From Pseudomonas cremoris (GTDB lineage Bacteria; Pseudomonadota; Gammaproteobacteria; Pseudomonadales; Pseudomonadaceae), in assembly GCF_014230465.1 (NCBI RefSeq), contig NZ_JAAXCY010000002.1, forward strand, positions 124,001 to 188,000: a DNA stretch of 64,000 nt, read 5' to 3'. The translations under genes were made by a program, and so were the position numbers. Under the pieces are notes generated by a model, which saw nothing but the letters and a program-made list of their open reading frames with translations, made no database searches and had not been told where the DNA came from. Of this stretch, positions 1 to 64,000 are shown piece by piece; the stretch's first letter is position 1, and every line of letters starts with the position of its first letter.

Positions 1-127
1 GCTCAAAGACCAACAGGCCGGCCAGCAGGCTGGGCAGCAACTTGAGCGGCAGCACCAGCAGCAGTCCGCCGAAAATGATGATGTAGCTGGCCAGCAATAT
101 CACGTGACGCTGAGAAAACGTTGGCAT
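1..127 (-). CDS. AI-2E family transporter (partial, N-terminus only)
   Basis: The first 42 codons of a leftward gene that runs off the left edge. The translation begins MPTFSQRH and then gives a hydrophobic hairpin (LASYIIIFGGLLLVLP, then LLPSLLAGLLVFE), typical of the first transmembrane segments of the Pseudomonas AI-2E/PerM-type permease family. The name AI-2E covers exporters of very different substrates, so no substrate can be given. The ATG at 127 is the only plausible start. The family is inferred from the N-terminal residues alone, since the conserved core lies outside the window. Confidence 0.6.
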   Translation of the reverse strand, partial: MPTFSQRHVILLASYIIIFGGLLLVLPLKLLPSLLAGLLVFE

Positions 128-158
128 ACAGCCTCAAAACGAACGGCGTTAAAGGATG

Positions 159-259
159 TGTAGGAGCGAGCTTGCTCGCGAAAAACGCAAGAACGCCGCG
201 ATTTAGTCTGAGTACACGCGTTATCGTTCAGGTTTTTCGCGAGCAAGCTCGCTCCTACA
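159..259. repeat. REP pair (REPIN), divergent 'GTAGGAGCGAGC' variant
   Basis: Two inverted copies of the REP palindrome, about 22 bp each, are separated by about 55 bp. The core here is TAGGAGCGAGCTTGCTCGCG instead of GGGAGCGGGCTTGCTCGCG. The left copy reads forward and the right copy is its reverse complement. The element lies between the start of the AI-2E transporter gene and the 3' end of the psiF-like gene. Confidence 0.9.
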
Positions 260-303
260 GGCGGCTGTGTGCGAGTGTCGCAGCCTTCTATGGCCTGGGG
301 CTA

Positions 304-594
304 TTATTTCTTCAGGCAAGTGCTCATAAAGGTTTTACGCGCGTCGCCCGCCAATGCTTTGGTCTTGGCGTCGGCATTGCAGTCTTTCATCTTCTGCTGC
401 TGCGGCGTCAGGGTCTTGGCGGGAGCCGCCTTGAGGCACGTACTCATGAAGGCTTTGCGTTCATCGCCTTTGAGGGCCTTGGTGGTGGCGTCGGCATTGC
501 AGGTGGTCATTTTATTTTGCTGGGCGGTGTCAGCGAAGCTTTGGGAACACAGCAGCAGGCCGACCATCAACAGCGGAATACGCAGCATCTTCAT
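304..594 (-). CDS. psiF: PsiF repeat-containing secreted protein
   Basis: A 96-residue protein with a signal peptide (MKMLRIPLLMVGLLLCSQSFA, cleaved about residue 21) and two tandem PsiF repeats of about 40 residues. Each repeat has the pattern C-NADA-x-TKAL-x-GD-x-RK-x-FMSTCLK. The cysteines at about 32/53 and 72/93 may form one disulfide per repeat. PsiF proteins take their name from phosphate-starvation-inducible psiF of E. coli, and their molecular role is unknown. The start is supported by a GGGAG ribosome site 8 nt upstream. It is a single gene downstream of the AraC regulator on the same strand, with no visible Pho box that I would defend. Confidence 0.85.
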   Translation of the reverse strand: MKMLRIPLLMVGLLLCSQSFADTAQQNKMTTCNADATTKALKGDERKAFMSTCLKAAPAKTLTPQQQKMKDCNADAKTKALAGDARKTFMSTCLKK

Positions 595-666
595 GGAGTT
601 TTCTCCCTGTTACCGTGCCGAAGGGGCACGGCCTGCCCAGAAGTGTAGTCAAAGCCTGTTACATCT

Positions 667-1455
667 TCACCGCCCGCGAATATTCGACCGGCGGTATTGC
701 TCCGGCGTGCAGCCGGCGTGGCGTTGGAACATGGCGATAAAGGCCGAGGCGGTGCTGTAGCCCAGGTCGAACGCCACGTGTTGCACGCTGTGCTCACTGT
801 CCAGCGCTTCGATGGCCGCGAGGTAGCGCAGGCGCTGGCGCCATTCGCCGAAGCTCATGCCCAACTCCCGCACGAACTGGCGTGCGAGGGTGCGCTCACT
901 CACATGAACCTGCTCGGCCCAGTGCGCCAACGGGCGGTTGTCGGCTGGATCCGCCTGCATGCCTTCCAGCACACCGAGCAGACCGGGGTGGCGTGCGTAA
1001 GGCAAAAAGCAATCGTGGATCGGCGCCTGTTTGAGTTGGTCCACCAGCACGTGGGCCAGGCGGATATCGGCTTCGGTCTGCGGGATATTCACGTCACGCT
1101 TGGCAAAGTCGCTGAGGATGGCCTTGAGGATGTCACTGATGGCCAGGGTGCAGGGCTGCGGTGGCAGTTGCTCACACAGCTCCGGCGCCAGTCCTACCGA
1201 GTGGTAGACGATTGCCTCGGCGTTATACGAACTGTGTTCCGTATGGGGAGGCACCCACACTGCATACTGCGGCGGCGACATGAAGCGGTTGCCGGCCACT
1301 TCCATGCGCATGACACCGCTGGCGGAATAATCCAGCGAGCCCCAGAAATGCTGGTGCGGCGTGCACTCGGTGTCGGGGGCAAAATCCGAATAACGAAAGT
1401 ACACCGGGCTTGGCAGCTGGCGGAAATCCGGGAGGCGTACGTTGTGCTTGGCCAT
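667..1455 (-). CDS. AraC family transcriptional regulator (cupin sensor + HTH)
   Basis: A 262-residue regulator. The N-terminal cupin-like sensor includes HQHFWGSLDYSASGVM and WVPPHTEHSSYN. The C-terminal AraC DNA-binding domain has two helix-turn-helices: LAHWAEQVHVSERTLARQF, then a second one around VAFDLGYSTASAFIAMFQRH. I chose the ATG at 1455 (MAKHNVRLPDF) over the longer TTG frame at 1470. The longer frame would put one of three operator-like repeats inside the coding sequence. The gene is divergent from the EamA exporter, so the likely role is control of that exporter and of itself. The ligand is unknown. Confidence 0.9.
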   Translation of the reverse strand: MAKHNVRLPDFRQLPSPVYFRYSDFAPDTECTPHQHFWGSLDYSASGVMRMEVAGNRFMSPPQYAVWVPPHTEHSSYNAEAIVYHSVGLAPELCEQLPPQPCTLAISDILKAILSDFAKRDVNIPQTEADIRLAHVLVDQLKQAPIHDCFLPYARHPGLLGVLEGMQADPADNRPLAHWAEQVHVSERTLARQFVRELGMSFGEWRQRLRYLAAIEALDSEHSVQHVAFDLGYSTASAFIAMFQRHAGCTPEQYRRSNIRGR

Positions 1456-1456
1456 A

Positions 1457-1513
1457 TTGTCTGGATACAACGGTCGTTTGTCTGGATCGCAGTATAGGCT
1501 TCGATCCAGACAA
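1457..1513. promoter_or_regulatory. Three-site AraC-type operator between araC-like and eamA-like genes
   Basis: The 10-mer TTGTCTGGAT occurs three times in 57 bp. It is in direct orientation at 1457-1466 and 1478-1487, exactly 21 bp or two helical turns apart. It appears inverted as ATCCAGACAA at 1504-1513. The second and third copies extend to a perfect 12-bp inverted repeat (TTGTCTGGATCG at 1478-1489, CGATCCAGACAA at 1502-1513). A 21-bp direct repeat is the usual footprint of an AraC-family dimer. The site lies in the only gap between the two divergent genes. Confidence 0.75.
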
Positions 1514-1552
1514 TGGATAATCCTGCCTCAACAACACACCTGGTTCCTTGCG

Positions 1553-2428
1553 ATGCAATACGCTTATCCCCTGCTGGCCATTCTTATCTGGGCTGGCAAC
1601 ACCGTCGTCAACAAGTTGGCCGTGGGGTCGATCTTCCCTGCAGAGATCGGCTTTTACCGCTGGCTGCTGGCGGCGCTGCTGTTTACGCCGTTCATGCTCA
1701 AGCCGGTGATCGCCAACTGGGCGCTGATTCGCCCGAACCTGGGCAAGATCACCCTCCTGGGTGTGCTGGGCATGGCGGTTTACCAAAGCCTGGCGTACTA
1801 CGCCGCGTCACTGACCACCGCCACCAACATGGGCATCATCCTGTCGCTGATGCCGCTGATGGCGCTGACGGCCGCAATCATCAGCCTCGGCCAGCGCCTG
1901 ACCTACGGCGCCCTCACGGGTGCGGTGCTGTCGTTTGGCGGCGTGGTTGTGGTGGTGTCCGCCGGCAGCCTGGATGCGCTGTTGCAACACGGGGTCAACC
2001 TCGGCGACGGCATGATGCTGGTGGCCACCCTGGCCTACGCCGTCTACAGCACCCTGTTGAAAAAATGGCAGCTGCGCCTGCCGCCGTTGGTGTTGCTGTA
2101 TTTGCAGATACTAGTGGCGGTGGTGGTGCTGTTTCCGCTGTACCTGTTTTCGTCGAAGGCTGGCCTGGGTTGGGCGAATATCCCGCTGGTGTTATATGCG
2201 TGCTTGCTGGCGTCGATGTTGGCACCGTTGGCGTGGATGCATTCGGTGAAAACGTTGGGCCCGAGCCGGACCACGCTGTTTTTCAACTTGCTGCCGCTGA
2301 TTACGGCACTGATTGCCGCCGCGGTGTTGAAGGAAGAATTGGCGCTGTATCACCTGGTGGGCGGTTTGCTGACGTTGGGCGGGGTAATTCTTTCGGAGCG
2401 TTGGACTACACCCGTACGTGCGGGCTGA
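1553..2428 (+). CDS. EamA-family (DMT) transporter
   Basis: A 291-residue inner-membrane protein with about ten hydrophobic segments and two EamA repeats of about 140 residues. It begins MQYAYPLLAILIWAGNTVVNKLAVG, which is the usual opening of the drug/metabolite transporter superfamily. The start at 1553 was preferred over upstream in-frame codons because it places the first transmembrane helix at the N-terminus and leaves the operator region free. Such proteins export metabolites or amino acids, and the substrate cannot be read from sequence. It is divergent from, and probably controlled by, the AraC regulator at 667-1455. Confidence 0.88.
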   Translation: MQYAYPLLAILIWAGNTVVNKLAVGSIFPAEIGFYRWLLAALLFTPFMLKPVIANWALIRPNLGKITLLGVLGMAVYQSLAYYAASLTTATNMGIILSLMPLMALTAAIISLGQRLTYGALTGAVLSFGGVVVVVSAGSLDALLQHGVNLGDGMMLVATLAYAVYSTLLKKWQLRLPPLVLLYLQILVAVVVLFPLYLFSSKAGLGWANIPLVLYACLLASMLAPLAWMHSVKTLGPSRTTLFFNLLPLITALIAAAVLKEELALYHLVGGLLTLGGVILSERWTTPVRAG

Positions 2429-2438
2429 ATGCAGTCCC

Positions 2439-2527
2439 TGTGGGAGCGGGCTTGCTCGCGAATGCGGTGGTTCAGCGAGCTCATTCGTTATTGACACACC
2501 GCATTCGCGAGCAAGCCCGCTCCCACA
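2439..2527. repeat. REP pair (REPIN), head-inward type
   Basis: Forward core GGGAGCGGGCTTGCTCGCG, about 40 bp of spacer, then the inverted core. It lies between the convergent 3' ends of the EamA exporter and the lipase gene. Confidence 0.95.
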
Positions 2528-2546
2528 ATTGGACCGCACCCGCCTC

Positions 2547-3437
2547 CTAAACACCTGCCGCCTTCAGCCTTTGCGCATGCTCGACAAACAGCCTGATCGG
2601 CTCAGCGCCCTTGCCCACCAGTCCCAGGGACTGGTTGACGATATCGAAGTGATCCAGCGGATAGTCATCACCGATCACCACCCCCAAGTGCGAGCTATAG
2701 CGCCCGACCATCCCGTCGCACTGGCCTTTCTCACGCACAAAGCTGCGGGCGAACAGGCGACAGCTGCGGTTCGTGCCGTCGAACAGGTTGCGGCCCCGGT
2801 CGGTAATGCCCGGCTGCAACGTGCCGGACCACGAGTAGTAGCGCACGCCATTGACCTCTTCTGCGCCCTGCCCGCCCCACGTCTGCGGCAAGCCCTGCGG
2901 ATAATCGCGATTGAACAGCGCAACCCCTTCGCTGGTCAGCGAGCGGTGGGAGGCATGCAAATCAGCCTTGAATCGCGGCCCGCGATAGCCGGTTTCCAGC
3001 AGCCCCATCACCCAGGCCGACAGGTAAAACACCGCACTCAGGATCCGGCCTTTCACACTGTGAGTCGGGTAGTGGGTGTGGATATGGTCGGCCAGCTCCG
3101 AGCCATGGTTGGGCCCGGCCACGGAGGTCACCGAGGCCACCCACTCCGGGCGTTTTGCCGCCGCGTATCGCGCAGTGAGCGAGCCCTGGCTATGGCCGAT
3201 CAGGTTGACCTTGTCGGCACCGGTCTCGCGGCGAATCCGTTCGATCTGCACCAGCAACTGCTCGCCGCGCACCTCACTGGAATCCAGCGGCGCCACCTGC
3301 ACCGGAAATACCTGCGCCCCGCCTTTGCGCAGCGCAGGGACAATACCGTACCAATAGGGGAACCACCCCAGCCGCACAAAACCGAGCATGCCGGGCACCA
3401 GGACCAGGGGGTAACGCGTGGCTAATGACTGCGGCAT
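2547..3437 (-). CDS. Triacylglycerol lipase-like alpha/beta hydrolase, no signal peptide
   Basis: A 296-residue hydrolase resembling bacterial lipase subfamily I.1, closest in style to the signal-less P. fragi type. The nucleophile elbow is GHSQG in VNLIGHSQGSLTARY. The acid is probably the Asp of CDGMVGRYSSHLG, and the histidine that of DYPLDHFDIVN. The strand-1 oxyanion segment reads LVPGMLGF, where most relatives have LVHGLFGF. The start MPQSLATRYPLVLVPG at 3437 follows AAGGACG. No secretion signal is visible, so export, if any, is not by Sec. The gene is alone between the ferritin-like gene and a REP pair. Confidence 0.85.
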   Translation of the reverse strand: MPQSLATRYPLVLVPGMLGFVRLGWFPYWYGIVPALRKGGAQVFPVQVAPLDSSEVRGEQLLVQIERIRRETGADKVNLIGHSQGSLTARYAAAKRPEWVASVTSVAGPNHGSELADHIHTHYPTHSVKGRILSAVFYLSAWVMGLLETGYRGPRFKADLHASHRSLTSEGVALFNRDYPQGLPQTWGGQGAEEVNGVRYYSWSGTLQPGITDRGRNLFDGTNRSCRLFARSFVREKGQCDGMVGRYSSHLGVVIGDDYPLDHFDIVNQSLGLVGKGAEPIRLFVEHAQRLKAAGV

Positions 3438-3604
3438 GGGCCGAACGTCCTTGTTCAAGAAGGATCCCTGGAGGCTAGCGCAGTCCCGCGACGAGCTTGT
3501 GACATAAATCCGATAAAACTTTTTGCGTTGCGCGGGACTCACAACTTGGAGCGATCACGCCGGCAGAGCGTGGCGTAAAACCGGATTAGCACCAGGAGAT
3601 TGAG

Positions 3605-4135
3605 ATGACTGAAGCACACCTGACTGACGTTGCAACCCTGCGCAGCCGCGCCCGCCAGAACGTCGAAAATGGCGCCGTGACCGAAGGTTATGACGCTGAC
3701 CGAGAAGAAATCATCCGCTTGCTCAACGAGTCGCTGGCCACTGAGTTGGTCTGCGTGCTGCGCTACAAGCGTCACTACTTCATGGCTAGCGGCATCAAAG
3801 CCTCCGTTGCCGCCGATGAGTTCCTCGAACACGCCACCCAAGAGGCCGAGCACGCCGACAAGCTTGCCGAGCGCATTGTGCAGTTGGGTGGTGAACCAGA
3901 GTTCAACCCGGACCTGCTGACAAAAAACTCCCACGCTCAATACGTAGCGGGCAAAGATCTAAAGGAAATGGTCTACGAAGACCTGGTGGCCGAACGGATT
4001 GCGGTAGACAGCTATCGCGAGATCATCCAGTACATCGGTGATAAAGACCCGACTACCCGCCGTCTCTTTGAAGAAATCCTGGCCCAGGAAGAAGAACACG
4101 CCGACGACATGGCGGACATCCTGGAAAGCCTGTAA
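3605..4135 (+). CDS. Bacterioferritin-like / ferritin-like domain protein
   Basis: A 176-residue four-helix ferritin-like protein. Di-iron ligands are visible in order: E in NESLATELV, E-x2-H in QEAEHADKL, E in DLVAERIAVD, and E-x2-H in AQEEEHADDM. This matches the bacterioferritin/Dps-like superfamily and implies iron oxidation or storage in the cytoplasm. The length is slightly above bacterioferritin (about 155-160) because of an N-terminal extension of about 25 residues. The heme-binding methionine is not clearly placed. The start at 3605 follows AGGAG by 6 nt. The gene stands alone with no iron-uptake neighbour. Confidence 0.85.
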   Translation: MTEAHLTDVATLRSRARQNVENGAVTEGYDADREEIIRLLNESLATELVCVLRYKRHYFMASGIKASVAADEFLEHATQEAEHADKLAERIVQLGGEPEFNPDLLTKNSHAQYVAGKDLKEMVYEDLVAERIAVDSYREIIQYIGDKDPTTRRLFEEILAQEEEHADDMADILESL

Positions 4136-4156
4136 CTAACAACACTGCGAGCCCCC

Positions 4157-4246
4157 TGTGGGAGCGGGCTTGCTCGCGAAAGTGGAGTTTCAGTCAACAC
4201 ATTCATCGACTGATCCACCATTTTCGCGAGCAAGCCCGCTCCCACA
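4157..4246. repeat. REP pair (REPIN), head-inward type
   Basis: Forward and inverted cores flank a spacer of about 42 bp (GTGGAGTTTCAGT... CTGATCCACCA). The element lies in the 130-bp gap between the convergent ferritin-like gene and asmA. Confidence 0.95.
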
Positions 4247-4268
4247 TTTCAGGCCCTGGTTTATTCAG

Positions 4269-6338
4269 TTAGCCTTTCACAGTTTTCGGCGCCTTGCCCT
4301 CACGCATCTGCTGCAACAACGGCGCACACTGGTTCGGCTCATCGCCACTTGGGGCCACCAACGCCAGCAATCCGGCTGCAGGCCCTGCTATCACACCCAG
4401 CGCCACCATCCCCGCACCTCGCAGCATCAACGGCACGGCTTTCACGCCCGCATTGGGCTTGATAAACGGCCCGTTGACGTACAACGGTGAACGCAGGGAG
4501 AACAACCGAAAGCCTTTCGATTCTGGCGTGATGGTCAGGTCCAATTGCTCCGTGGCCATGTTCGCCGTGCCATCGATGTAGATAATCGCGTTCTCGGTGT
4601 CGAACACAAACAACCGCGTCGTGGCCAAGCCGGTCTTGATCCCGAAGTCGGCCGCCGCGCAGTTGATCTTCACTTCCTTGTCGCCAAACAGGCGACCCAC
4701 CACGTAGTTACCCACATTGAGCCCGGCGATTTCCATCAGGCCACGGCTGATGGCGCCGTCATTGATCAGCATCTTCAAGTCGCCGTTGGAGGTGCCCAGC
4801 AGTGCCGCCACAGAGTTGCCGCGACCGGAAATATCGGCATCGCCATTGAGCTCACCGAAGCTGGTTTTCATCGGTTCGAAGGTCGGGAACAGCTGTTTGA
4901 GCTTGAAGTTGCGCGCCGTCAGTTTGGCGCGGCCTTCCATCGGCGTGGTGCGACCGTTCAGGCGAATTTGCGCATCCAGCTTGCCACCCGCCACGCCAAA
5001 TCGCAGGGGCTCAAGGCTCAGCTCGCCGTCGTTGAGCACCAGGTGGGTGTAAAGGTCGGTAAAGGGCAACTCGGCGCTGTGCACGATGCGTTTGCCGGTG
5101 AATTCCACATCGGCATCCATGTCACGCCAGCGCTCGGTACGAAACTCTTCCACCGGCAGCACTTTGGTCGCCGGCTGTTTGCTTTCACCGCCCCGCGCCT
5201 TTTGCTTGGCATTGGAGTCGGCGCCGATCAGCGGTGCGAGGTCGGTCATCAGCAGTTGGTTGGACACCAGCGCGCCGGTGAGCTTGGGCCGAGGCTGGCT
5301 GGCGACGTAACCCAGGTTGCCGTGGATATCACTGTTGCCGATCTTGCCGTTGAAGTTTTCATAGCTGAATGATGCGCCAGTGGGCTCGTGCAGCTTGGCG
5401 ATCAAGTGACCATCGGTAGAGTAGGCCGGCGAATCCGGCAGGGTCACGCCGGTGAGCGGATACAGGTTGCCAAGGCTGCTACCCGCAAGTTTCAGGCGCA
5501 GGTCGAGGGCGCCAAGATTAAGCGGATCGGTGAGGGTACCGGCGAGCGCAATGCTGGTGTCGGCGATCTTGACCTGGGCCTGCAACGGAAACGGCTTGGC
5601 CGCGTCCTGCAGGGCCAGCAGGCCGCCGATCTTGCCAGTGCCATCAAGCTTCTGTCCGTGGTATTGGCCTTTGACCTTGAGACCAAACGCGTAGTCCTGC
5701 GGCGCCGAACCTTTTTCCAGGGCCTTCTTGGCATCGGCGTCGCCGACGATTTCACCAAACGGGATCGGTTTGCCGAGCGGATCGATGATCACGTCCAGCT
5801 GTGTCTTGAGGGTCTGGTCGTCGAGGGTCACGTGGCCTTTGTCGAAGCCAATGGCGCCAATGTCCACGACCCAGTTGGAAGGCTCGGCATTCGGGTCCTT
5901 GGGGTCGAACTTGAAGGTCCAGTTGGCGCGCCCATCCGCCAGACGCTGCAACTGTGCACTCGGTTCGGTGAGGTCGATACGCGGGATCACCACGCGCTGC
6001 ACCAGCAAGGCCAGCGGCGAGATGCGCAGCTCCACTTTCTTGAGCGTGACCATTTGCGGGGTTTTCGACCAATCCGGATTGCCCAGTGTCAGGTCTTCGG
6101 CAATCACATGGGGCCACGGCACCCAGGCGCGCCAGCCACCTTCATCGGGCTCCCGCGCCCACACCACGGCCAGGTTGCCATTGATGGCAAACGGGCGATG
6201 CAGTTCTTCGGAGACCTTGGCGTTGAGGGGCGGCTTGATGCGGTTCCAGTCAAAGAACACCAGGACCAGCACCACCACGGCGATTAACAGAACGAAGCTG
6301 GCGCAGCTCCAAGCGACAATTTTACGAGTGCGCGTCAT
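4269..6338 (-). CDS. asmA: AsmA family protein
   Basis: A 689-residue protein with one N-terminal membrane anchor (IVAWSCASFVLLIAVVVLVLV, about residues 7-27) and a long periplasmic part. The N-terminal AsmA signature is around RPFAINGNLAVVW. The AsmA C-terminal domain, about residues 430-640, includes GELNGDADISGRGNS and TELPESKGF-like strands. AsmA-like proteins form long beta-groove bridges thought to move phospholipids between the inner and outer membrane. The length is close to other AsmA proteins (about 600-750). It is a monocistronic gene on the minus strand, convergent with the ferritin-like gene. Confidence 0.88.
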   Translation of the reverse strand: MTRTRKIVAWSCASFVLLIAVVVLVLVFFDWNRIKPPLNAKVSEELHRPFAINGNLAVVWAREPDEGGWRAWVPWPHVIAEDLTLGNPDWSKTPQMVTLKKVELRISPLALLVQRVVIPRIDLTEPSAQLQRLADGRANWTFKFDPKDPNAEPSNWVVDIGAIGFDKGHVTLDDQTLKTQLDVIIDPLGKPIPFGEIVGDADAKKALEKGSAPQDYAFGLKVKGQYHGQKLDGTGKIGGLLALQDAAKPFPLQAQVKIADTSIALAGTLTDPLNLGALDLRLKLAGSSLGNLYPLTGVTLPDSPAYSTDGHLIAKLHEPTGASFSYENFNGKIGNSDIHGNLGYVASQPRPKLTGALVSNQLLMTDLAPLIGADSNAKQKARGGESKQPATKVLPVEEFRTERWRDMDADVEFTGKRIVHSAELPFTDLYTHLVLNDGELSLEPLRFGVAGGKLDAQIRLNGRTTPMEGRAKLTARNFKLKQLFPTFEPMKTSFGELNGDADISGRGNSVAALLGTSNGDLKMLINDGAISRGLMEIAGLNVGNYVVGRLFGDKEVKINCAAADFGIKTGLATTRLFVFDTENAIIYIDGTANMATEQLDLTITPESKGFRLFSLRSPLYVNGPFIKPNAGVKAVPLMLRGAGMVALGVIAGPAAGLLALVAPSGDEPNQCAPLLQQMREGKAPKTVKG

Positions 6339-6688
6339 TGCACAGGACTCCTGAATACGACTACGTAGCTGAACTACAGCTCATATGGGTACGACTGGCA
6401 AACCGCCTGGGGGTTTAACCCGATCACCGATTTAACCGCAAAAATCTATTTTCCTGACCATCTAGACAGGTTAAAGCCATCGACGGCGCACCATTGTTAC
6501 CCAGCTCCGTGTCGAAAATACCCACCACGGTGCAAAACCGCGGGCTTGAGAGGCGCGTGCTAGAGCCTCCGCAGCGAACAATCAATTCTGTTGATTATTA
6601 CCATTGTATTTATGAACTTTTATATCGACTTATCGAGAGTAGCATTAGCCCTGTACCCACTTTATCGCCCTCCCAAGGAGCAACCATC
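6339..6688. other. Non-coding gap with an AT-rich leader
   Basis: 350 bp between the divergent starts of asmA and the repeat protein. No gene is visible. The part from about 6570 to 6660 is far more AT-rich than its surroundings (runs such as TTGATTATTACCATTG and TTTATATCG) and lies just upstream of an AAGGAG ribosome site. It therefore probably holds the promoter of the downstream secreted protein. I could not pick a convincing -35/-10 pair. Confidence 0.4.
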
Positions 6689-7060
6689 ATGAAACGCCAA
6701 TTACTCGCTACCGTCCTCTTGTCTGTCCTGGCTTCCAGCGCTTTTGCCCTGCCAGCCGCAGAACAAGCGACCCCACAGAATAAAGCCCAAGCCGTTCAAT
6801 CCAGCCAAACCCTGGCTCGCAGCGGTTCGCAAGAAGAAGAGAACCGTGACTACGCCAAAGGCGGCGTTGCTGAAAACGGCTCGGAACAAGCCAACAAACG
6901 CGCTTACACCGAAGGCGTTGCTGAAGGTGGCCGTGATCGCCTGGAACAGAAAGGCCTGGTTGAAGGCGGTGCTGAACAAGCCAACAAACGCGCCTACACC
7001 GAAGGTGTTGCCGAAGGTGGTGCTGACCGCCTGAAAGAACTGCACGAAGCACAGAGCTAA
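6689..7060 (+). CDS. Small secreted repeat protein, function unknown
   Basis: A 123-residue protein with a signal peptide (about residues 1-21, ending SSAFA) and a hydrophilic mature part. The segment EQANKRAYTEGVAEGG occurs twice with a period of 30 residues (nucleotide copies starting at 6884 and 6974), each followed by DRL. A degenerate copy (DYAKGGVAENG) precedes them. The near-identical DNA of the two copies points to a recent internal duplication. I know similar proteins only as hypothetical Pseudomonas proteins. AAGGAG lies 8 nt before the ATG and a strong terminator follows, so it is transcribed alone. Confidence 0.75.
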   Translation: MKRQLLATVLLSVLASSAFALPAAEQATPQNKAQAVQSSQTLARSGSQEEENRDYAKGGVAENGSEQANKRAYTEGVAEGGRDRLEQKGLVEGGAEQANKRAYTEGVAEGGADRLKELHEAQS

Positions 7061-7076
7061 GCCTGTGGAGGCCGAT

Positions 7077-7110
7077 AAAAAAGCCCGATCTACCGATCGG
7101 GCTTTTGCTT
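7077..7110 (+). terminator. Rho-independent terminator
   Basis: The 9-bp stem AGCCCGATC / GATCGGGCT with loop TACC is followed by TTTTGCTT. It sits 16 nt after the stop codon of the secreted repeat protein. Confidence 0.9.
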
Positions 7111-7211
7111 AGCTGTAGACCCACTCACGCACATCCCCCGCCAAGTTCGACGCCGATGAAGCTGTTTTGCTAGAGTGCGTCGCTGTACTTGTCGACTAAG
7201 CCTGCCCGCCA

Positions 7212-7844
7212 ATGCTGCCCCGTGCCGAACAGAAGCAACAGACCCGCCTCGCCCTGATGGACGCAGCCCGCCATCTGATGGAGTGTGGCCGAGGGTTTGG
7301 CAGCTTGAGCCTGCGGGAAGTGGCAAAGACTGCGGGTATCGTACCCACCGGTTTCTATCGTCATTTTGCCGACATGGACCAGTTGGGCCTGGTGCTGGTG
7401 AGTGAAGTCGGCCAGACCTTCCGCGCCACGATTCGCCTGGTACGCCACAACGAATTCGTGATGGGCGGCATCATCGATGCCTCGGTGCGGATCTTTCTCG
7501 ATGTGGTCTCGGCCAACCGCTCACAATTCCTGTTCCTGGCTCGCGAGCAATACGGCGGCTGCCTCGCGGTGCGTCAGGCCATCGGCGCCCTGCGCGAAGA
7601 CATCACCCGCGACCTGGCGGCCGACCTGACATTGATGCCAAAGCTGCAGCACCTGGATGCCGAAGGCCTGCACGTCATGGCCGACCTGATCGTCAAAAGC
7701 GTGTTTGCCACCCTCCCCGACATCATCGACCCTCCGGCTCAGGCCCTGCCTGCCCACCTTACGCCCCAGGCGAAAATCACCCAGCAACTGCGCTTTATCT
7801 TTATCGGATTGAAACACTGGCAAGGCCTGGGTAGCACCGAATAG
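7212..7844 (+). CDS. desT: TetR-family regulator DesT (unsaturated fatty-acid desaturase control)
   Basis: A 210-residue TetR/FabR-like regulator. The N-terminal HTH (about residues 28-55) reads LREVAKTAGIVPTGFYRHF, and the C-terminal ligand domain includes SRQFLFLAREQYGG-like sequence (NRSQFLFLAREQYGGC). It matches the P. aeruginosa repressor DesT, which senses the saturated/unsaturated acyl-CoA ratio and controls the desCB desaturase operon. In PAO1 desT also lies immediately before ureE, as here. The desaturase genes are not next to it in this window. The ATG at 7212 has only a weak ribosome site. Confidence 0.85.
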   Translation: MLPRAEQKQQTRLALMDAARHLMECGRGFGSLSLREVAKTAGIVPTGFYRHFADMDQLGLVLVSEVGQTFRATIRLVRHNEFVMGGIIDASVRIFLDVVSANRSQFLFLAREQYGGCLAVRQAIGALREDITRDLAADLTLMPKLQHLDAEGLHVMADLIVKSVFATLPDIIDPPAQALPAHLTPQAKITQQLRFIFIGLKHWQGLGSTE

Positions 7845-7849
7845 GCCAA

Positions 7850-8359
7850 TCAGCCCGCCGAATGGAAGCGCTTGGCGGTGGTGTAGTTTTTGTTCCAGTA
7901 AGTGTTGTTCAACGAGTCGATGCGCACGTTCTTGCCGGTACGCGGCGAGTGAATGAATTTGCCCTCGCCGATATAGAGCCCCACATGGCTGACCTGGCCG
8001 CGACCATTGCCCTTGAAAAACACCGCGTCGCCAGGTTTCAGAGCGTTGCGCTTGATCGTTGCGGCCTTGGAGCGATGCATCGCCACCGTGATGCGCGGGA
8101 GGTGGATGTTGGCTTCGGTCTTGAACAGATAAACCAGGAAACTGCTGCAATCAAAGCCCTGGTCCTCCGAGGTCCCTCCCCATTTATAAGGTGTGCCCAG
8201 CAACTCGTGGGCGCGGTCGACCACATTGTCGATCACATCGGTGATCGCAGGCTCGTTTAGCGACTCGATGAACATAGGACGGGGTTGCAGACTGGCCGAA
8301 GCCGATGAAATAACCAAAGACAGGCTGACAATGACTAAACAATAAAATGACTTGAGCAT
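7850..8359 (-). CDS. NlpC/P60 family cell-wall peptidase (C40)
   Basis: A 169-residue exported protein with an N-terminal signal (LKSFYCLVIVSLSLVISSASA) and a C-terminal NlpC/P60 domain. The catalytic Cys71 is in GFDCSSFLVYLF, His125 in SHVGLYIGEG, and the third polar residue is His137 in FIHSPR. Enzymes of this family cleave peptide stems of peptidoglycan in the periplasm. The ATG at 8359 was chosen over an upstream TTG at 8392 because it places the hydrophobic core at the N-terminus. The gene is convergent with desT with only 5 bp between them. Confidence 0.88.
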   Translation of the reverse strand: MLKSFYCLVIVSLSLVISSASASLQPRPMFIESLNEPAITDVIDNVVDRAHELLGTPYKWGGTSEDQGFDCSSFLVYLFKTEANIHLPRITVAMHRSKAATIKRNALKPGDAVFFKGNGRGQVSHVGLYIGEGKFIHSPRTGKNVRIDSLNNTYWNKNYTTAKRFHSAG

Positions 8360-8636
8360 GATGAACGTCGCAGTGAATTGAACACGGCGCAAAGCCTACT
8401 TTTCCTGCACGTAACGTAATGAACGGCGAATCCTCAGGTCGCGTAGGACAAATCCGAAAACGCTCGCCGCGAGTGCAACGAACGGAACCGCGCACCATGT
8501 TGACGCACGAAAACAGACCTCCCGCGCCCTATTTAGTGGCGCTTGCACAAAGACCTACAGGCAATTCCTACTCTCCCGCGGGGTTGGCAAGCCCCTTGCT
8601 CTAGCACTTGCATCGCTCATCGCTGGAAGCTTCCTC

Positions 8637-9137
8637 ATGCTGGTGATCCATCGCCGAATCGCCCCCCAAGCCCTCTGGGCCGCCGAGCTGCTGCTGAATT
8701 TCGAAGCACGCAGCAAAAGCCGCCTGCGCTGTTTCAGTGCTGACGGTGAAGACGTCGGCCTTTTCCTGGAGCGCGGTCAACCACCGTTGCACGATGGTGA
8801 ATTCCTACAAGCGGAAGACGGACGTGTCGTACGCGTCTGTGCCCGTCCTGAACAGTTGCTGCACGTCACCTGCAACAGCGCGTTTGAACTGACCCGCGCC
8901 GCCTATCACCTGGGCAATCGTCACGTCGCCTTGCAAGTCGGGGATGGCTGGCTACGCCTGCTCGATGACTACGTACTCAAGGCCATGCTGGATCAGTTGG
9001 GCGCCACCACAGAGACCCTTGAAGCGCCGTTCCAACCGGAACACGGTGCCTATGGGGGCGGCCATCATCATTCACGGCATGGCGACGAGGATTTCAACTA
9101 CCCACCCAAGCTGCATCAGTTCGGCGTGCGCCCATGA
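8637..9137 (+). CDS. ureE: Urease accessory protein UreE
   Basis: A 166-residue nickel metallochaperone. The N-terminal peptide-binding domain is followed by the metal-binding domain with YHLGNRHVALQ (His91, His96). A histidine-rich tail (GGHHHSRHGDED, about 141-152) can hold additional nickel. It delivers Ni2+ to the UreFG complex during urease maturation. The stop overlaps the ureF start by 4 bp (ATGA), so the two are translationally coupled. The urease structural genes and ureD are not in this window. Confidence 0.96.
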   Translation: MLVIHRRIAPQALWAAELLLNFEARSKSRLRCFSADGEDVGLFLERGQPPLHDGEFLQAEDGRVVRVCARPEQLLHVTCNSAFELTRAAYHLGNRHVALQVGDGWLRLLDDYVLKAMLDQLGATTETLEAPFQPEHGAYGGGHHHSRHGDEDFNYPPKLHQFGVRP

Positions 9138-9808
9138 ACCCAGCCTGGGCGCTGCTGCGTCTGGCCAGTCCGCAATTGCCGATTGGCGGCTACAGCTATT
9201 CCCAGGGCCTGGAGATGGCCGTGGAAAATGGTCGCGTTAACGACGCAGCCACTGCCCGCCGCTGGATCAGCGATCAGTTGCTGCTCAACCTCGCCCGCTT
9301 CGAAGCACCGCTACTGCTCGCCCATTGCCGCGCTGCCGCTGATGAGGACTGGTCGTGCCTGGCGCAATTGTGCGAAGAGCACCGCGCCAGCCGTGAGACC
9401 CGTGAGCTGTATCAAGAGAGCCGGCAAATGGGCTACTCGTTGCAACAATTGCTCAACGGTCTGCCGGAATTGGACGGCGCCGCCCGCGCCCTTCTTGAGC
9501 AGTGCAGCGAACCCCACCTTGCGCTGGGCTGGGCCCTCGCCGCACGCGCCTGGAACATCAAGCCCGACGATGCGCTAGCCGCTTGGCTGTGGAGTTGGCT
9601 GGAGAATCAACTCGCGGTGCTGATGAAAACCCTGCCCCTGGGCCAGCAAGCCGCCCAGCGCCTGACCAGCGAACTGCTGCCACTGCTGCAACAAGCCCAG
9701 CAGGACGCCGCTCGCATCGACCTCAACCATTTAGGCAGCGCCGCGTTTGGCCTGTCGCTGGCGTGCATGGCCCATGAGCGCCAGTACAGCCGCCTGTTCC
9801 GTTCCTAG
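9134..9808 (+). CDS. ureF: Urease accessory protein UreF
   Basis: A 224-residue, mostly helical protein beginning LLRLASPQLPIGGYSYSQGLE, the typical UreF opening. The conserved helix GWALAARAW is near residue 140. UreF binds UreD and UreG and acts as a GTPase-gating component in loading nickel into apo-urease. It overlaps ureE by 4 bp and is followed by ureG after 12 bp, where the ribosome site AGGAGAAG lies. Confidence 0.96.
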   Translation: MNPAWALLRLASPQLPIGGYSYSQGLEMAVENGRVNDAATARRWISDQLLLNLARFEAPLLLAHCRAAADEDWSCLAQLCEEHRASRETRELYQESRQMGYSLQQLLNGLPELDGAARALLEQCSEPHLALGWALAARAWNIKPDDALAAWLWSWLENQLAVLMKTLPLGQQAAQRLTSELLPLLQQAQQDAARIDLNHLGSAAFGLSLACMAHERQYSRLFRS

Positions 9809-9820
9809 GAGAAGAAGCAC

Positions 9821-10435
9821 ATGAACACTCAACCTCTGCGCGTAGGCATCGGCGGCCCGGTGGGTTCGGGCAAGACCGCCCTGACCCTGGCCCTGTGCCT
9901 CGCCCTGCGCGACCGCTACAACCTCGCCGTGGTCACCAACGACATTTACACCCGCGAAGATGCCGACTTCCTGGTGCGCAACCAGGCCCTCGCGCCCGAA
10001 CGAATCATTGGTGTGGAAACCGGTGGCTGCCCGCACACCGCGATCCGCGAAGACGCCTCGATCAACCTCGAAGCGGTGGACCAACTCAACCGCCGCTTCC
10101 CCGGCCTGGACCTGATCCTGGTGGAGTCCGGCGGCGACAACCTGTCGGCAACCTTCAGCCCGGAACTCTCGGACCTGACCATCTACGTGATCGATGTCTC
10201 CGCCGGCGACAAGCTGCCGCGCAAGGGTGGGCCCGGCATTTGCAAATCCGACTTGCTGGTGATCAACAAGATCGACCTCGCGCCACTGGTGGGCGCCTCG
10301 CTGGAACTGATGAACAGCGACACCACCCGCATGCGCAACGGCAAACCCTTTGTGTTCAGCAACCAGAAAACCGGGATCGGCCTGGATGAGATCGTCGCTT
10401 TCATCGAACGCCAAGGCCTGCTGACCGCTGCCTGA
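9821..10435 (+). CDS. ureG: Urease accessory GTPase UreG
   Basis: A 204-residue SIMIBI-class GTPase. The P-loop [11 protein letters not shown] spans residues 11-21. The nickel-binding Cys-Pro-His motif is Cys70-His72 in [15 protein letters not shown]. Switch and base-recognition elements include LVESGGDNL and VINKIDLAP. It couples GTP hydrolysis to nickel insertion into urease. The length is normal for the family. It is the third gene of the ureEFG-hupE unit. Confidence 0.97.
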
Positions 10436-10457
10436 TCAACCCATAAGGAACCTGTCC

Positions 10458-11030
10458 ATGAGCCTCAAGAAACTCTTCGCCGCCGCCACCCTATTGCTCG
10501 CCCCGGCCCTGGCCTTCGCGCATCCGGGCCATGGCGACAACGGCCTGGTGGCCGGTATCAGCCACCCACTCAGCGGCATCGACCACTTGCTAGCGATGAT
10601 TGCCGTCGGTTTGTGGGCTGCACAACAGAAAGGCTCTGCCCGCTGGGCGCTGCCGTGCACGTTCGTCGGCACCATGCTGATTGGCGGTGTGCTCGGTTTT
10701 GAAGGGATGCAATTGCCAGCGATGGAAAGCGGCATCGCTGCATCGGTATTGGCCCTGGGCCTGGCAGTGGCACTGGCGGTGCGGCCGCCGTTGTTCGTGG
10801 CGGTGGGTGCGACCGCATTGTTCGCGCTGTTCCACGGTGTGGCGCATGGTTTGGAGCTGCCGGACATGTCCAGCCCTTGGGCGTATGCGGCTGGGTTTGT
10901 GGCGGCAACGGCGGTGTTGCACGCGGCCGGTTATGCAGTGGTGCGCTTTCTGCCGGCGGCGGCAGCACCGTTGGTGCGGATTGCCGGGGCAGCTTCGGCG
11001 GCGACTGGGGTTTGGTTGCTGGCGGGCTGA
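10458..11030 (+). CDS. hupE: HupE/UreJ family nickel permease
   Basis: A 190-residue membrane protein with a cleavable N-terminal signal (to about residue 21). Straight after cleavage comes the HPGHGDNG motif that marks HupE/UreJ proteins and probably binds metal. Six further hydrophobic segments follow, including HPLSGIDHLLAMIAVGLW and FALFHGVAHG, whose histidines and aspartate are conserved in the family. Known members import Ni2+ (or Co2+). Its position 22 bp after ureG makes nickel supply to urease the natural role. RBS AAGGA lies before the ATG. Confidence 0.9.
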   Translation: MSLKKLFAAATLLLAPALAFAHPGHGDNGLVAGISHPLSGIDHLLAMIAVGLWAAQQKGSARWALPCTFVGTMLIGGVLGFEGMQLPAMESGIAASVLALGLAVALAVRPPLFVAVGATALFALFHGVAHGLELPDMSSPWAYAAGFVAATAVLHAAGYAVVRFLPAAAAPLVRIAGAASAATGVWLLAG

Positions 11031-11055
11031 GTATTGCAGCGCTTGTGAGGGCCTC

Positions 11056-11137
11056 TTCGCGAGCAAGCCCGCTCCCACAGTTGACCGAGTACATCCTTGG
11101 AATACGGTCAAACTGTGGCAGCGGGCTTGCTCGCGAA
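11056..11137. repeat. REP pair (REPIN), head-outward type with conserved spacer
   Basis: The inverted core comes first and the forward core second, enclosing TTGACCGAGTACATCCTTGG...CGGTCAA, a spacer that is itself an interrupted palindrome. The second core has one change (TGTGGCAGCGGG). It lies between hupE and the AGE-family gene. Confidence 0.93.
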
Positions 11138-11213
11138 AGCGCTCGACCAGACACCACAGTTCCCAAGCCTGCTACCATGCGCGCCTACACCCCTGCCGTG
11201 ACGACGCCAGCCA

Positions 11214-12323
11214 ATGCCCACCGCTCCAAACTCCGCCCTGAACGCCGTGCTCACGCACTTCCACAGCCTTATCGTGCCGCTCTGGCAGGGCCCGGGCTGG
11301 AACGCCGAACTGGCGTTGCCTTATGAAGCACTGGACGCCGATCACCGTCCATTGCCCCCACAACGTTACCGCGCCATGGCTTGCGCCCGGCAGTTGTACC
11401 TGTTCGCCAGCCTGATCGGCGAGCCCGGTGCAGCCTTCGCCGAAGAGCGCGCAGCCGCGCTGTTCCGCTCCCTGCAACGGCACTTCCACGACGCCGAGCA
11501 CGGCGGCTGGTTCTACAGCATCGACCCGGCCGGGCAGCCGCTGGACAAGCGCAAAGACCTCTATACCCACGCTTTCATCATCTTCGCCTGCGCCCATTAC
11601 TGGGCCAAAGTGCGCGAGCCGTTGGTGGAGTCGGTGCTCAACGCCGCCCTTGAAGTGGTCGCCCAACGCTTTTCCACAGGCGACGGCCTGTTTGAGGCGG
11701 AGTTGGAGCGCAATTGGTCATCCTTGAAGTCCGGCCCGCTGCAAAACCCGTTGATGCACCTGGCCGAAGGCTTCCTCGCCACCCTCGCGGTGCGTGAAGA
11801 CGCTGACGTACAAGCGGCCCTGCTGGCCTTGGCGAAGGCGATGCAGCAGCGCTTCATCGACCGCCAGCAAGGCGTGATGATGGAAAAACCGCTAGGTGCT
11901 GTGGATAACTGGTTTGAACCGGGGCACCAGTTTGAGTGGTTCTTTTTGCTGGAGTCTTCGGATGTGCTGCGTGGCACGCCGCTGCATGCTTCGCTGACGC
12001 GGGCGTTTGCCTATGCCGAGCAAACCGGTGTGGATAAGTCGAGCGGCGCGGTCAGCGGCATGCTGGCGTTGGACGGCAGCGTACGCGACGGCACCCAGCG
12101 GATCTGGGCCCAGGCGGAATACCTGCGAGCACTGACCTTGCGGCCCAATAGCGAAGCCGTGTTGCAGCGCCAATTGCTGGCGCTGCAACGGCACTTCTTG
12201 CATGAGAAAGGCTGGAATGAATGCCTGGATGCCAAGGGTGTGGTGAGCCGTCGGGATATGCCGTCGACTACGCCTTATCACTTGGCGACTTGCTATCAGG
12301 GTCTGATCCAGCATCTCGGGTGA
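11214..12323 (+). CDS. AGE-family epimerase/isomerase (sugar isomerase)
   Basis: A 369-residue protein of the N-acylglucosamine 2-epimerase/mannose isomerase family, an (alpha/alpha)6 barrel. Family signatures visible are RKDLYTHAFIIFA (about 104-116), the catalytic-histidine segment PGHQFEWFFLL (about 236-246) and the C-terminal TPYHLATCY. Characterised relatives interconvert free aldoses and ketoses such as mannose and fructose, or epimerise cellobiose. The exact sugar cannot be assigned. The start ATG at 11214 is close to the REP pair. It is probably monocistronic. Confidence 0.85.
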   Translation: MPTAPNSALNAVLTHFHSLIVPLWQGPGWNAELALPYEALDADHRPLPPQRYRAMACARQLYLFASLIGEPGAAFAEERAAALFRSLQRHFHDAEHGGWFYSIDPAGQPLDKRKDLYTHAFIIFACAHYWAKVREPLVESVLNAALEVVAQRFSTGDGLFEAELERNWSSLKSGPLQNPLMHLAEGFLATLAVREDADVQAALLALAKAMQQRFIDRQQGVMMEKPLGAVDNWFEPGHQFEWFFLLESSDVLRGTPLHASLTRAFAYAEQTGVDKSSGAVSGMLALDGSVRDGTQRIWAQAEYLRALTLRPNSEAVLQRQLLALQRHFLHEKGWNECLDAKGVVSRRDMPSTTPYHLATCYQGLIQHLG

Positions 12324-12336
12324 CTTCAAGGGCCTC

Positions 12337-12418
12337 TTCGCGAGCAAGCCCGCTCCCACAGTTGACCGCATTCCAAGGATGTACTCGGTCGAAATGTAGG
12401 AGCGGGCTTGCTCGCGAA
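12337..12418. repeat. REP pair (REPIN), head-outward type, spacer inverted
   Basis: Same architecture as the element at 11056-11137, but the spacer (TTGACCGCATTCCAAGGATG...) is close to the reverse complement of the spacer there, so the element sits in the opposite orientation. It lies between the convergent AGE-family gene and the CDF transporter gene. Confidence 0.93.
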
Positions 12419-12443
12419 CGCCTCACCTCGGTCTAACTGCCTG

Positions 12444-13349
12444 TCACGCAATCCACTTACGATCCCCGGTAAAGCTGATCGTCAGCCACCTCGCCGCATC
12501 CGCTTTGCCCAGCCCTGTGGATATCTCCTCGCGCAACCCATCCAGGGTCGCAACGCTGTCCACCGGGTAATCCGCCGGCAGCACCACGTGAATCTCGATA
12601 AACCGCGCCCGTCCGTGCTTTTGCACGTAGGACACATAATCGTCAAACCCATGCTTGGCCTGGGCCGCATCCATCACTTCGCGCACCTTGTCGTCCAACT
12701 GGTCCGGAGCAATCCCCAACACCTCGCGCAACGCCGGGCGCAGGATCTTGAACGCCGGCGCCAGCATGCTCAGGGCCAACAGGATCAGGATCAATGGGTC
12801 GACATACACCGCCCACTCACCGTAGCCCTGGGACTTGAGCAACAGTGCCGCCAGAAAGCTGATCAGCAAGCCCACCGACAACATCGCATCCACCAGCCAA
12901 CTGATGTTGTCGAACTGGATCAGCGATGACTTGAGCGTGCGATTGCGATAACGCACGTAGAAGAAGTAGGCGAACTCGACGACGGTAAACACCGCCGCAT
13001 AAATGATCACCAGCCCCAACTCGATCTCGCGTCCGCCATTGATAATGCCGAACACACCGTTGAGGAACGCATAGATGGCAATCAGCAACAGGAAGCTGCC
13101 TTCGATCAGCAGCACCATGGGCTCCAGGTGCCAATAACCGAACTGGAAACGCTCGTTGCTTTTCTTGGCGATCAGCTTGGCCGTGATCAGCATCAACACC
13201 TTGATGGCGGTGGCGATCAGCGAGAAAAAGCCATCGAACAGAATGGATTGGGCGCCGGATATCACACCCGTGACAATCCCGGCGATCGCGACTGCGAACA
13301 TCAGGATGGTCGATTGTTTGAGCAGGGACTGCTCACCTCGGTTACTCAC
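12444..13349 (-). CDS. Cation diffusion facilitator (CDF) family transporter
   Basis: A 301-residue protein with six predicted membrane helices followed by a cytosolic domain of about 85 residues. The order is that of CDF metal exporters. The start is a GTG at 13349 behind a strong GGGAGGA site, because the ATG further upstream lies inside a REP pair. The usual TM2 motif DxxxD is replaced by FDGFFS, and in TM5 H/DxxxD reads SWLVD. The canonical four-ligand transport site is therefore D/S plus S/D. The protein may move a less common cation, or protons may be handled differently. It has no metal-resistance neighbour. Confidence 0.82.
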   Translation of the reverse strand: MSNRGEQSLLKQSTILMFAVAIAGIVTGVISGAQSILFDGFFSLIATAIKVLMLITAKLIAKKSNERFQFGYWHLEPMVLLIEGSFLLLIAIYAFLNGVFGIINGGREIELGLVIIYAAVFTVVEFAYFFYVRYRNRTLKSSLIQFDNISWLVDAMLSVGLLISFLAALLLKSQGYGEWAVYVDPLILILLALSMLAPAFKILRPALREVLGIAPDQLDDKVREVMDAAQAKHGFDDYVSYVQKHGRARFIEIHVVLPADYPVDSVATLDGLREEISTGLGKADAARWLTISFTGDRKWIA

Positions 13350-13442
13350 ATTTCCTCCCGTCAAAACCTTAAAACCGCACAGTGCGGAGGGGTTTTCAGG
13401 AGGAGAGTGTACCTTATGGCCTGTTTTGGCCGATCTGACGCC

Positions 13443-13524
13443 TTCGCGAGCAAGCCCGCTCCCACATTTTGACCGAGTACATCCTTGAAATGCGGCCAAA
13501 TGTGGGAGCGGGCTTGCTCGCGAA
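13443..13524. repeat. REP pair (REPIN), head-outward type
   Basis: Inverted core, spacer TTTTGACCGAGTACATCC..., then forward core. It has the same spacer orientation as the element at 11056. It lies between the CDF gene promoter region and the 3' end of the SDR gene. Confidence 0.95.
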
Positions 13525-13546
13525 GCAGGCGACGCGGTTTAAAGCC

Positions 13547-14311
13547 TTACTTCGCGCCACGCTCAATCGCAAACCCAGCCCAGGTCTGGCTCACCGGCAT
13601 CAGCTCCAGGCGGTTGATGTTCACATGCGCCGGGGTGTTCATGACCCAGAAGATCGTGTCCGCAATGTCCTGCGGCTGGATCGGCTCGGCACCGGCATAC
13701 GTCGCGTCGTAACGCGCCTGGTCACCACCAAAGCGCACCAGCGAGAACTCGCTCTCACACAAGCCTGGCTCGATGTTGGTCACACGCACGCCGGTACCTT
13801 GCAGGTCGCAACGCAGGTTCAGCGAGAACTGCTTCACGAACGCCTTGGAGCCGCCGTACACGTGGCTGCCCGGGTACGGGTAGTTACCGGCGATGGAGCC
13901 CAGGTTGATGATGCCCGCGCCACGGCCGTGTGCAATAAGGCGTGGCAGCAGCAAGTTGGTGGTGGTCAGCAGGCCCTTGATGTTGGTGTCGACCATGGTT
14001 TCCCAATCGTCGAGGTTGCACTTGGGTGCTGGGTCGGTGCCTACGGCCAGGCCCGCGTTGTTGATCAGCCCGCGCAGCTTGGCAAACGATGGCGGCAGGT
14101 TGGCAATGGCCTCTTCCATGCCTTTGCGATCACGCACGTCCACTACCAGGCCGTGCACTTCGGTCTGCTTGGAGAGTTCTTCGACCAACGCATTCAGGCG
14201 GTCGGCACGACGGCCAGTGAGCACCAGTTTCCAGCCGGCTTCGGCAAAACGACGGGCGCAGGCTTCGCCGAAACCTGAGGTTGCGCCAGTAATAAACAGC
14301 GTGTCGGACAT
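13547..14311 (-). CDS. SDR family NADP-dependent 3-hydroxy acid dehydrogenase (YdfG-like)
   Basis: A 254-residue classical short-chain dehydrogenase. The cofactor motif is TGATSGFG (residues 8-15), with RR at 34-35 favouring NADP. NNAG is at 84-87, the catalytic Ser139 at GSIAGN, and Tyr152-x3-Lys156 at VYGGSK. The sequence style is that of E. coli YdfG, which oxidises L-allo-threonine, serine and 3-hydroxypropionate. The substrate here is inferred from that likeness only. AAGGAG lies 7 nt before the ATG at 14311. It is monocistronic. Confidence 0.85.
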   Translation of the reverse strand: MSDTLFITGATSGFGEACARRFAEAGWKLVLTGRRADRLNALVEELSKQTEVHGLVVDVRDRKGMEEAIANLPPSFAKLRGLINNAGLAVGTDPAPKCNLDDWETMVDTNIKGLLTTTNLLLPRLIAHGRGAGIINLGSIAGNYPYPGSHVYGGSKAFVKQFSLNLRCDLQGTGVRVTNIEPGLCESEFSLVRFGGDQARYDATYAGAEPIQPQDIADTIFWVMNTPAHVNINRLELMPVSQTWAGFAIERGAK

Positions 14312-14986
14312 GGTGTTCTCCTTGCGGGCATCGGGAAAAAAATCAGCCAGCAGAATGCCCGTACGCCGCGGTTGCGGCAACCGCTATGCGCAGAACTTCA
14401 TGTGTTGCTGATCAGTTTTTAACCATATCTCGCAAAGCCTTACAGAACGTGGTCTGCAGCCATGTGCGCGCAGGTTATCCACAACTGCGCCCACAGTCTT
14501 TGGGGGCAAGTGCGAAACACCTGAAGCCTCTGTATACGGGGCTTGCAGGCGATTTTAGAAAGTTTTTTGCTTGACCTGCAGAGGGGCGTATGTAGCCCCA
14601 TGGGCAAGAGGTAAATCCGAACGATGGCTACAGGCCAGACATTCCGGCCTCTGCGGCAGTCTTTCCAGAGTTTAATCACAGACTTATCCACAGGCTCAAG
14701 CGACATAAATCAGTCATATACCTGTGTCTTTAAACAGGTTGACAAACCCCTTCGCCGGTCGCGTAAAACCCACTGATCAAAAAACAACCACGCTGCTGGA
14801 GGCCACGGTTTTAAAGGCGTTCAGCCAGCTACTACCACGTTACCCACAGCCGGTTCCACAGTGGATGGGGACAAGTCAAAACTGTGACAAAACAGGGATT
14901 TGCGGCGGCTATATGTCGCGCTTTGGGAGGTGGCTGGATTTGTTTTCCACAATTTGGTATCGGCCTTATGAACACCGTAAAACAAG
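14312..14986. other. 675-bp non-coding gap with a cluster of DnaA-box-like sites
   Basis: No protein-like frame is present between the SDR gene and the REP pair before livF. Four DnaA-box-like 9-mers lie in the same orientation: TTATCCACA at 14475-14483 and 14684-14692 (perfect), TTACCCACA at 14840-14848 (one change) and TTTTCCACA at 14943-14951 (fits TTWTNCACA). A GGGGC/GCCCC hairpin lies near 14582-14600. The stretch could be a DnaA-binding locus, a small RNA gene, or both. The sequence alone does not decide. Confidence 0.5.
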
Positions 14987-15075
14987 TGTGGGAGCGGGCT
15001 TGCTCGCGAAAGCGGTGGGTCAGCTGCAGATGTACTGACTGACACATCGCTTTCGCGAGCAAGCCCGCTCCCACA
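14987..15075. repeat. REP pair (REPIN), head-inward type
   Basis: Forward and inverted cores flank a spacer carrying GTCAGCTGCAG...ACTGACTGACAC. It lies 23 bp after the end of the livF coding sequence and so at the 3' end of the bra/liv transcript. Confidence 0.95.
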
Positions 15076-15098
15076 GGGGTTTTGCGTCAAGCTTTAGA

Positions 15099-15815
15099 TC
15101 AGTGCCCGCCGAGGTAGGCGTTGCGCACTTCCTCGTTCACCAACAGCTCTTTACCGGTACCGGTGAGGCGAATCTCCCCGTTAACCATCACATACGCCCG
15201 GTCCGACAGGCGCAACGCATGGTTGGCGTTCTGCTCCACCAGGAAGATGGTCATCCCGGTAGCCGCCAGCTCACGCAAGGTCGAGAAGATCTGCTTCACC
15301 ACAATCGGCGCCAAGCCCAGGCTGGGTTCGTCCAACAGCAACAGCTTGGGCCGGCTCATCAGCGCACGAGCGATGGCGAGCATTTGCTGCTCGCCACCGG
15401 ACATGGTCATGGCCCGCTGGGTGCGCCGTTCCTTGAGCCGTGGGAACAGCTCGAACATGCGCTGCATGTCTTCCTGCGCAAACTTGTCGCCAATGGGGAT
15501 AGTGCCCATCAGCAGGTTTTCCTCAACCGTCATGTCGGGGAACACCCGTCGCCCTTCCGGCGACTGCGCAATGCCGTTGGAGGCGATGTAGTGGGAGGAT
15601 TTGTGGGTAATGTCGACGCCGTTGTACAGAATCTGCCCCGACTCGGCCCGTGGCTGGCCGAAGATCGACATCAGCAACGTGGATTTACCCGCGCCGTTGG
15701 AGCCGATCAGGCTCACCGTTTCGCCTTCGTTGATGTGCAGCGAGACTTTTTTCAGGGCCTGGATCGGGCCGTAGTACACGTCCAGGTCCTTCATTTCGAG
15801 GATAGGTGCACTCAT
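15099..15815 (-). CDS. livF: Branched-chain amino acid ABC transporter ATP-binding protein LivF (BraG)
   Basis: A 238-residue ABC ATPase. Walker A is GSNGAGKST (about 37-45), the signature MSGGEQQMLAIARAL, Walker B LLLLDEPSLGLAP, and the switch region FLVEQNANHAL. It is one of the two cytoplasmic ATPases driving high-affinity uptake of leucine, isoleucine and valine. The start ATG at 15815 overlaps the livG stop by 4 bp (ATGA). It is the last gene of the five-gene operon. Confidence 0.95.
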   Translation of the reverse strand: MSAPILEMKDLDVYYGPIQALKKVSLHINEGETVSLIGSNGAGKSTLLMSIFGQPRAESGQILYNGVDITHKSSHYIASNGIAQSPEGRRVFPDMTVEENLLMGTIPIGDKFAQEDMQRMFELFPRLKERRTQRAMTMSGGEQQMLAIARALMSRPKLLLLDEPSLGLAPIVVKQIFSTLRELAATGMTIFLVEQNANHALRLSDRAYVMVNGEIRLTGTGKELLVNEEVRNAYLGGH

Positions 15816-16687
15816 ACCAGCTCCTCTTCGTCTGCGCCCAGGTAGGCAGCAATCACTTTCGGGTCGTTGCGGATCGCGTCCGGCCCACCCTCGGCAATCA
15901 CGTTGCCGTGGTCCAGCACCACAATGTGGTCGGAAATACTCATCACCATGCCCATGTCGTGTTCGATCAGCACGACCGTGAGGTCGTGTTCGTCGCGCAG
16001 CAGGCGAATCATCGCGCTGAGCGCTTCGGTTTCCTGGGGGTTGAGGCCGGCTGCCGGTTCGTCCAGGCAGATGATCTGCGGACGGGTGCACATGGCGCGG
16101 GCGATTTCCAGACGGCGCTGTTGGCCGTACGAGAGTTCACCGGCCAGGCGGTTGGCGCAGTCCACCAGGTCCACTACTTCCAGCCAGTAGAAGGCGTGGT
16201 CGAGGGCGTCGCTTTCGGCCTTGCGGTAGCCCTTGGTGTTGAGGATGCCTGCAAGCATGTTGCGGTTGACCCACATGTGTTGGGCCACCAGCAGGTTTTC
16301 CACCACGGACATTTCCTTGAACAGGCGAATGTTCTGGAACGTACGGGCCAAGCCTGCGCGGTTGACCAGGTGGGTGCCGCCGAACATCTTGTAGTACACC
16401 CGGCTGAGGAAGCTTTTGGGCGAGACAAAGTCGGTGGGCTGGAAACGCTCGCCGAGCAATTGGATCACGTCGGTCTGCTTGCCGCGTACGTTGAGATTGA
16501 TCTTGCCGCCGCTGGCTTTGTAGAAGCCGGTGAGGCAGTTGAACACGGTGGTCTTGCCGGCGCCGTTGGGGCCGATCAGGGCGAAGATCGAGTTGCGTTC
16601 GACCTTGAGGCTCACATCGCTCAAAGCCTTGATGCCACCGAAGTGCATCATCAGGTGTTCCACAGAGAGCACGACTTCCTTGCTCAT
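15812..16687 (-). CDS. livG: Branched-chain amino acid ABC transporter ATP-binding protein LivG (BraF)
   Basis: A 291-residue ABC ATPase with Walker A GPNGAGKTT, signature LSYGQQRRLEIARAM, and Walker B IICLDEPAAGLNP. The insert of about 40 residues between Walker A and the Q-loop (FVSPKSFLSRVYYKMFGG region) is usual for LivG/BraF. It pairs with LivF. It overlaps both neighbours by 4 bp, so livM, livG and livF are translationally coupled. Confidence 0.95.
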   Translation of the reverse strand: MSKEVVLSVEHLMMHFGGIKALSDVSLKVERNSIFALIGPNGAGKTTVFNCLTGFYKASGGKINLNVRGKQTDVIQLLGERFQPTDFVSPKSFLSRVYYKMFGGTHLVNRAGLARTFQNIRLFKEMSVVENLLVAQHMWVNRNMLAGILNTKGYRKAESDALDHAFYWLEVVDLVDCANRLAGELSYGQQRRLEIARAMCTRPQIICLDEPAAGLNPQETEALSAMIRLLRDEHDLTVVLIEHDMGMVMSISDHIVVLDHGNVIAEGGPDAIRNDPKVIAAYLGADEEELV

Positions 16688-17961
16688 GGCGCCACTCCTT
16701 TACGTGGGGTCACACCGGTACGGCTGATGCGGATCAGGCCGCGTGGGCGCCAGATCATCATCACCACCATCAACACGCCAAACAGCAGCACGCGGTACTC
16801 GGAGAAGCTGCGCAGCAGTTCCGGCGCAACGGTCAACACGAACGCCGCGATCACCACGCCCACCGTCGAGCCCATGCCGCCCAAGACCACGATGGCCAGG
16901 ATTAGCGCCGACTCGAAGAACGTGAATGACGACGGGTTGACGAACCCTTGGTAACTGGCAAAGAACACCCCGGCCAAACCGGCGGTGGAGGCACCGATGG
17001 TGAACGCCGAGAGCTTGACCAGCACGTGGTTCAGGCCCATGGAGCGGCAGGCGATTTCATCTTCGCGCAAGGCTTCCCAGGCACGGCCCACCGGCATGCG
17101 GGTCAGGCGATGCTTGATGTACAACACGGCCAGCACCACCAGGAACAGCACGATGTAGATGAACATGAACTTGATGTTGGGGTTGTAATCAATGCCGAAG
17201 AACTCGTGGAACGGAATCCCGCCGTCCTTGGCCTTGCGCCCGAATTCCAGGCCGAGGAAGGTCGGTGAAGGCACCGGCATACCGTTCGGGCCGCCGGTAA
17301 ACGACAGCCAGTTATTGAGCACCAGGCGGATGATTTCACCGAAACCCAGGGTCACGATGGCCAGGTAGTCACCGTGCATTCGCAACACCGGGAACCCGAG
17401 TATGCACCCCGCCAACGCCGCCGCGATGGCCGCCAGTGGCAGCACGGTCCAGAAGCCCAGGCCGAGGTATTGATAACCCAGCGCCAGGCCGTAGGCGCCG
17501 ATGGCGTAGAACGCCACGTAACCCAGGTCGAGCAGGCCCGCCAGGCCGACCACGATGTTGAGGCCCAGGCCGAGCAATACGTAGATCAGCCCGAGGATCA
17601 CCACGGTCAGCAGGTACTTGTTGGCGAAGATCGGGAACACGATGGCGATCACGATCAGTGCCGGGATGATCCAGCGCAGGCGCGACTTGTAGTCCGGCGC
17701 CAGCACGTGCACACCCGAGCCACTGCTCTCGAAGCCCTGCAGAATCTTCAGGCCTTTGGGGGTTTGCAGGAACAGGCTCATGGCGAAGCGGCCGACCATC
17801 ACGATGGCCACCAGCAGGCCCACACGGGCCGGTTCCAGGTTGAAGCTGTAGCCGTCGAGGACCACGCCGACGATCGGACCGAACACGATCAGCGAAATCA
17901 GCCCGGCGAGGACCGTATCGACCACACTTTTCTTGATATCGATGGGTTTGGCAGCAGACAT
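16684..17961 (-). CDS. livM: Branched-chain amino acid ABC transporter permease LivM (BraE)
   Basis: A 425-residue permease. The N-terminal region of about 90 residues contains two helices (the DUF3382 extension found in Pseudomonas/E. coli LivM). The BPD_transp_2 permease core follows (GLAGLLDLGYVAFYAIGAYG, and EIACRSMGLN in the coupling loop). It forms the membrane channel with LivH. It overlaps livG by 4 bp and begins 2 bp after the livH stop region. Confidence 0.95.
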   Translation of the reverse strand: MSAAKPIDIKKSVVDTVLAGLISLIVFGPIVGVVLDGYSFNLEPARVGLLVAIVMVGRFAMSLFLQTPKGLKILQGFESSGSGVHVLAPDYKSRLRWIIPALIVIAIVFPIFANKYLLTVVILGLIYVLLGLGLNIVVGLAGLLDLGYVAFYAIGAYGLALGYQYLGLGFWTVLPLAAIAAALAGCILGFPVLRMHGDYLAIVTLGFGEIIRLVLNNWLSFTGGPNGMPVPSPTFLGLEFGRKAKDGGIPFHEFFGIDYNPNIKFMFIYIVLFLVVLAVLYIKHRLTRMPVGRAWEALREDEIACRSMGLNHVLVKLSAFTIGASTAGLAGVFFASYQGFVNPSSFTFFESALILAIVVLGGMGSTVGVVIAAFVLTVAPELLRSFSEYRVLLFGVLMVVMMIWRPRGLIRISRTGVTPRKGVAP

Positions 17962-17963
17962 GT

Positions 17964-18878
<915 letters not shown>

Positions 18879-18969
18879 AACGCAATCTCACGCGGTGAGC
18901 ACCTGCACACCTGTGGGTGTGCGGCGCTTCTGGAGGAAAAGACAGATCTCGATCACAGCACAGTCCCCC

Positions 18970-19058
18970 TGTGGGAGCGGGCTTGCTCGCGAATGCGGTG
19001 TGTCAGAAACACATTCAGAGACTGACACTCCGCTTTCGCGAGCAAGCCCGCTCCCACA
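18970..19058. repeat. REP pair (REPIN) inside the bra/liv operon
   Basis: Head-inward type with spacer TGCGGTGTGTCAGAAACACA...CTGACACTCCG. It lies between braC, the first gene, and livH, the second, 22 bp after the braC stop codon. That is the position at which REP sequences stabilise the upstream mRNA in E. coli malE-malF. Confidence 0.95.
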
Positions 19059-19079
19059 TTGGGTCCGTGGTGCTTGTAA

Positions 19080-20216
19080 TTACTTCTGTTTTTCCAGCTG
19101 ATGGTATTTACCGTCTTTGTCCCACTGGTAAACCACGTAGTCGGAGACTTTCAGGTCGCCCTTGCCGTCCCAGGCTTTTTCACCCATGACGGTTTTCACC
19201 GGGTGAGCCTTGAGCCACTTGGCGGCGTCTTCGCCCTTGTTGGACTTGGCACCGTTGAAACCAGCGGCCAGGGCCTGGATCGAGGCGTAGGCGTACAGGG
19301 TGTAGCCTTCCGGCTCGACGCCCGCCTTGCGGAATTGCTCAACGACGGCCTTGCTGTCTGGCAGCAGGCGCGGGTCGGCGCCGAAGGTCATGTAGACGCC
19401 GTCGACGTACTGCGCGCCGCCAGCGGTGGCAACCAGTTCGTCGGTGACAACGCCGTCATCGGACATGAACTTGACGTCTTTCAAACCGGCTTCACGGATC
19501 TGGCGAACCAGTGGACCGGCTTCTGGGTGCAGGCCGCCGAAGTACACGACGTCAGCACCGGTGGAGCGGATCTTGGTGACCAGGGCGCTGAAGTCTTTTT
19601 CGCCACGGGTCAGGCCTTCTTCCAGCACCGGCTTCACGCCGCGCTTGGTCAACTGGGCAGCGGTAGCGTCGGCCAGGCCTTTGCCGTAGGTGTCCTTGTC
19701 ATTGATGACTGCGACTTTCTTGCCCTTGAGCACGTCGACGATGTAGTCGCCGGCGACGATGCCTTGCTGGTCGTCACGCCCGCACATACGGAACACAGCG
19801 CCCAGGCCACGCTCGGTCACCTGTGGGTTGGTGGAGCCCGGGGTGATCATGATGATGCCCGCTTCGTCGTACACCTCGGAAGCCGGGATGGTGTTCGACG
19901 AGCAGAAGTGCCCGACCACGCCGATCACTTTGTCCTGGTCAGCCAGGCGGTTGGCCACGGCCACCGCTTGCTTGGGTTCGCAGGCATCGTCACCGGCAAC
20001 CAGCTTGATCTGCTCGCCGTTGACGCCACCGGCCTTGTTGATTACATCGGCTGCCGCCTGGGCACCCTTCATGTACTGCTCACCGAAAGCAGCGTTGGCA
20101 CCCGTCATGGGCCCCGCGACGCCAATCTTCACATCAGCTTGAACAAACGTAGAAACACCCAGTGCCGCTGCAACGGCGAGGGCCAGAAAACCTTTCTTGT
20201 AAAACGTCTGGGACAT
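19080..20216 (-). CDS. braC: Branched-chain amino acid-binding protein BraC (LivJ/LivK type)
   Basis: A 378-residue periplasmic binding protein. The signal peptide (about 1-26, ending TFVQA) leads to mature DVKIGVAGPMTG, the usual first strand of Leu/Ile/Val-binding proteins. Two cysteines (DDACEPKQA and GHFCSSNTIPA) form the conserved disulfide. It captures leucine, isoleucine and valine for LivHMGF. The ATG at 20216 follows GGAG by 8 nt, while an upstream in-frame start at 20249 lacks a site. It is the first gene of the operon, behind a sigma-54 promoter. Confidence 0.95.
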   Translation of the reverse strand: MSQTFYKKGFLALAVAAALGVSTFVQADVKIGVAGPMTGANAAFGEQYMKGAQAAADVINKAGGVNGEQIKLVAGDDACEPKQAVAVANRLADQDKVIGVVGHFCSSNTIPASEVYDEAGIIMITPGSTNPQVTERGLGAVFRMCGRDDQQGIVAGDYIVDVLKGKKVAVINDKDTYGKGLADATAAQLTKRGVKPVLEEGLTRGEKDFSALVTKIRSTGADVVYFGGLHPEAGPLVRQIREAGLKDVKFMSDDGVVTDELVATAGGAQYVDGVYMTFGADPRLLPDSKAVVEQFRKAGVEPEGYTLYAYASIQALAAGFNGAKSNKGEDAAKWLKAHPVKTVMGEKAWDGKGDLKVSDYVVYQWDKDGKYHQLEKQK

Positions 20217-20285
20217 GAGTGGTGCTCCGATATTTTTGATTTTAGGCACTACAACTTGCGTTCAAACTTTCCACTGAAAGCCCAG

Positions 20286-20301
20286 AGCAAGCCTCGTGCC
20301 A
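20286..20301 (-). promoter_or_regulatory. Sigma-54 (RpoN) promoter of the braC-livHMGF operon
   Basis: On the minus strand the sequence is TGGCACGAGGCTTGCT, matching the RpoN consensus TGGCACG-N4-TTGCW at every defined base, with exactly 10 bp between the GG and GC elements. The inferred transcript starts near 20275, giving a leader of about 60 nt. The remaining gap up to 20590 has no gene. GGTGC-type half-sites at 20395-20400 (GGTGCA) and 20436-20440 (GCACC) could bind an enhancer-binding protein, but their spacing is not a classical NtrC site. Confidence 0.8.
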
Positions 20302-20590
20302 TTACGTTTTTATTCTTCAAAAAGACACGGTGTCATTGTTATTACGGGCGTTTCGGCTCCGCTTGCCAGGACGTGCAACCCTCTAGCCTCAGGAGGTGCA
20401 ACCGACAAGCCAAAAAAGTACAACCCTGACAGGTCGCACCTGCAACCAGACGGAGAAACGACAGTTCCTACAGCTGTAACAGACTGCGTAACGGAACTGC
20501 ACATTTACAGTGCGTGATTGCTACGACTTGCACCAATACAGATTAGTAGCCTGCTAAGAAAATGCAGGCTTTTGAAGGGTATTTCGCTGA

Positions 20591-21874
20591 TCAGATCACG
20601 ATCCTCAGGCATTGCCCGGCGTGATAGAGCGAGAATCCAGCCTCATAAAGACAGCTGCGCAGGCCAACGCCGGCCAACGGCTGCATCGGCGCGAAGGGAA
20701 TCGGCAAGGCCTGGGGATTCTGGTGACACAAGTAGTCGGCAAACGCCTTGCCGACCACACTGCCGGTGGTGACGCCGCGCCCGTTATAGCCCGTAACGGC
20801 CACGAGGCCCGGCGCCGGTTCGAACAGACGCATGAGGTGATCGGGGGTAAAGGCGATGCAGCCAGTCCAGGTGTATTCCCATTGCACCGATTTGAGGTAC
20901 GGGAAGTAATGCTGCTGCACCCGATCGGCCCACGCCTTGAGGAACCACGCCGGTTTCTGGTTGCCATTGCCCAGGCTGCCGAGCAACAGGCGGCCATCGG
21001 CGTCGCGGCGAATACTGCTCAACACTTGGCGTGTATCCCAAGAGCCTTGACCGCCAGGCAGGATCTGCTGGGCGGCGTCATCTGTCAGCGGGGCCGACGC
21101 GACTTGGTAGTAGTAACCGGGGAAGAAATTGCGCCGAAGCTCGGTCCACTCTCCTTCGGTGTAGGCGTTGGAGGCGATTACCACTTGTGCAGCCTGCACC
21201 GAACCCTGAGCAGTTTGCACCGACCACTGCGCGCCTTGGCGCTCCAACTGAGTCACCGGGGAATGGTCAAACAGCTGCCCGCCAAGGCCTGCGGCAGCGT
21301 TGGCCAAACCACTGGTATAGGCCATCGGGTTTAGGGTGCCAGCACGCCGATCCAGCAAGGCCGCTGCAATTTTTTTTGTGCCCGTGGCGTGCTCGCATGC
21401 CTGGCCGGTGAGCAATTCTACCGGCGCGCCACGGCGCTTCCATTGTTCTTCACGGCTGCGTAAATCCGCCTCGCCACGCGCGTTGTGCGCCATGTGCAAG
21501 GTGCCCTCGCGGCGCAATTGGCAATCGATGCTGTATTTGTCGATCAGGCTGAACACCAACGAGGGTGCCGCGCCCAACATGCGGTTGAGCTGACTGCCCA
21601 CCTCTGTGCCGAAACCGGCTTCGATGTCATCCGGCGGGATCCACAGGCCGGCGTTCACCAAGCCGACATTGCGCCCCGAACCACCGTGGCCGGTACGATG
21701 CGCTTCCAGCACGGCGACGCTTTTGCCCTGCTCCAGCAGATGAATGGCCGCCGACAAGCCGGTGATGCCGGCGCCGATCACGCACACATCCACCTTGAGT
21801 TCGCCCTTGAGTGCGGCGCGATCAGGCCGACTGGGGGTGAGGTGTTCCCATAAACATGTTTCGCGTAATGCCAT
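20591..21874 (-). CDS. amaA: L-pipecolate oxidase AmaA (FAD-dependent)
   Basis: A 427-residue DAO-fold flavoprotein. The FAD-binding Rossmann motif VIGAGITGLSAA lies near residue 30, with the second GG-doublet GGSGRNVGL. The C-terminal signature TPDHLMRLFEPAPGLVAV is followed by ALFYEAGFSLYHAGQ-like tail residues. It closely resembles P. putida AmaA, which oxidises L-pipecolate to piperideine-6-carboxylate in D-lysine catabolism. The ATG at 21874 (MALRETCLWEHLTP) was chosen as in that protein. It lies downstream of amaB, same strand, with a REP pair in the 158-bp gap. Confidence 0.88.
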   Translation of the reverse strand: MALRETCLWEHLTPSRPDRAALKGELKVDVCVIGAGITGLSAAIHLLEQGKSVAVLEAHRTGHGGSGRNVGLVNAGLWIPPDDIEAGFGTEVGSQLNRMLGAAPSLVFSLIDKYSIDCQLRREGTLHMAHNARGEADLRSREEQWKRRGAPVELLTGQACEHATGTKKIAAALLDRRAGTLNPMAYTSGLANAAAGLGGQLFDHSPVTQLERQGAQWSVQTAQGSVQAAQVVIASNAYTEGEWTELRRNFFPGYYYQVASAPLTDDAAQQILPGGQGSWDTRQVLSSIRRDADGRLLLGSLGNGNQKPAWFLKAWADRVQQHYFPYLKSVQWEYTWTGCIAFTPDHLMRLFEPAPGLVAVTGYNGRGVTTGSVVGKAFADYLCHQNPQALPIPFAPMQPLAGVGLRSCLYEAGFSLYHAGQCLRIVI

Positions 21875-21931
21875 TGCCAGACTCCGATGAGACCTAACAA
21901 ACATCTATTCCGAACGGTAAATGCAATCAAA

Positions 21932-22020
21932 TGTGGGAGCGGGCTTGCTCGCGAACGCGGTGTGTCAGTCAACAGATGTACAACTGATCTACCGCATTCG
22001 CGAGCAAGCCCGCTCCCACA
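21932..22020. repeat. REP pair (REPIN) between amaB and amaA
   Basis: Head-inward type with spacer GCGGTGTGTCAGTCAACAG...CAACTGATCTACCGC. It lies 12 bp beyond the amaB stop codon and upstream of amaA, so it interrupts the likely transcript. Confidence 0.95.
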
Positions 22021-22032
22021 TTTTTAACCGCG

Positions 22033-23523
22033 TTAGTCGAACGTGATGCCCTGCGCCAGCGGCAACTCCAGCGAGTAGTTCACGGTATTGGTCTGGCGAC
22101 GCATATACCCACGCCATGCATCCGACCCCGATTCGCGCCCGCCACCGGTCTCTTTCTCGCCACCAAACGCGCCGCCGATTTCCGCACCGCTTGGGCCGAT
22201 ATTGACGTTGGCGATGCCGCAGTCACTGCCCACCGCCGACATGAACTGCTCGGCTTCACGCACATCGGTGGTGAAGATGCACGACGACAAACCTTGAGGC
22301 ACCGCGTTGTTCAGGCGCAGGGCTTCGGCGAAGTCGGTGTACCCGACCACGTACAGGATCGGCGCGAAGGTTTCGGTACAAACCACGTCGCTTTGCTCGG
22401 GCATTTCCACGATGGCCGGCGACACGTAGTAGGCATTCGGGAACTTGTCTTCCAGTTGGCGCTTGCCGCCGAACACCTTGCCGCCTTCGCTCAAGGCTTG
22501 CTCCAAGGCATCCTGCATGTTTTCGAAACCATGCTTGTCAATCAGCGGGCCGATCAGGTTGCCTTCCAGCGGATGGCCAATGCGCACTTTGGAATAGGCG
22601 GCCTTGAGGCGGGTAACGATCTCCTCCTTCACCGACTCATGGGCGATCAGGCGACGCAGGGTGGTGCAGCGCTGGCCGGCGGTGCCGACCGCACTGAACA
22701 GGATGGCGCGCACGGCCATGTCCAGGTCAGCGCTTGGGCCGAGGATCATCGCGTTGTTGCCGCCCAGTTCGAGGATGCTGCGGGCAAAACGTGCAGCGAC
22801 CTTCGGCGCGACTTCGCGGCCCATACGAGTACTGCCGGTGGCGCTGATCAGGGCCACACGCGGGTCATCGACCAACGCGGCGCCGGCATCGCGGCCGCCG
22901 ATGATGACTTGACTGAGGTATTGCGGGGCATCGTTGAAATTCTTCAGCACACGTTCGAACAGCGCCTGGCAGGCCAGGGCGGTGAGCGGGGTCTTTTCCG
23001 AGGGTTTCCAGATCACGGCGTTGCCGCACACCAGCGCCAGGGTGGTGTTCCACGCCCACACGGCCACCGGAAAGTTGAAGGCGCTGATCACGCCGACCAC
23101 GCCCAACGGGTGCCAGGTTTCACGCATGTGGTGGCCTGGACGCTCGGAGGCGATGGTCAAGCCGTAGAGCTGGCGGGACAGGCCGACGGCGAAGTCGCAG
23201 ATGTCGATCATTTCCTGCACTTCGCCCAGGCCTTCCTGGGTGATCTTGCCGGCTTCCCACGACACCAGTTCGCCGAGATCAGCCTTGTATTCGCGCAGCA
23301 CGTCGCCGAACTGGCGCACCAGCTCACCGCGACGCGGGGCCGGCACTTTGCGCCAGGCGTCGAATGCATGCTCAGCGCGACTGACCTGTTGCTCCACTTC
23401 GGCGGCACCCTCCCACTGCACACTGCCGATACGGCTGCCGTCAATCGGCGAATGCACGGGGTGTTTGCCCGACTGGTACAACGCTGGGTTTACCCCGAGA
23501 CGATCAAGCAATGCGGCAACCAT
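22033..23523 (-). CDS. amaB: Piperideine-6-carboxylate / aminoadipate semialdehyde dehydrogenase AmaB (ALDH7)
   Basis: A 496-residue aldehyde dehydrogenase of the antiquitin (ALDH7) class. The oxyanion Asn150 is in SAFNFPVAVW, the general base Glu252 in LELGGNNAM, and the nucleophile Cys286 in GTAGQRCTTLRRL. It converts the semialdehyde formed by AmaA into 2-aminoadipate with NAD(P). The pairing with amaA and a LysR gene is the P. putida arrangement, which makes the substrate assignment firm. The gene is divergent from the LysR regulator across a 154-bp gap. Confidence 0.92.
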   Translation of the reverse strand: MVAALLDRLGVNPALYQSGKHPVHSPIDGSRIGSVQWEGAAEVEQQVSRAEHAFDAWRKVPAPRRGELVRQFGDVLREYKADLGELVSWEAGKITQEGLGEVQEMIDICDFAVGLSRQLYGLTIASERPGHHMRETWHPLGVVGVISAFNFPVAVWAWNTTLALVCGNAVIWKPSEKTPLTALACQALFERVLKNFNDAPQYLSQVIIGGRDAGAALVDDPRVALISATGSTRMGREVAPKVAARFARSILELGGNNAMILGPSADLDMAVRAILFSAVGTAGQRCTTLRRLIAHESVKEEIVTRLKAAYSKVRIGHPLEGNLIGPLIDKHGFENMQDALEQALSEGGKVFGGKRQLEDKFPNAYYVSPAIVEMPEQSDVVCTETFAPILYVVGYTDFAEALRLNNAVPQGLSSCIFTTDVREAEQFMSAVGSDCGIANVNIGPSGAEIGGAFGGEKETGGGRESGSDAWRGYMRRQTNTVNYSLELPLAQGITFD

Positions 23524-23651
23524 GGGTCACTCCTTCAATCTGCAAACAGAAAATTCGCGCCGCGGCCCGCACGGCGATCCAGACCTTATTTGTAGCTGGC
23601 CCAAGACTTGCCAACAAACGACGATTAGGCGAGATATCATTCCGTTTATTC

Positions 23652-23662
23652 ATGCAAAGCAT
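23652..23662. promoter_or_regulatory. Palindrome in the amaB/lysR divergent promoter region
   Basis: ATGCAAAGCAT, an 11-bp perfect dyad, lies 15 bp before the GTG start of the LysR gene. With its flanks it fits the T-N11-A shape of LysR-type operators (TTCATGCAAAGCATAAA). The position suggests autoregulation plus control of amaB. The function is inferred only. Confidence 0.4.
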
Positions 23663-23677
23663 AAAAAGAGGCACGCC

Positions 23678-24568
23678 GTGCTGAACAAAAGACATTTGCC
23701 CTCGATCACCGCCCTGCAGTGCTTCGAAGCCGCCACCCGCCACCTGAGCTTCACCCGCGCCGCCGAGGAGCTGAACCTCACGCAGAGCGCGGTGAGCAAG
23801 CAGGTGGCGCAGTTGGAAGAATTACTCCAGCACCTGCTGTTTCGCCGCGTGCGTCGCCGCTTGCAGATGACCCCTGCGGGCGATTTGTACTTGGTGGAAG
23901 TGAGAAAAATCCTCACGCAGGTGGAGATGTCCACCCACTACCTGCGCTCCTACGGTGGCGAGACCGAAGTGCTGCGCGTCTCTACGCCCTACACCTTCGG
24001 CGCACGCTGGCTGGTGCCGCGCCTCAAAGGCTGGCGGCTGCGTCACCCGCAAATCCACCTAGACCTGTGCAACGAACAGGAACCGGACGAACTGCTGCAA
24101 GGCAAGGCCGACATGGCCTTCTACTTTGGCCAGGGCTCACGCCCCGGTACCGAGAGCCTCAAGCTGTTCAGCGAAGAGCTGGTGCCGGTGTGTGCGCCGG
24201 AGAGCCTGCCTGCGCGGCCATTTACGGACCCAACGCAACTGAGCGACCTGGTGCTGCTGCAAAATGCCTCACGGCCTCAGGGCTGGCATGACTGGTTTGC
24301 CAGCCAGGGTTACCAGACCGAGCACAGTTACCACGGGCCGCGTTTCGATACGTTCTATATGTGCATTCGTGCGGCGCAGGTGGGCTGTGGCGTGGCGTTG
24401 TTGCCACGATTCCTGGTGGAAGAGGAATTGGCGGACGGCAAGCTGGTGATCCCGTGGCAGCATGCGATGCCGAGCCAGGATGCGTATTACTTGGCTTACC
24501 CCGAGCATTCGGCGGAGGTGCCCAAGGTGCGCGAATTTGTGAAGTGGATGATGGAGCAAGTGATTTAG
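23678..24568 (+). CDS. LysR family regulator (GcvA-like) of the ama genes
   Basis: A 296-residue LysR-type regulator. The N-terminal winged HTH is about residues 6-63 (LPSITALQCFEAATRHLSF, then AAEELNLTQSAVSKQVAQLE). The effector domain starts near residue 90 and ends with GCGVALLPRFLVEEELADG. The start is a GTG at 23678, four bases after AGAGGCACGCC, since no ATG gives a normal N-terminus. The divergent position next to amaB suggests that it activates amaBA in response to a lysine catabolite. Confidence 0.88.
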   Translation: MLNKRHLPSITALQCFEAATRHLSFTRAAEELNLTQSAVSKQVAQLEELLQHLLFRRVRRRLQMTPAGDLYLVEVRKILTQVEMSTHYLRSYGGETEVLRVSTPYTFGARWLVPRLKGWRLRHPQIHLDLCNEQEPDELLQGKADMAFYFGQGSRPGTESLKLFSEELVPVCAPESLPARPFTDPTQLSDLVLLQNASRPQGWHDWFASQGYQTEHSYHGPRFDTFYMCIRAAQVGCGVALLPRFLVEEELADGKLVIPWQHAMPSQDAYYLAYPEHSAEVPKVREFVKWMMEQVI

Positions 24569-24584
24569 CGCCTGAAATATCGCC

Positions 24585-24651
24585 TTCGCGAGCAAGCCCG
24601 CTCCCACACTTGGAATGCATTCCAAAATGTGGGAGCGGGCTTGCTCGCGAA
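24585..24651. repeat. REP pair (REPIN), head-outward, short spacer
   Basis: Inverted and forward cores are separated by only about 19 bp (TTGGAATGCATTCCAAAA, itself a near-perfect palindrome). This is the shortest spacer of the family here. It lies between the LysR gene and pncB. Confidence 0.93.
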
Positions 24652-24776
24652 AGCGTCAGCAGCCACAACGCAAAAAATCACTGGCAAAACCCTACAGGTC
24701 TATGCGCCACTAGCCCCCTTCCTTAATTGTGCGTAAAGGTCGGCGCCCATCGCCGACTCGTCTGGAGATTCCCGTT

Positions 24777-25991
24777 ATGAGCGAGAGTGTGTTTGCCGAT
24801 CGCATCGTGCAGAACCTGCTCGACACCGACTTCTACAAGCTGACCATGATGCAGGCGGTGCTGCACAACTACCCGAACGTGGAAGTTGAATGGGAGTTTC
24901 GTTGCCGCAACAGTGAGGACCTGCGCCCGTACCTGGCGGAAATCCGCTACCAGATCGAGCGCCTCGCCGAGTTGAGCCTGAGCCCCGATCAACTGGGTTT
25001 CCTGGAGCGCATCAGCTTCATGAAGCCGGACTTTCTGCGCTTCCTCGGGCTGTTCCGTTTCAACCTTCGTTATGTGCAGACCGGCATCGAGAACGGCGAA
25101 TTATTTATCCGCCTGCGCGGGCCGTGGCTGCATGTGATCCTGTTTGAAGTGCCGATGCTGGCCATCGTCAGCGAAGTGCGTAACCGCTACCGCTACCAGA
25201 CCGTGATCCTCGAACAAGCCCGCGAGCAGCTGTACCGCAAGTTCGATTGGCTGACGGCCAATGCCAGCAGCGAAGAACTGTCCGAGCTGCAAGTAGCCGA
25301 CTTCGGCACCCGCCGACGCTTCTCGTACCGGGTGCAGGAAGAAGTGGTCAGCGTGCTCAAGCACGATTTCCCCGGGCGTTTTGTCGGCACCAGCAACGTG
25401 CACCTGGCACGAGAGCTGGACATGAAGCCGCTCGGCACCATGGCCCACGAGTGGATCATGGCCCACCAGCAATTGGGCCCACGCCTGATCGACAGCCAGA
25501 TCGCCGCCCTCGACTGCTGGGTCCGCGAATACCGTGGCCTGCTGGGCATCGCCCTGACCGACTGCATCACCACCGACGCGTTCCTCGGCGACTTCGACCT
25601 GTACTTCGCCAAGCTGTTCGACGGCCTGCGCCACGACTCCGGTGATCCGGTGCAGTGGGCAGAAAAAGCCATCGCCCACTACCATAAGCTCGGCATCGAG
25701 CCGATGAGCAAGACGTTGGTGTTCTCCGACAGCCTGTCGCTGCCCAAGGCCTTGGAGATCTTCCGGGCGCTGCGCGGGCGCATCAATGTGAGCTTCGGCA
25801 TCGGCACCAACCTGACCTGCGATATTCCAGGTGTGGAGCCCATGAGCATCGTGCTTAAAATGACTGCCTGCAATGGCCAGCCTGTCGCCAAGATCTCCGA
25901 CGAAGCGGGCAAGACCCATTGCACCGACCCGAATTTTGTCGCCTATTTGCGGCACGTTTTCAAAGTACCTGCCCTTTCCAGCAAGGAGTGA
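24777..25991 (+). CDS. pncB: Nicotinate phosphoribosyltransferase PncB
   Basis: A 404-residue enzyme that makes nicotinate mononucleotide from nicotinate and PRPP, the entry of the Preiss-Handler NAD salvage route. It begins [28 protein letters not shown]. The phosphorylated histidine region reads [12 protein letters not shown] (about 218-229), and RHDSGDP and GIGTNLTCD form the PRPP site. The ATG at 24777 follows GGAG. nadE starts 3 bp after its stop, so the two NAD genes are co-transcribed. Confidence 0.96.
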
Positions 25992-25994
25992 ATC

Positions 25995-26822
25995 ATGCAA
26001 GCCGTACAGCGTGAAATTGCGCAGCAGCTCAAGGTTCAAGCACCGTTCCAGGACCAGGCCGCCCTCGAGGCCGAGGTTGCCCGGCGCATCACCTTTATCC
26101 AGGATTGCCTGCGCAATTCCGGGCTCAAGACCTTGGTGCTGGGCATCAGCGGCGGCGTCGACTCCCTGACCGCAGGCCTGTTGGCCCAACGCGCGATGCA
26201 GGAACTGCGCGCCAGCACCGGTGATGAGGCCTACCGTTTTATCGCGGTACGCCTGCCTTACGAAACCCAGTTCGATGAGATAGATGCCCAGGCCTCGGTG
26301 GACTTTATCGAGCCGGACGAGCGCCACACCGTGAATATCGGCCCGGCGGTAAAAGCCCTGGCCAGTGAAGTGGCGGCGTTTGAAGGCAAGGCGGCGGTGT
26401 CCCGTGATTTCGTGCTGGGCAACACCAAGGCACGCATGCGCATGGTCGCGCAGTACACCATCGCGGGCGCGGCCAGCGGCCTGGTGATTGGTACTGACCA
26501 TGCGGCGGAAGCGGTGATGGGCTTTTTCACCAAGTTCGGTGATGGCGCGTGCGATCTGGCGCCGTTGAGCGGGCTGGTGAAGAACCAGGTGCGGTCGATT
26601 GCACGGCACTTTGGTGCACCGGAATCGCTGGTGGAGAAGGTGCCAACGGCGGATTTGGAAGACCTGTCGCCGGGCAAGCCGGACGAAGCGTCACATGGGG
26701 TGACCTATGCCGAGATCGATGCGTTTTTGCATGGGGAACCGGTGCGCGAGGAAGCGTTCCGGATTATCTGTGAGACGTATCGCAAGACTGAGCACAAGCG
26801 GGTCATGCCGTTCGCGCCGTGA
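25995..26822 (+). CDS. nadE: Ammonia-dependent NAD synthetase NadE
   Basis: A 275-residue N-type ATP pyrophosphatase with the P-loop SGGVDS in [15 protein letters not shown] (about 46-60). The sequence [19 protein letters not shown] binds deamido-NAD. No glutaminase (nitrilase) domain is present, so free ammonia is the nitrogen source. It completes NAD synthesis after PncB and NadD. AAGGAG precedes the ATG at the end of pncB. Confidence 0.96.
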
Positions 26823-26860
26823 GGTGAGCCTGGTAGTTATGCGTTGATTGCCAGGCCGTC

Positions 26861-26943
26861 TTCGCGAGCAAGCCCGCTCCCACATTTTGACCGCATTCTC
26901 ATGTTGGAACTCGGTCGAATGTGGGAGCGGGCTTGCTCGCGAA
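26861..26943. repeat. REP pair (REPIN), head-outward type
   Basis: Inverted core, spacer TTTTGACCGCATTCTCATG...GGTCGAAT, forward core. It lies between the convergent ends of nadE and azu. Confidence 0.95.
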
Positions 26944-26959
26944 GAACGATAACGCGGTC

Positions 26960-27406
26960 TTACTTCAGAACCACCGCGCCTTTCATCATCGAGTTGTGGC
27001 CTGGGAACGAGCAGAAGAACTCGTATTCAGTGCCCGCCGCCAGCTTGGACACATCGAAGGTCACCGAATCTTTCTCACCAGCACCAATGATCTTGGTGTG
27101 GGCAATCACGCGGGTGTCGCCTTCCTTCAGGTAGTTCTTGTCGATGCCAGCGGCCATGCCGTCGGTGGCAACGCCAGCCATGTCGGCTTTGGTGGTCAGC
27201 ACCCAGTTATGGCCCATGACGTTTTTCGGCAAGCTGCCCGAGTGTTCCAGGTTCACGGTGAAGGTCTTGCAGCTCTTGTCGATCGTGATTTCCTTGGTGT
27301 TGAAGGACATCTGGTCGGTGGAGTCGACGGTGACTGCGCACTCTGCAGCAAGCAACTGGCCGCTAGCCAGAGTCAGCAGGGAAACAGCAACGAGTTTGGC
27401 GAACAT
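26960..27406 (-). CDS. azu: Azurin (periplasmic blue copper protein)
   Basis: A 148-residue precursor. The signal peptide is [19 protein letters not shown] (about 1-20), and mature protein starts [16 protein letters not shown]. Copper ligands are visible: His in GHNWVLT, Cys-x4-His-x3-Met in [12 protein letters not shown]. The structural disulfide is C-A-V...S-C-K. It carries single electrons in the periplasm, to peroxidases or denitrification enzymes under low oxygen. TTGGAG lies 6 nt before the ATG. An ANR-like site lies 71 bp upstream. Confidence 0.97.
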
Positions 27407-27476
27407 GTGAATCTCCAAGGCAGGGTTTAGAAAACGCGTATTGCGACAAGGGTGCCCGATACGGGCGTGAATTCTT

Positions 27477-27490
27477 ATGATCTGAGTCAA
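27477..27490 (-). promoter_or_regulatory. ANR/FNR-like box upstream of azu
   Basis: On the minus strand the site reads TTGACTCAGATCAT, eight of the ten defined positions of TTGAT-N4-ATCAA. Its centre is about 77 bp before the azurin start codon. At the usual -41.5 placement, transcription would begin near 27442. Azurin is known to be under ANR control in P. aeruginosa. Confidence 0.55.
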
Positions 27491-27594
27491 CGGATTGTAT
27501 ACAACTTTAGGCTATCAGACTTATCAACACAATCTAACAGCCAAAGTAGTACGACCTTCCTATGATCGGCCCATCCCCCACTGGAGTCCGAGCC

Positions 27595-27651
27595 ATGCAC
27601 CTCGACCAACTGTTCAACGGCCTGCTGGCCGCGTACGCCTGCGGTAAGTGA
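27595..27651 (+). CDS. Possible 18-codon small ORF
   Basis: ATG to TGA encoding MHLDQLFNGLLAAYACGK, with GGAG 8-9 nt upstream. It precedes the small charged protein gene by 87 bp and could be a leader peptide or the remnant of a longer gene. No homologue is known to me. The coding potential rests on the ribosome site alone. Confidence 0.2.
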   Translation: MHLDQLFNGLLAAYACGK

Positions 27652-27738
27652 AGGCCAAGCGCGCTGCTAAGCTGCTACCATAGCGACCCAAGGCAGCTGC
27701 GCGCCGCCACCCTCACCTTCGACCCTAGAGGATCGCCC

Positions 27739-27921
27739 ATGGCCAAACCTAATTACTCCTTCGCCAAACGTCAGAGAGACTTGGCCAAGGAGCAGAAGAA
27801 AGAGGAAAAACTGCAACGCAAGAAAGCCGCTGCAGAAGAAGAGGCCAATGGGCTGAACGCAGATGTTGATGGTGAAGAAACGAGCGACGAGACCGAAACA
27901 CCAAAAGATCCGGCTGAATAA
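27739..27921 (+). CDS. Small highly charged conserved protein
   Basis: A 60-residue protein. The basic N-terminal half (FAKRQRDLAKEQKKEEKLQRKK) should form a helix, and the C-terminal half is acidic (VDGEETSDETETPKDPAE). No signal or membrane segment is present. The split charge and lack of hydrophobic core suggest a disordered or RNA/ribosome-associated protein. Similar hypothetical proteins occur throughout Pseudomonas, and none has a known function. GAGG precedes the ATG. It is convergent with the transglutaminase operon. Confidence 0.65.
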   Translation: MAKPNYSFAKRQRDLAKEQKKEEKLQRKKAAAEEEANGLNADVDGEETSDETETPKDPAE

Positions 27922-27967
27922 TTTCCTTTGTGGTGAACCGGCTTGCCCGGTTCGCCACAATCTGCCG

Positions 27968-28858
27968 TTATTGCAGCGGCATCACCGTCACCCGAACCTC
28001 CGGGTCATGGTTCCCTCCCCCCAGAATCACCCCCCGCAACGGCGACACATCAGAGAAATCCCGGCCCCAGGCCAAGGTGATGTGCTCCAGTGCCGGCTGC
28101 ACATTATTCGTCGGATCAAAATCCACCCAACCCGACACCGGGCAATACACCGAGACCCACGCATGGGATGCATCGGCACCGATCAGCCGTGGCTGGCCGG
28201 GCGGTGGCTGGGTGAGCAGGTAGCCGCTGATGTAACGCGCCGCCAGCCCGCGTGAGCGCAGGCAGGCGAGCATCAGGTGAGCGAAGTCCTGGCACACGCC
28301 ACGACGGCGCTCCAGCACTTCCACCAACGGTGTGGCGACCTGGGTGGCCTCGGCATCAAAGGTGAACTCGTCAAAGATTTTCTCCATCAATGCCTGCACA
28401 CCCAACAACAGCGGGCGTCCCGGCGGGAAGCAGCTTTCGGAGAATTCGACGAAGGTTTTTTTCAGGTGTACGTAGGGCGACTCGAAGCGGTAGCGACAGG
28501 CTTCGATCAGCTCATCGGTCATCGGCTGGCTGCTGTAGGTCAGGCGGTCACGGGTCTGGTCCCAGGCTGGCGACTGTTGGAAGTCCAGCGCAGGCCGAGC
28601 CAGCACTTCAACGGTCAGGCCCGCATTCACCAATAATTCATCGTGGGGCCGTTCGAACGCCAGCCGCGTGATCGGGTTGCCAAACACGTCCAGCTCATCC
28701 CGCCGAGAGGACGGCTGCGGGCTGATATCCAGTTGCTGCGCGCTGCAACGCTGCCAGGCACACGGCCGTGGCCACAGGTGCGCCAACTGCTGCGCCAGGG
28801 ACACCGGGCTGTCGTAGTGGTAATGGGTATCGTGGAAAATCTGGTAGCGCGCACTCAT
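27968..28858 (-). CDS. Transglutaminase-like cysteine protein (last gene of ATP-grasp operon)
   Basis: A 296-residue cytoplasmic protein with an N-terminal transglutaminase-associated region and a transglutaminase-like core. Its triad is visible: Cys189 (RRGVCQDFAHL), His232 (ADASHAWVSVY) and Asp248 (VDFDPTN). Such enzymes can form or cleave isopeptide bonds. The start ATG at 28858 shares one base with the stop of the ATP-grasp gene (TGATG), so translation is coupled. An upstream in-frame GTG at 28861 is less likely. It probably acts on the product of the upstream ATP-grasp protein. Confidence 0.85.
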   Translation of the reverse strand: MSARYQIFHDTHYHYDSPVSLAQQLAHLWPRPCAWQRCSAQQLDISPQPSSRRDELDVFGNPITRLAFERPHDELLVNAGLTVEVLARPALDFQQSPAWDQTRDRLTYSSQPMTDELIEACRYRFESPYVHLKKTFVEFSESCFPPGRPLLLGVQALMEKIFDEFTFDAEATQVATPLVEVLERRRGVCQDFAHLMLACLRSRGLAARYISGYLLTQPPPGQPRLIGADASHAWVSVYCPVSGWVDFDPTNNVQPALEHITLAWGRDFSDVSPLRGVILGGGNHDPEVRVTVMPLQ

Positions 28859-31344
28859 CACACCGACACCGTTTGCTGGCTGACATCATCCACATGGGCA
28901 AAATGGCGCAGCGCCAGGCGATCCGACACTTGCCCACTCTCATCGGCCACCGCTTGCAGCAGGTCGGCCAGACCGTCCAACGCGGCACGCACGCTGGACT
29001 CGCCAAACAGCGGGTTCTCCAGGCAACCGAGGTCGAACCGCGCCAAGCGCTCCACCAACGGCCCAAGACCGGTTTCCCGGGGCACGCCAAAATCATCGTT
29101 GAGACGGCGCAACGTACGGCTCACCAGTTTCAACTGGAACAACACCGCATGGGGGTTCTGCTCGTCCAACAGCAACAGGTCGAGCACCGGGATCAACTGC
29201 GGCACCGCCAAGTAGCGCGAGCGATAGGTGATGCTGCTGTTGCCCAGTTCCAGCAACCACTCCAGCCCCGCCTGATCGAACACCGCCACGCCACGCAGGA
29301 ACGCTGCGAGGCTGCTGCTGAGGAATTGCAGGCGCTCGATGCGCCGCCCCATCATCAAAAAGCGCCAGCCTTCATCGCGGGTCATGTCGTCCAGGGCAAA
29401 CCCGGACAACGCCGCCAGGGACATCACCAGGCGGTTGAGGAAGTCCAGCAACTCGCCAAAATCCGGGGTTTCACTTTCCAGCTCCATGGCTTCGCGTTGC
29501 AACTCCACCAGGGCCTGCCAGTTCTCGCGGGACAACTTGCCGCGCACTTGGGAAGCCGCCCACTGCAAGCGCTGCAGGTTGGCGCGCAGGCTCGACGGCC
29601 AGTCATCGCCCAGCAGCGCTGCCAACAGACGCTCGGGCAACTCGCCCTCCTCCGGCAGCAAGCGCAGGGTTTCGCCCAGTTCGACAGCGGCCTGCAACGC
29701 CAATGGGTCATCACCATCCACATAGCGTGCCAGCACGATACGCAGCCAGCGCGCGCTGTCATCGCAGCGCTCGCAATAACGACCAAACCAGAACAGGTTC
29801 TCCACCACGCGGGATGGCAAGTACGGATCGCGGCGCACCAGGTCATGGGCGCCAATCGCGCGTTGCGCACGCCAATGCTCGCCACCGGTGGCGCGTTCGC
29901 CGAGCACCCAAGTGTCTTTGCTGGCCCCGCCGCGCTGCATCGACACCACTTCGGCATCGGCTTCTGCGGCTACGCGGGTGAGCCCACCGGGCAGCACGCG
30001 ATACCCTTCATCGCTGGCCACGGCGTACACCCGCATGCCAATGGCGCGGTGTTGCAGATGATCTTCCACGGTGTGCCACACCGGCGCCTGGGACAACTGC
30101 GCCAGCTCCTGGGCAACATAGGCGTAAGGCCGTGCGCGCATGCGTTCAGCCAGGGCCTCGCGTTGTTTTTCGTCCAGGTCGCGACCGAACACCGGGCTAA
30201 AGCTCTGCGACGGAAACGCTGGCTTGATCAGCAGTTCGGGCAGTTTTTCCAAGGCTTCGGCAAGCACCGGCGCTTCACCGCACCACCAGGTGGCGATGGA
30301 CGGCAGGATCAGTTCCTCGCCGAACAAAAATTCGTTGATCTTGGGAAGAAAACCAAGCAAACCGGGGGACTCCAGCACGCCGCTGCCCAAAGCATTGGCC
30401 ACTAGCACGTTGCCCTGGCGCACGGCATCCAGCAGCCCCGGCACGCCGAGGGCTGAGTCAGTGCGCAGCTCCAGAGGGTCGCAGAAATCGTCGTCGAGGC
30501 GCCGCATGATCGCGTGCACGCGGCGCAGCCCGCTGAGGGTTTTCAGGAACACGCAGCTGTCGCGCACCGTGAGGTCGCCCCCTTCTACCAACGGGTAGCC
30601 GAGTTGGCGGGCGAGGTAGAGGTGTTCGAAATAGCTTTCGTTGAAACGCCCCGGTGTGAGCAACACGATCAACGGCGGCTGGTCATCGACGGGCGCCTGG
30701 CGGGCCAGGGTTTCCTGCAAGGTACGGAAGAAACCCGTGAGGTGCTGCACCTGCAAGTCACGGTACAGGTCCGGGAACGCGCGGGACACGATGGTACGGT
30801 TTTCCAACGCGTAACCGGCACCCGACGGGGCCTGGGTACGGTCGGCGGTGACCCACCAGCGACCATCCGGCGTGCGCGCGAGGTCCACGGCGTAGAGGTG
30901 CAAAAACGCTCCATCCGGCGGCTGGATGCCCTGACACGGCCACAGGAAATTGTTGTGACCGAACACCAGCTCAGCCGGCAACAGGCCTTCCTTGATCAAG
31001 CGTTGCGGGCCATACAGATCGGCCAACACGGCATTGAGCAAGCGCGCGCGCTGGGCGATCCCCGCCGACAGCTGCTGCCATTCTTCGGCCGCCAGCACGT
31101 GGGGCAGCAAATCCAGCTCCCATGGGCGGTCGGCGCCCTTTGGGTCGGCGTAGACGTTGTAGGTCACGCCGTTTTCCTGGATCTGCCGGGTCAGCAGCGC
31201 TTGGCGCTGGGCCAGTTGCGCGGGAGTGCTGCGTTGCAGGTGGTCAAGCAGGCGCTGCCAATGGGCACGCACCGCACCGCTGTCATCGAGCAGTTCGTGA
31301 TAAGTGCCCGCGGTCAGCGGGTAACGGTCGAGCAAGTCGGACAT
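28858..31344 (-). CDS. Circularly permuted ATP-grasp (type 2) fused to alpha-E domain
   Basis: An 828-residue protein. Residues of about 60-480 form the circularly permuted ATP-grasp domain (DUF404/DUF407), with TYNVYADPKGADRPWELD and VLVANALGSGVLESPGLLGFLP. From about 500 the alpha-E helical domain (DUF403) begins (LPSRVVENLFWFGRYCERCDD). In many genomes these are two adjacent genes. ATP-grasp enzymes join a carboxylate to an amine using ATP, so peptide or amide-bond synthesis is expected, but no substrate is known. The start at 31344 (MSDLLDRYPL) was preferred, and an upstream GTG at 31383 is possible. Confidence 0.85.
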   Translation of the reverse strand: MSDLLDRYPLTAGTYHELLDDSGAVRAHWQRLLDHLQRSTPAQLAQRQALLTRQIQENGVTYNVYADPKGADRPWELDLLPHVLAAEEWQQLSAGIAQRARLLNAVLADLYGPQRLIKEGLLPAELVFGHNNFLWPCQGIQPPDGAFLHLYAVDLARTPDGRWWVTADRTQAPSGAGYALENRTIVSRAFPDLYRDLQVQHLTGFFRTLQETLARQAPVDDQPPLIVLLTPGRFNESYFEHLYLARQLGYPLVEGGDLTVRDSCVFLKTLSGLRRVHAIMRRLDDDFCDPLELRTDSALGVPGLLDAVRQGNVLVANALGSGVLESPGLLGFLPKINEFLFGEELILPSIATWWCGEAPVLAEALEKLPELLIKPAFPSQSFSPVFGRDLDEKQREALAERMRARPYAYVAQELAQLSQAPVWHTVEDHLQHRAIGMRVYAVASDEGYRVLPGGLTRVAAEADAEVVSMQRGGASKDTWVLGERATGGEHWRAQRAIGAHDLVRRDPYLPSRVVENLFWFGRYCERCDDSARWLRIVLARYVDGDDPLALQAAVELGETLRLLPEEGELPERLLAALLGDDWPSSLRANLQRLQWAASQVRGKLSRENWQALVELQREAMELESETPDFGELLDFLNRLVMSLAALSGFALDDMTRDEGWRFLMMGRRIERLQFLSSSLAAFLRGVAVFDQAGLEWLLELGNSSITYRSRYLAVPQLIPVLDLLLLDEQNPHAVLFQLKLVSRTLRRLNDDFGVPRETGLGPLVERLARFDLGCLENPLFGESSVRAALDGLADLLQAVADESGQVSDRLALRHFAHVDDVSQQTVSV

Positions 31345-31390
31345 GGAACGCTCGGCAGAGGCAAAGAAGGTCAAGGTCAGCACAGTCTAA

Positions 31391-31418
31391 TGTGGGAGCT
31401 GGCTTGCCAGCTCCCACA
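31391..31418. repeat. Single REP-like hairpin (different subfamily)
   Basis: TGTGGGAGCTGGC-TT-GCCAGCTCCCACA, a perfect 13-bp stem. The stem base equals that of the main REP family but the tip differs (CTGGC instead of CGGGCTTGCTCGCG). It stands alone in the 87-bp gap between the large transglutaminase gene and the ATP-grasp gene of the same operon. It could attenuate or stabilise the transcript. Confidence 0.8.
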
Positions 31419-31431
31419 TTTTGGATCGTGT

Positions 31432-34400
31432 TCAATCATTTTTATGGGGGAAACGCCGCAAGTCTAATGTCATCGGCAACTCATCATTGATGACAACCTG
31501 TGGCACCGGCTGCTTGCCGGGCGTATGCCCCAACCGGAAAAACCGCGCCATCCGCCGGCTCTCCGCTTCATTGGCATTCACCGGCAAGCTGTTGTAATTA
31601 CGACCACCTGGATGGGCAACGTGGTACTGGCAACCACCCAAAGAGCGCTGCATCCAGGTATCCAACAGATCAAATACCAACGGCGCATGCACCGGGATGG
31701 TCGGTTGCAGGCAGTTGGCCGGCTGCCAGGCGCGGTAGCGCACACCAGCGACAAACTCGCCCACCCGGCCAGTGGCTTGCAGCGGCACGGGGACGCCATT
31801 GCACGTCAGCAGATAGCGTTGCGGTGCCAACCCGGTCAACTTCACTTGCAGGCGCTCCAGGGACGAGTCCACGTAGCGCACCGTGCCGCCCACTGCGCCC
31901 TCCTCGCCCAGTACGTGCCAGGGCTCCAAGGCCTGGCGCAGTTCCAGTTCGATGCCGCTGACGGCGTAGTCGCCCACCTTGGGGAAACGGAACTCCAGGT
32001 GCGCAGCAAACCATTCGGCGCGCAATGGGTAGCCAGCGGCATTGAGTTCGACGATCACGTCGGCAAAGTCCTGCTCGATGAAGTGCGGCAACAGGAAACG
32101 GTCATGCAACTCAGTGCCCCAACGCGCCAGTTTCTGCGGCGCATAGGGTTCGCGCCAGAACCGCGCGACCAGGGAACGCAGCAACAATTGTTGGGTAAGG
32201 CTCATGCGCGCATGCGGCGGCATTTCAAACGCGCGCAGTTCCAGCAGGCCCAGTCGGCCCGTGGCGCCATCCGGTGAGTAGAGCTTGTCGATGCAGAACT
32301 CGGCGCGGTGGGTGTTGCCCGTCACGTCGATCAGCAGGTTGCGCAGCAAACGGTCCACCAACCACGGCGGGCATTCCTCGCCCGGCTCGGGCATTTGTGC
32401 GAAGGCGATTTCCAGCTCGTACAGCGCGTCGTTGCGGGCTTCGTCCACCCGCGGTGCCTGGGAAGTCGGGCCGATAAACAGACCGGAAAACAGGTACGAC
32501 AGCGAGGGATGGTTGTGCCAGTAACTGATCAAACTGCGCAGCAAATCCGGGCGGCGCAAAAACGGTGAATCCTTGGGCGTCGCCCCCCCGAGTACAAAGT
32601 GGTTGCCGCCGCCGGTGCCCGTATGGCGCCCGTCGATCATGAATTTTTCAGTGGTGAGGCGGGTTTGCCGCGCTTCTTCGTAAAGAAACTCGGTGCGTTC
32701 GACCAACTCATCCCAGGTGGCGGACGGCTGCACATTCACCTCGATCACACCGGGGTCCGGCGTGACACGGAAGTTGCTCAACCGCGTATCGGCCGGTGGC
32801 TCGTAGCCTTCCAGCAACACCGGGCAGTGCAGTTCTTCGGCGGTGCCTTCGATAGCAGCGACCAGCTCAAGATAATCCTCGACCCGCTCCAGCGGCGGCA
32901 TAAACAGGTACAGCCGGCCTTCCCGCGCTTCGGCACACAGGGCGGTGCGGGTGAGCCAATCGGCGGACTGGTCCACCTTCGGCACACGCTCATCGACGGG
33001 CGCGGCTTCATCATGGCGCTGCAGTTGTGCGGTGGTCGGCAGTTCCGGCTGATCCTGGTTAGGATCGGTGGGGTGCACAAACGGATATTCCGCCGCCGTC
33101 ACCCAAGGCTGCGACGCCAATGGCAAGCGATAGCCTAGCGGCGAATCGCCGGGCACCAAGCGGCAGTGATTGTCGCGCAGGTACCAGCGCCCGCTCTGCC
33201 AGCGGTCATTGGCGGCAGTACGCGCCAGCGGCAGCACCTGACCGATGATTTTATCCAAGCCCTGGCTGAATACTTTGCGCAGGCGCTCGCGCTCCAGCTC
33301 ATCGCTCAGGCGCGGGTCCTGGGCGGTGACGTTTTGCGGCAGTGCGCCCTCACGCCACAGATAGTAAAAATTGTCTTCGAAGGCCGGGAATACAAAGCGT
33401 GCCGGTAGCTTCAAGCGTTCAGCAACGCTCGCCAGGAAACGCCCGGCCATCGTGCCGTCCGCGCCATAGTCTTCTCGCTCGTCGGCGATCAGCGCGCTGT
33501 TATGCCAGATCGGCACACCGTCGCGGCGCCAGTAGCAATTAAGCGACCATCGCGGCAATTGCTCGCCGGGGTACCACTTGCCCTGGCCGAAGTGCACCAA
33601 GCCTTTTGGCGCGTAGTGCTTGCGCATACGCTGGAACAGCTCGGCGGACAGGCGACGTTTATCCGGCCCAAGCGCCGCGGTGTTCCATTCGGCGCCATCA
33701 GGGTCGTCAATGGACACGAAGGTGGGCTCGCCGCCCATGGTCAGGCGCACGTCATCCTTGAGCAGGTCGCCGTCGATCTGCCGGCCCAGGGCCTGGATCG
33801 CCAGCCATTGTTCTTCGGTGTAGGGCTTGGTGACGCGTGGCGCTTCCCAAATCCGCTCTACCGACATTTCGTGGGTGAATTCACACTCGCAAGGCTCCAC
33901 CAGCCCACTGATTGGCGCAGCAGACGATGGATCGGGACTACAGGCCAATGGGATGTGGCCTTCACCGGCAAACAGACCGGACGTGGCGTCCAGGCCGATC
34001 CAGCCGGCACCGGGTAGATACACCTCACACCAGGCGTGCAGGTCGGTGAAGTCCACCTCGGTACCGGACGGACCGTCGAGGGCTTCGACATCAGCGGTGA
34101 GCTGGATCAGGTAACCCGACACAAACCGTGCCGCCAGCCCCAGATTGCGCAGAATCTGCACCAACAGCCAAGCCGAGTCGCGGCACGAACCGGAAGCGTT
34201 TTCCAGGGTGAATTCCGGGGTCTGCACGCCCGGCTCCATGCGGATCAGGTAACCGATATCGGCGGCCAGGCGCTGGTTGAGACCCACCAGGAAATCCACC
34301 GCCGGCAGTGGCGTACGGTCGATACCCGCCAGGTAGGCGGCAAACTTTGGCGTGAGCGGCAAGGTTTCCAGGTAGGGCGCCAGCTCACGCTGTTCATCGG

Positions 34401-34722
34401 CGGCGTAGCTGAAGGGGATTTTTTCAGCGTACGGTTCCAGGAAAAAGTCAAACGGATTGAACACCGCCATCTCGGCGACCAGGTCAACTTCGATACGCAG
34501 CTCGTCGGTCTTTTCCGGGAATACCAACCGCGCCAGATAATTGCCCTGGGGGTCCTGCTGCCAGTTGATGAAATGCTGTTCGGGCAGCACTTTCAACGCG
34601 TAGGACAAAATCCGCGTGCGGCTATGGGCCGCCGGGCGCAAGCGCACGATCTGTGGGCCGAGCTCAACGGCGCGGTCGTAGCGGTAATGCGTAACGTGGT
34701 GCAACGCGACATGAATCGACAC
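31432..34722 (-). CDS. Large transglutaminase / DUF2126 protein (first gene of operon)
   Basis: A 1096-residue protein. The first 290 residues are a transglutaminase N-region plus core with triad Cys180 (ASGSCRDSAWL), His229 (TDLHAWCEVYL) and Asp245 (IGLDATSG). Residues of about 330-1090 are DUF2126, with VIEVNVQPSATWDELVE and DGRHTGTGGGNHFVLGG, reminiscent of glutamate-cysteine-ligase-like amidoligases. The start is a GTG at 34722 behind CAGGAGG, because the longer frame has no ribosome site. It has no signal peptide, so it is cytoplasmic. It is followed by the ATP-grasp/alpha-E and second transglutaminase genes. Confidence 0.85.
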   Translation of the reverse strand: MSIHVALHHVTHYRYDRAVELGPQIVRLRPAAHSRTRILSYALKVLPEQHFINWQQDPQGNYLARLVFPEKTDELRIEVDLVAEMAVFNPFDFFLEPYAEKIPFSYAADEQRELAPYLETLPLTPKFAAYLAGIDRTPLPAVDFLVGLNQRLAADIGYLIRMEPGVQTPEFTLENASGSCRDSAWLLVQILRNLGLAARFVSGYLIQLTADVEALDGPSGTEVDFTDLHAWCEVYLPGAGWIGLDATSGLFAGEGHIPLACSPDPSSAAPISGLVEPCECEFTHEMSVERIWEAPRVTKPYTEEQWLAIQALGRQIDGDLLKDDVRLTMGGEPTFVSIDDPDGAEWNTAALGPDKRRLSAELFQRMRKHYAPKGLVHFGQGKWYPGEQLPRWSLNCYWRRDGVPIWHNSALIADEREDYGADGTMAGRFLASVAERLKLPARFVFPAFEDNFYYLWREGALPQNVTAQDPRLSDELERERLRKVFSQGLDKIIGQVLPLARTAANDRWQSGRWYLRDNHCRLVPGDSPLGYRLPLASQPWVTAAEYPFVHPTDPNQDQPELPTTAQLQRHDEAAPVDERVPKVDQSADWLTRTALCAEAREGRLYLFMPPLERVEDYLELVAAIEGTAEELHCPVLLEGYEPPADTRLSNFRVTPDPGVIEVNVQPSATWDELVERTEFLYEEARQTRLTTEKFMIDGRHTGTGGGNHFVLGGATPKDSPFLRRPDLLRSLISYWHNHPSLSYLFSGLFIGPTSQAPRVDEARNDALYELEIAFAQMPEPGEECPPWLVDRLLRNLLIDVTGNTHRAEFCIDKLYSPDGATGRLGLLELRAFEMPPHARMSLTQQLLLRSLVARFWREPYAPQKLARWGTELHDRFLLPHFIEQDFADVIVELNAAGYPLRAEWFAAHLEFRFPKVGDYAVSGIELELRQALEPWHVLGEEGAVGGTVRYVDSSLERLQVKLTGLAPQRYLLTCNGVPVPLQATGRVGEFVAGVRYRAWQPANCLQPTIPVHAPLVFDLLDTWMQRSLGGCQYHVAHPGGRNYNSLPVNANEAESRRMARFFRLGHTPGKQPVPQVVINDELPMTLDLRRFPHKND

Positions 34723-34962
34723 GGCGGCCTCCTGCGAGCCAGGGCATGGGCTTGACGCGCGCAAGACTTATGCCAGAGCGGCAGTCATTGCGCTTTATCG
34801 TAAGACCCGGTGCAGTACAGCACCAAAACGGCGCGAACGGTGGCGCCATGGTGCAAGCGTCGCACCTATTTGTACCGTCTGTGTGACGGCGGGTGGTGAA
34901 TCTACCCAACCACATGCGTGGGTAGCCTGGCGCAACCGACGCACTGTCACTGGAAAGCACGC

Positions 34963-34998
34963 CAAAAAAAAACGCCAGCATCAGGCTGGCGTTTTTTT
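34963..34998 (-). terminator. Rho-independent terminator of ygiQ (possibly bidirectional)
   Basis: Stem AACGCCAGC / GCTGGCGTT, loop ATCAG, with a run of A on one side and T on the other. It lies 14 bp after the ygiQ stop. The rest of the 290-bp gap between ygiQ and the large transglutaminase gene holds no gene. Confidence 0.9.
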
Positions 34999-35011
34999 GT
35001 TCAGGCTGCGA

Positions 35012-37315
35012 TCAACGCGGCACCACGGGCTTGCGCGCAGGTTTGCCGCCCTTGCCCTTCGCGGCATCGCTACGTTCCTTGGCAGCCTGCTTGTTACGTG
35101 CCTGGGCCGCAGCCTTGGCTTGCTCACGCTTGTCCCATGGGTTGCTGCCATCGCTACCGCGCGGAGGCAAACCGGTGTGCTGAGTGAGGATCTTGGTGGT
35201 GGTTTCCTTGGCGACCTTATGGCTGCCAGCCGGCGTCGAGTTCTTGCGACGGGCGCTCTGGTAGCTGTCGGTGGACGGCTGGTGCAGCGGGATCAACTGG
35301 TCCTTGCCCGGGCCGATCAGATCACCGCGCCCCATGCGGGTCAACGCTTCACGCAGCATCGGCCAGCCTTTCGGGTCGTGGTAGCGCAGGAACGCCTTGT
35401 GCAGACGGCGCTGCTCTTCGCTCTTGACGATGGTCACCGCGTCGCTCTTGTAGGTGACCTTGCGCAACGGGTTCTTGCCCGAGTGGTACATCGCGGTGGC
35501 AGTGGCCATTGGCGACGGGTAGAACGCTTGCACCTGGTCGGCGCGGAAGCCGTTGCCCTTGAGCCACAGGGCCAGGTTCATCATGTCTTCATCGGTGGTG
35601 CCTGGGTGGGCGGCGATGAAGTACGGGATCAGGTACTGCTCCTTGCCCGCTTCCTTGGTGTACTTCTCGAACATGCGCTTGAACTTGTCATAGCTGCCAA
35701 TGCCCGGCTTCATCATCTGGTTGAGCGGACCTTCCTCGGTGTGTTCCGGGGCGATCTTGAGGTAACCACCGACGTGGTGGGTGACCAGTTCCTTGACGTA
35801 TTCCGGCGACTCGACGGCGAGGTCATAGCGCAGGCCGGACGCGATCAGGATTTTCTTCACCCCCGGCAATGCACGGGCGCTACGGTACAGCTGGATCAAC
35901 GAGGAGTGGTCGGTGTTCAGGTTCGGGCAAATGCCCGGGAACACGCACGATGGCTTGCGGCACGCGGATTCGATTTCCGGGCTCTTGCAGGCGATGCGGT
36001 ACATGTTCGCGGTCGGGCCGCCGAGGTCGGAGATCACACCGGTAAAGCCCGGGACTTTGTCGCGAATCTCTTCGATTTCGCGAATGATCGACTCTTCGGA
36101 ACGGTTCTGGATGATGCGACCTTCGTGCTCGGTGATGGAGCAGAAGGTACAGCCGCCAAAGCAGCCACGCATGATGTTCACCGAGAAACGGATCATGTCG
36201 TAGGCCGGGATCTTTTCCTTGCCGTACGCCGGGTGCGGGATACGTGCGTAAGGCATACCAAACACGTAGTCCATTTCTTCGGTAGTCATCGGGATGGGCG
36301 GCGGGTTGAACCACACGTCCACTTCACCGTGTTTTTGCACCAGGGCGCGGGCGTTGCCTGGGTTGGTTTCCAGGTGCAACACGCGGTTGGCGTGGGCGTA
36401 GAGCACGGCGTCGCCGCGGACTTTTTCCACCGATGGCAGGCGGATCACGGTCTTGTCGCGGGTCATTTTCGGGCTGGCCAGGATCTGTACGACCTTGGCT
36501 TCTTCCGGGTCATCCACCGGGCCTTTCTCTTGCTCGATGGCGCAGGCCTGGGTGTCCTGGGTGTTGACGTACGGGTTGATGATCTTGTCGATCTTGCCCG
36601 GGCGGTCGATACGGGTGGAGTCCACTTCGTACCAGCCCGCCGGAGTATCGCGGCGAATGAACGCGGTGCCGCGCACATCGGTAATGTCTTCGATCTTGTG
36701 GCCCCACGACAGGCGTTGGGCAACCTCGACGATAGCCCGCTCGGCGTTGCCGTACAGCAGGATATCGGCGCTGGCGTCGATCAGGATCGAGTTGCGCACG
36801 CGGTCCTGCCAGTAGTCGTAGTGGGCGATACGGCGCAGGGAGGCTTCGATGCCGCCGAGTACGATCGGCACGTGCTTGTAGGCTTCCTTGCAACGCTGGC
36901 TGTACACCAGGCTCGCGCGGTCCGGGCGTTTGCCGGCCATGCCGCCAGGGGTGTAGGCGTCGTCGGAGCGAATCTTTTTGTCGGCGGTGTAGCGGTTGAT
37001 CATCGAGTCCATGTTGCCGGCCGCGACGCCGAAGAACAGGTTCGGCTCGCCGAGCTTCATGAAGTCGTCTTTGGACTGCCAGTTCGGCTGGGCAATGATC
37101 CCGACGCGAAAGCCCTGGGACTCCAGCAGCCGGCCGATAATCGCCATGCCGAACGACGGATGGTCAACGTAGGCATCACCGGTAACGATGATGATGTCGC
37201 AGGAATCCCAGCCAAGCTGATCCATCTCCTCCCTGCTCATCGGCAGGAATGGCGCAGGACCGAAACATTCGGCCCAGTACTTGGGATAGTCAAATAACGG
37301 CTTGGCTGTTTGCAT
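35012..37315 (-). CDS. ygiQ: YgiQ family radical SAM protein
   Basis: A 767-residue protein. The N-terminal B12-binding-like region ([22 protein letters not shown]) is followed by the radical SAM core with [18 protein letters not shown] (Cys-x3-Cys-x2-Cys), which binds a 4Fe-4S cluster and SAM. A DUF3362 C-terminal region and a basic, lysine/arginine-rich tail of about 60 residues complete it. The reaction is unknown. The start ATG at 37315 ([16 protein letters not shown]) matches the family, and the longer upstream frame adds unrelated residues. It is monocistronic. Confidence 0.92.
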
Positions 37316-37414
37316 GACGGTGACCGGTGTTGAGATGAAAAATCGCGGGCGCGGAATATAGCACAATTTTTGACCAATTCCGACGGTAGTAGTCGGAATT
37401 ATGGAGAGCTAAAA

Positions 37415-38812
37415 CTACTCGTCGTCGTCGAAGTTGTAGCTGCCCGGCGCGAGGTTTTCGAAACGTGTGTACTTACCGATGAACGCCAGGCGGATAAAGC
37501 CGATCGGCCCGTTCCGCTGCTTGCCGATGATGATCTCGGCAATGCCTTTGTGTTCCGTTTCGGGGTGATAAACCTCGTCGCGGTACACGAACATGATGAC
37601 GTCGGCGTCCTGCTCGATCGCACCCGACTCCCGCAAGTCGGAGTTCACCGGGCGCTTGTTGGGACGTTGTTCCAGGGAACGGTTGAGCTGGGACAGCGCC
37701 ACTACCGGACAGTTGAATTCCTTGGCCAGGGCCTTGAGGGACCGGGAAATCTCGGAAATTTCGTTGGTGCGGTTGTCACCGCTGGAACCCGGAATCTGCA
37801 TCAACTGCAGGTAGTCGATCATGATCAGGGCGATGTCGCCATGCTCACGCACCAGGCGGCGGGTACGCGCGCGCATCTCCGACGGGCTGATGCCAGCTGT
37901 GTCATCGATGAACAACTTGCGGTCGTTGAGCAGGTTGACCGCGGAGGTCAGGCGCGGCCAATCGTCGTCTTCCAGGCGGCCGGCACGGACCTTGGTCTGG
38001 TCGATTCGACCGAGGGACGAGAGCATCCGCATGACCAGCGATTCACCTGGCATCTCCAGGGAGTACACCAGAACGGTCTTGTCGCTGCGCAGTACAGCGT
38101 TTTCCACCAGGTTCATCGCAAAGGTGGTCTTACCCATGGATGGACGGCCGGCGACGATGATCAGGTCAGCCGGCTGCAGGCCACTGGTCTTCTCGTCGAG
38201 GTCGGTGTAGCCGGTGGAAATACCGGTGATGGCGTTGTCGGTGTTGAACAGGGTGTCGATACGGTCGATAGCCTTGGTCAACAACTCGTTGACGCCCACC
38301 GGGCCGCCGGTTTTCGGACGGGCTTCGGCAATCTGGAAGATCTGGCGCTCGGCTTCGTCAAGGATCTCGGCAGCGGTGCGGCCTTCGGGGTTGAAGGCGC
38401 TGTCGGCGATTTCGGTGCTGATGCCGATCAATTGGCGCAGGGTGGCCCGCTCGCGGACGATCTGCGCATACGCCTTGATGTTGGCCACGGACGGCGTGTT
38501 TTTTGCCAGCTCACCGAGGTAACCCAGGCCGCCGACTTGGGAGGTCTGGCCTTCCTTATCGAGCTGCTCGGCCAGGGTCACCACGTCGATCGGTGAGTTC
38601 TGGTCGGCCAGCTTGGCAATGGCGCGGAAGATCAGGCGATGGTCATGGCGATAGAAATCACCGTCCGAGACTTGATCCAGCACGCGTTCCCAGGCGTTGT
38701 TGTCCAGCATCAGGCCACCGAGCACGGCCTGTTCGGCCTCGATGGAATGCGGCGGCACCTTCAGGGCAGCGGTTTGCAGATCGTATTGCTCAGGAGCTGA
38801 AATATCGTTCAT
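37415..38812 (-). CDS. dnaB: Replicative DNA helicase DnaB
   Basis: A 465-residue hexameric helicase. The N-terminal domain (about 20-120, HSIEAEQAVLGGLMLDNNAW) contacts primase and loader. The RecA-like ATPase has Walker A GRPSMGKTTFA (about 205-215) and Walker B IALIMIDYLQLM. No intein interrupts it. The start ATG at 38812 (MNDISAPEQYDLQ) fits known Pseudomonas DnaB (about 464 residues). A GTG two codons earlier (38818) is the alternative. It unwinds DNA ahead of the fork. It follows rplI behind a terminator. Confidence 0.97.
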   Translation of the reverse strand: MNDISAPEQYDLQTAALKVPPHSIEAEQAVLGGLMLDNNAWERVLDQVSDGDFYRHDHRLIFRAIAKLADQNSPIDVVTLAEQLDKEGQTSQVGGLGYLGELAKNTPSVANIKAYAQIVRERATLRQLIGISTEIADSAFNPEGRTAAEILDEAERQIFQIAEARPKTGGPVGVNELLTKAIDRIDTLFNTDNAITGISTGYTDLDEKTSGLQPADLIIVAGRPSMGKTTFAMNLVENAVLRSDKTVLVYSLEMPGESLVMRMLSSLGRIDQTKVRAGRLEDDDWPRLTSAVNLLNDRKLFIDDTAGISPSEMRARTRRLVREHGDIALIMIDYLQLMQIPGSSGDNRTNEISEISRSLKALAKEFNCPVVALSQLNRSLEQRPNKRPVNSDLRESGAIEQDADVIMFVYRDEVYHPETEHKGIAEIIIGKQRNGPIGFIRLAFIGKYTRFENLAPGSYNFDDDE

Positions 38813-38839
38813 GGCCACTTGGAATTAGGGATTTGTAGA

Positions 38840-38875
38840 AAAACAAAAGGCACGACCTGTAAACAGGATCGTGCC
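38840..38875 (-). terminator. Rho-independent terminator after rplI
   Basis: Hairpin GGCACGACCTG / CAGGATCGTGCC (one bulged A) at 38849-38875, followed on the minus strand by CTTTTGTTTTT. It separates the ribosomal operon from dnaB. Confidence 0.85.
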
Positions 38876-38888
38876 CGATGTTAACCGC

Positions 38889-38907
38889 CTGGCACGCGAG
38901 GTGCCAG
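38889..38907 (-). other. Second hairpin between rplI and its terminator
   Basis: CTGGCAC-GCGAG-GTGCCAG, a perfect 7-bp stem without a T-run. It lies between the rplI stop and the terminator. It may protect the 3' end of the mRNA. Confidence 0.5.
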
Positions 38908-38922
38908 TCAGTTAGGTGTTGC

Positions 38923-39369
38923 TTAAGCTGCTACCACGACAACGCGTACGGTGGCTTCAACTTCGGCGTGCAGGTGCACGGCTACGTCGAATTCGCCTAC
39001 GTTGCGGATGGTGCCGTTCGGCAGACGAACTTCGCTCTTCTGCACTTCAACGCCGGAGGCGGTCAGTGCATCAGCGATGTCGTGAGTACCGATCGAACCG
39101 AACAGCTTGCCTTCGTCACCGGCGGTGGCAGTGATAGTCACTTCCAGCTCAGCCAGTTGGGCAGCGCGAGTTTCGGCCGAAGCTTTTTTGTCTGCTGCTG
39201 CTTTTTCCAGCTCAGCACGACGCTCTTCAAACGCAGCCAGGTTGGCAGCGGTTGCAGCGGTGGCTTTGCCGTATGGCAGCAGGTAGTTACGACCGTAACC
39301 GGCCTTAACGTTCACTTTGTCGCCCAGGTTGCCCAGGTTGGCGACTTTTTCCAGAAGGATCAGTTGCAT
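38923..39369 (-). CDS. rplI: 50S ribosomal protein L9
   Basis: A 148-residue protein of normal length. The N-terminal domain starts [32 protein letters not shown], and the long central helix is rich in alanine, glutamate and lysine. It binds domain V of 23S rRNA and helps keep the reading frame. It is the last gene of rpsF-rpsR-DUF2232-rplI. Confidence 0.98.
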
Positions 39370-39387
39370 GTGAAAATCCTCTAACTT

Positions 39388-40281
39388 TTAACCTTCACCG
39401 TTCGCGTTATCGGCGTCTTTCGACGCCAGACGACCGCGAAAATCAATCAGGCCGTCGACAATGGCCAAAACCACGAGTAACGGATAGATCAGCTGCATGA
39501 ACAGCAACAGCGTGACGTACAACCCCACCAGCCAAAATTTGGCCAGGCGCTTTCGCGCAACGAGCCCATGAATCAGGGCCAACCCGGCAAACACCAGCGG
39601 TACGCTGCAAATCGGCGCCAGCAAGGCCATCTGAGGGCCGAAGTTCGGCCCGACAACCATGCACGCCAGCAGCAACATCGCCGGCCCCGCGGGGATTCTG
39701 ATACTGCGAAACTCGCGACCAAAACCACCCGGGTTGTACAACAACGCCTGCCAATAACGCCCAAGAATCAGGCTCAGCACGCTGACGACCTGCAACAATG
39801 CCGCAATCAGGCCGGTCAAGACCGGGGCAATCAGTGACGCAAACCGCGCTCGCTCATCTACCGTCAACTGCTGGTAGAGATCCCCGAGAGCCAGCGGCAG
39901 GATCTTGACGATCTCTTGCGCCAGCGCCTCGATTTGCGGGCGGAAAGCCGCGCCAAGCATCACTGAGTACACCAACCCCAATGCCACGCTGACCAGCAGC
40001 GTGCGGACCCAGGACTCACTTGCGCGTAAAACCAACGCAAGGCTCGATGACCCCAGCAGTACCAGAAGTACCCGTGGATCACCCAATTGCAGCCACCAGA
40101 TCAAGGCCGGCAACAATCCCAGGGCAAGAACGCCAAGAGCGTCCTTCAAACCGCGCCGCAGCAGCACAAGGCAACCTGCGGCAGCACCCAACCAATAAAG
40201 CAACGGCAATGCCGCACATCCAGCCACTACCAGAGTGGCCTGCACACGACCGCGCATGATGAACTCAGCTAAGGCGCGCAT
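39388..40281 (-). CDS. DUF2232 membrane protein between rpsR and rplI
   Basis: A 297-residue protein with about eight hydrophobic segments (for example LVVAGCAALPLLYWLGAAAGC and FAGLALIHGLVARKRLAKFWLVG). The family (DUF2232, YybS-like) has no established function. In Pseudomonas it is a constant passenger in the S6-S18-L9 operon, as here, with 36 bp to rpsR and 18 bp to rplI. It is probably an inner-membrane protein co-expressed with ribosomal proteins. Confidence 0.85.
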   Translation of the reverse strand: MRALAEFIMRGRVQATLVVAGCAALPLLYWLGAAAGCLVLLRRGLKDALGVLALGLLPALIWWLQLGDPRVLLVLLGSSSLALVLRASESWVRTLLVSVALGLVYSVMLGAAFRPQIEALAQEIVKILPLALGDLYQQLTVDERARFASLIAPVLTGLIAALLQVVSVLSLILGRYWQALLYNPGGFGREFRSIRIPAGPAMLLLACMVVGPNFGPQMALLAPICSVPLVFAGLALIHGLVARKRLAKFWLVGLYVTLLLFMQLIYPLLVVLAIVDGLIDFRGRLASKDADNANGEG

Positions 40282-40317
40282 GCATTCAATCCCTTACTAC
40301 TTGTCGACTGCCCGGTC

Positions 40318-40548
40318 TCAGCGGCCGTGGCTGTCGGTGTAGGCCAGCAGGGCCAGGAAGCGGGCGCGCTTGATAGCGGTGGCCAGCTGACGCTGATAAC
40401 GTGCTTTGGTACCGGTGATACGGCTTGGAACGATTTTGCCGGTCTCGGATACGTAGGCTTTCAGAGTGTTGAGATCTTTGTAATCGATCTCTTTCACGTC
40501 TTCAGCGGTGAAGCGGCAGAATTTACGACGACGGAAGAAACGTGCCAT
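40318..40548 (-). CDS. rpsR: 30S ribosomal protein S18
   Basis: A 76-residue protein, [25 protein letters not shown]..., the expected length and sequence of S18, with a basic N-terminus and [23 protein letters not shown] near the end. It forms a heterodimer with S6 on the 30S platform. The gene follows rpsF by 28 bp. Confidence 0.98.
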
Positions 40549-40576
40549 TTGATAGGCTCCTTAAAAGGTCCGTGGA

Positions 40577-40999
40577 TTACTCGTCAGCGTTATCGCTGTT
40601 GTCGCTGTCATCACCATCAACGCCTTCGGCGTCGGAGTGCTCAGGACGGTCGCGACGCTCACGGCGCTCACTGCGGTTTTCTTCAGCCTTGAGCATCTCG
40701 GATTGGCCGGTAACGGCTTCTTCGCGACGGATGACCAGGTTACGGATCACTGCATCGTTGTAGCGGAAGTTGTCTTCCAGCTCGGCCAGGGCCTTGCCAG
40801 TGCACTCAACGTTCAGCATCACGTAGTGAGCCTTGTGAACATTGTTGATTGCGTAGGCCAGTTGACGACGGCCCCAATCTTCCAGACGGTGGATTTTGCC
40901 GCCGTCTTCTTCGATCAGCTTGGTGTAACGCTCAACCATGCCGCCGACTTGCTCGCTTTGATCCGGGTGGACCAAAAAGATGATTTCGTAATGACGCAT
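40577..40999 (-). CDS. rpsF: 30S ribosomal protein S6
   Basis: A 140-residue protein. The S6 fold spans about 1-95 ([20 protein letters not shown], and [19 protein letters not shown]). A long acidic tail follows ([20 protein letters not shown]). The C-terminus of S6 is the target of the RimK glutamate ligase, known to act on RpsF in P. fluorescens. It is the first gene of the operon. The 250-bp gap upstream (41000-41250) holds its promoter and a REP-like hairpin. Confidence 0.98.
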
Positions 41000-41200
41000 G
41001 AATGCTCCTTACGGGTTGTAGCCTGCCGCTCAAAAACGGTCAGACAAGGAGTGAATGACACTTATGGATCTTGCCGCAGGGAGGCACATCAGTGCCTGCC
41101 AGGAAGGCAAGGGGCGCAATTGTAGAGAAGGGGGAGGATGCGTGCAAGGTGATTGGTGATTATTTGAACAATCACCCTATCTGGCTAAACACAAAACCAA

Positions 41201-41228
41201 TGTGGGAGCGAGCAAGCCCGCTCCCACA
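41201..41228. repeat. Collapsed REP pair (deletion product)
   Basis: TGTGGGAGCG joins directly to AGCAAGCCCGCTCCCACA. This is the left edge of one REP joined to the right part of its inverted partner, with the cores' tips and the spacer missing. It lies between rpsF and the rlmB 3' end. Confidence 0.8.
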
Positions 41229-41250
41229 TTTTGAACTGCGCCAGACGTTG

Positions 41251-42012
41251 TTACTTCTTCGGCTTGGCCTTGGCCTTTGCGCCACGCTGACGCTGGGCCT
41301 CAAACAGGCACACGCCGGTGGCAACCGACACGTTCAAGCTGCTGACGCTACCGGCCATCGGCAAATGCACCAGGTAATCGCAATGCTCGCGGGTCAGACG
41401 ACGCATGCCCTTGCCCTCAGCACCCATGATCAGAATGGTCGGGCCGGTGAGGTCCTGGTCATAAATGCTGACCTCGGCCTCCCCCGCCGTGCCCACGACC
41501 CACAGGCCGCGCTGCTGGAGTTTCTCCAGGGTGCGCGCCAGGTTGGTCACGGCCACCAGCGGAATCACTTCCGCCGCGCCGCAGGCGACTTTACGCACCA
41601 CAGGCGTCAAGGTAGCCGACTTGTCTTTAGGCACGATCACCGCCAGCGCGCCGGCAGCATCCGCCGAACGCAGGCAGGCGCCTAGGTTGTGCGGGTCGGT
41701 CACGCCGTCGAGTACCAGCAGCAACGGCGCGCCCTCAGTACGGTCGAGCAGCTCGTCAAGCATTGCCTCGCCCCAGACCTGGCTCGGACTTACGTCCGCC
41801 ACCACGCCCTGGTGAACGCCTTCAACCCATACGTCCATTTCACGACGCTCAGCCTGGCCGATGGCAACCTTGTTTTGGGTGGCCAGCTCAACCAGCGCTT
41901 GTACACGCGGCTCGCTGCGACCTTCTGCCAACCACACCTGCTTGACGCGTTTCGGGTGGTGACGCAGCAGTGCTTCTACGGCGTGCACGCCGTAGATTTT
42001 TTCCAGACTCAT
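41251..42012 (-). CDS. rlmB: 23S rRNA (guanosine-2'-O-)-methyltransferase RlmB
   Basis: A 253-residue SpoU-class (SPOUT) enzyme that methylates the ribose of G2251 in 23S rRNA. The N-terminal substrate-binding domain (MSLEKIYGVHAVEALLRHH) is followed by the knotted domain. SPOUT motifs are visible: LDGVTDPHNLGACLRSADA (motif 1), LIMGAEGKGMRRL (motif 2) and PMAGSVSSLNVSVATGVCLFE (motif 3). It overlaps the 3' end of rnr by 4 bp. Confidence 0.96.
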   Translation of the reverse strand: MSLEKIYGVHAVEALLRHHPKRVKQVWLAEGRSEPRVQALVELATQNKVAIGQAERREMDVWVEGVHQGVVADVSPSQVWGEAMLDELLDRTEGAPLLLVLDGVTDPHNLGACLRSADAAGALAVIVPKDKSATLTPVVRKVACGAAEVIPLVAVTNLARTLEKLQQRGLWVVGTAGEAEVSIYDQDLTGPTILIMGAEGKGMRRLTREHCDYLVHLPMAGSVSSLNVSVATGVCLFEAQRQRGAKAKAKPKK

Positions 42013-44639
42013 GACTTGGCCTTAGGTTTGCGCGACCCACCGCTTTTCGCGGGAGCCGAACCCGCTTTTGGCGGGCCTTTACGGTGTTTACTGGGCTTGC
42101 TCGACGGTTTTTCCGCCCCGTGGGACTTTCCCCCAGACGCCGCTTTACCACCGCTTTTGGCTTCGTTGAGCAGCTGCTGCTTCAACTCACGGCTCTTGCG
42201 CAGCTCGGCGTTTTTCGCCGCAGCGTCGCTTGGGCGGTAGGCTTCGGGGGCCTTGTCCTTGGCAGACGAGCGACGACCCGCCTTGGCTGGCTCGGGCTCA
42301 GCCGCTTTCGCGGGAGCGCCCTTGCCTTTGCTGGCAGGTGCGGTCGGTGTGCTGCCACGCTTCTTACGGTTGCCCGGCGACTCAGCAGGTTTGTCGGACA
42401 TACCGAAATCGATCTTGCGCTCGTCGAGGTCGACGCGCATGACCTGCACTTCCACGGTGTCGCCCAAACGGAAGCTGCGACCGGTGCGCTCGCCCGCCAA
42501 GCGGTGATGCACAGGGTCGAAGTGGTAGTAGTCACCCGGCAAAGCGGTAACGTGCACCAGACCTTCGACGTAGATATCGGTCAGTTCGACGAACAGACCA
42601 AAACCAGTCACCGCAGTGATCACACCAGGGAACGACTCGCCCACGCGATCCTTCATGAACTCGCACTTGAGCCAGTTCACCACATCGCGGGTGGCCTCAT
42701 CGGCACGGCGCTCGCTCATGGAGCACTGTTCGCCCAGCTGTTCCAGGGCCGCTTCGTCGTACGGATAGATCCGCGCCTTCGGAATGGTCATGGCACCGGC
42801 GCGCTTGACGTGCGGGGTGTTCTGCTTGGAATGGATCACGCTGCGGATCGCCCGGTGCGTGAGCAGGTCCGGGTAACGGCGAATTGGCGAGGTGAAGTGG
42901 GTGTACGCCTCGTAATTCAGGCCGAAGTGGCCCTGGTTGTCGGCGCTGTACACCGCCTGGCTCAGCGAGCGCAGCATGACGGTCTGGATCACGTGGTAAT
43001 CCGGACGGTCCTTGATGCTCGCCAGCAATGCCTGGTAGTCCTTCGGCGTCGGGCCGTCCTTGCCTTTGTGCAGGGACAGACCCAGCTCGCCGAGGAACGC
43101 GCGCAGCTTCTCCAGACGCTCCGGCGGCGGGCCATCGTGCACCCGGTACAACGCAGGAATTTCGTGCTTTTTCAGGAATTCAGCGGTGGCCACGTTGGCC
43201 GCCAGCATGCATTCCTCGATCAGCTTGTGTGCATCGTTACGCGTGGTCGGGGTGATTGCGGCGATCTTGCGCTCGGAACCGAAGACAATCCGGGTTTCCT
43301 GAGTTTCAAAATCGATCGCGCCACGGGTGTGACGTGCGCCCAGCAACACCTTGTACAGCGAGTAAAGCTGCTTGAGGTGCGGCACCACGCCAGCGTATTC
43401 AGTACGCAAGGCCTTGGCCTCGCTGGTCTTCGGCGTTTCCAGGATGGTGCTGACCTTGTTGTAGGTCAGACGTGCCTGGGAGTGGATCACCGCTTCGTAG
43501 AACTGGTAGTCGGTCATTTCGCCGGTTTTCGAGATGGTCATCTCGCACACCATGGCCAAACGGTCGACTTTCGGGTTCAGGGAGCACAGGCCGTTGGACA
43601 GCTGCTCAGGCAGCATCGGAATCACGCGCTCAGGGAAGTACACCGAGTTGCCGCGCACCTGGGCTTCGTTGTCCAGGGCCGAACCGATCTTCACGTAGCT
43701 GGACACGTCGGCAATCGCGACGAACAACTTCCAGCCGCCGGAGAACAGGCGCAACTTGCCAGGCTTGGCTTCGCAGTAGACCGCATCGTCGAAGTCGCGT
43801 GCATCTTCACCGTCGATGGTGACGAACGGCAGATGGCGCAGGTCGATGCGTTTTTCTTTGTCTTTCTCTTCCACTTCCGGCTTGAGCTTGCCGGCTTCCT
43901 TGAGCACGGCTTCAGGCCAGACGTGAGGAATATCGTAGGTGCGCAGTGCAACGTCGATTTCCATGCCTGGCGCCATGTAGTTGCCGACCACTTCGACGAT
44001 ATCGCCCTGTGGCTGGAAACGCGCGGTTGGCCAGTGGGTGATCTTCACCTCGACGAACTGACCGACCTTGGCGGCGCCATTGCGGCCCGGGGTGATCAGC
44101 ACTTCTTGCTGGACCTTCGGGTTATCCGGCACAACAAAGCCGATGCCGCCCTCTTCGAAGTATCGACCGACGATGGACTCGTGAGCACGGGAAACGACTT
44201 CGACGATCACGCCTTCACGGCGACCACGACGGTCGAGGCCGGAAACGCGCGCCAGGGCACGGTCGCCATCGAACACCAGGCGCATTTGCGCCGGGCTCAT
44301 GAACAGGTCGTCGCTGCCGTCGTCCGGGATCAGGAAACCGAAGCCGTCACGGTGACCGGCGATGCGGCCCAGGATCAGGTCAAGTTTATCCACAGGCGCG
44401 TAGGTGCCACGGCGGGTGTAGATCAGTTGAGCGTCGCGCTCCATGGCACGCAGACGGCGGCGCAGGGCTTCGAGCTGGTCTTCGGTGGTCAGACCGAATT
44501 CTTCAACCAGCTGCTCACGGCTAGCAGGCGAACCCCGATCGGCGAGATGCGCCAGGATCAGTTCACGGCTAGGAATAGGGTTTTCATATTTTTCCGCTTC
44601 ACGAGCGGCCTCGGGATCGAGGGACTGCCAATCGGCCAT
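42009..44639 (-). CDS. rnr: Ribonuclease R
   Basis: An 876-residue 3'-5' exoribonuclease. In order it has an N-terminal winged helix (about 20-85), two cold-shock domains, the RNB catalytic domain with GEDARDFDDAVYCE (about 275-290) whose aspartates bind Mg2+, an S1 domain (about 640-725), and a long Lys/Ala-rich basic tail (730-876). It degrades structured RNA, including rRNA and tmRNA-tagged mRNA, in the cold and under stress. It is coupled to rlmB by ATGA. Confidence 0.97.
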   Translation of the reverse strand: MADWQSLDPEAAREAEKYENPIPSRELILAHLADRGSPASREQLVEEFGLTTEDQLEALRRRLRAMERDAQLIYTRRGTYAPVDKLDLILGRIAGHRDGFGFLIPDDGSDDLFMSPAQMRLVFDGDRALARVSGLDRRGRREGVIVEVVSRAHESIVGRYFEEGGIGFVVPDNPKVQQEVLITPGRNGAAKVGQFVEVKITHWPTARFQPQGDIVEVVGNYMAPGMEIDVALRTYDIPHVWPEAVLKEAGKLKPEVEEKDKEKRIDLRHLPFVTIDGEDARDFDDAVYCEAKPGKLRLFSGGWKLFVAIADVSSYVKIGSALDNEAQVRGNSVYFPERVIPMLPEQLSNGLCSLNPKVDRLAMVCEMTISKTGEMTDYQFYEAVIHSQARLTYNKVSTILETPKTSEAKALRTEYAGVVPHLKQLYSLYKVLLGARHTRGAIDFETQETRIVFGSERKIAAITPTTRNDAHKLIEECMLAANVATAEFLKKHEIPALYRVHDGPPPERLEKLRAFLGELGLSLHKGKDGPTPKDYQALLASIKDRPDYHVIQTVMLRSLSQAVYSADNQGHFGLNYEAYTHFTSPIRRYPDLLTHRAIRSVIHSKQNTPHVKRAGAMTIPKARIYPYDEAALEQLGEQCSMSERRADEATRDVVNWLKCEFMKDRVGESFPGVITAVTGFGLFVELTDIYVEGLVHVTALPGDYYHFDPVHHRLAGERTGRSFRLGDTVEVQVMRVDLDERKIDFGMSDKPAESPGNRKKRGSTPTAPASKGKGAPAKAAEPEPAKAGRRSSAKDKAPEAYRPSDAAAKNAELRKSRELKQQLLNEAKSGGKAASGGKSHGAEKPSSKPSKHRKGPPKAGSAPAKSGGSRKPKAKS

Positions 44640-44800
44640 TAGAGAGTTTTCACCTTGTCTATATGCGGGTTAGTTTGGCATACGCGTATTGAAACGGGAA
44701 ATTTCAGACGTCAACAAGCCTTTAAAAGCCCTTTGCAGCCCCCGATGAACACCTTGCACGACCATTGGCGAAATTTTCCAGGATTTTTTCATGGCGGGGG

Positions 44801-44829
44801 TTTACAGCTTAATATGCCCTCCGTATAGT
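44801..44829 (+). promoter_or_regulatory. Sigma-70 promoter of the first tRNA-Leu gene
   Basis: TTTACA (44801-44806), 17-bp spacer, TATAGT (44824-44829). The discriminator after it is GC-rich (GCGCGCC), typical of stringently controlled stable-RNA promoters. Confidence 0.85.
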
Positions 44830-44863
44830 GCGCGCCATCGACGACAGCAACGTTGTTGATGTT

Positions 44864-44950
44864 GCCCAGGTGGTGAAATTGGTAGACACGCCAGCTTCAG
44901 GTGCTGGTGATCGCAAGGTCGTGGAAGTTCGAGTCTTCTCCTGGGCACCA
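44864..44950 (+). tRNA. tRNA-Leu (CAG), copy 1
   Basis: 87 nt with an encoded CCA end. Acceptor arms GCCCAGG/CCTGGGC pair perfectly. The anticodon stem CCAGC/GCTGG encloses loop TTCAGGT with anticodon CAG at 44898-44900. The long variable arm (TGATCGCAAGGTCGT) marks a class II tRNA, and the T-loop contains GTTCGAGTC. It reads CUG, the major leucine codon in this GC-rich genome. Confidence 0.97.
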
Positions 44951-44960
44951 AATTCAGATC

Positions 44961-44983
44961 AAACCCGCGAAAGCGGGTTTTTT
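44961..44983 (+). terminator. Terminator of tRNA-Leu copy 1
   Basis: AAACCCGC-GAAA-GCGGGTTT followed by TTT, beginning 11 nt after the CCA end. Confidence 0.9.
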
Positions 44984-45039
44984 CGTTTCAGGCCTTTGAT
45001 TTATAACGCGAAACTCGATTTATTTTTTTGAATCAGGGG

Positions 45040-45068
45040 TTTACAGATCAAAAAGGCCTCCGTATAGT
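45040..45068 (+). promoter_or_regulatory. Sigma-70 promoter of the second tRNA-Leu gene
   Basis: TTTACA (45040-45045), 17-bp spacer, TATAGT (45063-45068). It is the diverged duplicate of the promoter at 44801. Confidence 0.85.
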
Positions 45069-45103
45069 TCGTCCCATCAACAGCGGCAACGTTGCTTGAT
45101 AAT

Positions 45104-45190
45104 GCCCAGGTGGTGAAATTGGTAGACACGCCAGCTTCAGGTGCTGGTGATCGCAAGGTCGTGGAAGTTCGAGTCTTCTCCTGGGCACCA
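45104..45190 (+). tRNA. tRNA-Leu (CAG), copy 2
   Basis: Identical over all 87 nt to the copy 240 bp upstream, including the CCA end, with anticodon CAG at 45138-45140. It has its own promoter and terminator, so the whole transcription unit was duplicated in tandem. Confidence 0.97.
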
Positions 45191-45200
45191 AATTCAGATC

Positions 45201-45223
45201 AAACCCGCGAAAGCGGGTTTTTT
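45201..45223 (+). terminator. Terminator of tRNA-Leu copy 2
   Basis: Same AAACCCGC-GAAA-GCGGGTTT hairpin and T-run as copy 1, 240 bp downstream of it. Confidence 0.9.
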
Positions 45224-45334
45224 CGTTTCCGGGGTTTAAAAACTTCCCCATCGATTTCCCCCTCGTCCGCACCTGAGAAACTTTATCGTTTATCCTTGCA
45301 ATGATTTGTTGCACTCAAGTGAGGAAAACCCCGG

Positions 45335-46360
45335 ATGATGATCCGCGATACCCGTCTCAAGACATCCCTTCTGCGTGGCTTGACCATCACCCTGCTCGGC
45401 CTGACCCTGCTCTCGCCCGCCGCTTATTCCGCCGACAAGATCTCCCTGACCTTGTACAACGGCCAACACAAAGAAGTCGGCGACGAACTCGCCAAGGCCT
45501 TCGAAGCCAAGACCGGCATCCACGTCAACGTACGTAAAGGCAGCAGCAACCAGCTCGCGAGCCAAGTCGTGGAAGAAGGCGACCGCTCCCCGGCCGATGT
45601 GATCTACACCGAAGAATCGCCGCCGCTGAACAAACTTGGCGAACAAGGCCTGCTGGCCAAGATTGACGCCAGCACCCTCGACGTACTGCCCAAGGATTAT
45701 GTCGGCAGCAACGGCGACTGGATGGGCGTGACCGCCCGCACCCGCGTCGTAGCCTTCAACCCGAAATTGATCGCCGAGAAAGACCTGCCCAAGTCGGTAC
45801 TCGATTTCGCCAACCCCGAGTGGCAAGGCAAGGTCGGCTTCGTGCCCACCAGCGGCGCGTTCCAGGAACAAGCCGTGGCGATCATCAAGCTGCACGGTCG
45901 CGAAGCTGCCGAAGAATGGCTAACCGGCCTGCGCGCATTCGGCAAGGTGTACAGCAACAACATGGTCGCCCTCAAAGCCGTCGAGAATGGTGAAGTGGCC
46001 ACGGTGCTGGTGAACAACTACTACTGGTTCGCACTGAAGAAAGAAAAAACCAACCTGGACTCCCAGCTGCATTACTTCACCGACGGCGATGTCGGCGGCC
46101 TGATCACCGTGTCTTCGGCTGCCGCACTGAAATCCAGCAAGCACCCGAAAGAAGCCCAGCAACTGCTGGCGTTCATGGCCAGCGAAGAAGGCCAACGCGT
46201 GATCACCAATACCTCAGCTGAATACCCACTGCGCAAAGGCATGGAATCGAATCGAGGCCTCAAGCCATTCAGCGAGCTGCAACCACCGAAAGTCACCCCC
46301 GCCGACCTGGGCAACGCCGAAGAAGCCCTGGACCTGGAACGTGACGTTGGCTTGAACTGA
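45335..46360 (+). CDS. hitA: Fe(3+) ABC transporter substrate-binding protein (HitA/FbpA type)
   Basis: A 341-residue periplasmic binding protein. The signal peptide (about 1-32) ends SPAAYSA, then KISLTLYNGQHKE. Iron-ligand candidates are the paired tyrosines in VLVNNYYWF, and ADVIYTEESPP forms part of the cleft. Homologues such as P. aeruginosa HitA bind ferric iron delivered without siderophore. The ATG at 45335 is followed by a second ATG that could also be used. The stop overlaps the permease start (TGATG). I saw no convincing Fur box. Confidence 0.85.
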   Translation: MMIRDTRLKTSLLRGLTITLLGLTLLSPAAYSADKISLTLYNGQHKEVGDELAKAFEAKTGIHVNVRKGSSNQLASQVVEEGDRSPADVIYTEESPPLNKLGEQGLLAKIDASTLDVLPKDYVGSNGDWMGVTARTRVVAFNPKLIAEKDLPKSVLDFANPEWQGKVGFVPTSGAFQEQAVAIIKLHGREAAEEWLTGLRAFGKVYSNNMVALKAVENGEVATVLVNNYYWFALKKEKTNLDSQLHYFTDGDVGGLITVSSAAALKSSKHPKEAQQLLAFMASEEGQRVITNTSAEYPLRKGMESNRGLKPFSELQPPKVTPADLGNAEEALDLERDVGLN

Positions 46361-47925
46361 TGAACCCATCGCTACCCGCCCCCGCCCTGCGCGGGGGTTT
46401 CAGCCCGAGGCGCAAACGGCCTTCGATCTGGCTGCTGCTTCCCGTCCTTTTCCTGGTGGGCTTGAGCCTGCTGCCGTTGGCGTATGTCGCCACTAAAGCC
46501 TGGCAAGCGGGCTGGGCCGAAGCGGTGCACCTGCTATGGCGGCCTTACGTGTTCGGGCTGCTGCGCAACACGTTGGCGTTGATGGTCGGCGTAACGGTGG
46601 CGTGCGGCGTGATCGGCCTGTCGCTGGCCTGGCTGCTGGAACGCAGCAACCTGCCGGGACGACGCATTTGGGGCGTGATCCTGTGCCTGCCGTTTGCGGT
46701 GCCTGCGTTCGTAAGTAGCTTTACCTGGGTCTCGCTGAGCGCCAATTTCGAAGGGCTCGGCGGGGCGATCCTGGTGATGACCCTGTCCAAATACCCCTTA
46801 GTGTTTTTGCCAGTGGCAGCAACCCTGCGCAATCTCGACCCCTCCCTTGAAGAGTCGGCCCGCACGCTGGGCCTGAATCGTTGGGGTGTTTTTTTCCGCA
46901 TCACCTTGCCGCTTTTATGGCCGTCGCTGCTGGCCGGGGCATTGCTGATCGCACTGCATATGCTGGTGGAATTCGGCGCACTGTCGATCATCGGCCTGCA
47001 GACGTTTACCACGGCGATCTATCAACAATTCGAACTGGAGTTCAGCAACGCGAATGCCGCGATGCTTTCGGCGGTGCTGCTGGTGATGTGCTTGACCCTG
47101 TTATGGCTGGAGCTGCGCGCACGCGGCAAAGGTCGACACGTACGCATCGGCCAGGGCGCGGCGCGGCATGCCGAGCAGGTTCGCCTGGGCAAGTGGACCC
47201 CGCTCGGCCAGGCGTATTGCCTGGTGTTGGCGATCATCGGCAGCGGGATTCCGCTGGGGATGCTCGGCTACTGGCTGGCAGTGGGCTCGTCGGCAGCATT
47301 CCCGGTGGCCGAGATTGGTGAGGCGCTGCTGTCTTCCCTGGCGCTGTCCTTGGGCGGCGCAGCACTGTGCCTGGTACTGGCGGTGCCAGTCGGGCTGCTG
47401 GTCGTGCGCTACAAGGGCCAGCTGGCGATCTGGGCCGAACGCCTGCCTTACCTGCTGCACGCCCTGCCCGGCCTGGTGATTGCGCTGACCTTGGTGTATT
47501 TCGCCCTGCACTACGTACCAGCGCTGTACCAGACCTCCGCTTTGTTGCTGATCGCTTATGCATTGCTGTTTTTGCCGCTGGCCCAGGCGCCGATCCGCAC
47601 GGCGCTGAACAAGGCGGCACCGCAGCTGGAAGAGGCTGCGCGCACGCTGGGCGCGTCGTCTTTCAGCGCGTTTTGCCGGGTCACGTTGCCGATTATCTTC
47701 CCGGCATTGGGGGCGGCGTTTGCGCTGGTGTTCCTGGATGCGATGAAGGAGTTGACGGCGACGTTGCTGCTCAGCCCGACGGGGTTGAATACCTTGGCGA
47801 CGGCCGTGTGGGCGCACACCTCGAATGTGGAGTTCGCGGCGGCCGCGCCTTATGCGGCGTTGTTGATTTTGGTGTCGGGGTTGCCGGTGTATCTGCTTAC
47901 GACTCGGATGTATCTGAGCCGCTGA
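46360..47925 (+). CDS. hitB: Fe(3+) ABC transporter permease (HitB/FbpB type)
   Basis: A 521-residue permease formed by two fused BPD_transp_1 halves with about 12 membrane helices. Two EAA coupling loops are visible: EESARTLGLNRWGVFFRITLP and EEAARTLGASSFSAFCRVTLP. This is the FbpB/HitB arrangement for ferric iron import. No ATPase gene (hitC/fbpC) follows. The ATPase must be encoded elsewhere, as in P. aeruginosa hitAB. It is coupled to hitA by a one-base overlap. Confidence 0.86.
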   Translation: MNPSLPAPALRGGFSPRRKRPSIWLLLPVLFLVGLSLLPLAYVATKAWQAGWAEAVHLLWRPYVFGLLRNTLALMVGVTVACGVIGLSLAWLLERSNLPGRRIWGVILCLPFAVPAFVSSFTWVSLSANFEGLGGAILVMTLSKYPLVFLPVAATLRNLDPSLEESARTLGLNRWGVFFRITLPLLWPSLLAGALLIALHMLVEFGALSIIGLQTFTTAIYQQFELEFSNANAAMLSAVLLVMCLTLLWLELRARGKGRHVRIGQGAARHAEQVRLGKWTPLGQAYCLVLAIIGSGIPLGMLGYWLAVGSSAAFPVAEIGEALLSSLALSLGGAALCLVLAVPVGLLVVRYKGQLAIWAERLPYLLHALPGLVIALTLVYFALHYVPALYQTSALLLIAYALLFLPLAQAPIRTALNKAAPQLEEAARTLGASSFSAFCRVTLPIIFPALGAAFALVFLDAMKELTATLLLSPTGLNTLATAVWAHTSNVEFAAAAPYAALLILVSGLPVYLLTTRMYLSR

Positions 47926-47932
47926 GACCGTC

Positions 47933-48016
47933 TTCGCGAGCAAGCCCGCTCCCACATTTTGACTGCATTCCATAGTTGGAACTCGGTCAAAATGTGGGAG
48001 CGGGCTTGCTCGCGAA
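47933..48016. repeat. REP pair (REPIN), head-outward type
   Basis: Inverted core, spacer TTTTGACTGCATTCCATAG...CTCGGTCAAA, forward core. It lies between the convergent ends of the permease and chemoreceptor genes. It is the last REP element of the window. Confidence 0.95.
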
Positions 48017-48035
48017 GGGGCCGGCACAAACGACG

Positions 48036-49970
48036 CTAAGCCCTAAACTGCCCCAAGCTCGCCTTCAACTGCGCCGCCAACCCGTCCAGCACTTTGCCAC
48101 TGGCGGTCGTCTCCACCACTGCCTGCGCTGCACGCTCGGCCTGTGCATGGATCACCTCGACCCGGCCACGCACCGCATGCGCGCCTTGCGCTTGATGCTC
48201 GGCAGCGCGAGTCGCCAAACCAATCGCCGCGTGCACCTGCTCAACCGAGGCCTGCACCGTCTGCTGCAAGCGCACGCTGTCGCGCAGCACCAGCAAACCT
48301 TCATTGGCCTGGCGCCCGGCCTTGCCAATGGTTTCCACGGCTTCACGCGCGCCCTGCTGCAACGCCACGATATGCGCCTGGATATCACCGGTGGAGCTTT
48401 GGGTTTTGCTGGCCAGGGCGCGCACCTCATCCGCCACCACCGCAAAACCACGCCCGGTCTCACCTGCGCGTGCCGCCTCGATAGCGGCGTTCAGCGCGAG
48501 CAAGTTGGTTTGCTCGGCAATGCCGTGGATGACCGTCAGCACCACCTCAATCTGCTCGCTTTGCTGGGCCAACCGCTCGATGACCTTGGATCCCGCCTGC
48601 ACCTGCCCCGCCAACGCCTCGATCAAGCCACCGACTTCCGCCGAGGTGCGCGAGTTCTCATCCGTGGCCTGGCGAATATCCACCACCTGCTGTAACGCTG
48701 CCTGCATGGCATGACTTTCGGCCTGAGCCTCATCGGCCATCTGCGATAACGCACGCAAGCTCTCTGCAACCTCGTCGCGCTGCAAGCCTGCCGCCGCATC
48801 CGCGCCGGCGTTGCGCAAGGTCATCGCGCCGATTTCCACGCCAGTGCGCTGGGCCACATCGCCCGCCTCACGCACGATGGGCTGCAACTTATCCACAAAG
48901 CGATTGACCGCCGAGGCCATGTCGCCGATTTCGTCCTTGCTGTTGATCTGCACGCGCTTGGTGAGGTCGCCCTCGCCCGCTGCCAGGTCATCCATGGCTG
49001 CAATCAGCAACTTCAGGCGATTGACCACGCGGCGCCCCAGCACGATGGCGATCAGCAGCAATACGCCAAACCCGACGACAGCGAGCCCCATGCCGATACG
49101 CCAGCGCAGCGTGCCGGCGGCTTCCTGTACGGCGCCGGTGGTATTGGCGGTCATCTGGGTCGCTGTCGCTTGGGCCGACTGCAGGCGCGCGCCCATGGCC
49201 GTCGCGCTGTCTGCGGCGGCGCCCTTGAGGCTGTCGCCGACCAACTGATCACTGCTGGCGATGAGTGCCGCAAAACGCTTGTCCAACTCGACCAGGTCGG
49301 CCTCTACCGAGGCCGTCGACACCCCCATGATCACTTTGCCGATTTCCACGCCATTGGGGCTGATGGACGCTTCGACGTAGTACACCGACGGATCGCTCTT
49401 GGCCGCGCTCAAGACTTTGTCCAGGGCGCGGTCGCCCTGGCCTTTTTCCAACAGGGCCTTGTTGATCGGATTTTCGCGGTTCAGGTAGCGGGTCAAATGC
49501 TCGCCCGCCGCATCGTCATAGACCACGAACAACACATTGGGATTGCGCTGCGCGCGCCGGGCAAACTCCGACAGAGTCGGCACATCGCTGTCCCACATGG
49601 CACGCGGCGCCACTGAAGCCAGCAGTTGAGCCATGTCATTGGCGGAGTCTTTCAGGTCTTTTTCCAGGGTTGCACGCAGCTGCTTCTGCTCGTCCTGCAA
49701 ACGGGCCGAAAGCCCCGCCGTCAAACGCTGACGGGTGCTGGTGGAAAGACTATCCAGGCTCGACGTGACTTCCTTGCCCGCTTGCGCCAACTCGCCAGAC
49801 AGCCTCTGGCTATCAACGCCCAGGCGATTGCCCAAATCAGCCTCCAGTGCAGTCACTGTGCTCCGCGTCAGAGCGACCGCAACCAACACCTGCACCAAAA
49901 GGGCGATACCTAGGGTAACGAACACCGGCCGCAACAGACGGCTTTGTAACAATGAGAGAACGGCAGACAT
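48036..49970 (-). CDS. Methyl-accepting chemotaxis protein
   Basis: A 644-residue receptor. TM1 is about 13-33 ([19 protein letters not shown]), and a periplasmic sensor of about 240 residues resembles no domain I can name. TM2 is about 282-302 ([21 protein letters not shown]), HAMP about 303-360 ([14 protein letters not shown]), and a signalling domain ends the protein with the hairpin tip [21 protein letters not shown]. There is no C-terminal CheR pentapeptide. GGAGGG lies 8 nt before the ATG at 49970, which rules out longer frames. The ligand is unknown. Confidence 0.92.
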
Positions 49971-50064
49971 CGGGAATCCCTCCACCACGGGTGCCATTAA
50001 TTTGATAGCACCGCGAAAGAGAGAACCCAAGCAAGGGGCGTGCCGCTTGGCAAGCGAAAACGAC

Positions 50065-50088
50065 AAAGGGCTCCCGAAGGAGCCCTTT
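50065..50088 (-). terminator. Terminator after purA
   Basis: AAAGGGCTCC-CGAA-GGAGCCCTTT, a 10-bp stem between purA and the chemoreceptor gene. T-rich sequence lies on both sides, so it may work in both directions. Confidence 0.8.
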
Positions 50089-50109
50089 GCTTTTTACATC
50101 AACAGCTTA

Positions 50110-51453
<1,344 letters not shown>

Positions 51454-52641
51454 TCAAGAAGCCAGTGGCGATACTTGCCAAAGCCCGTTCTGCAGAATCA
51501 ATTGCTGGTCGCAGTCCGCTTCACGGGCGGCGGCCAATGGCTGTCCAGGCAAGGCCTGGACGACACGCTGACCCTCACTGCGCAACTGGCAAACCTGCTG
51601 CCAGAGTGCTGCGTCCGTACTGTCGGGCATCCAGATGCCACCAGACGGCAGCTCGACCTCAGCACGCCCCAGGGTCACCAGGGTTTTCAAATCGGTGGAA
51701 AAACCGGTGGCCGGACGCGCACGACCGAAGTCGGCGCCGATGTCGTCGTAACGACCACCTTGGGCGATGGCTTGGCCAACACCCGGCACAAACACGGCGA
51801 ACACCACACCCGTGTGGTAGTGGTACCCGCGCAATTCACCCAGGTCAAAATACAGCGGCAACTGCGGGAAACGCGCCGACAACTGCTCGGCAATCGCCAG
51901 CACGTCGTCCAATGCAGCCAGAACCGGGGCCGGTGCATTCGCCAGGCGCTCACGCGCAGCCACCAGCACTTCACGGCCGCCGCACAGGTTCACCAGCGCA
52001 CGCAGCATGCCGGCGAGATCCGCAGGCACGCCTTCGGTCAGGGCGATGACTTCGTCGATGGCCTTACGCTGCAGGGCATCGAACAACTGTTGCTCCACTT
52101 CTCCGGACAAACCAGCCGCACGGGCCAGGCCGCGGTAGATACCCACGTGGCCCAGGTCCATGTGCACATCCGGCACATCAGCCAATTGCAGCATGGCCAG
52201 CATCAAGCTGATCACTTCAACGTCACTGCTCGGGCTGGCATCGCCGTACAACTCGGCGCCCAACTGGATCGGGCTACGGGAAGACGACAACGCGCGCGGC
52301 TGTGCATGCAGCACGCTGCCGGCGTAGCAAAGGCGGCTCGGGCCTTCGCGACGCAAGGTGTGCGCATCGATGCGCGCCACTTGCGGCGTGATGTCAGCAC
52401 GGAAACCCATTTGCCGGCCCGATTGCGGGTCGATGACCTTGAAGGTGCGCAGATCCAGGTCCTGGCCCGCGCCGGTCAGCAGGGATTCCAGGTACTCGAT
52501 ATGGGGGGTCACGACAAACTCGTAACCCCAGCTCTGGAACAGATCCAACACCTGGCGGCGCGCTACTTCAATGCGCGCAGCTTCTGGTGGCAGTACTTCT
52601 TCGATGCCATCTGGCAGCAGCCAGCGGTCTACCGTTGCCAT
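51454..52641 (-). CDS. hisZ: ATP phosphoribosyltransferase regulatory subunit HisZ
   Basis: A 395-residue paralogue of histidyl-tRNA synthetase that lacks charging activity and forms a complex with the short HisG to start histidine synthesis. Class II synthetase-like motifs are present but changed ([38 protein letters not shown], and [21 protein letters not shown]). The ATG at 52641 ([20 protein letters not shown]) has GGGGA upstream. Its place before purA is the same as in P. aeruginosa. hisG is not in the window. Confidence 0.92.
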
Positions 52642-52821
52642 TACGCCATTCCCCTTTGATCCGGGCGGCCAGCCCTCGGCCGAGCCTTGAGTGAAGCAGA
52701 AAATGCCCGCCCCCTGCATAAACCACGCGCAAGAGCGACGTGACGAACGGCCTGCTAGCGGCCTCGTCGGGCACTTTCCTCGAAAAACCTGTCACGCCTG
52801 CCGAATCAAACATGCAGACGC

Positions 52822-52845
52822 AAAAAAGCCGGGAATTTCCCGGCT
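52822..52845 (-). terminator. Terminator after hflC
   Basis: On the minus strand AGCCGGG-AAATT-CCCGGCT is followed by TTTTTTG. It closes the miaA-hfq-hflX-hflK-hflC transcription unit. The rest of the 293-bp gap to hisZ holds no gene. Confidence 0.93.
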
Positions 52846-52934
52846 GCCGCATCATACACCCGTTTTCTGAAAGGATCACCCCGCCAGGCGTTTTAGCCGC
52901 CCGACGGAGTGCGTCCTACAGAGTCACAGGCTGG

Positions 52935-53804
52935 TTACTTGGACTTTTCCAGGTAGCGGAAGAAGTCGCTGCTTGGGTCCAGCACCATGACGTCGGTTTT
53001 GTTCGCGAAGCTTTCACGGTAGGCACGCAGGCTACGGTAGAACGCGTAGAACTCCTGGTCCTGGCCATAAGCCTTGGCGTAGATCGCCGCAGCCTGGGCA
53101 TCACCATCACCACGGGCCTCTTCAGACTCGCGATAGGCTTCTGCCAGCAGTACACGACGCTGACGGTCGGCATCCGCACGGATACCTTCAGCCAACTCGT
53201 TACCCTTGGCGCGGTGCTCACGGGCCTCACGTTCACGCTCGGTGCTCATACGTTCGAACACGCTGCGGTTCACTTCCTTCGGCAGGTCGATGGCCTTGAC
53301 CCGAACATCGATCACTTCGATGCCCAGCTCTTTTTCTGCCATGGCGTTCAATGAACGCGTGATGTCAGCCATCAGCGCGTCACGCTCGCCAGAGACCACC
53401 TCGTGCAGGGTGCGCTTACCAAACTGGTCGCGCAGACCCGATTCCAGACGGCGCGACAAACGCTCGTCGGCAATCTGCTTGAGGCCGGAGGTCGCGGTGT
53501 AGAAGCGCTCGGCATCCTTGACGCGCCACTTGGCGTAGGCGTCAACCATCACGGCTTTCTTTTCCAGGGTCAGGAAGCGTTGTGTCGGTGCATCCAGGGT
53601 CATCAGGCGGCCATCGAACTTGCGCACCTGGTTGACGTAGGGGACTTTCACATGCAAACCCGGCTGGACATCCGCCTGGACCACACGACCGAATTGCAGC
53701 AACACCGCGCGCTCGGTCTGAGACACGATGTAGAAGCAGTTCCAGGCAGCGATGACCACGACGACACCCACAATCAGGGCTGTCAGCGATTTATTGCTCA
53801 TCAA
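52935..53804 (-). CDS. hflC: FtsH modulator HflC
   Basis: A 289-residue SPFH/prohibitin protein. The N-terminal membrane anchor (LTALIVGVVVVIAAWNCFYIV, about 6-26) precedes the SPFH domain (TERAVLLQFGRVVQ, VIDVRVKAIDLPKEVNRSVFERM). A coiled-coil-prone, charged stretch (EREREAREHRAKGNELAEG) follows. With HflK it forms the periplasmic cage around the FtsH protease and limits membrane protein turnover. It overlaps hflK by 4 bp. Confidence 0.96.
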   Translation of the reverse strand: MMSNKSLTALIVGVVVVIAAWNCFYIVSQTERAVLLQFGRVVQADVQPGLHVKVPYVNQVRKFDGRLMTLDAPTQRFLTLEKKAVMVDAYAKWRVKDAERFYTATSGLKQIADERLSRRLESGLRDQFGKRTLHEVVSGERDALMADITRSLNAMAEKELGIEVIDVRVKAIDLPKEVNRSVFERMSTEREREAREHRAKGNELAEGIRADADRQRRVLLAEAYRESEEARGDGDAQAAAIYAKAYGQDQEFYAFYRSLRAYRESFANKTDVMVLDPSSDFFRYLEKSK

Positions 53805-54976
53805 CGACTCTCCCTGGTACGTGTTTGCTGTTGCAGCAAGTCAGCGGCCGCACGTGCGCTCGCTTCATTGGCAGCGGCATTCGAACTGGTCGACGGCGCA
53901 CTGGTGCTGCTACGACCACCTTCGATCATCTTGTCCAGCGGCAGGTACAGCAGGTTGTTCTGCCCACCTTTGCTGCCGGTCACGAGAACCTTGCTGGTGT
54001 TGCTGAAGACTTCCTGCATGGTGTCCAGGTACAGACGCTCACGGGTAACTTCAGGTGCCTTGCGGTACTCGGCAACCAGTTTGGTAAAGCGGTCCGCCTC
54101 ACCCTTGGCGCGGGAGACCACTTCGTCACGATAACCGTTGGCATCCTCAAGGATACGCTGGGCCTGACCACGAGCTTCCGGCACAACACCGTTGGCGTAG
54201 GTTTCAGCCTGGTTACGCGAACGCTGCTCGTCTTCACGGGCGCGGATCACGTCATCGAAGGCTTCCTGTACTTCGCGCGGTGCAGCTGCGCTCTGTACGT
54301 TGACCTGGGTCACGGTGATACCGGTGCGATAAGTGTCGAGGAACCGTTGCAGGCGCTCCTTGATCTCGCTGGCCATCAACTCACGACCTTCGGTCAGCAC
54401 CTGGTCCATGGCGGTAGAACCCACCACGTGGCGCAAGGCGCTTTCGGTTGCGTGTTGCAGGCTGATTTCCGGCTGATCAACATTCAGCACGAAGTCCTGC
54501 AGGTTGCTGATCTTGTACTGCACGGTCAGCGGCACTTCGACGATGTTCTCGTCTTCGGTCAGCATCTGGCCCTGCTTGGTGTAGGCACGCTCACGCGTGA
54601 CGTTTTCCATGTACTTCTTGTCGATCGGCGGGAAGTAGATATTCAGGCCCGGGCCGACAGTCTCGTAGTACTTGCCGAAGCGCAGCACCACGGCTTGCTC
54701 CTGCTCGTCCACCACGTATACGGCGCTGTACAGCCAGACCGCCGCCAGTACCACAAGACCAAGACCCAGCAGGCCGTAGCCGCCGCCCTTGCTTGTGCGA
54801 CCGCCGTCGTCACCACCACGTTTTTTTCCACCACCGAACAACCCATTCAGGCTTTCCTGCAGCTTTCGGAAGGCCTCGTCGAGATCTGGTGGCCCCTTGC
54901 GGTCGCCATTATTGCGGCGTTTACCACCCCAAGGATCCTGATTATTCGAGTTGCCACCCGGCTCATTCCAAGCCAT
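53801..54976 (-). CDS. hflK: FtsH modulator HflK
   Basis: A 391-residue SPFH protein. A Gly/Asn-rich cytoplasmic N-terminus (MAWNEPGGNSNNQDPWGG) precedes one membrane helix (LGLGLVVLAAVWLYSAVYVV, about 78-97) and the SPFH domain. The C-terminal tail is rich in Ser, Ala and Thr. GGAGAGCGCT before the ATG at 54976 selects that start over the longer frame. It is the partner of HflC. Stop and start overlap (ATGA). Confidence 0.96.
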   Translation of the reverse strand: MAWNEPGGNSNNQDPWGGKRRNNGDRKGPPDLDEAFRKLQESLNGLFGGGKKRGGDDGGRTSKGGGYGLLGLGLVVLAAVWLYSAVYVVDEQEQAVVLRFGKYYETVGPGLNIYFPPIDKKYMENVTRERAYTKQGQMLTEDENIVEVPLTVQYKISNLQDFVLNVDQPEISLQHATESALRHVVGSTAMDQVLTEGRELMASEIKERLQRFLDTYRTGITVTQVNVQSAAAPREVQEAFDDVIRAREDEQRSRNQAETYANGVVPEARGQAQRILEDANGYRDEVVSRAKGEADRFTKLVAEYRKAPEVTRERLYLDTMQEVFSNTSKVLVTGSKGGQNNLLYLPLDKMIEGGRSSTSAPSTSSNAAANEASARAAADLLQQQTRTRESR

Positions 54977-55072
54977 AGCGCTCTCCATCTGATAAAGCAA
55001 AGACGCACCCACGGCGCGCCGACCAATGCTACAGAATGCCTGCTACTGCGGCACAACCGCTTTCGGAGGCTT

Positions 55073-56374
55073 TTATTGCAAAGTGTGTTGTTCGATGAAC
55101 TCTGTCGGTACAACGCCTTCACGGCTAACCAGCCGATTCAGCTCCGAGCGCGGCAATCGAACGGCCAGCAAGCTGACACCTTCTTCGTCATGTTCTTCTT
55201 TCTGTACCGCGCCTAACTCGAAAAACTGTGCACGCAGTCGAGCAAAACGCTGGGGCAAGCGCAAGGTGCCGACGAACAAATCGCTGCCAAGCAACTCGGC
55301 AATGGCTTGTTCAAGCAGCTCCAAACCACTGCCATCACGCGCCGACAACCAAACCCGCTGGGGCTTGCCGTTCTCGTCACGCTGGATTTGTGGCTCAACG
55401 CCTTCAAGCAAATCGAGTTTGTTATAGACCTCAAGGATCGGCAAGTCCTGGGCACCAATCTCGCCCAACACCAACATCACCTGCTCAATCTGCAACATGC
55501 GATCCGGTTCGGCCGCATCGATCACGTGCAACAGCAAGTCGGAATTGCTCGACTCTTCGAGCGTAGACCGAAATGCCTCGACCAGCTTGTGCGGCAAGTG
55601 ACGAATGAAGCCCACGGTGTCCGCCAGGACTATCGGCCCCAGATCGGCCAGGTCCAGGCGGCGCAAGGTCGGGTCGAGGGTGGCGAACAGTTGGTCGGCC
55701 GCGTACACGTCGGACTTGGTCACGTTGTTGAACAGCGTGGATTTGCCGGCGTTGGTATAGCCCACCAGAGACACGGTCGGGATATCCGCACGGGAACGGC
55801 CACGTCGCGATTGCTCGCGCTGGCTGCGGACTTTTTCCAGGCGGCCCTTGATCTGGCGCAGGCGAACCCGCAGCAGGCGCCGGTCGGTTTCGAGCTGGGT
55901 TTCACCCGGACCACGCATGCCGATACCGCCACCCTGACGCTCAAGGTGAGTCCAGCCGCGGACCAGCCGGGTGCTCATGTGGTCAAGCTGGGCCAGTTCG
56001 ACCTGGAGCTTGCCTTCATGGGTACGGGCGCGCTGGGCGAAAATATCGAGAATCAGGCCGGTACGGTCGATCACGCGACACTCGAAAACACGTTCGAGGT
56101 TACGTTCCTGACTGGGCGTGAGGATGTGATTGAAGATCACCAGATCGGCTTCTTCGGCGTGGACCAGGTCGCGAAGCTCCTCGACCTTGCCGCTGCCAAT
56201 CAGGAATTTGGCGGTTGGCCGATGACGCGGTACGTTAAAAAACGCAACGGTCTCGGCGCCGGCCGAATTTGCCAACTCCTGAAACTCCTGCGGATCTTCG
56301 CGCGCCTCAGGGTCCTGTCCATCCAAGTGAACGAGGATTACCCGCTCACCACCACCGTGGCGCTCAAAGAACAA
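55073..56374 (-). CDS. hflX: Ribosome-associated GTPase HflX
   Basis: A 433-residue GTPase. The N-terminal HflX domain (about 1-190, with GMRGPGETQLETDRRLLRVR) is followed by the G domain: GYTNAGKSTLFN (G1), DTVGFI (G3) and NKLDLL (G4). It splits stalled ribosomes during stress. The start is TTG at 56374, behind AGGAG with 5-nt spacing, since no ATG yields the conserved FFERHGGGERVILVHLD. It lies 12 bp after hfq. Confidence 0.94.
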   Translation of the reverse strand: MFFERHGGGERVILVHLDGQDPEAREDPQEFQELANSAGAETVAFFNVPRHRPTAKFLIGSGKVEELRDLVHAEEADLVIFNHILTPSQERNLERVFECRVIDRTGLILDIFAQRARTHEGKLQVELAQLDHMSTRLVRGWTHLERQGGGIGMRGPGETQLETDRRLLRVRLRQIKGRLEKVRSQREQSRRGRSRADIPTVSLVGYTNAGKSTLFNNVTKSDVYAADQLFATLDPTLRRLDLADLGPIVLADTVGFIRHLPHKLVEAFRSTLEESSNSDLLLHVIDAAEPDRMLQIEQVMLVLGEIGAQDLPILEVYNKLDLLEGVEPQIQRDENGKPQRVWLSARDGSGLELLEQAIAELLGSDLFVGTLRLPQRFARLRAQFFELGAVQKEEHDEEGVSLLAVRLPRSELNRLVSREGVVPTEFIEQHTLQ

Positions 56375-56386
56375 AGGAGACTCCTA

Positions 56387-56647
56387 TCAGGCGTTACCTG
56401 GCTCAGCGTCACCCACTTCGTCACCGGCTGCGCTAGGCAGGCGAATCGGACGAACTGGAACCACTGTCGAGATAGCGTGCTTGTAAACCATCTGGCTGAC
56501 GGTGTTTTTCAGCAGGATCACGAACTGGTCGAACGACTCGATCGTGCCTTGCAGCTTGATACCGTTGACCAGGTAGATGGAAACCCCCACTTTCTCTTTA
56601 CGTAAAGTATTCAAGTAAGGGTCTTGTAGCGAATGCCCTTTTGACAT
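56387..56647 (-). CDS. hfq: RNA chaperone Hfq
   Basis: An 86-residue Sm-like protein. The start [20 protein letters not shown] at 56647 is the conserved Hfq N-terminus, so the longer upstream frame is not used. Sm1 (about 15-50, [20 protein letters not shown]) and Sm2 ([11 protein letters not shown]) are complete. The C-terminal tail is short, as in other pseudomonads. The hexamer matches small RNAs to mRNAs, and with Crc it represses catabolic mRNAs in this genus. Confidence 0.98.
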
Positions 56648-56741
56648 GTGCCGCACTCCTTTAAGGATCAATAATAAAAAATCGGAAAATAGATAGCTTA
56701 TGACCGTCACACCCCCAAGGATAGACGGCAATTGCAAGGAC

Positions 56742-57713
56742 TCAGCTCAATATGGAGACCGTTCCCAAGTATTTCAAGGCGCGTGACAGATTGTCGCTGT
56801 CCAGGCTGTCCAACCAGTGCAAATCGCTCCAGCTGCGCAGCCAGGTGAACTGGCGCTTCGCCAATTGGCGCGTGGCGATGATGCCGCGCTCCTGCATCTC
56901 GGCTGACGACAGCTTGCCATCCAGATGATCCCAGACTTGGCGATAGCCTACAGCACGTATCGAAGGCAACCCTGGGTGCAGGTCACCTCTGGAACGCAGT
57001 GCTACGACCTCGTCCACGAACCCCTGTTCCAACATAATTGTGAATCTTTGTGCAATTCGGTCATGCAGCACCTGGCGATTTGCCGGGGCAATGGCCAGAT
57101 TCGCCACAGTATAGGGCAATTGTGACTGTCCAGATGCGCCTGCGTCGGCACTTTGCGCAGTTTGTTTCAGCCTATGTTCAGTCATCGTCTGGCCACTTAC
57201 ACGCCAGACTTCCAACGCGCGCGTGAGGCGCTGGGGGTCATTGGGATGAATTCGCGCAGCCGACACCGGGTCCACGGCGGCCAACTGGTCGTGCAGGGCT
57301 TGCCAGCCAAGGCGCGCAGCCTCTTCTTCAAGCTCGGCACGTACCTGTGCATCGGCTGGCGGCATGTCCGCCAGACCTTCCTGCAAAGCCTTGTAGTAGA
57401 GCATCGTACCGCCCACCAGCAGCGGAATATTGCCGCGTGCGGTGATCTCGGCCATGGCGGCCAAGGCATCGGTACGGAAATCGGCCGCCGAATAGCTCTC
57501 GGACGGGTCGATGATATCGATCAGCTTGTGCGGATACTGCGCCAACAACGCTTTGGAAGGCTTGGCCGTACCAATATCCATGCCCCGGTAAACCAGGGCA
57601 GAATCGACACTGATCAGCTCGCACGGCAGCACCTTGGTCAGCTCGATGGCCAGGTCGGTCTTGCCAGCGGCCGTAGGGCCCATCAAGAAAATCGCGGGGG
57701 GCAAGGCACTCAT
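56742..57713 (-). CDS. miaA: tRNA dimethylallyltransferase MiaA
   Basis: A 323-residue enzyme that adds the dimethylallyl group to A37 of tRNAs reading UNN codons. The P-loop is [14 protein letters not shown] (about 12-25), with [19 protein letters not shown] and the substrate loop [10 protein letters not shown]. The start ATG at 57713 shares a base with the mutL stop (TGATG). hfq starts 94 bp downstream, and in related bacteria this gap carries promoters for hfq. Confidence 0.96.
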
Positions 57714-59626
57714 CAGCGACCGCGCAAGAACAGTTTGTCCAGATCGTCCAGGCCCATCTGGGTCCAGGTCGGCCGGCCATGGTTGCATTGACCGCTGCGT
57801 TCGGTGTTCTCCATGTCGCGTAGCAGGCCGTTCATTTCTGGCAAGGCCAGCCGGCGATTGGCGCGGATTGCACCGTGGCAGGCCATGGTGCCGAGCAGCT
57901 CGTTGATATGGGCCTGGACGCGGTCACTGGTGCCGTACTCCATCAGGTCGGCCAGTACGTCGGCAACGAGCCGGTTGGCCTCGGCCTGCTTGAGCAGCGC
58001 GGGAATCTGGCGGATGGCCAGGGTTTCCGGGCCCAGGCGCTGCAATTCAAAGCCAAGGCTCTGGAATACGCCGGCATGCTCTTCGGCGCAATCGGCTTCA
58101 CGCTGGCTGACCGCCAGGGATTCGGGCACCAGCAGCGGCTGGCCGCTGAGACCTTCGCTGGCCATAGCGATCTTGAGTCGCTCGTACATAATCCGCTCGT
58201 GGGCGGCGTGCATATCTACCAGCACCAGGCCGTGGGCGTTTTCGGCCAGGATGTAGATACCCTTGAGCTGCGCCAGCGCATAGCCCAGCGGCGGAATATC
58301 ACCGCCGCCTTCCGGCAACGCCACCGCACCAGGCTCGGCACCCGGCAGCGGCGCGAAAAACTCGCGATAGGCCGCCTGGGCCTCCGCCACCGGAACCGCC
58401 GATTGCGGACGCGGCGTGTATTGATACTGGTAGCCGGCCCCCGAACCCGAACCCGGTGCTGTATACGCAGGCTGTGGCTGCGGCGACTGCAACAGGTTGC
58501 CCGCCAGGCTCATCTCGCCCTGAGGCCCGAACTCGCCAGCCTCCGGGCCGCTTGGCCGCACCACTGCCGTCACAATCGGCGCAGACAGCTGGTCATCAGG
58601 GCGCACATCGCCCAAGGCGCGGTGCAAGGTGCCGTAGAGGAAGTCGTGCACCATGCGCCCATCACGGAAGCGCACTTCGTGCTTGGTCGGGTGCACATTG
58701 ACGTCGACCACCGACGGGTCAACCTCGAAAAACAGCACAAACGTGGGATGACGACCGTTGAACAGCACATCGCGATACGCCTGGCGTACCGCGTGCGCCA
58801 CCAGTTTGTCGCGCACCGCACGGCCATTCACAAAGAAGTACTGCAAGTCCGCCTGGCTGCGGGAGAAGGTCGGCAAACCAACCCAACCCCATAAACGCAG
58901 GCCATTGCGCTCGATTTCGATCGGCAGCGCCTGCTCCAGGAAACCCGAGCCACAGATAGCCGAGACACGGCGCGCGCGCGCGGCATCATCATGGGCTTCG
59001 TGCAGGCTGAGGATGGTCTTGCCGTTGTGACGCAGATGAAACGCCACGTCAAAACGCGCCAAGGCCAGGCGCTTGATGACTTCTTGCAGGTGATCGAATT
59101 CGGTTTTTTCAGCCTTGAGGAATTTGCGCCGCGCCGGGGTGTTGAAGAACAGGTCGCGCACTTCCACCGAAGTGCCCACCGGGTGGGCGGCCGGCTGGAC
59201 CCGAGGCGCCATATCGCGGCCTTCGGTTTCCACTTGCCAGGCCTGTTCGGCGCTGCGGGTGCGCGAGGTAAGAGTCAGGCGTGCCACGGAGCTGATGGAG
59301 GCCAGGGCCTCACCGCGAAAACCGAGGCTCATTACCCGCTCAAGGTCTTCCAGGTCGCGAATCTTGCTGGTGGCGTGACGGGCCAAGGCCAGCGGCAGAT
59401 CATCGGAGGAGATGCCGCTGCCGTCGTCACGCACCCGCAGCAGCTTGACGCCGCCCTGCTCCACATCCACGTCAATGCGCTTGGCGCCGGAGTCGATGCT
59501 GTTTTCCAGCAACTCCTTGATCACCGATGCCGGGCGCTCAACCACCTCGCCTGCAGCGATCTGGTTGGCAAGGCGCGGGCTGAGCAGCTCAATGCGCGAG
59601 CCGTTGTTCAATACGGATTCGCTCAT
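57713..59626 (-). CDS. mutL: DNA mismatch repair protein MutL
   Basis: A 637-residue GHKL ATPase. N-terminal motifs are [16 protein letters not shown] (with catalytic Glu), DDGSGI and [14 protein letters not shown], and the linker is about 330-440. The C-terminal dimerisation domain has [12 protein letters not shown], a version of the DQHA-x2-E-x4-E nicking-endonuclease motif. The enzyme may therefore cut DNA itself, as expected for bacteria without MutH. It is coupled to amiB upstream (TAATG) and miaA downstream. Confidence 0.96.
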
Positions 59627-61047
59627 TACTGCGCCGCCAGTTCAGTGCCAGGGATGGTCAGCACCTGACCCACTTTCAACTCATCGGTTTTCAAGTTGTT
59701 GGCGCTGCGCAAGGTAGCCGCCGAGACCTGGAAACGCACCGCCAGCATGGCCAGTGTGTCGCCGGGCTGCACGCGATGGTCACGCGGGCCCTGGGCAATC
59801 TTGCCGGAGTCGCGCAGCCAGGCGATATACGTGCCTGGCGGTGGGTTCTGCTGGAAGAACTGCCGGACACCGGCGCTGATGGAGCGCGCCAGGGCCTGCT
59901 GGTGGCTGGCACTGGCCAGCTTGGACGCTTCGTTGGCGTTGGAAATAAACCCGGTTTCCACCAGGATCGACGGGATGTCCGGCGACTTCAACACCATGAA
60001 CCCGGCCTGTTCCACACGCTGCTTGTGCAGCGAGGTCACGCGACCGATATTGCTCAGGACCTTCTGGCCCACGTTGAGGCTGGAGGTCAGCGAAGCAGTC
60101 ATCGACAGGTCGAGCAGTACGCCAGCCAGCATCTTGTCCTTGTCATCCAACGATACGTTGCCGGCCCCGCCGATCAAGTCTGAACGGTTTTCGCTGTCGG
60201 CCAACCAACGAGCGGTCTCGGAGGTAGCACCGCGATCCGACAGGGCAAACACCGAGGCACCAAATGCAGCGGTGGACGGTGCCGCGTCGGCGTGGATCGA
60301 GACGAACAGGTCGGCGCCCTTCTTCCGGGCGATTTCGGTACGGCCGCGCAACGGGATGAAGTAGTCACCGGTACGCGTCAGCTCGGCGCGATAGCCTTTC
60401 ATGGCGTTGACCTGGCGTTGCAGCTCACGGGCAATCGCCAGCACCACGTCTTTTTCGTGCTGGCCACGGGAGCCGGAGGCGCCTGGGTCTTCACCGCCGT
60501 GGCCGGCGTCGATCACCACGATAATGTCGCGCTTGCCTGCCGGAGCTGGTGGCGGCGGAGGCAATTTGACCTGCGGCTGCGATGGGTTGACCGGCACCGC
60601 TGGCACCGTCGCGACGCTCGGGGGCGGTGCTGGCGGCGGGTTGGCATCGGCGGCGTTGTCGAACAGATCGACCACCAGGCGGTTGCCGTACTGGGCGTTC
60701 GGCGCCAGCACAAAGCTTTTCGGGGTCACGGTCTTTTTCAGGTCGATCACGACGCGCAGGTCGGTCGGCGTACGTTGGGCCGAGCGCATGGCGGTAATCG
60801 GCGTGTTAGCGGTGGACACTTTGAGCGGCGCGGCCAGGGTCGCACCGTTGATGTCGATCACCAGGCGATCAGGCGCCGTCAGGGTAAAGACACTGTGCTG
60901 GACCGGGCCAGACAGGTCGAACACCAGTCGCGTGTTATCCGGCGCTCGCCACAGGCGAACACTCTTCACCTGTGAAGCAGCCAGAGCATTGACAGTCATT
61001 GCCGCAAGCAACACCCCTACGACAGCAACCAACGCGCGAAAGCGCAT
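59626..61047 (-). CDS. amiB: N-acetylmuramoyl-L-alanine amidase AmiB-type, with AMIN and LysM domains
   Basis: A 473-residue periplasmic enzyme that cleaves peptidoglycan at the septum. A signal peptide (about 1-23) is followed by an AMIN domain ([17 protein letters not shown]) and a proline-rich linker. The Amidase_3 domain has zinc ligands in [12 protein letters not shown] (His, Glu) and [11 protein letters not shown] (His), and the catalytic Glu in [12 protein letters not shown]-terminal LysM binds glycan ([16 protein letters not shown]). The ATG at 61047 was chosen over a GTG at 61062. Confidence 0.94.
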
Positions 61048-61062
61048 ACCTAACCCCACCAA

Positions 61063-61533
61063 TTATTTGAATTCCAATGCCAAAGCGGCGCACCACGACT
61101 GGCCTCGCGCGCCCTGGGGCAACAACTTCAGCTGACGTCCTGATTCATGCGGCGTAATGGTAATGGTCAGGTCCGGCTTTGGCAAAAAGCCTGTGCCTTT
61201 ATCTGGCCACTCGATCAGGCACAACGCATCTTCATCGAAGTAATCACGGATGCCCATGTACTCCAGCTCTTCGGGGTCTACCAAGCGATAGAGATCGAAG
61301 TGAAAGGCGCGAACGTCGCCAATCTCGTAGGGCTCTACCAGGGTGAACGTCGGGCTTTTTACCGCGCCTGAGTGGCCCAATCCGCGAATGATTCCCCGGG
61401 ACAACGTGGTCTTGCCCGCCCCCAGGTCACCTTCGAGAAAGATCAGCCCCGTTCCGGCCGTGACCTGAGCGATGCGATGACCGAACGCCACCATGGCCTC
61501 TTCATCGGCCAGGAATAGGATTACTTCAGGCAC
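61063..61533 (-). CDS. tsaE: tRNA threonylcarbamoyladenosine biosynthesis protein TsaE
   Basis: A 156-residue P-loop ATPase with Walker A FLEGDLGAGKTTLSRG (about 34-49), then SPTFTLVEPYE and the conserved FDLYRL. It works with TsaB and TsaD to make t6A37 in tRNAs that read ANN codons, an essential modification. It overlaps the nnrD frame by 13 bp and lies 15 bp before amiB. Confidence 0.96.
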   Translation of the reverse strand: MPEVILFLADEEAMVAFGHRIAQVTAGTGLIFLEGDLGAGKTTLSRGIIRGLGHSGAVKSPTFTLVEPYEIGDVRAFHFDLYRLVDPEELEYMGIRDYFDEDALCLIEWPDKGTGFLPKPDLTITITPHESGRQLKLLPQGARGQSWCAALALEFK

Positions 61534-62381
61534 GGCGACTGCTCCTCCAATAATTGACGAATGGCAGGTATCAGGTCACTGGCCGCCAGCCCGCGACCAA
61601 AGGTGCCCTGGCGATCCCCGGCGGTGGCGTGCAACCACACGGCCAGACAGCTGGCCTCGTAAGCCGGCATGCCTTGGGCCAGCAAGGCACCCACCAGGCC
61701 GGCCAGGACATCCCCCAGACCTGCCGTTGCCATCGCCGGATGACCTTGGTCGCATCGCGAAACACGCCCGTCCGGGCTGGCGATCAAACTGCCAGCACCC
61801 TTGAGGATAGCCACTGCATTGAATTTCTGGCTGAGCGCGCGCGCAACCTTAAGGCGATCGGCCTGAACTTCGGCTGTCGAGATGCCCATCAAACGGGCGG
61901 CTTCGCCTGGATGCGGCGTAATCACCGAGTTGGCCGGCAGGCTGATACCGCCCTTGGCCAGTTGATTCAGCGCGTCGGCATCCCACACTTGCGGCTGCCC
62001 GGCGTTGGCGGCGGCGGATAACAGGCTTTTGCCCCAGGAGGCCTCACCGAGCCCTGGGCCGATGACAATCACCGAGATTTTTTCGAGCAACCCCATTAAC
62101 TGGTTGGCCGAGCTCACGCCCACGGTCATGACCTCTGGCAAACGGGCCAGCGCAGCGGGCACATGCTCAGCTCGCGTCGCCAGGGAAACCATGCCGGCCC
62201 CACTGCGCAAGGCGCTCTCGGCGCTCAGCAGCGCGGCGCCGCCAAAGCCGCGATCACCGCCGATGACCAATAGGTGGCCGAACTGGCCTTTGTGAGCGTC
62301 TGGGGAACGGGCAACCAGCTGCGGCAGATGGCCGTGCAACAACGGTTGAACGTCGGGAATTTCGTGTTTTGTGTGCGGCAT
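61521..62381 (-). CDS. nnrD: ADP-dependent NAD(P)H-hydrate dehydratase NnrD (stand-alone)
   Basis: A 286-residue ribokinase-fold enzyme that returns damaged S-NAD(P)HX to NAD(P)H using ADP. Family motifs are VIGGDRGFGGAALLSAESALRSG, VIGPGLGEASWGKSLL, TPHPGEAARLMG and HPAMATAGLGDVLAG. Only the C-terminal YjeF domain is present, and the N-terminal epimerase (NnrE) domain found in the two-domain E. coli-type fusion is missing from this frame and its neighbours. It is divergent from queG across 63 bp. Confidence 0.92.
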   Translation of the reverse strand: MPHTKHEIPDVQPLLHGHLPQLVARSPDAHKGQFGHLLVIGGDRGFGGAALLSAESALRSGAGMVSLATRAEHVPAALARLPEVMTVGVSSANQLMGLLEKISVIVIGPGLGEASWGKSLLSAAANAGQPQVWDADALNQLAKGGISLPANSVITPHPGEAARLMGISTAEVQADRLKVARALSQKFNAVAILKGAGSLIASPDGRVSRCDQGHPAMATAGLGDVLAGLVGALLAQGMPAYEASCLAVWLHATAGDRQGTFGRGLAASDLIPAIRQLLEEQSPCLK

Positions 62382-62444
62382 GCGTCTTCAAGCTCCGATG
62401 TCTGGCAGAATTATACGCATCTAACCTGTGGTTTCCCGTGTCTC

Positions 62445-63509
62445 ATGCCTGCTATTACGTCCGATCTGCCCGCCCTCGCCCAATCGATCAAAGACTGGGG
62501 TCGCGAACTGGGTTTTCAACAAGTCGGCATCAGCGGCCTGGACCTGGCTGAGCATGAACAGCACCTGCAACGCTGGCTCGACGCGGGCTACCACGGCGAG
62601 ATGGAATACATGGGCGCCCACGGCAGCAAACGTTCGCACCCGGATGAACTGGTGCCAGGCACCTTGCGCGTGGTCTCGCTGCGCATGGACTACCTGCCGG
62701 GTGACACGCAAATGGCCCAGTTGCTGGCCAAGCCGGAGAAGGCCTACATCTCGCGCTACGCCCTGGGCCGCGACTATCACAAACTGATCCGCAAGCGCGT
62801 GCAGCAACTGGCCGACCGCATCCAGGCACAGATCGGCCCATTCGGCTTTCGCGCGTTTGTCGACAGTGCACCGGTGCTGGAAAAAGCCATCGCCGAACAG
62901 GCCGGCCTGGGTTGGATCGGCAAAAATACCCTGGTGCTCAATCGCAAGGCTGGCAGCTATTTCTTTTTGAGTGAGCTGTTTGTCGACTTGCCACTGCCGG
63001 TGGACGCCCCCCACAGCACCGAACACTGCGGCCGCTGCACCGCGTGCCTGGACATCTGCCCCACCAATGCCTTCGTCGGCCCTTATGTGCTGGACGCCCG
63101 GCGCTGCATTTCGTACCTGACCATCGAACTCAAGAGCGCGATCCCGGAAGACTTGCGCCCACTCATCGGCAACCGCGTATTCGGCTGCGATGACTGTCAG
63201 ATCGTGTGCCCGTGGAATCGTTTCGCTCGCGCTACCGCCGAAAGCGATTTCAAGCCACGGCACAACCTGGACAACGCCGAGCTGGCCGAGCTGTTCATGT
63301 GGGACGAAGATAAATTCCTCAGCAGCACCGAAGGCTCGCCCCTGCGTCGCGCCGGTTATGAGCGCTGGCTGCGCAACCTGGCGGTCGGCCTGGGCAACGC
63401 GCCGTCAAGCATACCCGTGCTGGAAGCCTTGAAGGCGCGCAGGGATTACCCTTCTGAACTGGTACGCGAACACGTCGAGTGGGCACTGAACCAGCACGCC
63501 ACGCGCTAG
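62445..63509 (+). CDS. queG: Epoxyqueuosine reductase QueG
   Basis: A 354-residue cobalamin-dependent iron-sulfur enzyme that performs the last step of queuosine synthesis in tRNA. Two 4Fe-4S clusters are bound by CGRCTACLDICPTNAF and by CDDCQIVCPWNRF. GLGWIGKNTLVLNRKAGS contacts cobalamin. The ATG at 62445 (MPAITSDLPALAQSIKDWGRELGF) was chosen because upstream residues are untypical. Its TAG stop is nested in CTAG, shared with the stop of the convergent channel gene. Confidence 0.96.
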   Translation: MPAITSDLPALAQSIKDWGRELGFQQVGISGLDLAEHEQHLQRWLDAGYHGEMEYMGAHGSKRSHPDELVPGTLRVVSLRMDYLPGDTQMAQLLAKPEKAYISRYALGRDYHKLIRKRVQQLADRIQAQIGPFGFRAFVDSAPVLEKAIAEQAGLGWIGKNTLVLNRKAGSYFFLSELFVDLPLPVDAPHSTEHCGRCTACLDICPTNAFVGPYVLDARRCISYLTIELKSAIPEDLRPLIGNRVFGCDDCQIVCPWNRFARATAESDFKPRHNLDNAELAELFMWDEDKFLSSTEGSPLRRAGYERWLRNLAVGLGNAPSSIPVLEALKARRDYPSELVREHVEWALNQHATR

Positions 63510-64000
63510 TGCACGTCGTCGCTGTAGACAAACTTGGGCATTTCCCAGTGAAAGCGGATCGCCAGCAAACGCAATAGAAAGCCGCTGAACAGGGTCAGCA
63601 GAATCGATTGCTCACTGGGCAATTCGAGGTAGAGACACAGCATGTAGAACCAGGCGGCGAGGAACGACACGCTGGCGTAGAGCTCACGGCGGAAGATCAG
63701 CGGAATATCGTTGCAGAAGATATCCCGCAGGATGCCGCCAAACACCCCAGTGATCACCCCACTGACCGAGGCCACCAGCATGCCGTGGCCCATCTCTAGC
63801 GCGGTCATGCAGCCGATCAGGGTGAATGCCACCAGTCCCACGGCATCGAGCGCCAGGAACAGCGAGCGCAAGCGGCGCATCAACGGGGCAATAAAGATCG
63901 TCACCAGCGCCGCGATAGAGGTCAACACCAGGTATTCCGGGTGTTTGACCCAGGTCAACGGGTAGTGCCCCAGCAGTACATCGCGCACCGAACCGCCGCC
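63506..64000 (-). CDS. TRIC-type / UPF0126 cation channel family protein (partial, N-terminus outside)
   Basis: At least 164 codons of a membrane protein continue past the right edge. The visible frame enters at GGGSVRDVLLGHYPLTW and has a second copy of the motif, GVITGVFGGILRDIFCNDIP, about 80 residues later. Both belong to the duplicated three-helix repeat of the trimeric intracellular cation channel (YadS/UPF0126) family. The in-frame ATG at 63986-63988 is internal, because the conserved GGGS motif continues upstream. It is convergent with queG and their stops overlap. Confidence 0.88.
   Translation of the reverse strand, partial: GGGSVRDVLLGHYPLTWVKHPEYLVLTSIAALVTIFIAPLMRRLRSLFLALDAVGLVAFTLIGCMTALEMGHGMLVASVSGVITGVFGGILRDIFCNDIPLIFRRELYASVSFLAAWFYMLCLYLELPSEQSILLTLFSGFLLRLLAIRFHWEMPKFVYSDDVH

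Follow-up and report, generated by a model that had tools for sequence, protein, structure and literature searches.

The three genes at positions 27968 to 34722 on the minus strand of the 64,000-nt stretch analysed here (the window) raise the question of what their products do and under which conditions they are called upon. An open reading frame check of the whole window, which is Pseudomonas-like, found all three frames open and located as in a preliminary description made from the DNA letters alone. Gene 1 (31432-34722; 1096 aa) starts at a GTG codon at 34722 and encodes a transglutaminase-fold domain followed by a DUF2126 domain (31456-33897; residues ~276-1089 of 1096). Gene 2 (28858-31344; 828 aa) encodes a circularly permuted ATP-grasp domain fused to an alpha-E domain (28900-29820; residues ~509-815 of 828), and an alternative upstream GTG at 31383 would extend it by 13 residues. 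Gene 3 (27968-28861; 297 aa), a stand-alone transglutaminase-fold protein, starts at the GTG at 28861 or at the next codon (28858), and its start overlaps the end of gene 2. A radical-SAM gene (35012-37366) lies on the upstream side in the same direction as the operon, and an azurin-like gene (26960-27490) on its downstream side. Our preferred reading, held at little better than even confidence, is that the operon constitutes the DUF2126 half of a two-module, cytosolic ligase/amidase system for amide bonds, switched on by nitrogen limitation via NtrC and sigma54.

Pfam searches placed the three proteins firmly in the families named by the preliminary description, with all matches above curated cut-offs. 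Gene 1 matched Bact_transglu_N, Transglut_core (55.7 bits; cut-off 23) and DUF2126 (1354.1 bits; cut-off 27), presenting the N-terminal transglutaminase domain fused to DUF2126 that characterizes the TG-DUF2126 family. Gene 2 carries CP_ATPgrasp_2 (524.4 bits; cut-off 32) and Alpha-E (217.9 bits; cut-off 20.8) in a single chain, the combination that delimits the fusion family of these domains, and gene 3 matched Bact_transglu_N and Transglut_core. NCBIfam returned no family for genes 1, 2 or 3. Placement in families of known function had been named beforehand as grounds for giving up the initial interpretation, and the HMM matches point to families for which no tested function was found for members of this kind. 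These protein families are already known, and the operon is a further member of them; protein searches yielded at least 7999 relatives of gene 1 (all 7999 scored candidates matching) and at least 7998 of gene 2 (7998 of 7999). The public names of close relatives include 'IMP dehydrogenase' (gene 1) and 'molybdopterin oxidoreductase' (gene 2), which are contradicted by the Pfam results and hence are probable database misannotations.

The triads described for both transglutaminase-fold proteins are intact. In gene 1, the columns corresponding to C180/H229/D245 are invariant in all 43 aligned sequences, and all 84 sequences compared for gene 3 retain its triad (C190/H233/D249 counted from the GTG at 28861, or C189/H232/D248, as originally numbered, from codon 28858). 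Triad loss in relatives keeping the operon, which the preliminary description had likewise regarded as damaging, was hence not seen in either set. The absence of export signs was also borne out by the non-hydrophobic N-termini of all three proteins, none of which resembles a signal peptide (19-residue Kyte-Doolittle mean at most 0.19 over the first 32 windows).

At the structural level, a search with the whole gene 1 sequence against solved structures gave no match. The structure model of its DUF2126 domain (mean pLDDT 75.5) matched the glutamine-synthetase (GS) fold in VIA-align, with a profile comparison against GS that is not significant (hhalign E 0.3). The domain contains the invariant motifs GGEPTF, PGVIEVN, GTGGGNH and ELRAFEMPPH, in an order that we take to be GS-like. 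The model thus supports DUF2126 as a putative amidoligase-like domain of glutamine-synthetase fold, and the operon differs from the glutamine synthetase family ligases GS, GmaS and YbdK (7-14% identity) in that DUF2126 is fused to a transglutaminase domain. For gene 2, the sole solved relative detected by sequence at E 0.001 was 3n6x, named as a putative glutathionylspermidine synthase, and the AlphaFold model supports a predicted glutathione-synthetase/glutathionylspermidine-synthetase fold for its ATP-grasp. Identity of this ATP-grasp to glutathionylspermidine synthetase/amidase, YgiC/YjfC and Cp1B amounts to 10-13%, and, in contrast to the first of these, the partner hydrolase in the operon is a separate protein of transglutaminase fold. 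The sequence of gene 3 resembles structures 3isr and 6g49 (TgpA).

Proteins of these families have been linked to amide-bond chemistry before. In 2008, the TG-DUF2126 homologue Rv2566 was assigned to the carboxylate-amine ligase superfamily in a paper that reports no Pup-like ORF nearby (PMC2588565). A role in peptide synthesis or tagging has been proposed for ATP-grasp/alpha-E/transglutaminase sets in papers citing Iyer et al. 2009 (PMC5666114, PMC6376114), and the ATP-grasp protein of an Anbu operon is described in the available sections of one of these as releasing phosphate from ATP (PMC6376114). The published prediction of amide-bond chemistry for such sets, to which the preliminary description had appealed, is supported by these papers on relatives (PMC2588565, PMC5666114). 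As portrayed in the consulted parts of the citing papers, the systems predicted by Iyer et al. 2009 share their protein families and predicted chemistry with the operon, which is the version with a fused ATP-grasp/alpha-E plus DUF2126. The Anbu operon (ATP-grasp, alpha-E, transglutaminase and Anbu; PP_2685-2688 in P. putida) has three of its four families in common with the window operon, but the latter lacks Anbu, has ATP-grasp and alpha-E fused, adds DUF2126, and has relatives that carry a separate stand-alone module elsewhere.

The genomic distribution of the operon was analysed in the best 80 of at least 578 loci confirmed by a genome-contig scan (33 from Pseudomonas and 47 others), a selection that biases the sample towards close relatives. 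The order TG-DUF2126, fusion, transglutaminase was found in all 33 Pseudomonas loci and in 42 of the 47 others; among the remaining five, contig ends truncate three (L063, L066 and L084), and neither partner was found in the flank of the other two (L072 and L108). Within flanks of up to 10 kb, a stand-alone ATP-grasp and a stand-alone alpha-E were both present in 25 of the 47 non-Pseudomonas loci, among them Betaproteobacteria, Marinobacter, a planctomycete MAG and a Verrucomicrobiales MAG, and in none of the 33 Pseudomonas loci of this best-80 sample. In Pseudomonas the second module sits elsewhere in the genome: 31 of 36 congeners presented two or more alpha-E matches, typically in two frames of different size (~320-440 aa and ~840 aa), and the five matches in genome G001 include pieces of broken frames. 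No stand-alone alpha-E was found in the 64,000-nt window.

Co-occurrence of the two modules was also evident in 199 genomes of the phylum, in which DUF2126 was detected in 60, alpha-E in 115 and Anbu in 75. Alpha-E was present in 60 of 60 DUF2126-positive genomes (56 of them with two or more matches) versus 55 of 139 DUF2126-negative genomes (7 of the 55 with two or more), with a Fisher P of 6e-19 that ignores shared descent. DUF2126 itself is dispensable, since 5 of 57 relatives (G002, G008, G010, G016 and G050) keep an alpha-E frame of fusion size without it. The set described initially as a complete predicted cassette thus usually has a further ATP-grasp/alpha-E module of stand-alone genes beside it or elsewhere in the genome, in some cases together with the proteasome-like protein Anbu, and we conclude from these genomic associations that the operon is one half of a paired two-module system. 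The genome search for conserved partners and for fused versus split forms proposed in the preliminary description yielded the stand-alone pair in the 25 loci above. No neighbour family of at least 80 aa was common to the majority of 59 loci that do not belong to the named Pseudomonas set, a comparison that includes one congener locus (L014) and in which the commonest neighbour clusters were histidine kinases (8), ABC ATPases (5) and a competence protein (5).

Several individual loci depart from the general arrangement. In the nearest genome compared, the operon is found at 98-100% identity (L027 6800-13575, L025 and L026) but split into several frames, a likely assembly error given that stand-alone ATP-grasp genes are broken there too. 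In one small genome (L018 8119-15253), a Bmp/PnrA-type ABC transporter comes immediately after the stand-alone ATP-grasp/alpha-E pair. In G039 (L024 8437-12583), a transglutaminase-fold protein that shares ~50% identity with gene 1 over its first domain and is devoid of DUF2126 adjoins Anbu and sits opposite a stand-alone ATP-grasp/alpha-E pair; it is possibly an ancestor or a remnant of the TG-DUF2126 fusion.

The association with Anbu bears on an alternative in which the ligases would tag proteins with a peptide or amine, and the tag would be removed, or the target degraded, by the transglutaminase folds or, where it is present, by Anbu, in a pupylation-like process under nitrogen starvation. 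This alternative, which we deem unlikely, draws on the appearance of the TG-DUF2126 homologue in a paper on Pup ligase (PMC2588565), on the nitrogen response of Anbu operon genes in P. putida in the available data of two studies (PMC8050072, PMC7801951), and on a distance below 1 kb between Anbu and DUF2126, seen in at least 11 of the 199 genomes. In 12 genomes chosen by visual inspection as having both on one contig, the distance between the two was 158-898 nt in 11 and 7.3 kb in one, and 74 of the 75 Anbu genomes contain alpha-E. Anbu is nevertheless detected in only 36 of the 60 DUF2126-positive genomes, leaving 24 without it (39 of 139 DUF2126-negative genomes have it), and in 3 of 36 Pseudomonas relatives with a two-sequence Anbu model, which leaves 33 without it and only one of the three DUF2126-positive. 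Its frequency in the flanks of the best 80 of at least 578 loci was 4 of 47 outside Pseudomonas and 0 of 33 within, and no match to it was obtained in the whole window by tblastn, or in the nearest genome, G001. Furthermore, Y. bercovieri Anbu is reported, in the accessible part of the study, to show neither peptidase activity nor a specific complex with its operon partners (PMC6376114).

A modifier for such tagging was not apparent either: the locus has no Pup-like gene, as was the case around the homologue in the accessible text of PMC2588565, and its sole small conserved neighbour failed the tests for one. This neighbour, a convergent 60-aa ORF (27739-27921, plus strand) adjoining the operon, has an invariant basic N-terminus (MAKPNYSFAKRQRDLAKEQKKEEK...) and a variable acidic tail, and lies beside the operon in all 19 Pseudomonas genomes that carry it. 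Its variable C-terminus, and relatives in other taxa that are located away from DUF2126 and also occur in DUF2126-negative genomes, argue against a role as partner or Pup-like modifier.

The expression component of the preferred two-module reading was addressed through the upstream region of gene 1, scanned over up to 250 nt for TGG[CT]-N7-TTGC with starts fixed by homology. In the window, a sigma54-type (-24/-12) element, TGGCATAAGTCTTGCG (34760-34775, minus strand), precedes the GTG start by 53 nt, and an NtrC-like site, GCGCCGTTTTGGTGC (34820-34834, minus strand), with one mismatch in ten to GCACC-N5-GGTGC, lies 59 nt upstream of it; both were named after what we take to be the sigma54 and NtrC consensus sequences. 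The sigma54-type site was found, always at -52 to -54, in the window and in all 33 Pseudomonas loci, which are related and do not represent 33 independent events, versus 10 of 368 regions preceding other ORFs from the same loci. An alignment of 16 upstream sequences identified the -24/-12 element as the best-conserved feature of the region, with most core columns invariant against a mean column identity of 50%. The NtrC-like motif (up to two mismatches), 40-110 nt above the sigma54 site, was present in 31 of 34 upstreams versus 24 of 368 distance-matched controls. Outside Pseudomonas, a sigma54-like site was detected upstream of gene 1 in 15 of 46 loci (control, 10 of 376), and a looser pattern detected one ahead of the gene that opens the cluster in 20 of 44 loci (control, 28 of 375; two further upstreams censored), at times over a long distance. 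The stand-alone module was compared in 22 congener upstreams with starts inferred from protein alignment: 17 have a sigma54-like site ~35 nt upstream, and 16 have an NtrC-like palindrome at -101 to -104. The -24/-12 element and NtrC-like site place the operon, by sequence, among candidate members of an NtrC/sigma54 regulon, and a nitrogen response through this promoter type is likely.

Other sequences in the window also match the sigma54 pattern. A perfect consensus, TGGCACGAGGCTTGCT, occurs at 20286-20301 (minus strand), ~37 nt upstream of the first start of ORF 19080-20249, which encodes a branched-chain amino-acid type binding protein and is followed by ABC transporter genes; these may constitute a second sigma54-controlled operon. 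Counts of the pattern in the window are inflated by TGGGAGCGGGCTTGCT, presumably a REP-like element, which occurs 21 times, often in inverted pairs ~40-70 nt apart (for example at 2441-2456 and 2510-2525, 4159-4174 and 4229-4244, 14989-15004 and 15058-15073, and 21934-21949 and 22003-22018).

The regulator may also be a different one, with sigma54 acting through another enhancer-binding protein, or a promoter not of sigma54 type, and a signal other than NtrC-mediated nitrogen limitation. We consider this improbable, given the published response of a homologous cluster. In B. cenocepacia H111, I35_5080-5083 encode DUF404/407, DUF403, transglutaminase-like and large transglutaminase-like proteins and changed in an ntrC mutant under nitrogen limitation by log2 -8.2, -9.4, -9.4 and -6.0, and the accessible part of the study names them among the common targets of NtrC and sigma54 (PMC5491218). 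This cluster joins contiguously the stand-alone module and TG-DUF2126, the halves that lie apart in Pseudomonas, and in B. arboris (L087) the same order, ending in TG-DUF2126, is followed by the fusion and the transglutaminase. The high conservation of the -24/-12 element and the NtrC-like site at a similar distance in the sister module of congeners also argue against a different regulator. Conversely, the NtrC-like site has one mismatch in the window and two in ten in many relatives, is absent from 3 of 34 upstreams, and shares its stretch with two more palindromes (GGTGC-N6/7-GCACC), one of them overlapping it; at L087, the closest counterpart of the published NtrC target among the loci, no sigma54 site was found at the first gene in the stretch scanned.

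Data from P. putida add a further element of doubt. PP_2685-2688 are listed under NtrB/NtrC, and PP_2686-2688 rose 11- to 15-fold in the wild type under nitrogen limitation, with PP_2685 (Anbu) hardly changed (1.12), but PP_2686-2688 also rose 14- to 20-fold in an rpoN mutant, where urtABCD were likewise up (PMC7801951). The sigma54 dependence of this sister operon is hence not borne out. A comparison of nitrate with ammonium in another study gave log2 differences of 4.4 for PP_2685 and 4.0 for PP_2688 (PMC8050072). In the parts consulted, marine metagenome statistics link these domains to urea metabolism (PMC3597751), and a survey of predicted sigma54 regulons includes the proteasome-type protease COG3484 (PMC12316311).

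A response to nitrogen limitation through NtrC and sigma54, as in the preferred reading, may be combined with a different function, in which the transglutaminase-fold proteins act mainly as amidases or proteases freeing nitrogen from peptides and the ligases re-amidate the products. The fellow NtrC targets in the available B. cenocepacia table are indeed scavenging enzymes and transporters, such as urease, dipeptide transport and xanthine dehydrogenase (PMC5491218), and the mycobacterial YebA-superfamily protein Rv2569c, at most a putative counterpart of gene 3, is described in the accessible text as a protease (PMC11081392). Two ATP-consuming ligase folds would, on the other hand, be wasteful in a pure breakdown pathway, and ligase and transglutaminase genes occur together in those 42 of 47 non-Pseudomonas loci among the best 80 of at least 578, and we regard this scavenging role as equally improbable.

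The preferred reading of the operon as a ligase/amidase set draws on established enzymology. ATP-grasp and GS folds activate a carboxylate as an acyl phosphate that is then joined to an amine, transglutaminase and papain folds form a thioester and hydrolyse or transfer the amide, and the pairing of a ligase with a cysteine amidase is the logic of glutathionylspermidine synthetase/amidase. Following this logic, the operon can be read as a reversible amide-conjugation set for scarce nitrogen, and amide-ligase/amidase chemistry is likely. The ATP-grasp would convert a carboxylate to an acyl phosphate and join it to an amine, DUF2126 would form a second amide of gamma-glutamyl type, and the two papain-like cysteine enzymes of transglutaminase fold would hydrolyse or transfer these amides, in parallel with the way in which the amidase half of glutathionylspermidine synthetase/amidase undoes the work of its synthetase half. 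Alpha-E may serve as a helical partner or scaffold. The cytosolic set would thereby act under ammonium scarcity to assemble, shorten or recycle a peptide or amine conjugate with an amide linkage, whose acceptor may be a small molecule or a protein.

A broader proposal, which we regard as unlikely, unites the fused DUF2126 operon with the stand-alone ATP-grasp/alpha-E module, with or without Anbu, in one hitherto unrecognised NtrC/sigma54 conjugation pathway for nitrogen starvation. Such a pathway would comprise a pair of ATP-grasp ligases, a ligase of GS fold, several deconjugating enzymes of transglutaminase fold and, in certain lineages, also a proteasome-like hydrolase, and would serve several phyla in building and removing a novel tag or metabolite with an amide linkage. 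In the open-access literature, no report was found of a sigma54/NtrC-type promoter on the fused DUF2126 operon in Pseudomonas, or of its systematic pairing with the stand-alone module.

These families were predicted to be peptide or amide ligases in 2008-2009, and no product was found reported since in the open-access literature. The conserved sigma54/NtrC-type promoter suggests that the missing condition is nitrogen limitation, providing a physiological context absent from the preliminary description, and the tight pairing of the modules suggests that the missing partner is the stand-alone ATP-grasp/alpha-E set. Anbu, a proposed ancestor of the proteasome, is in turn suggested to be an optional part of the two-module system. 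Overall, the promoter looks like one switched on by nitrogen starvation, and would thus offer a growth condition in which to search for the product.
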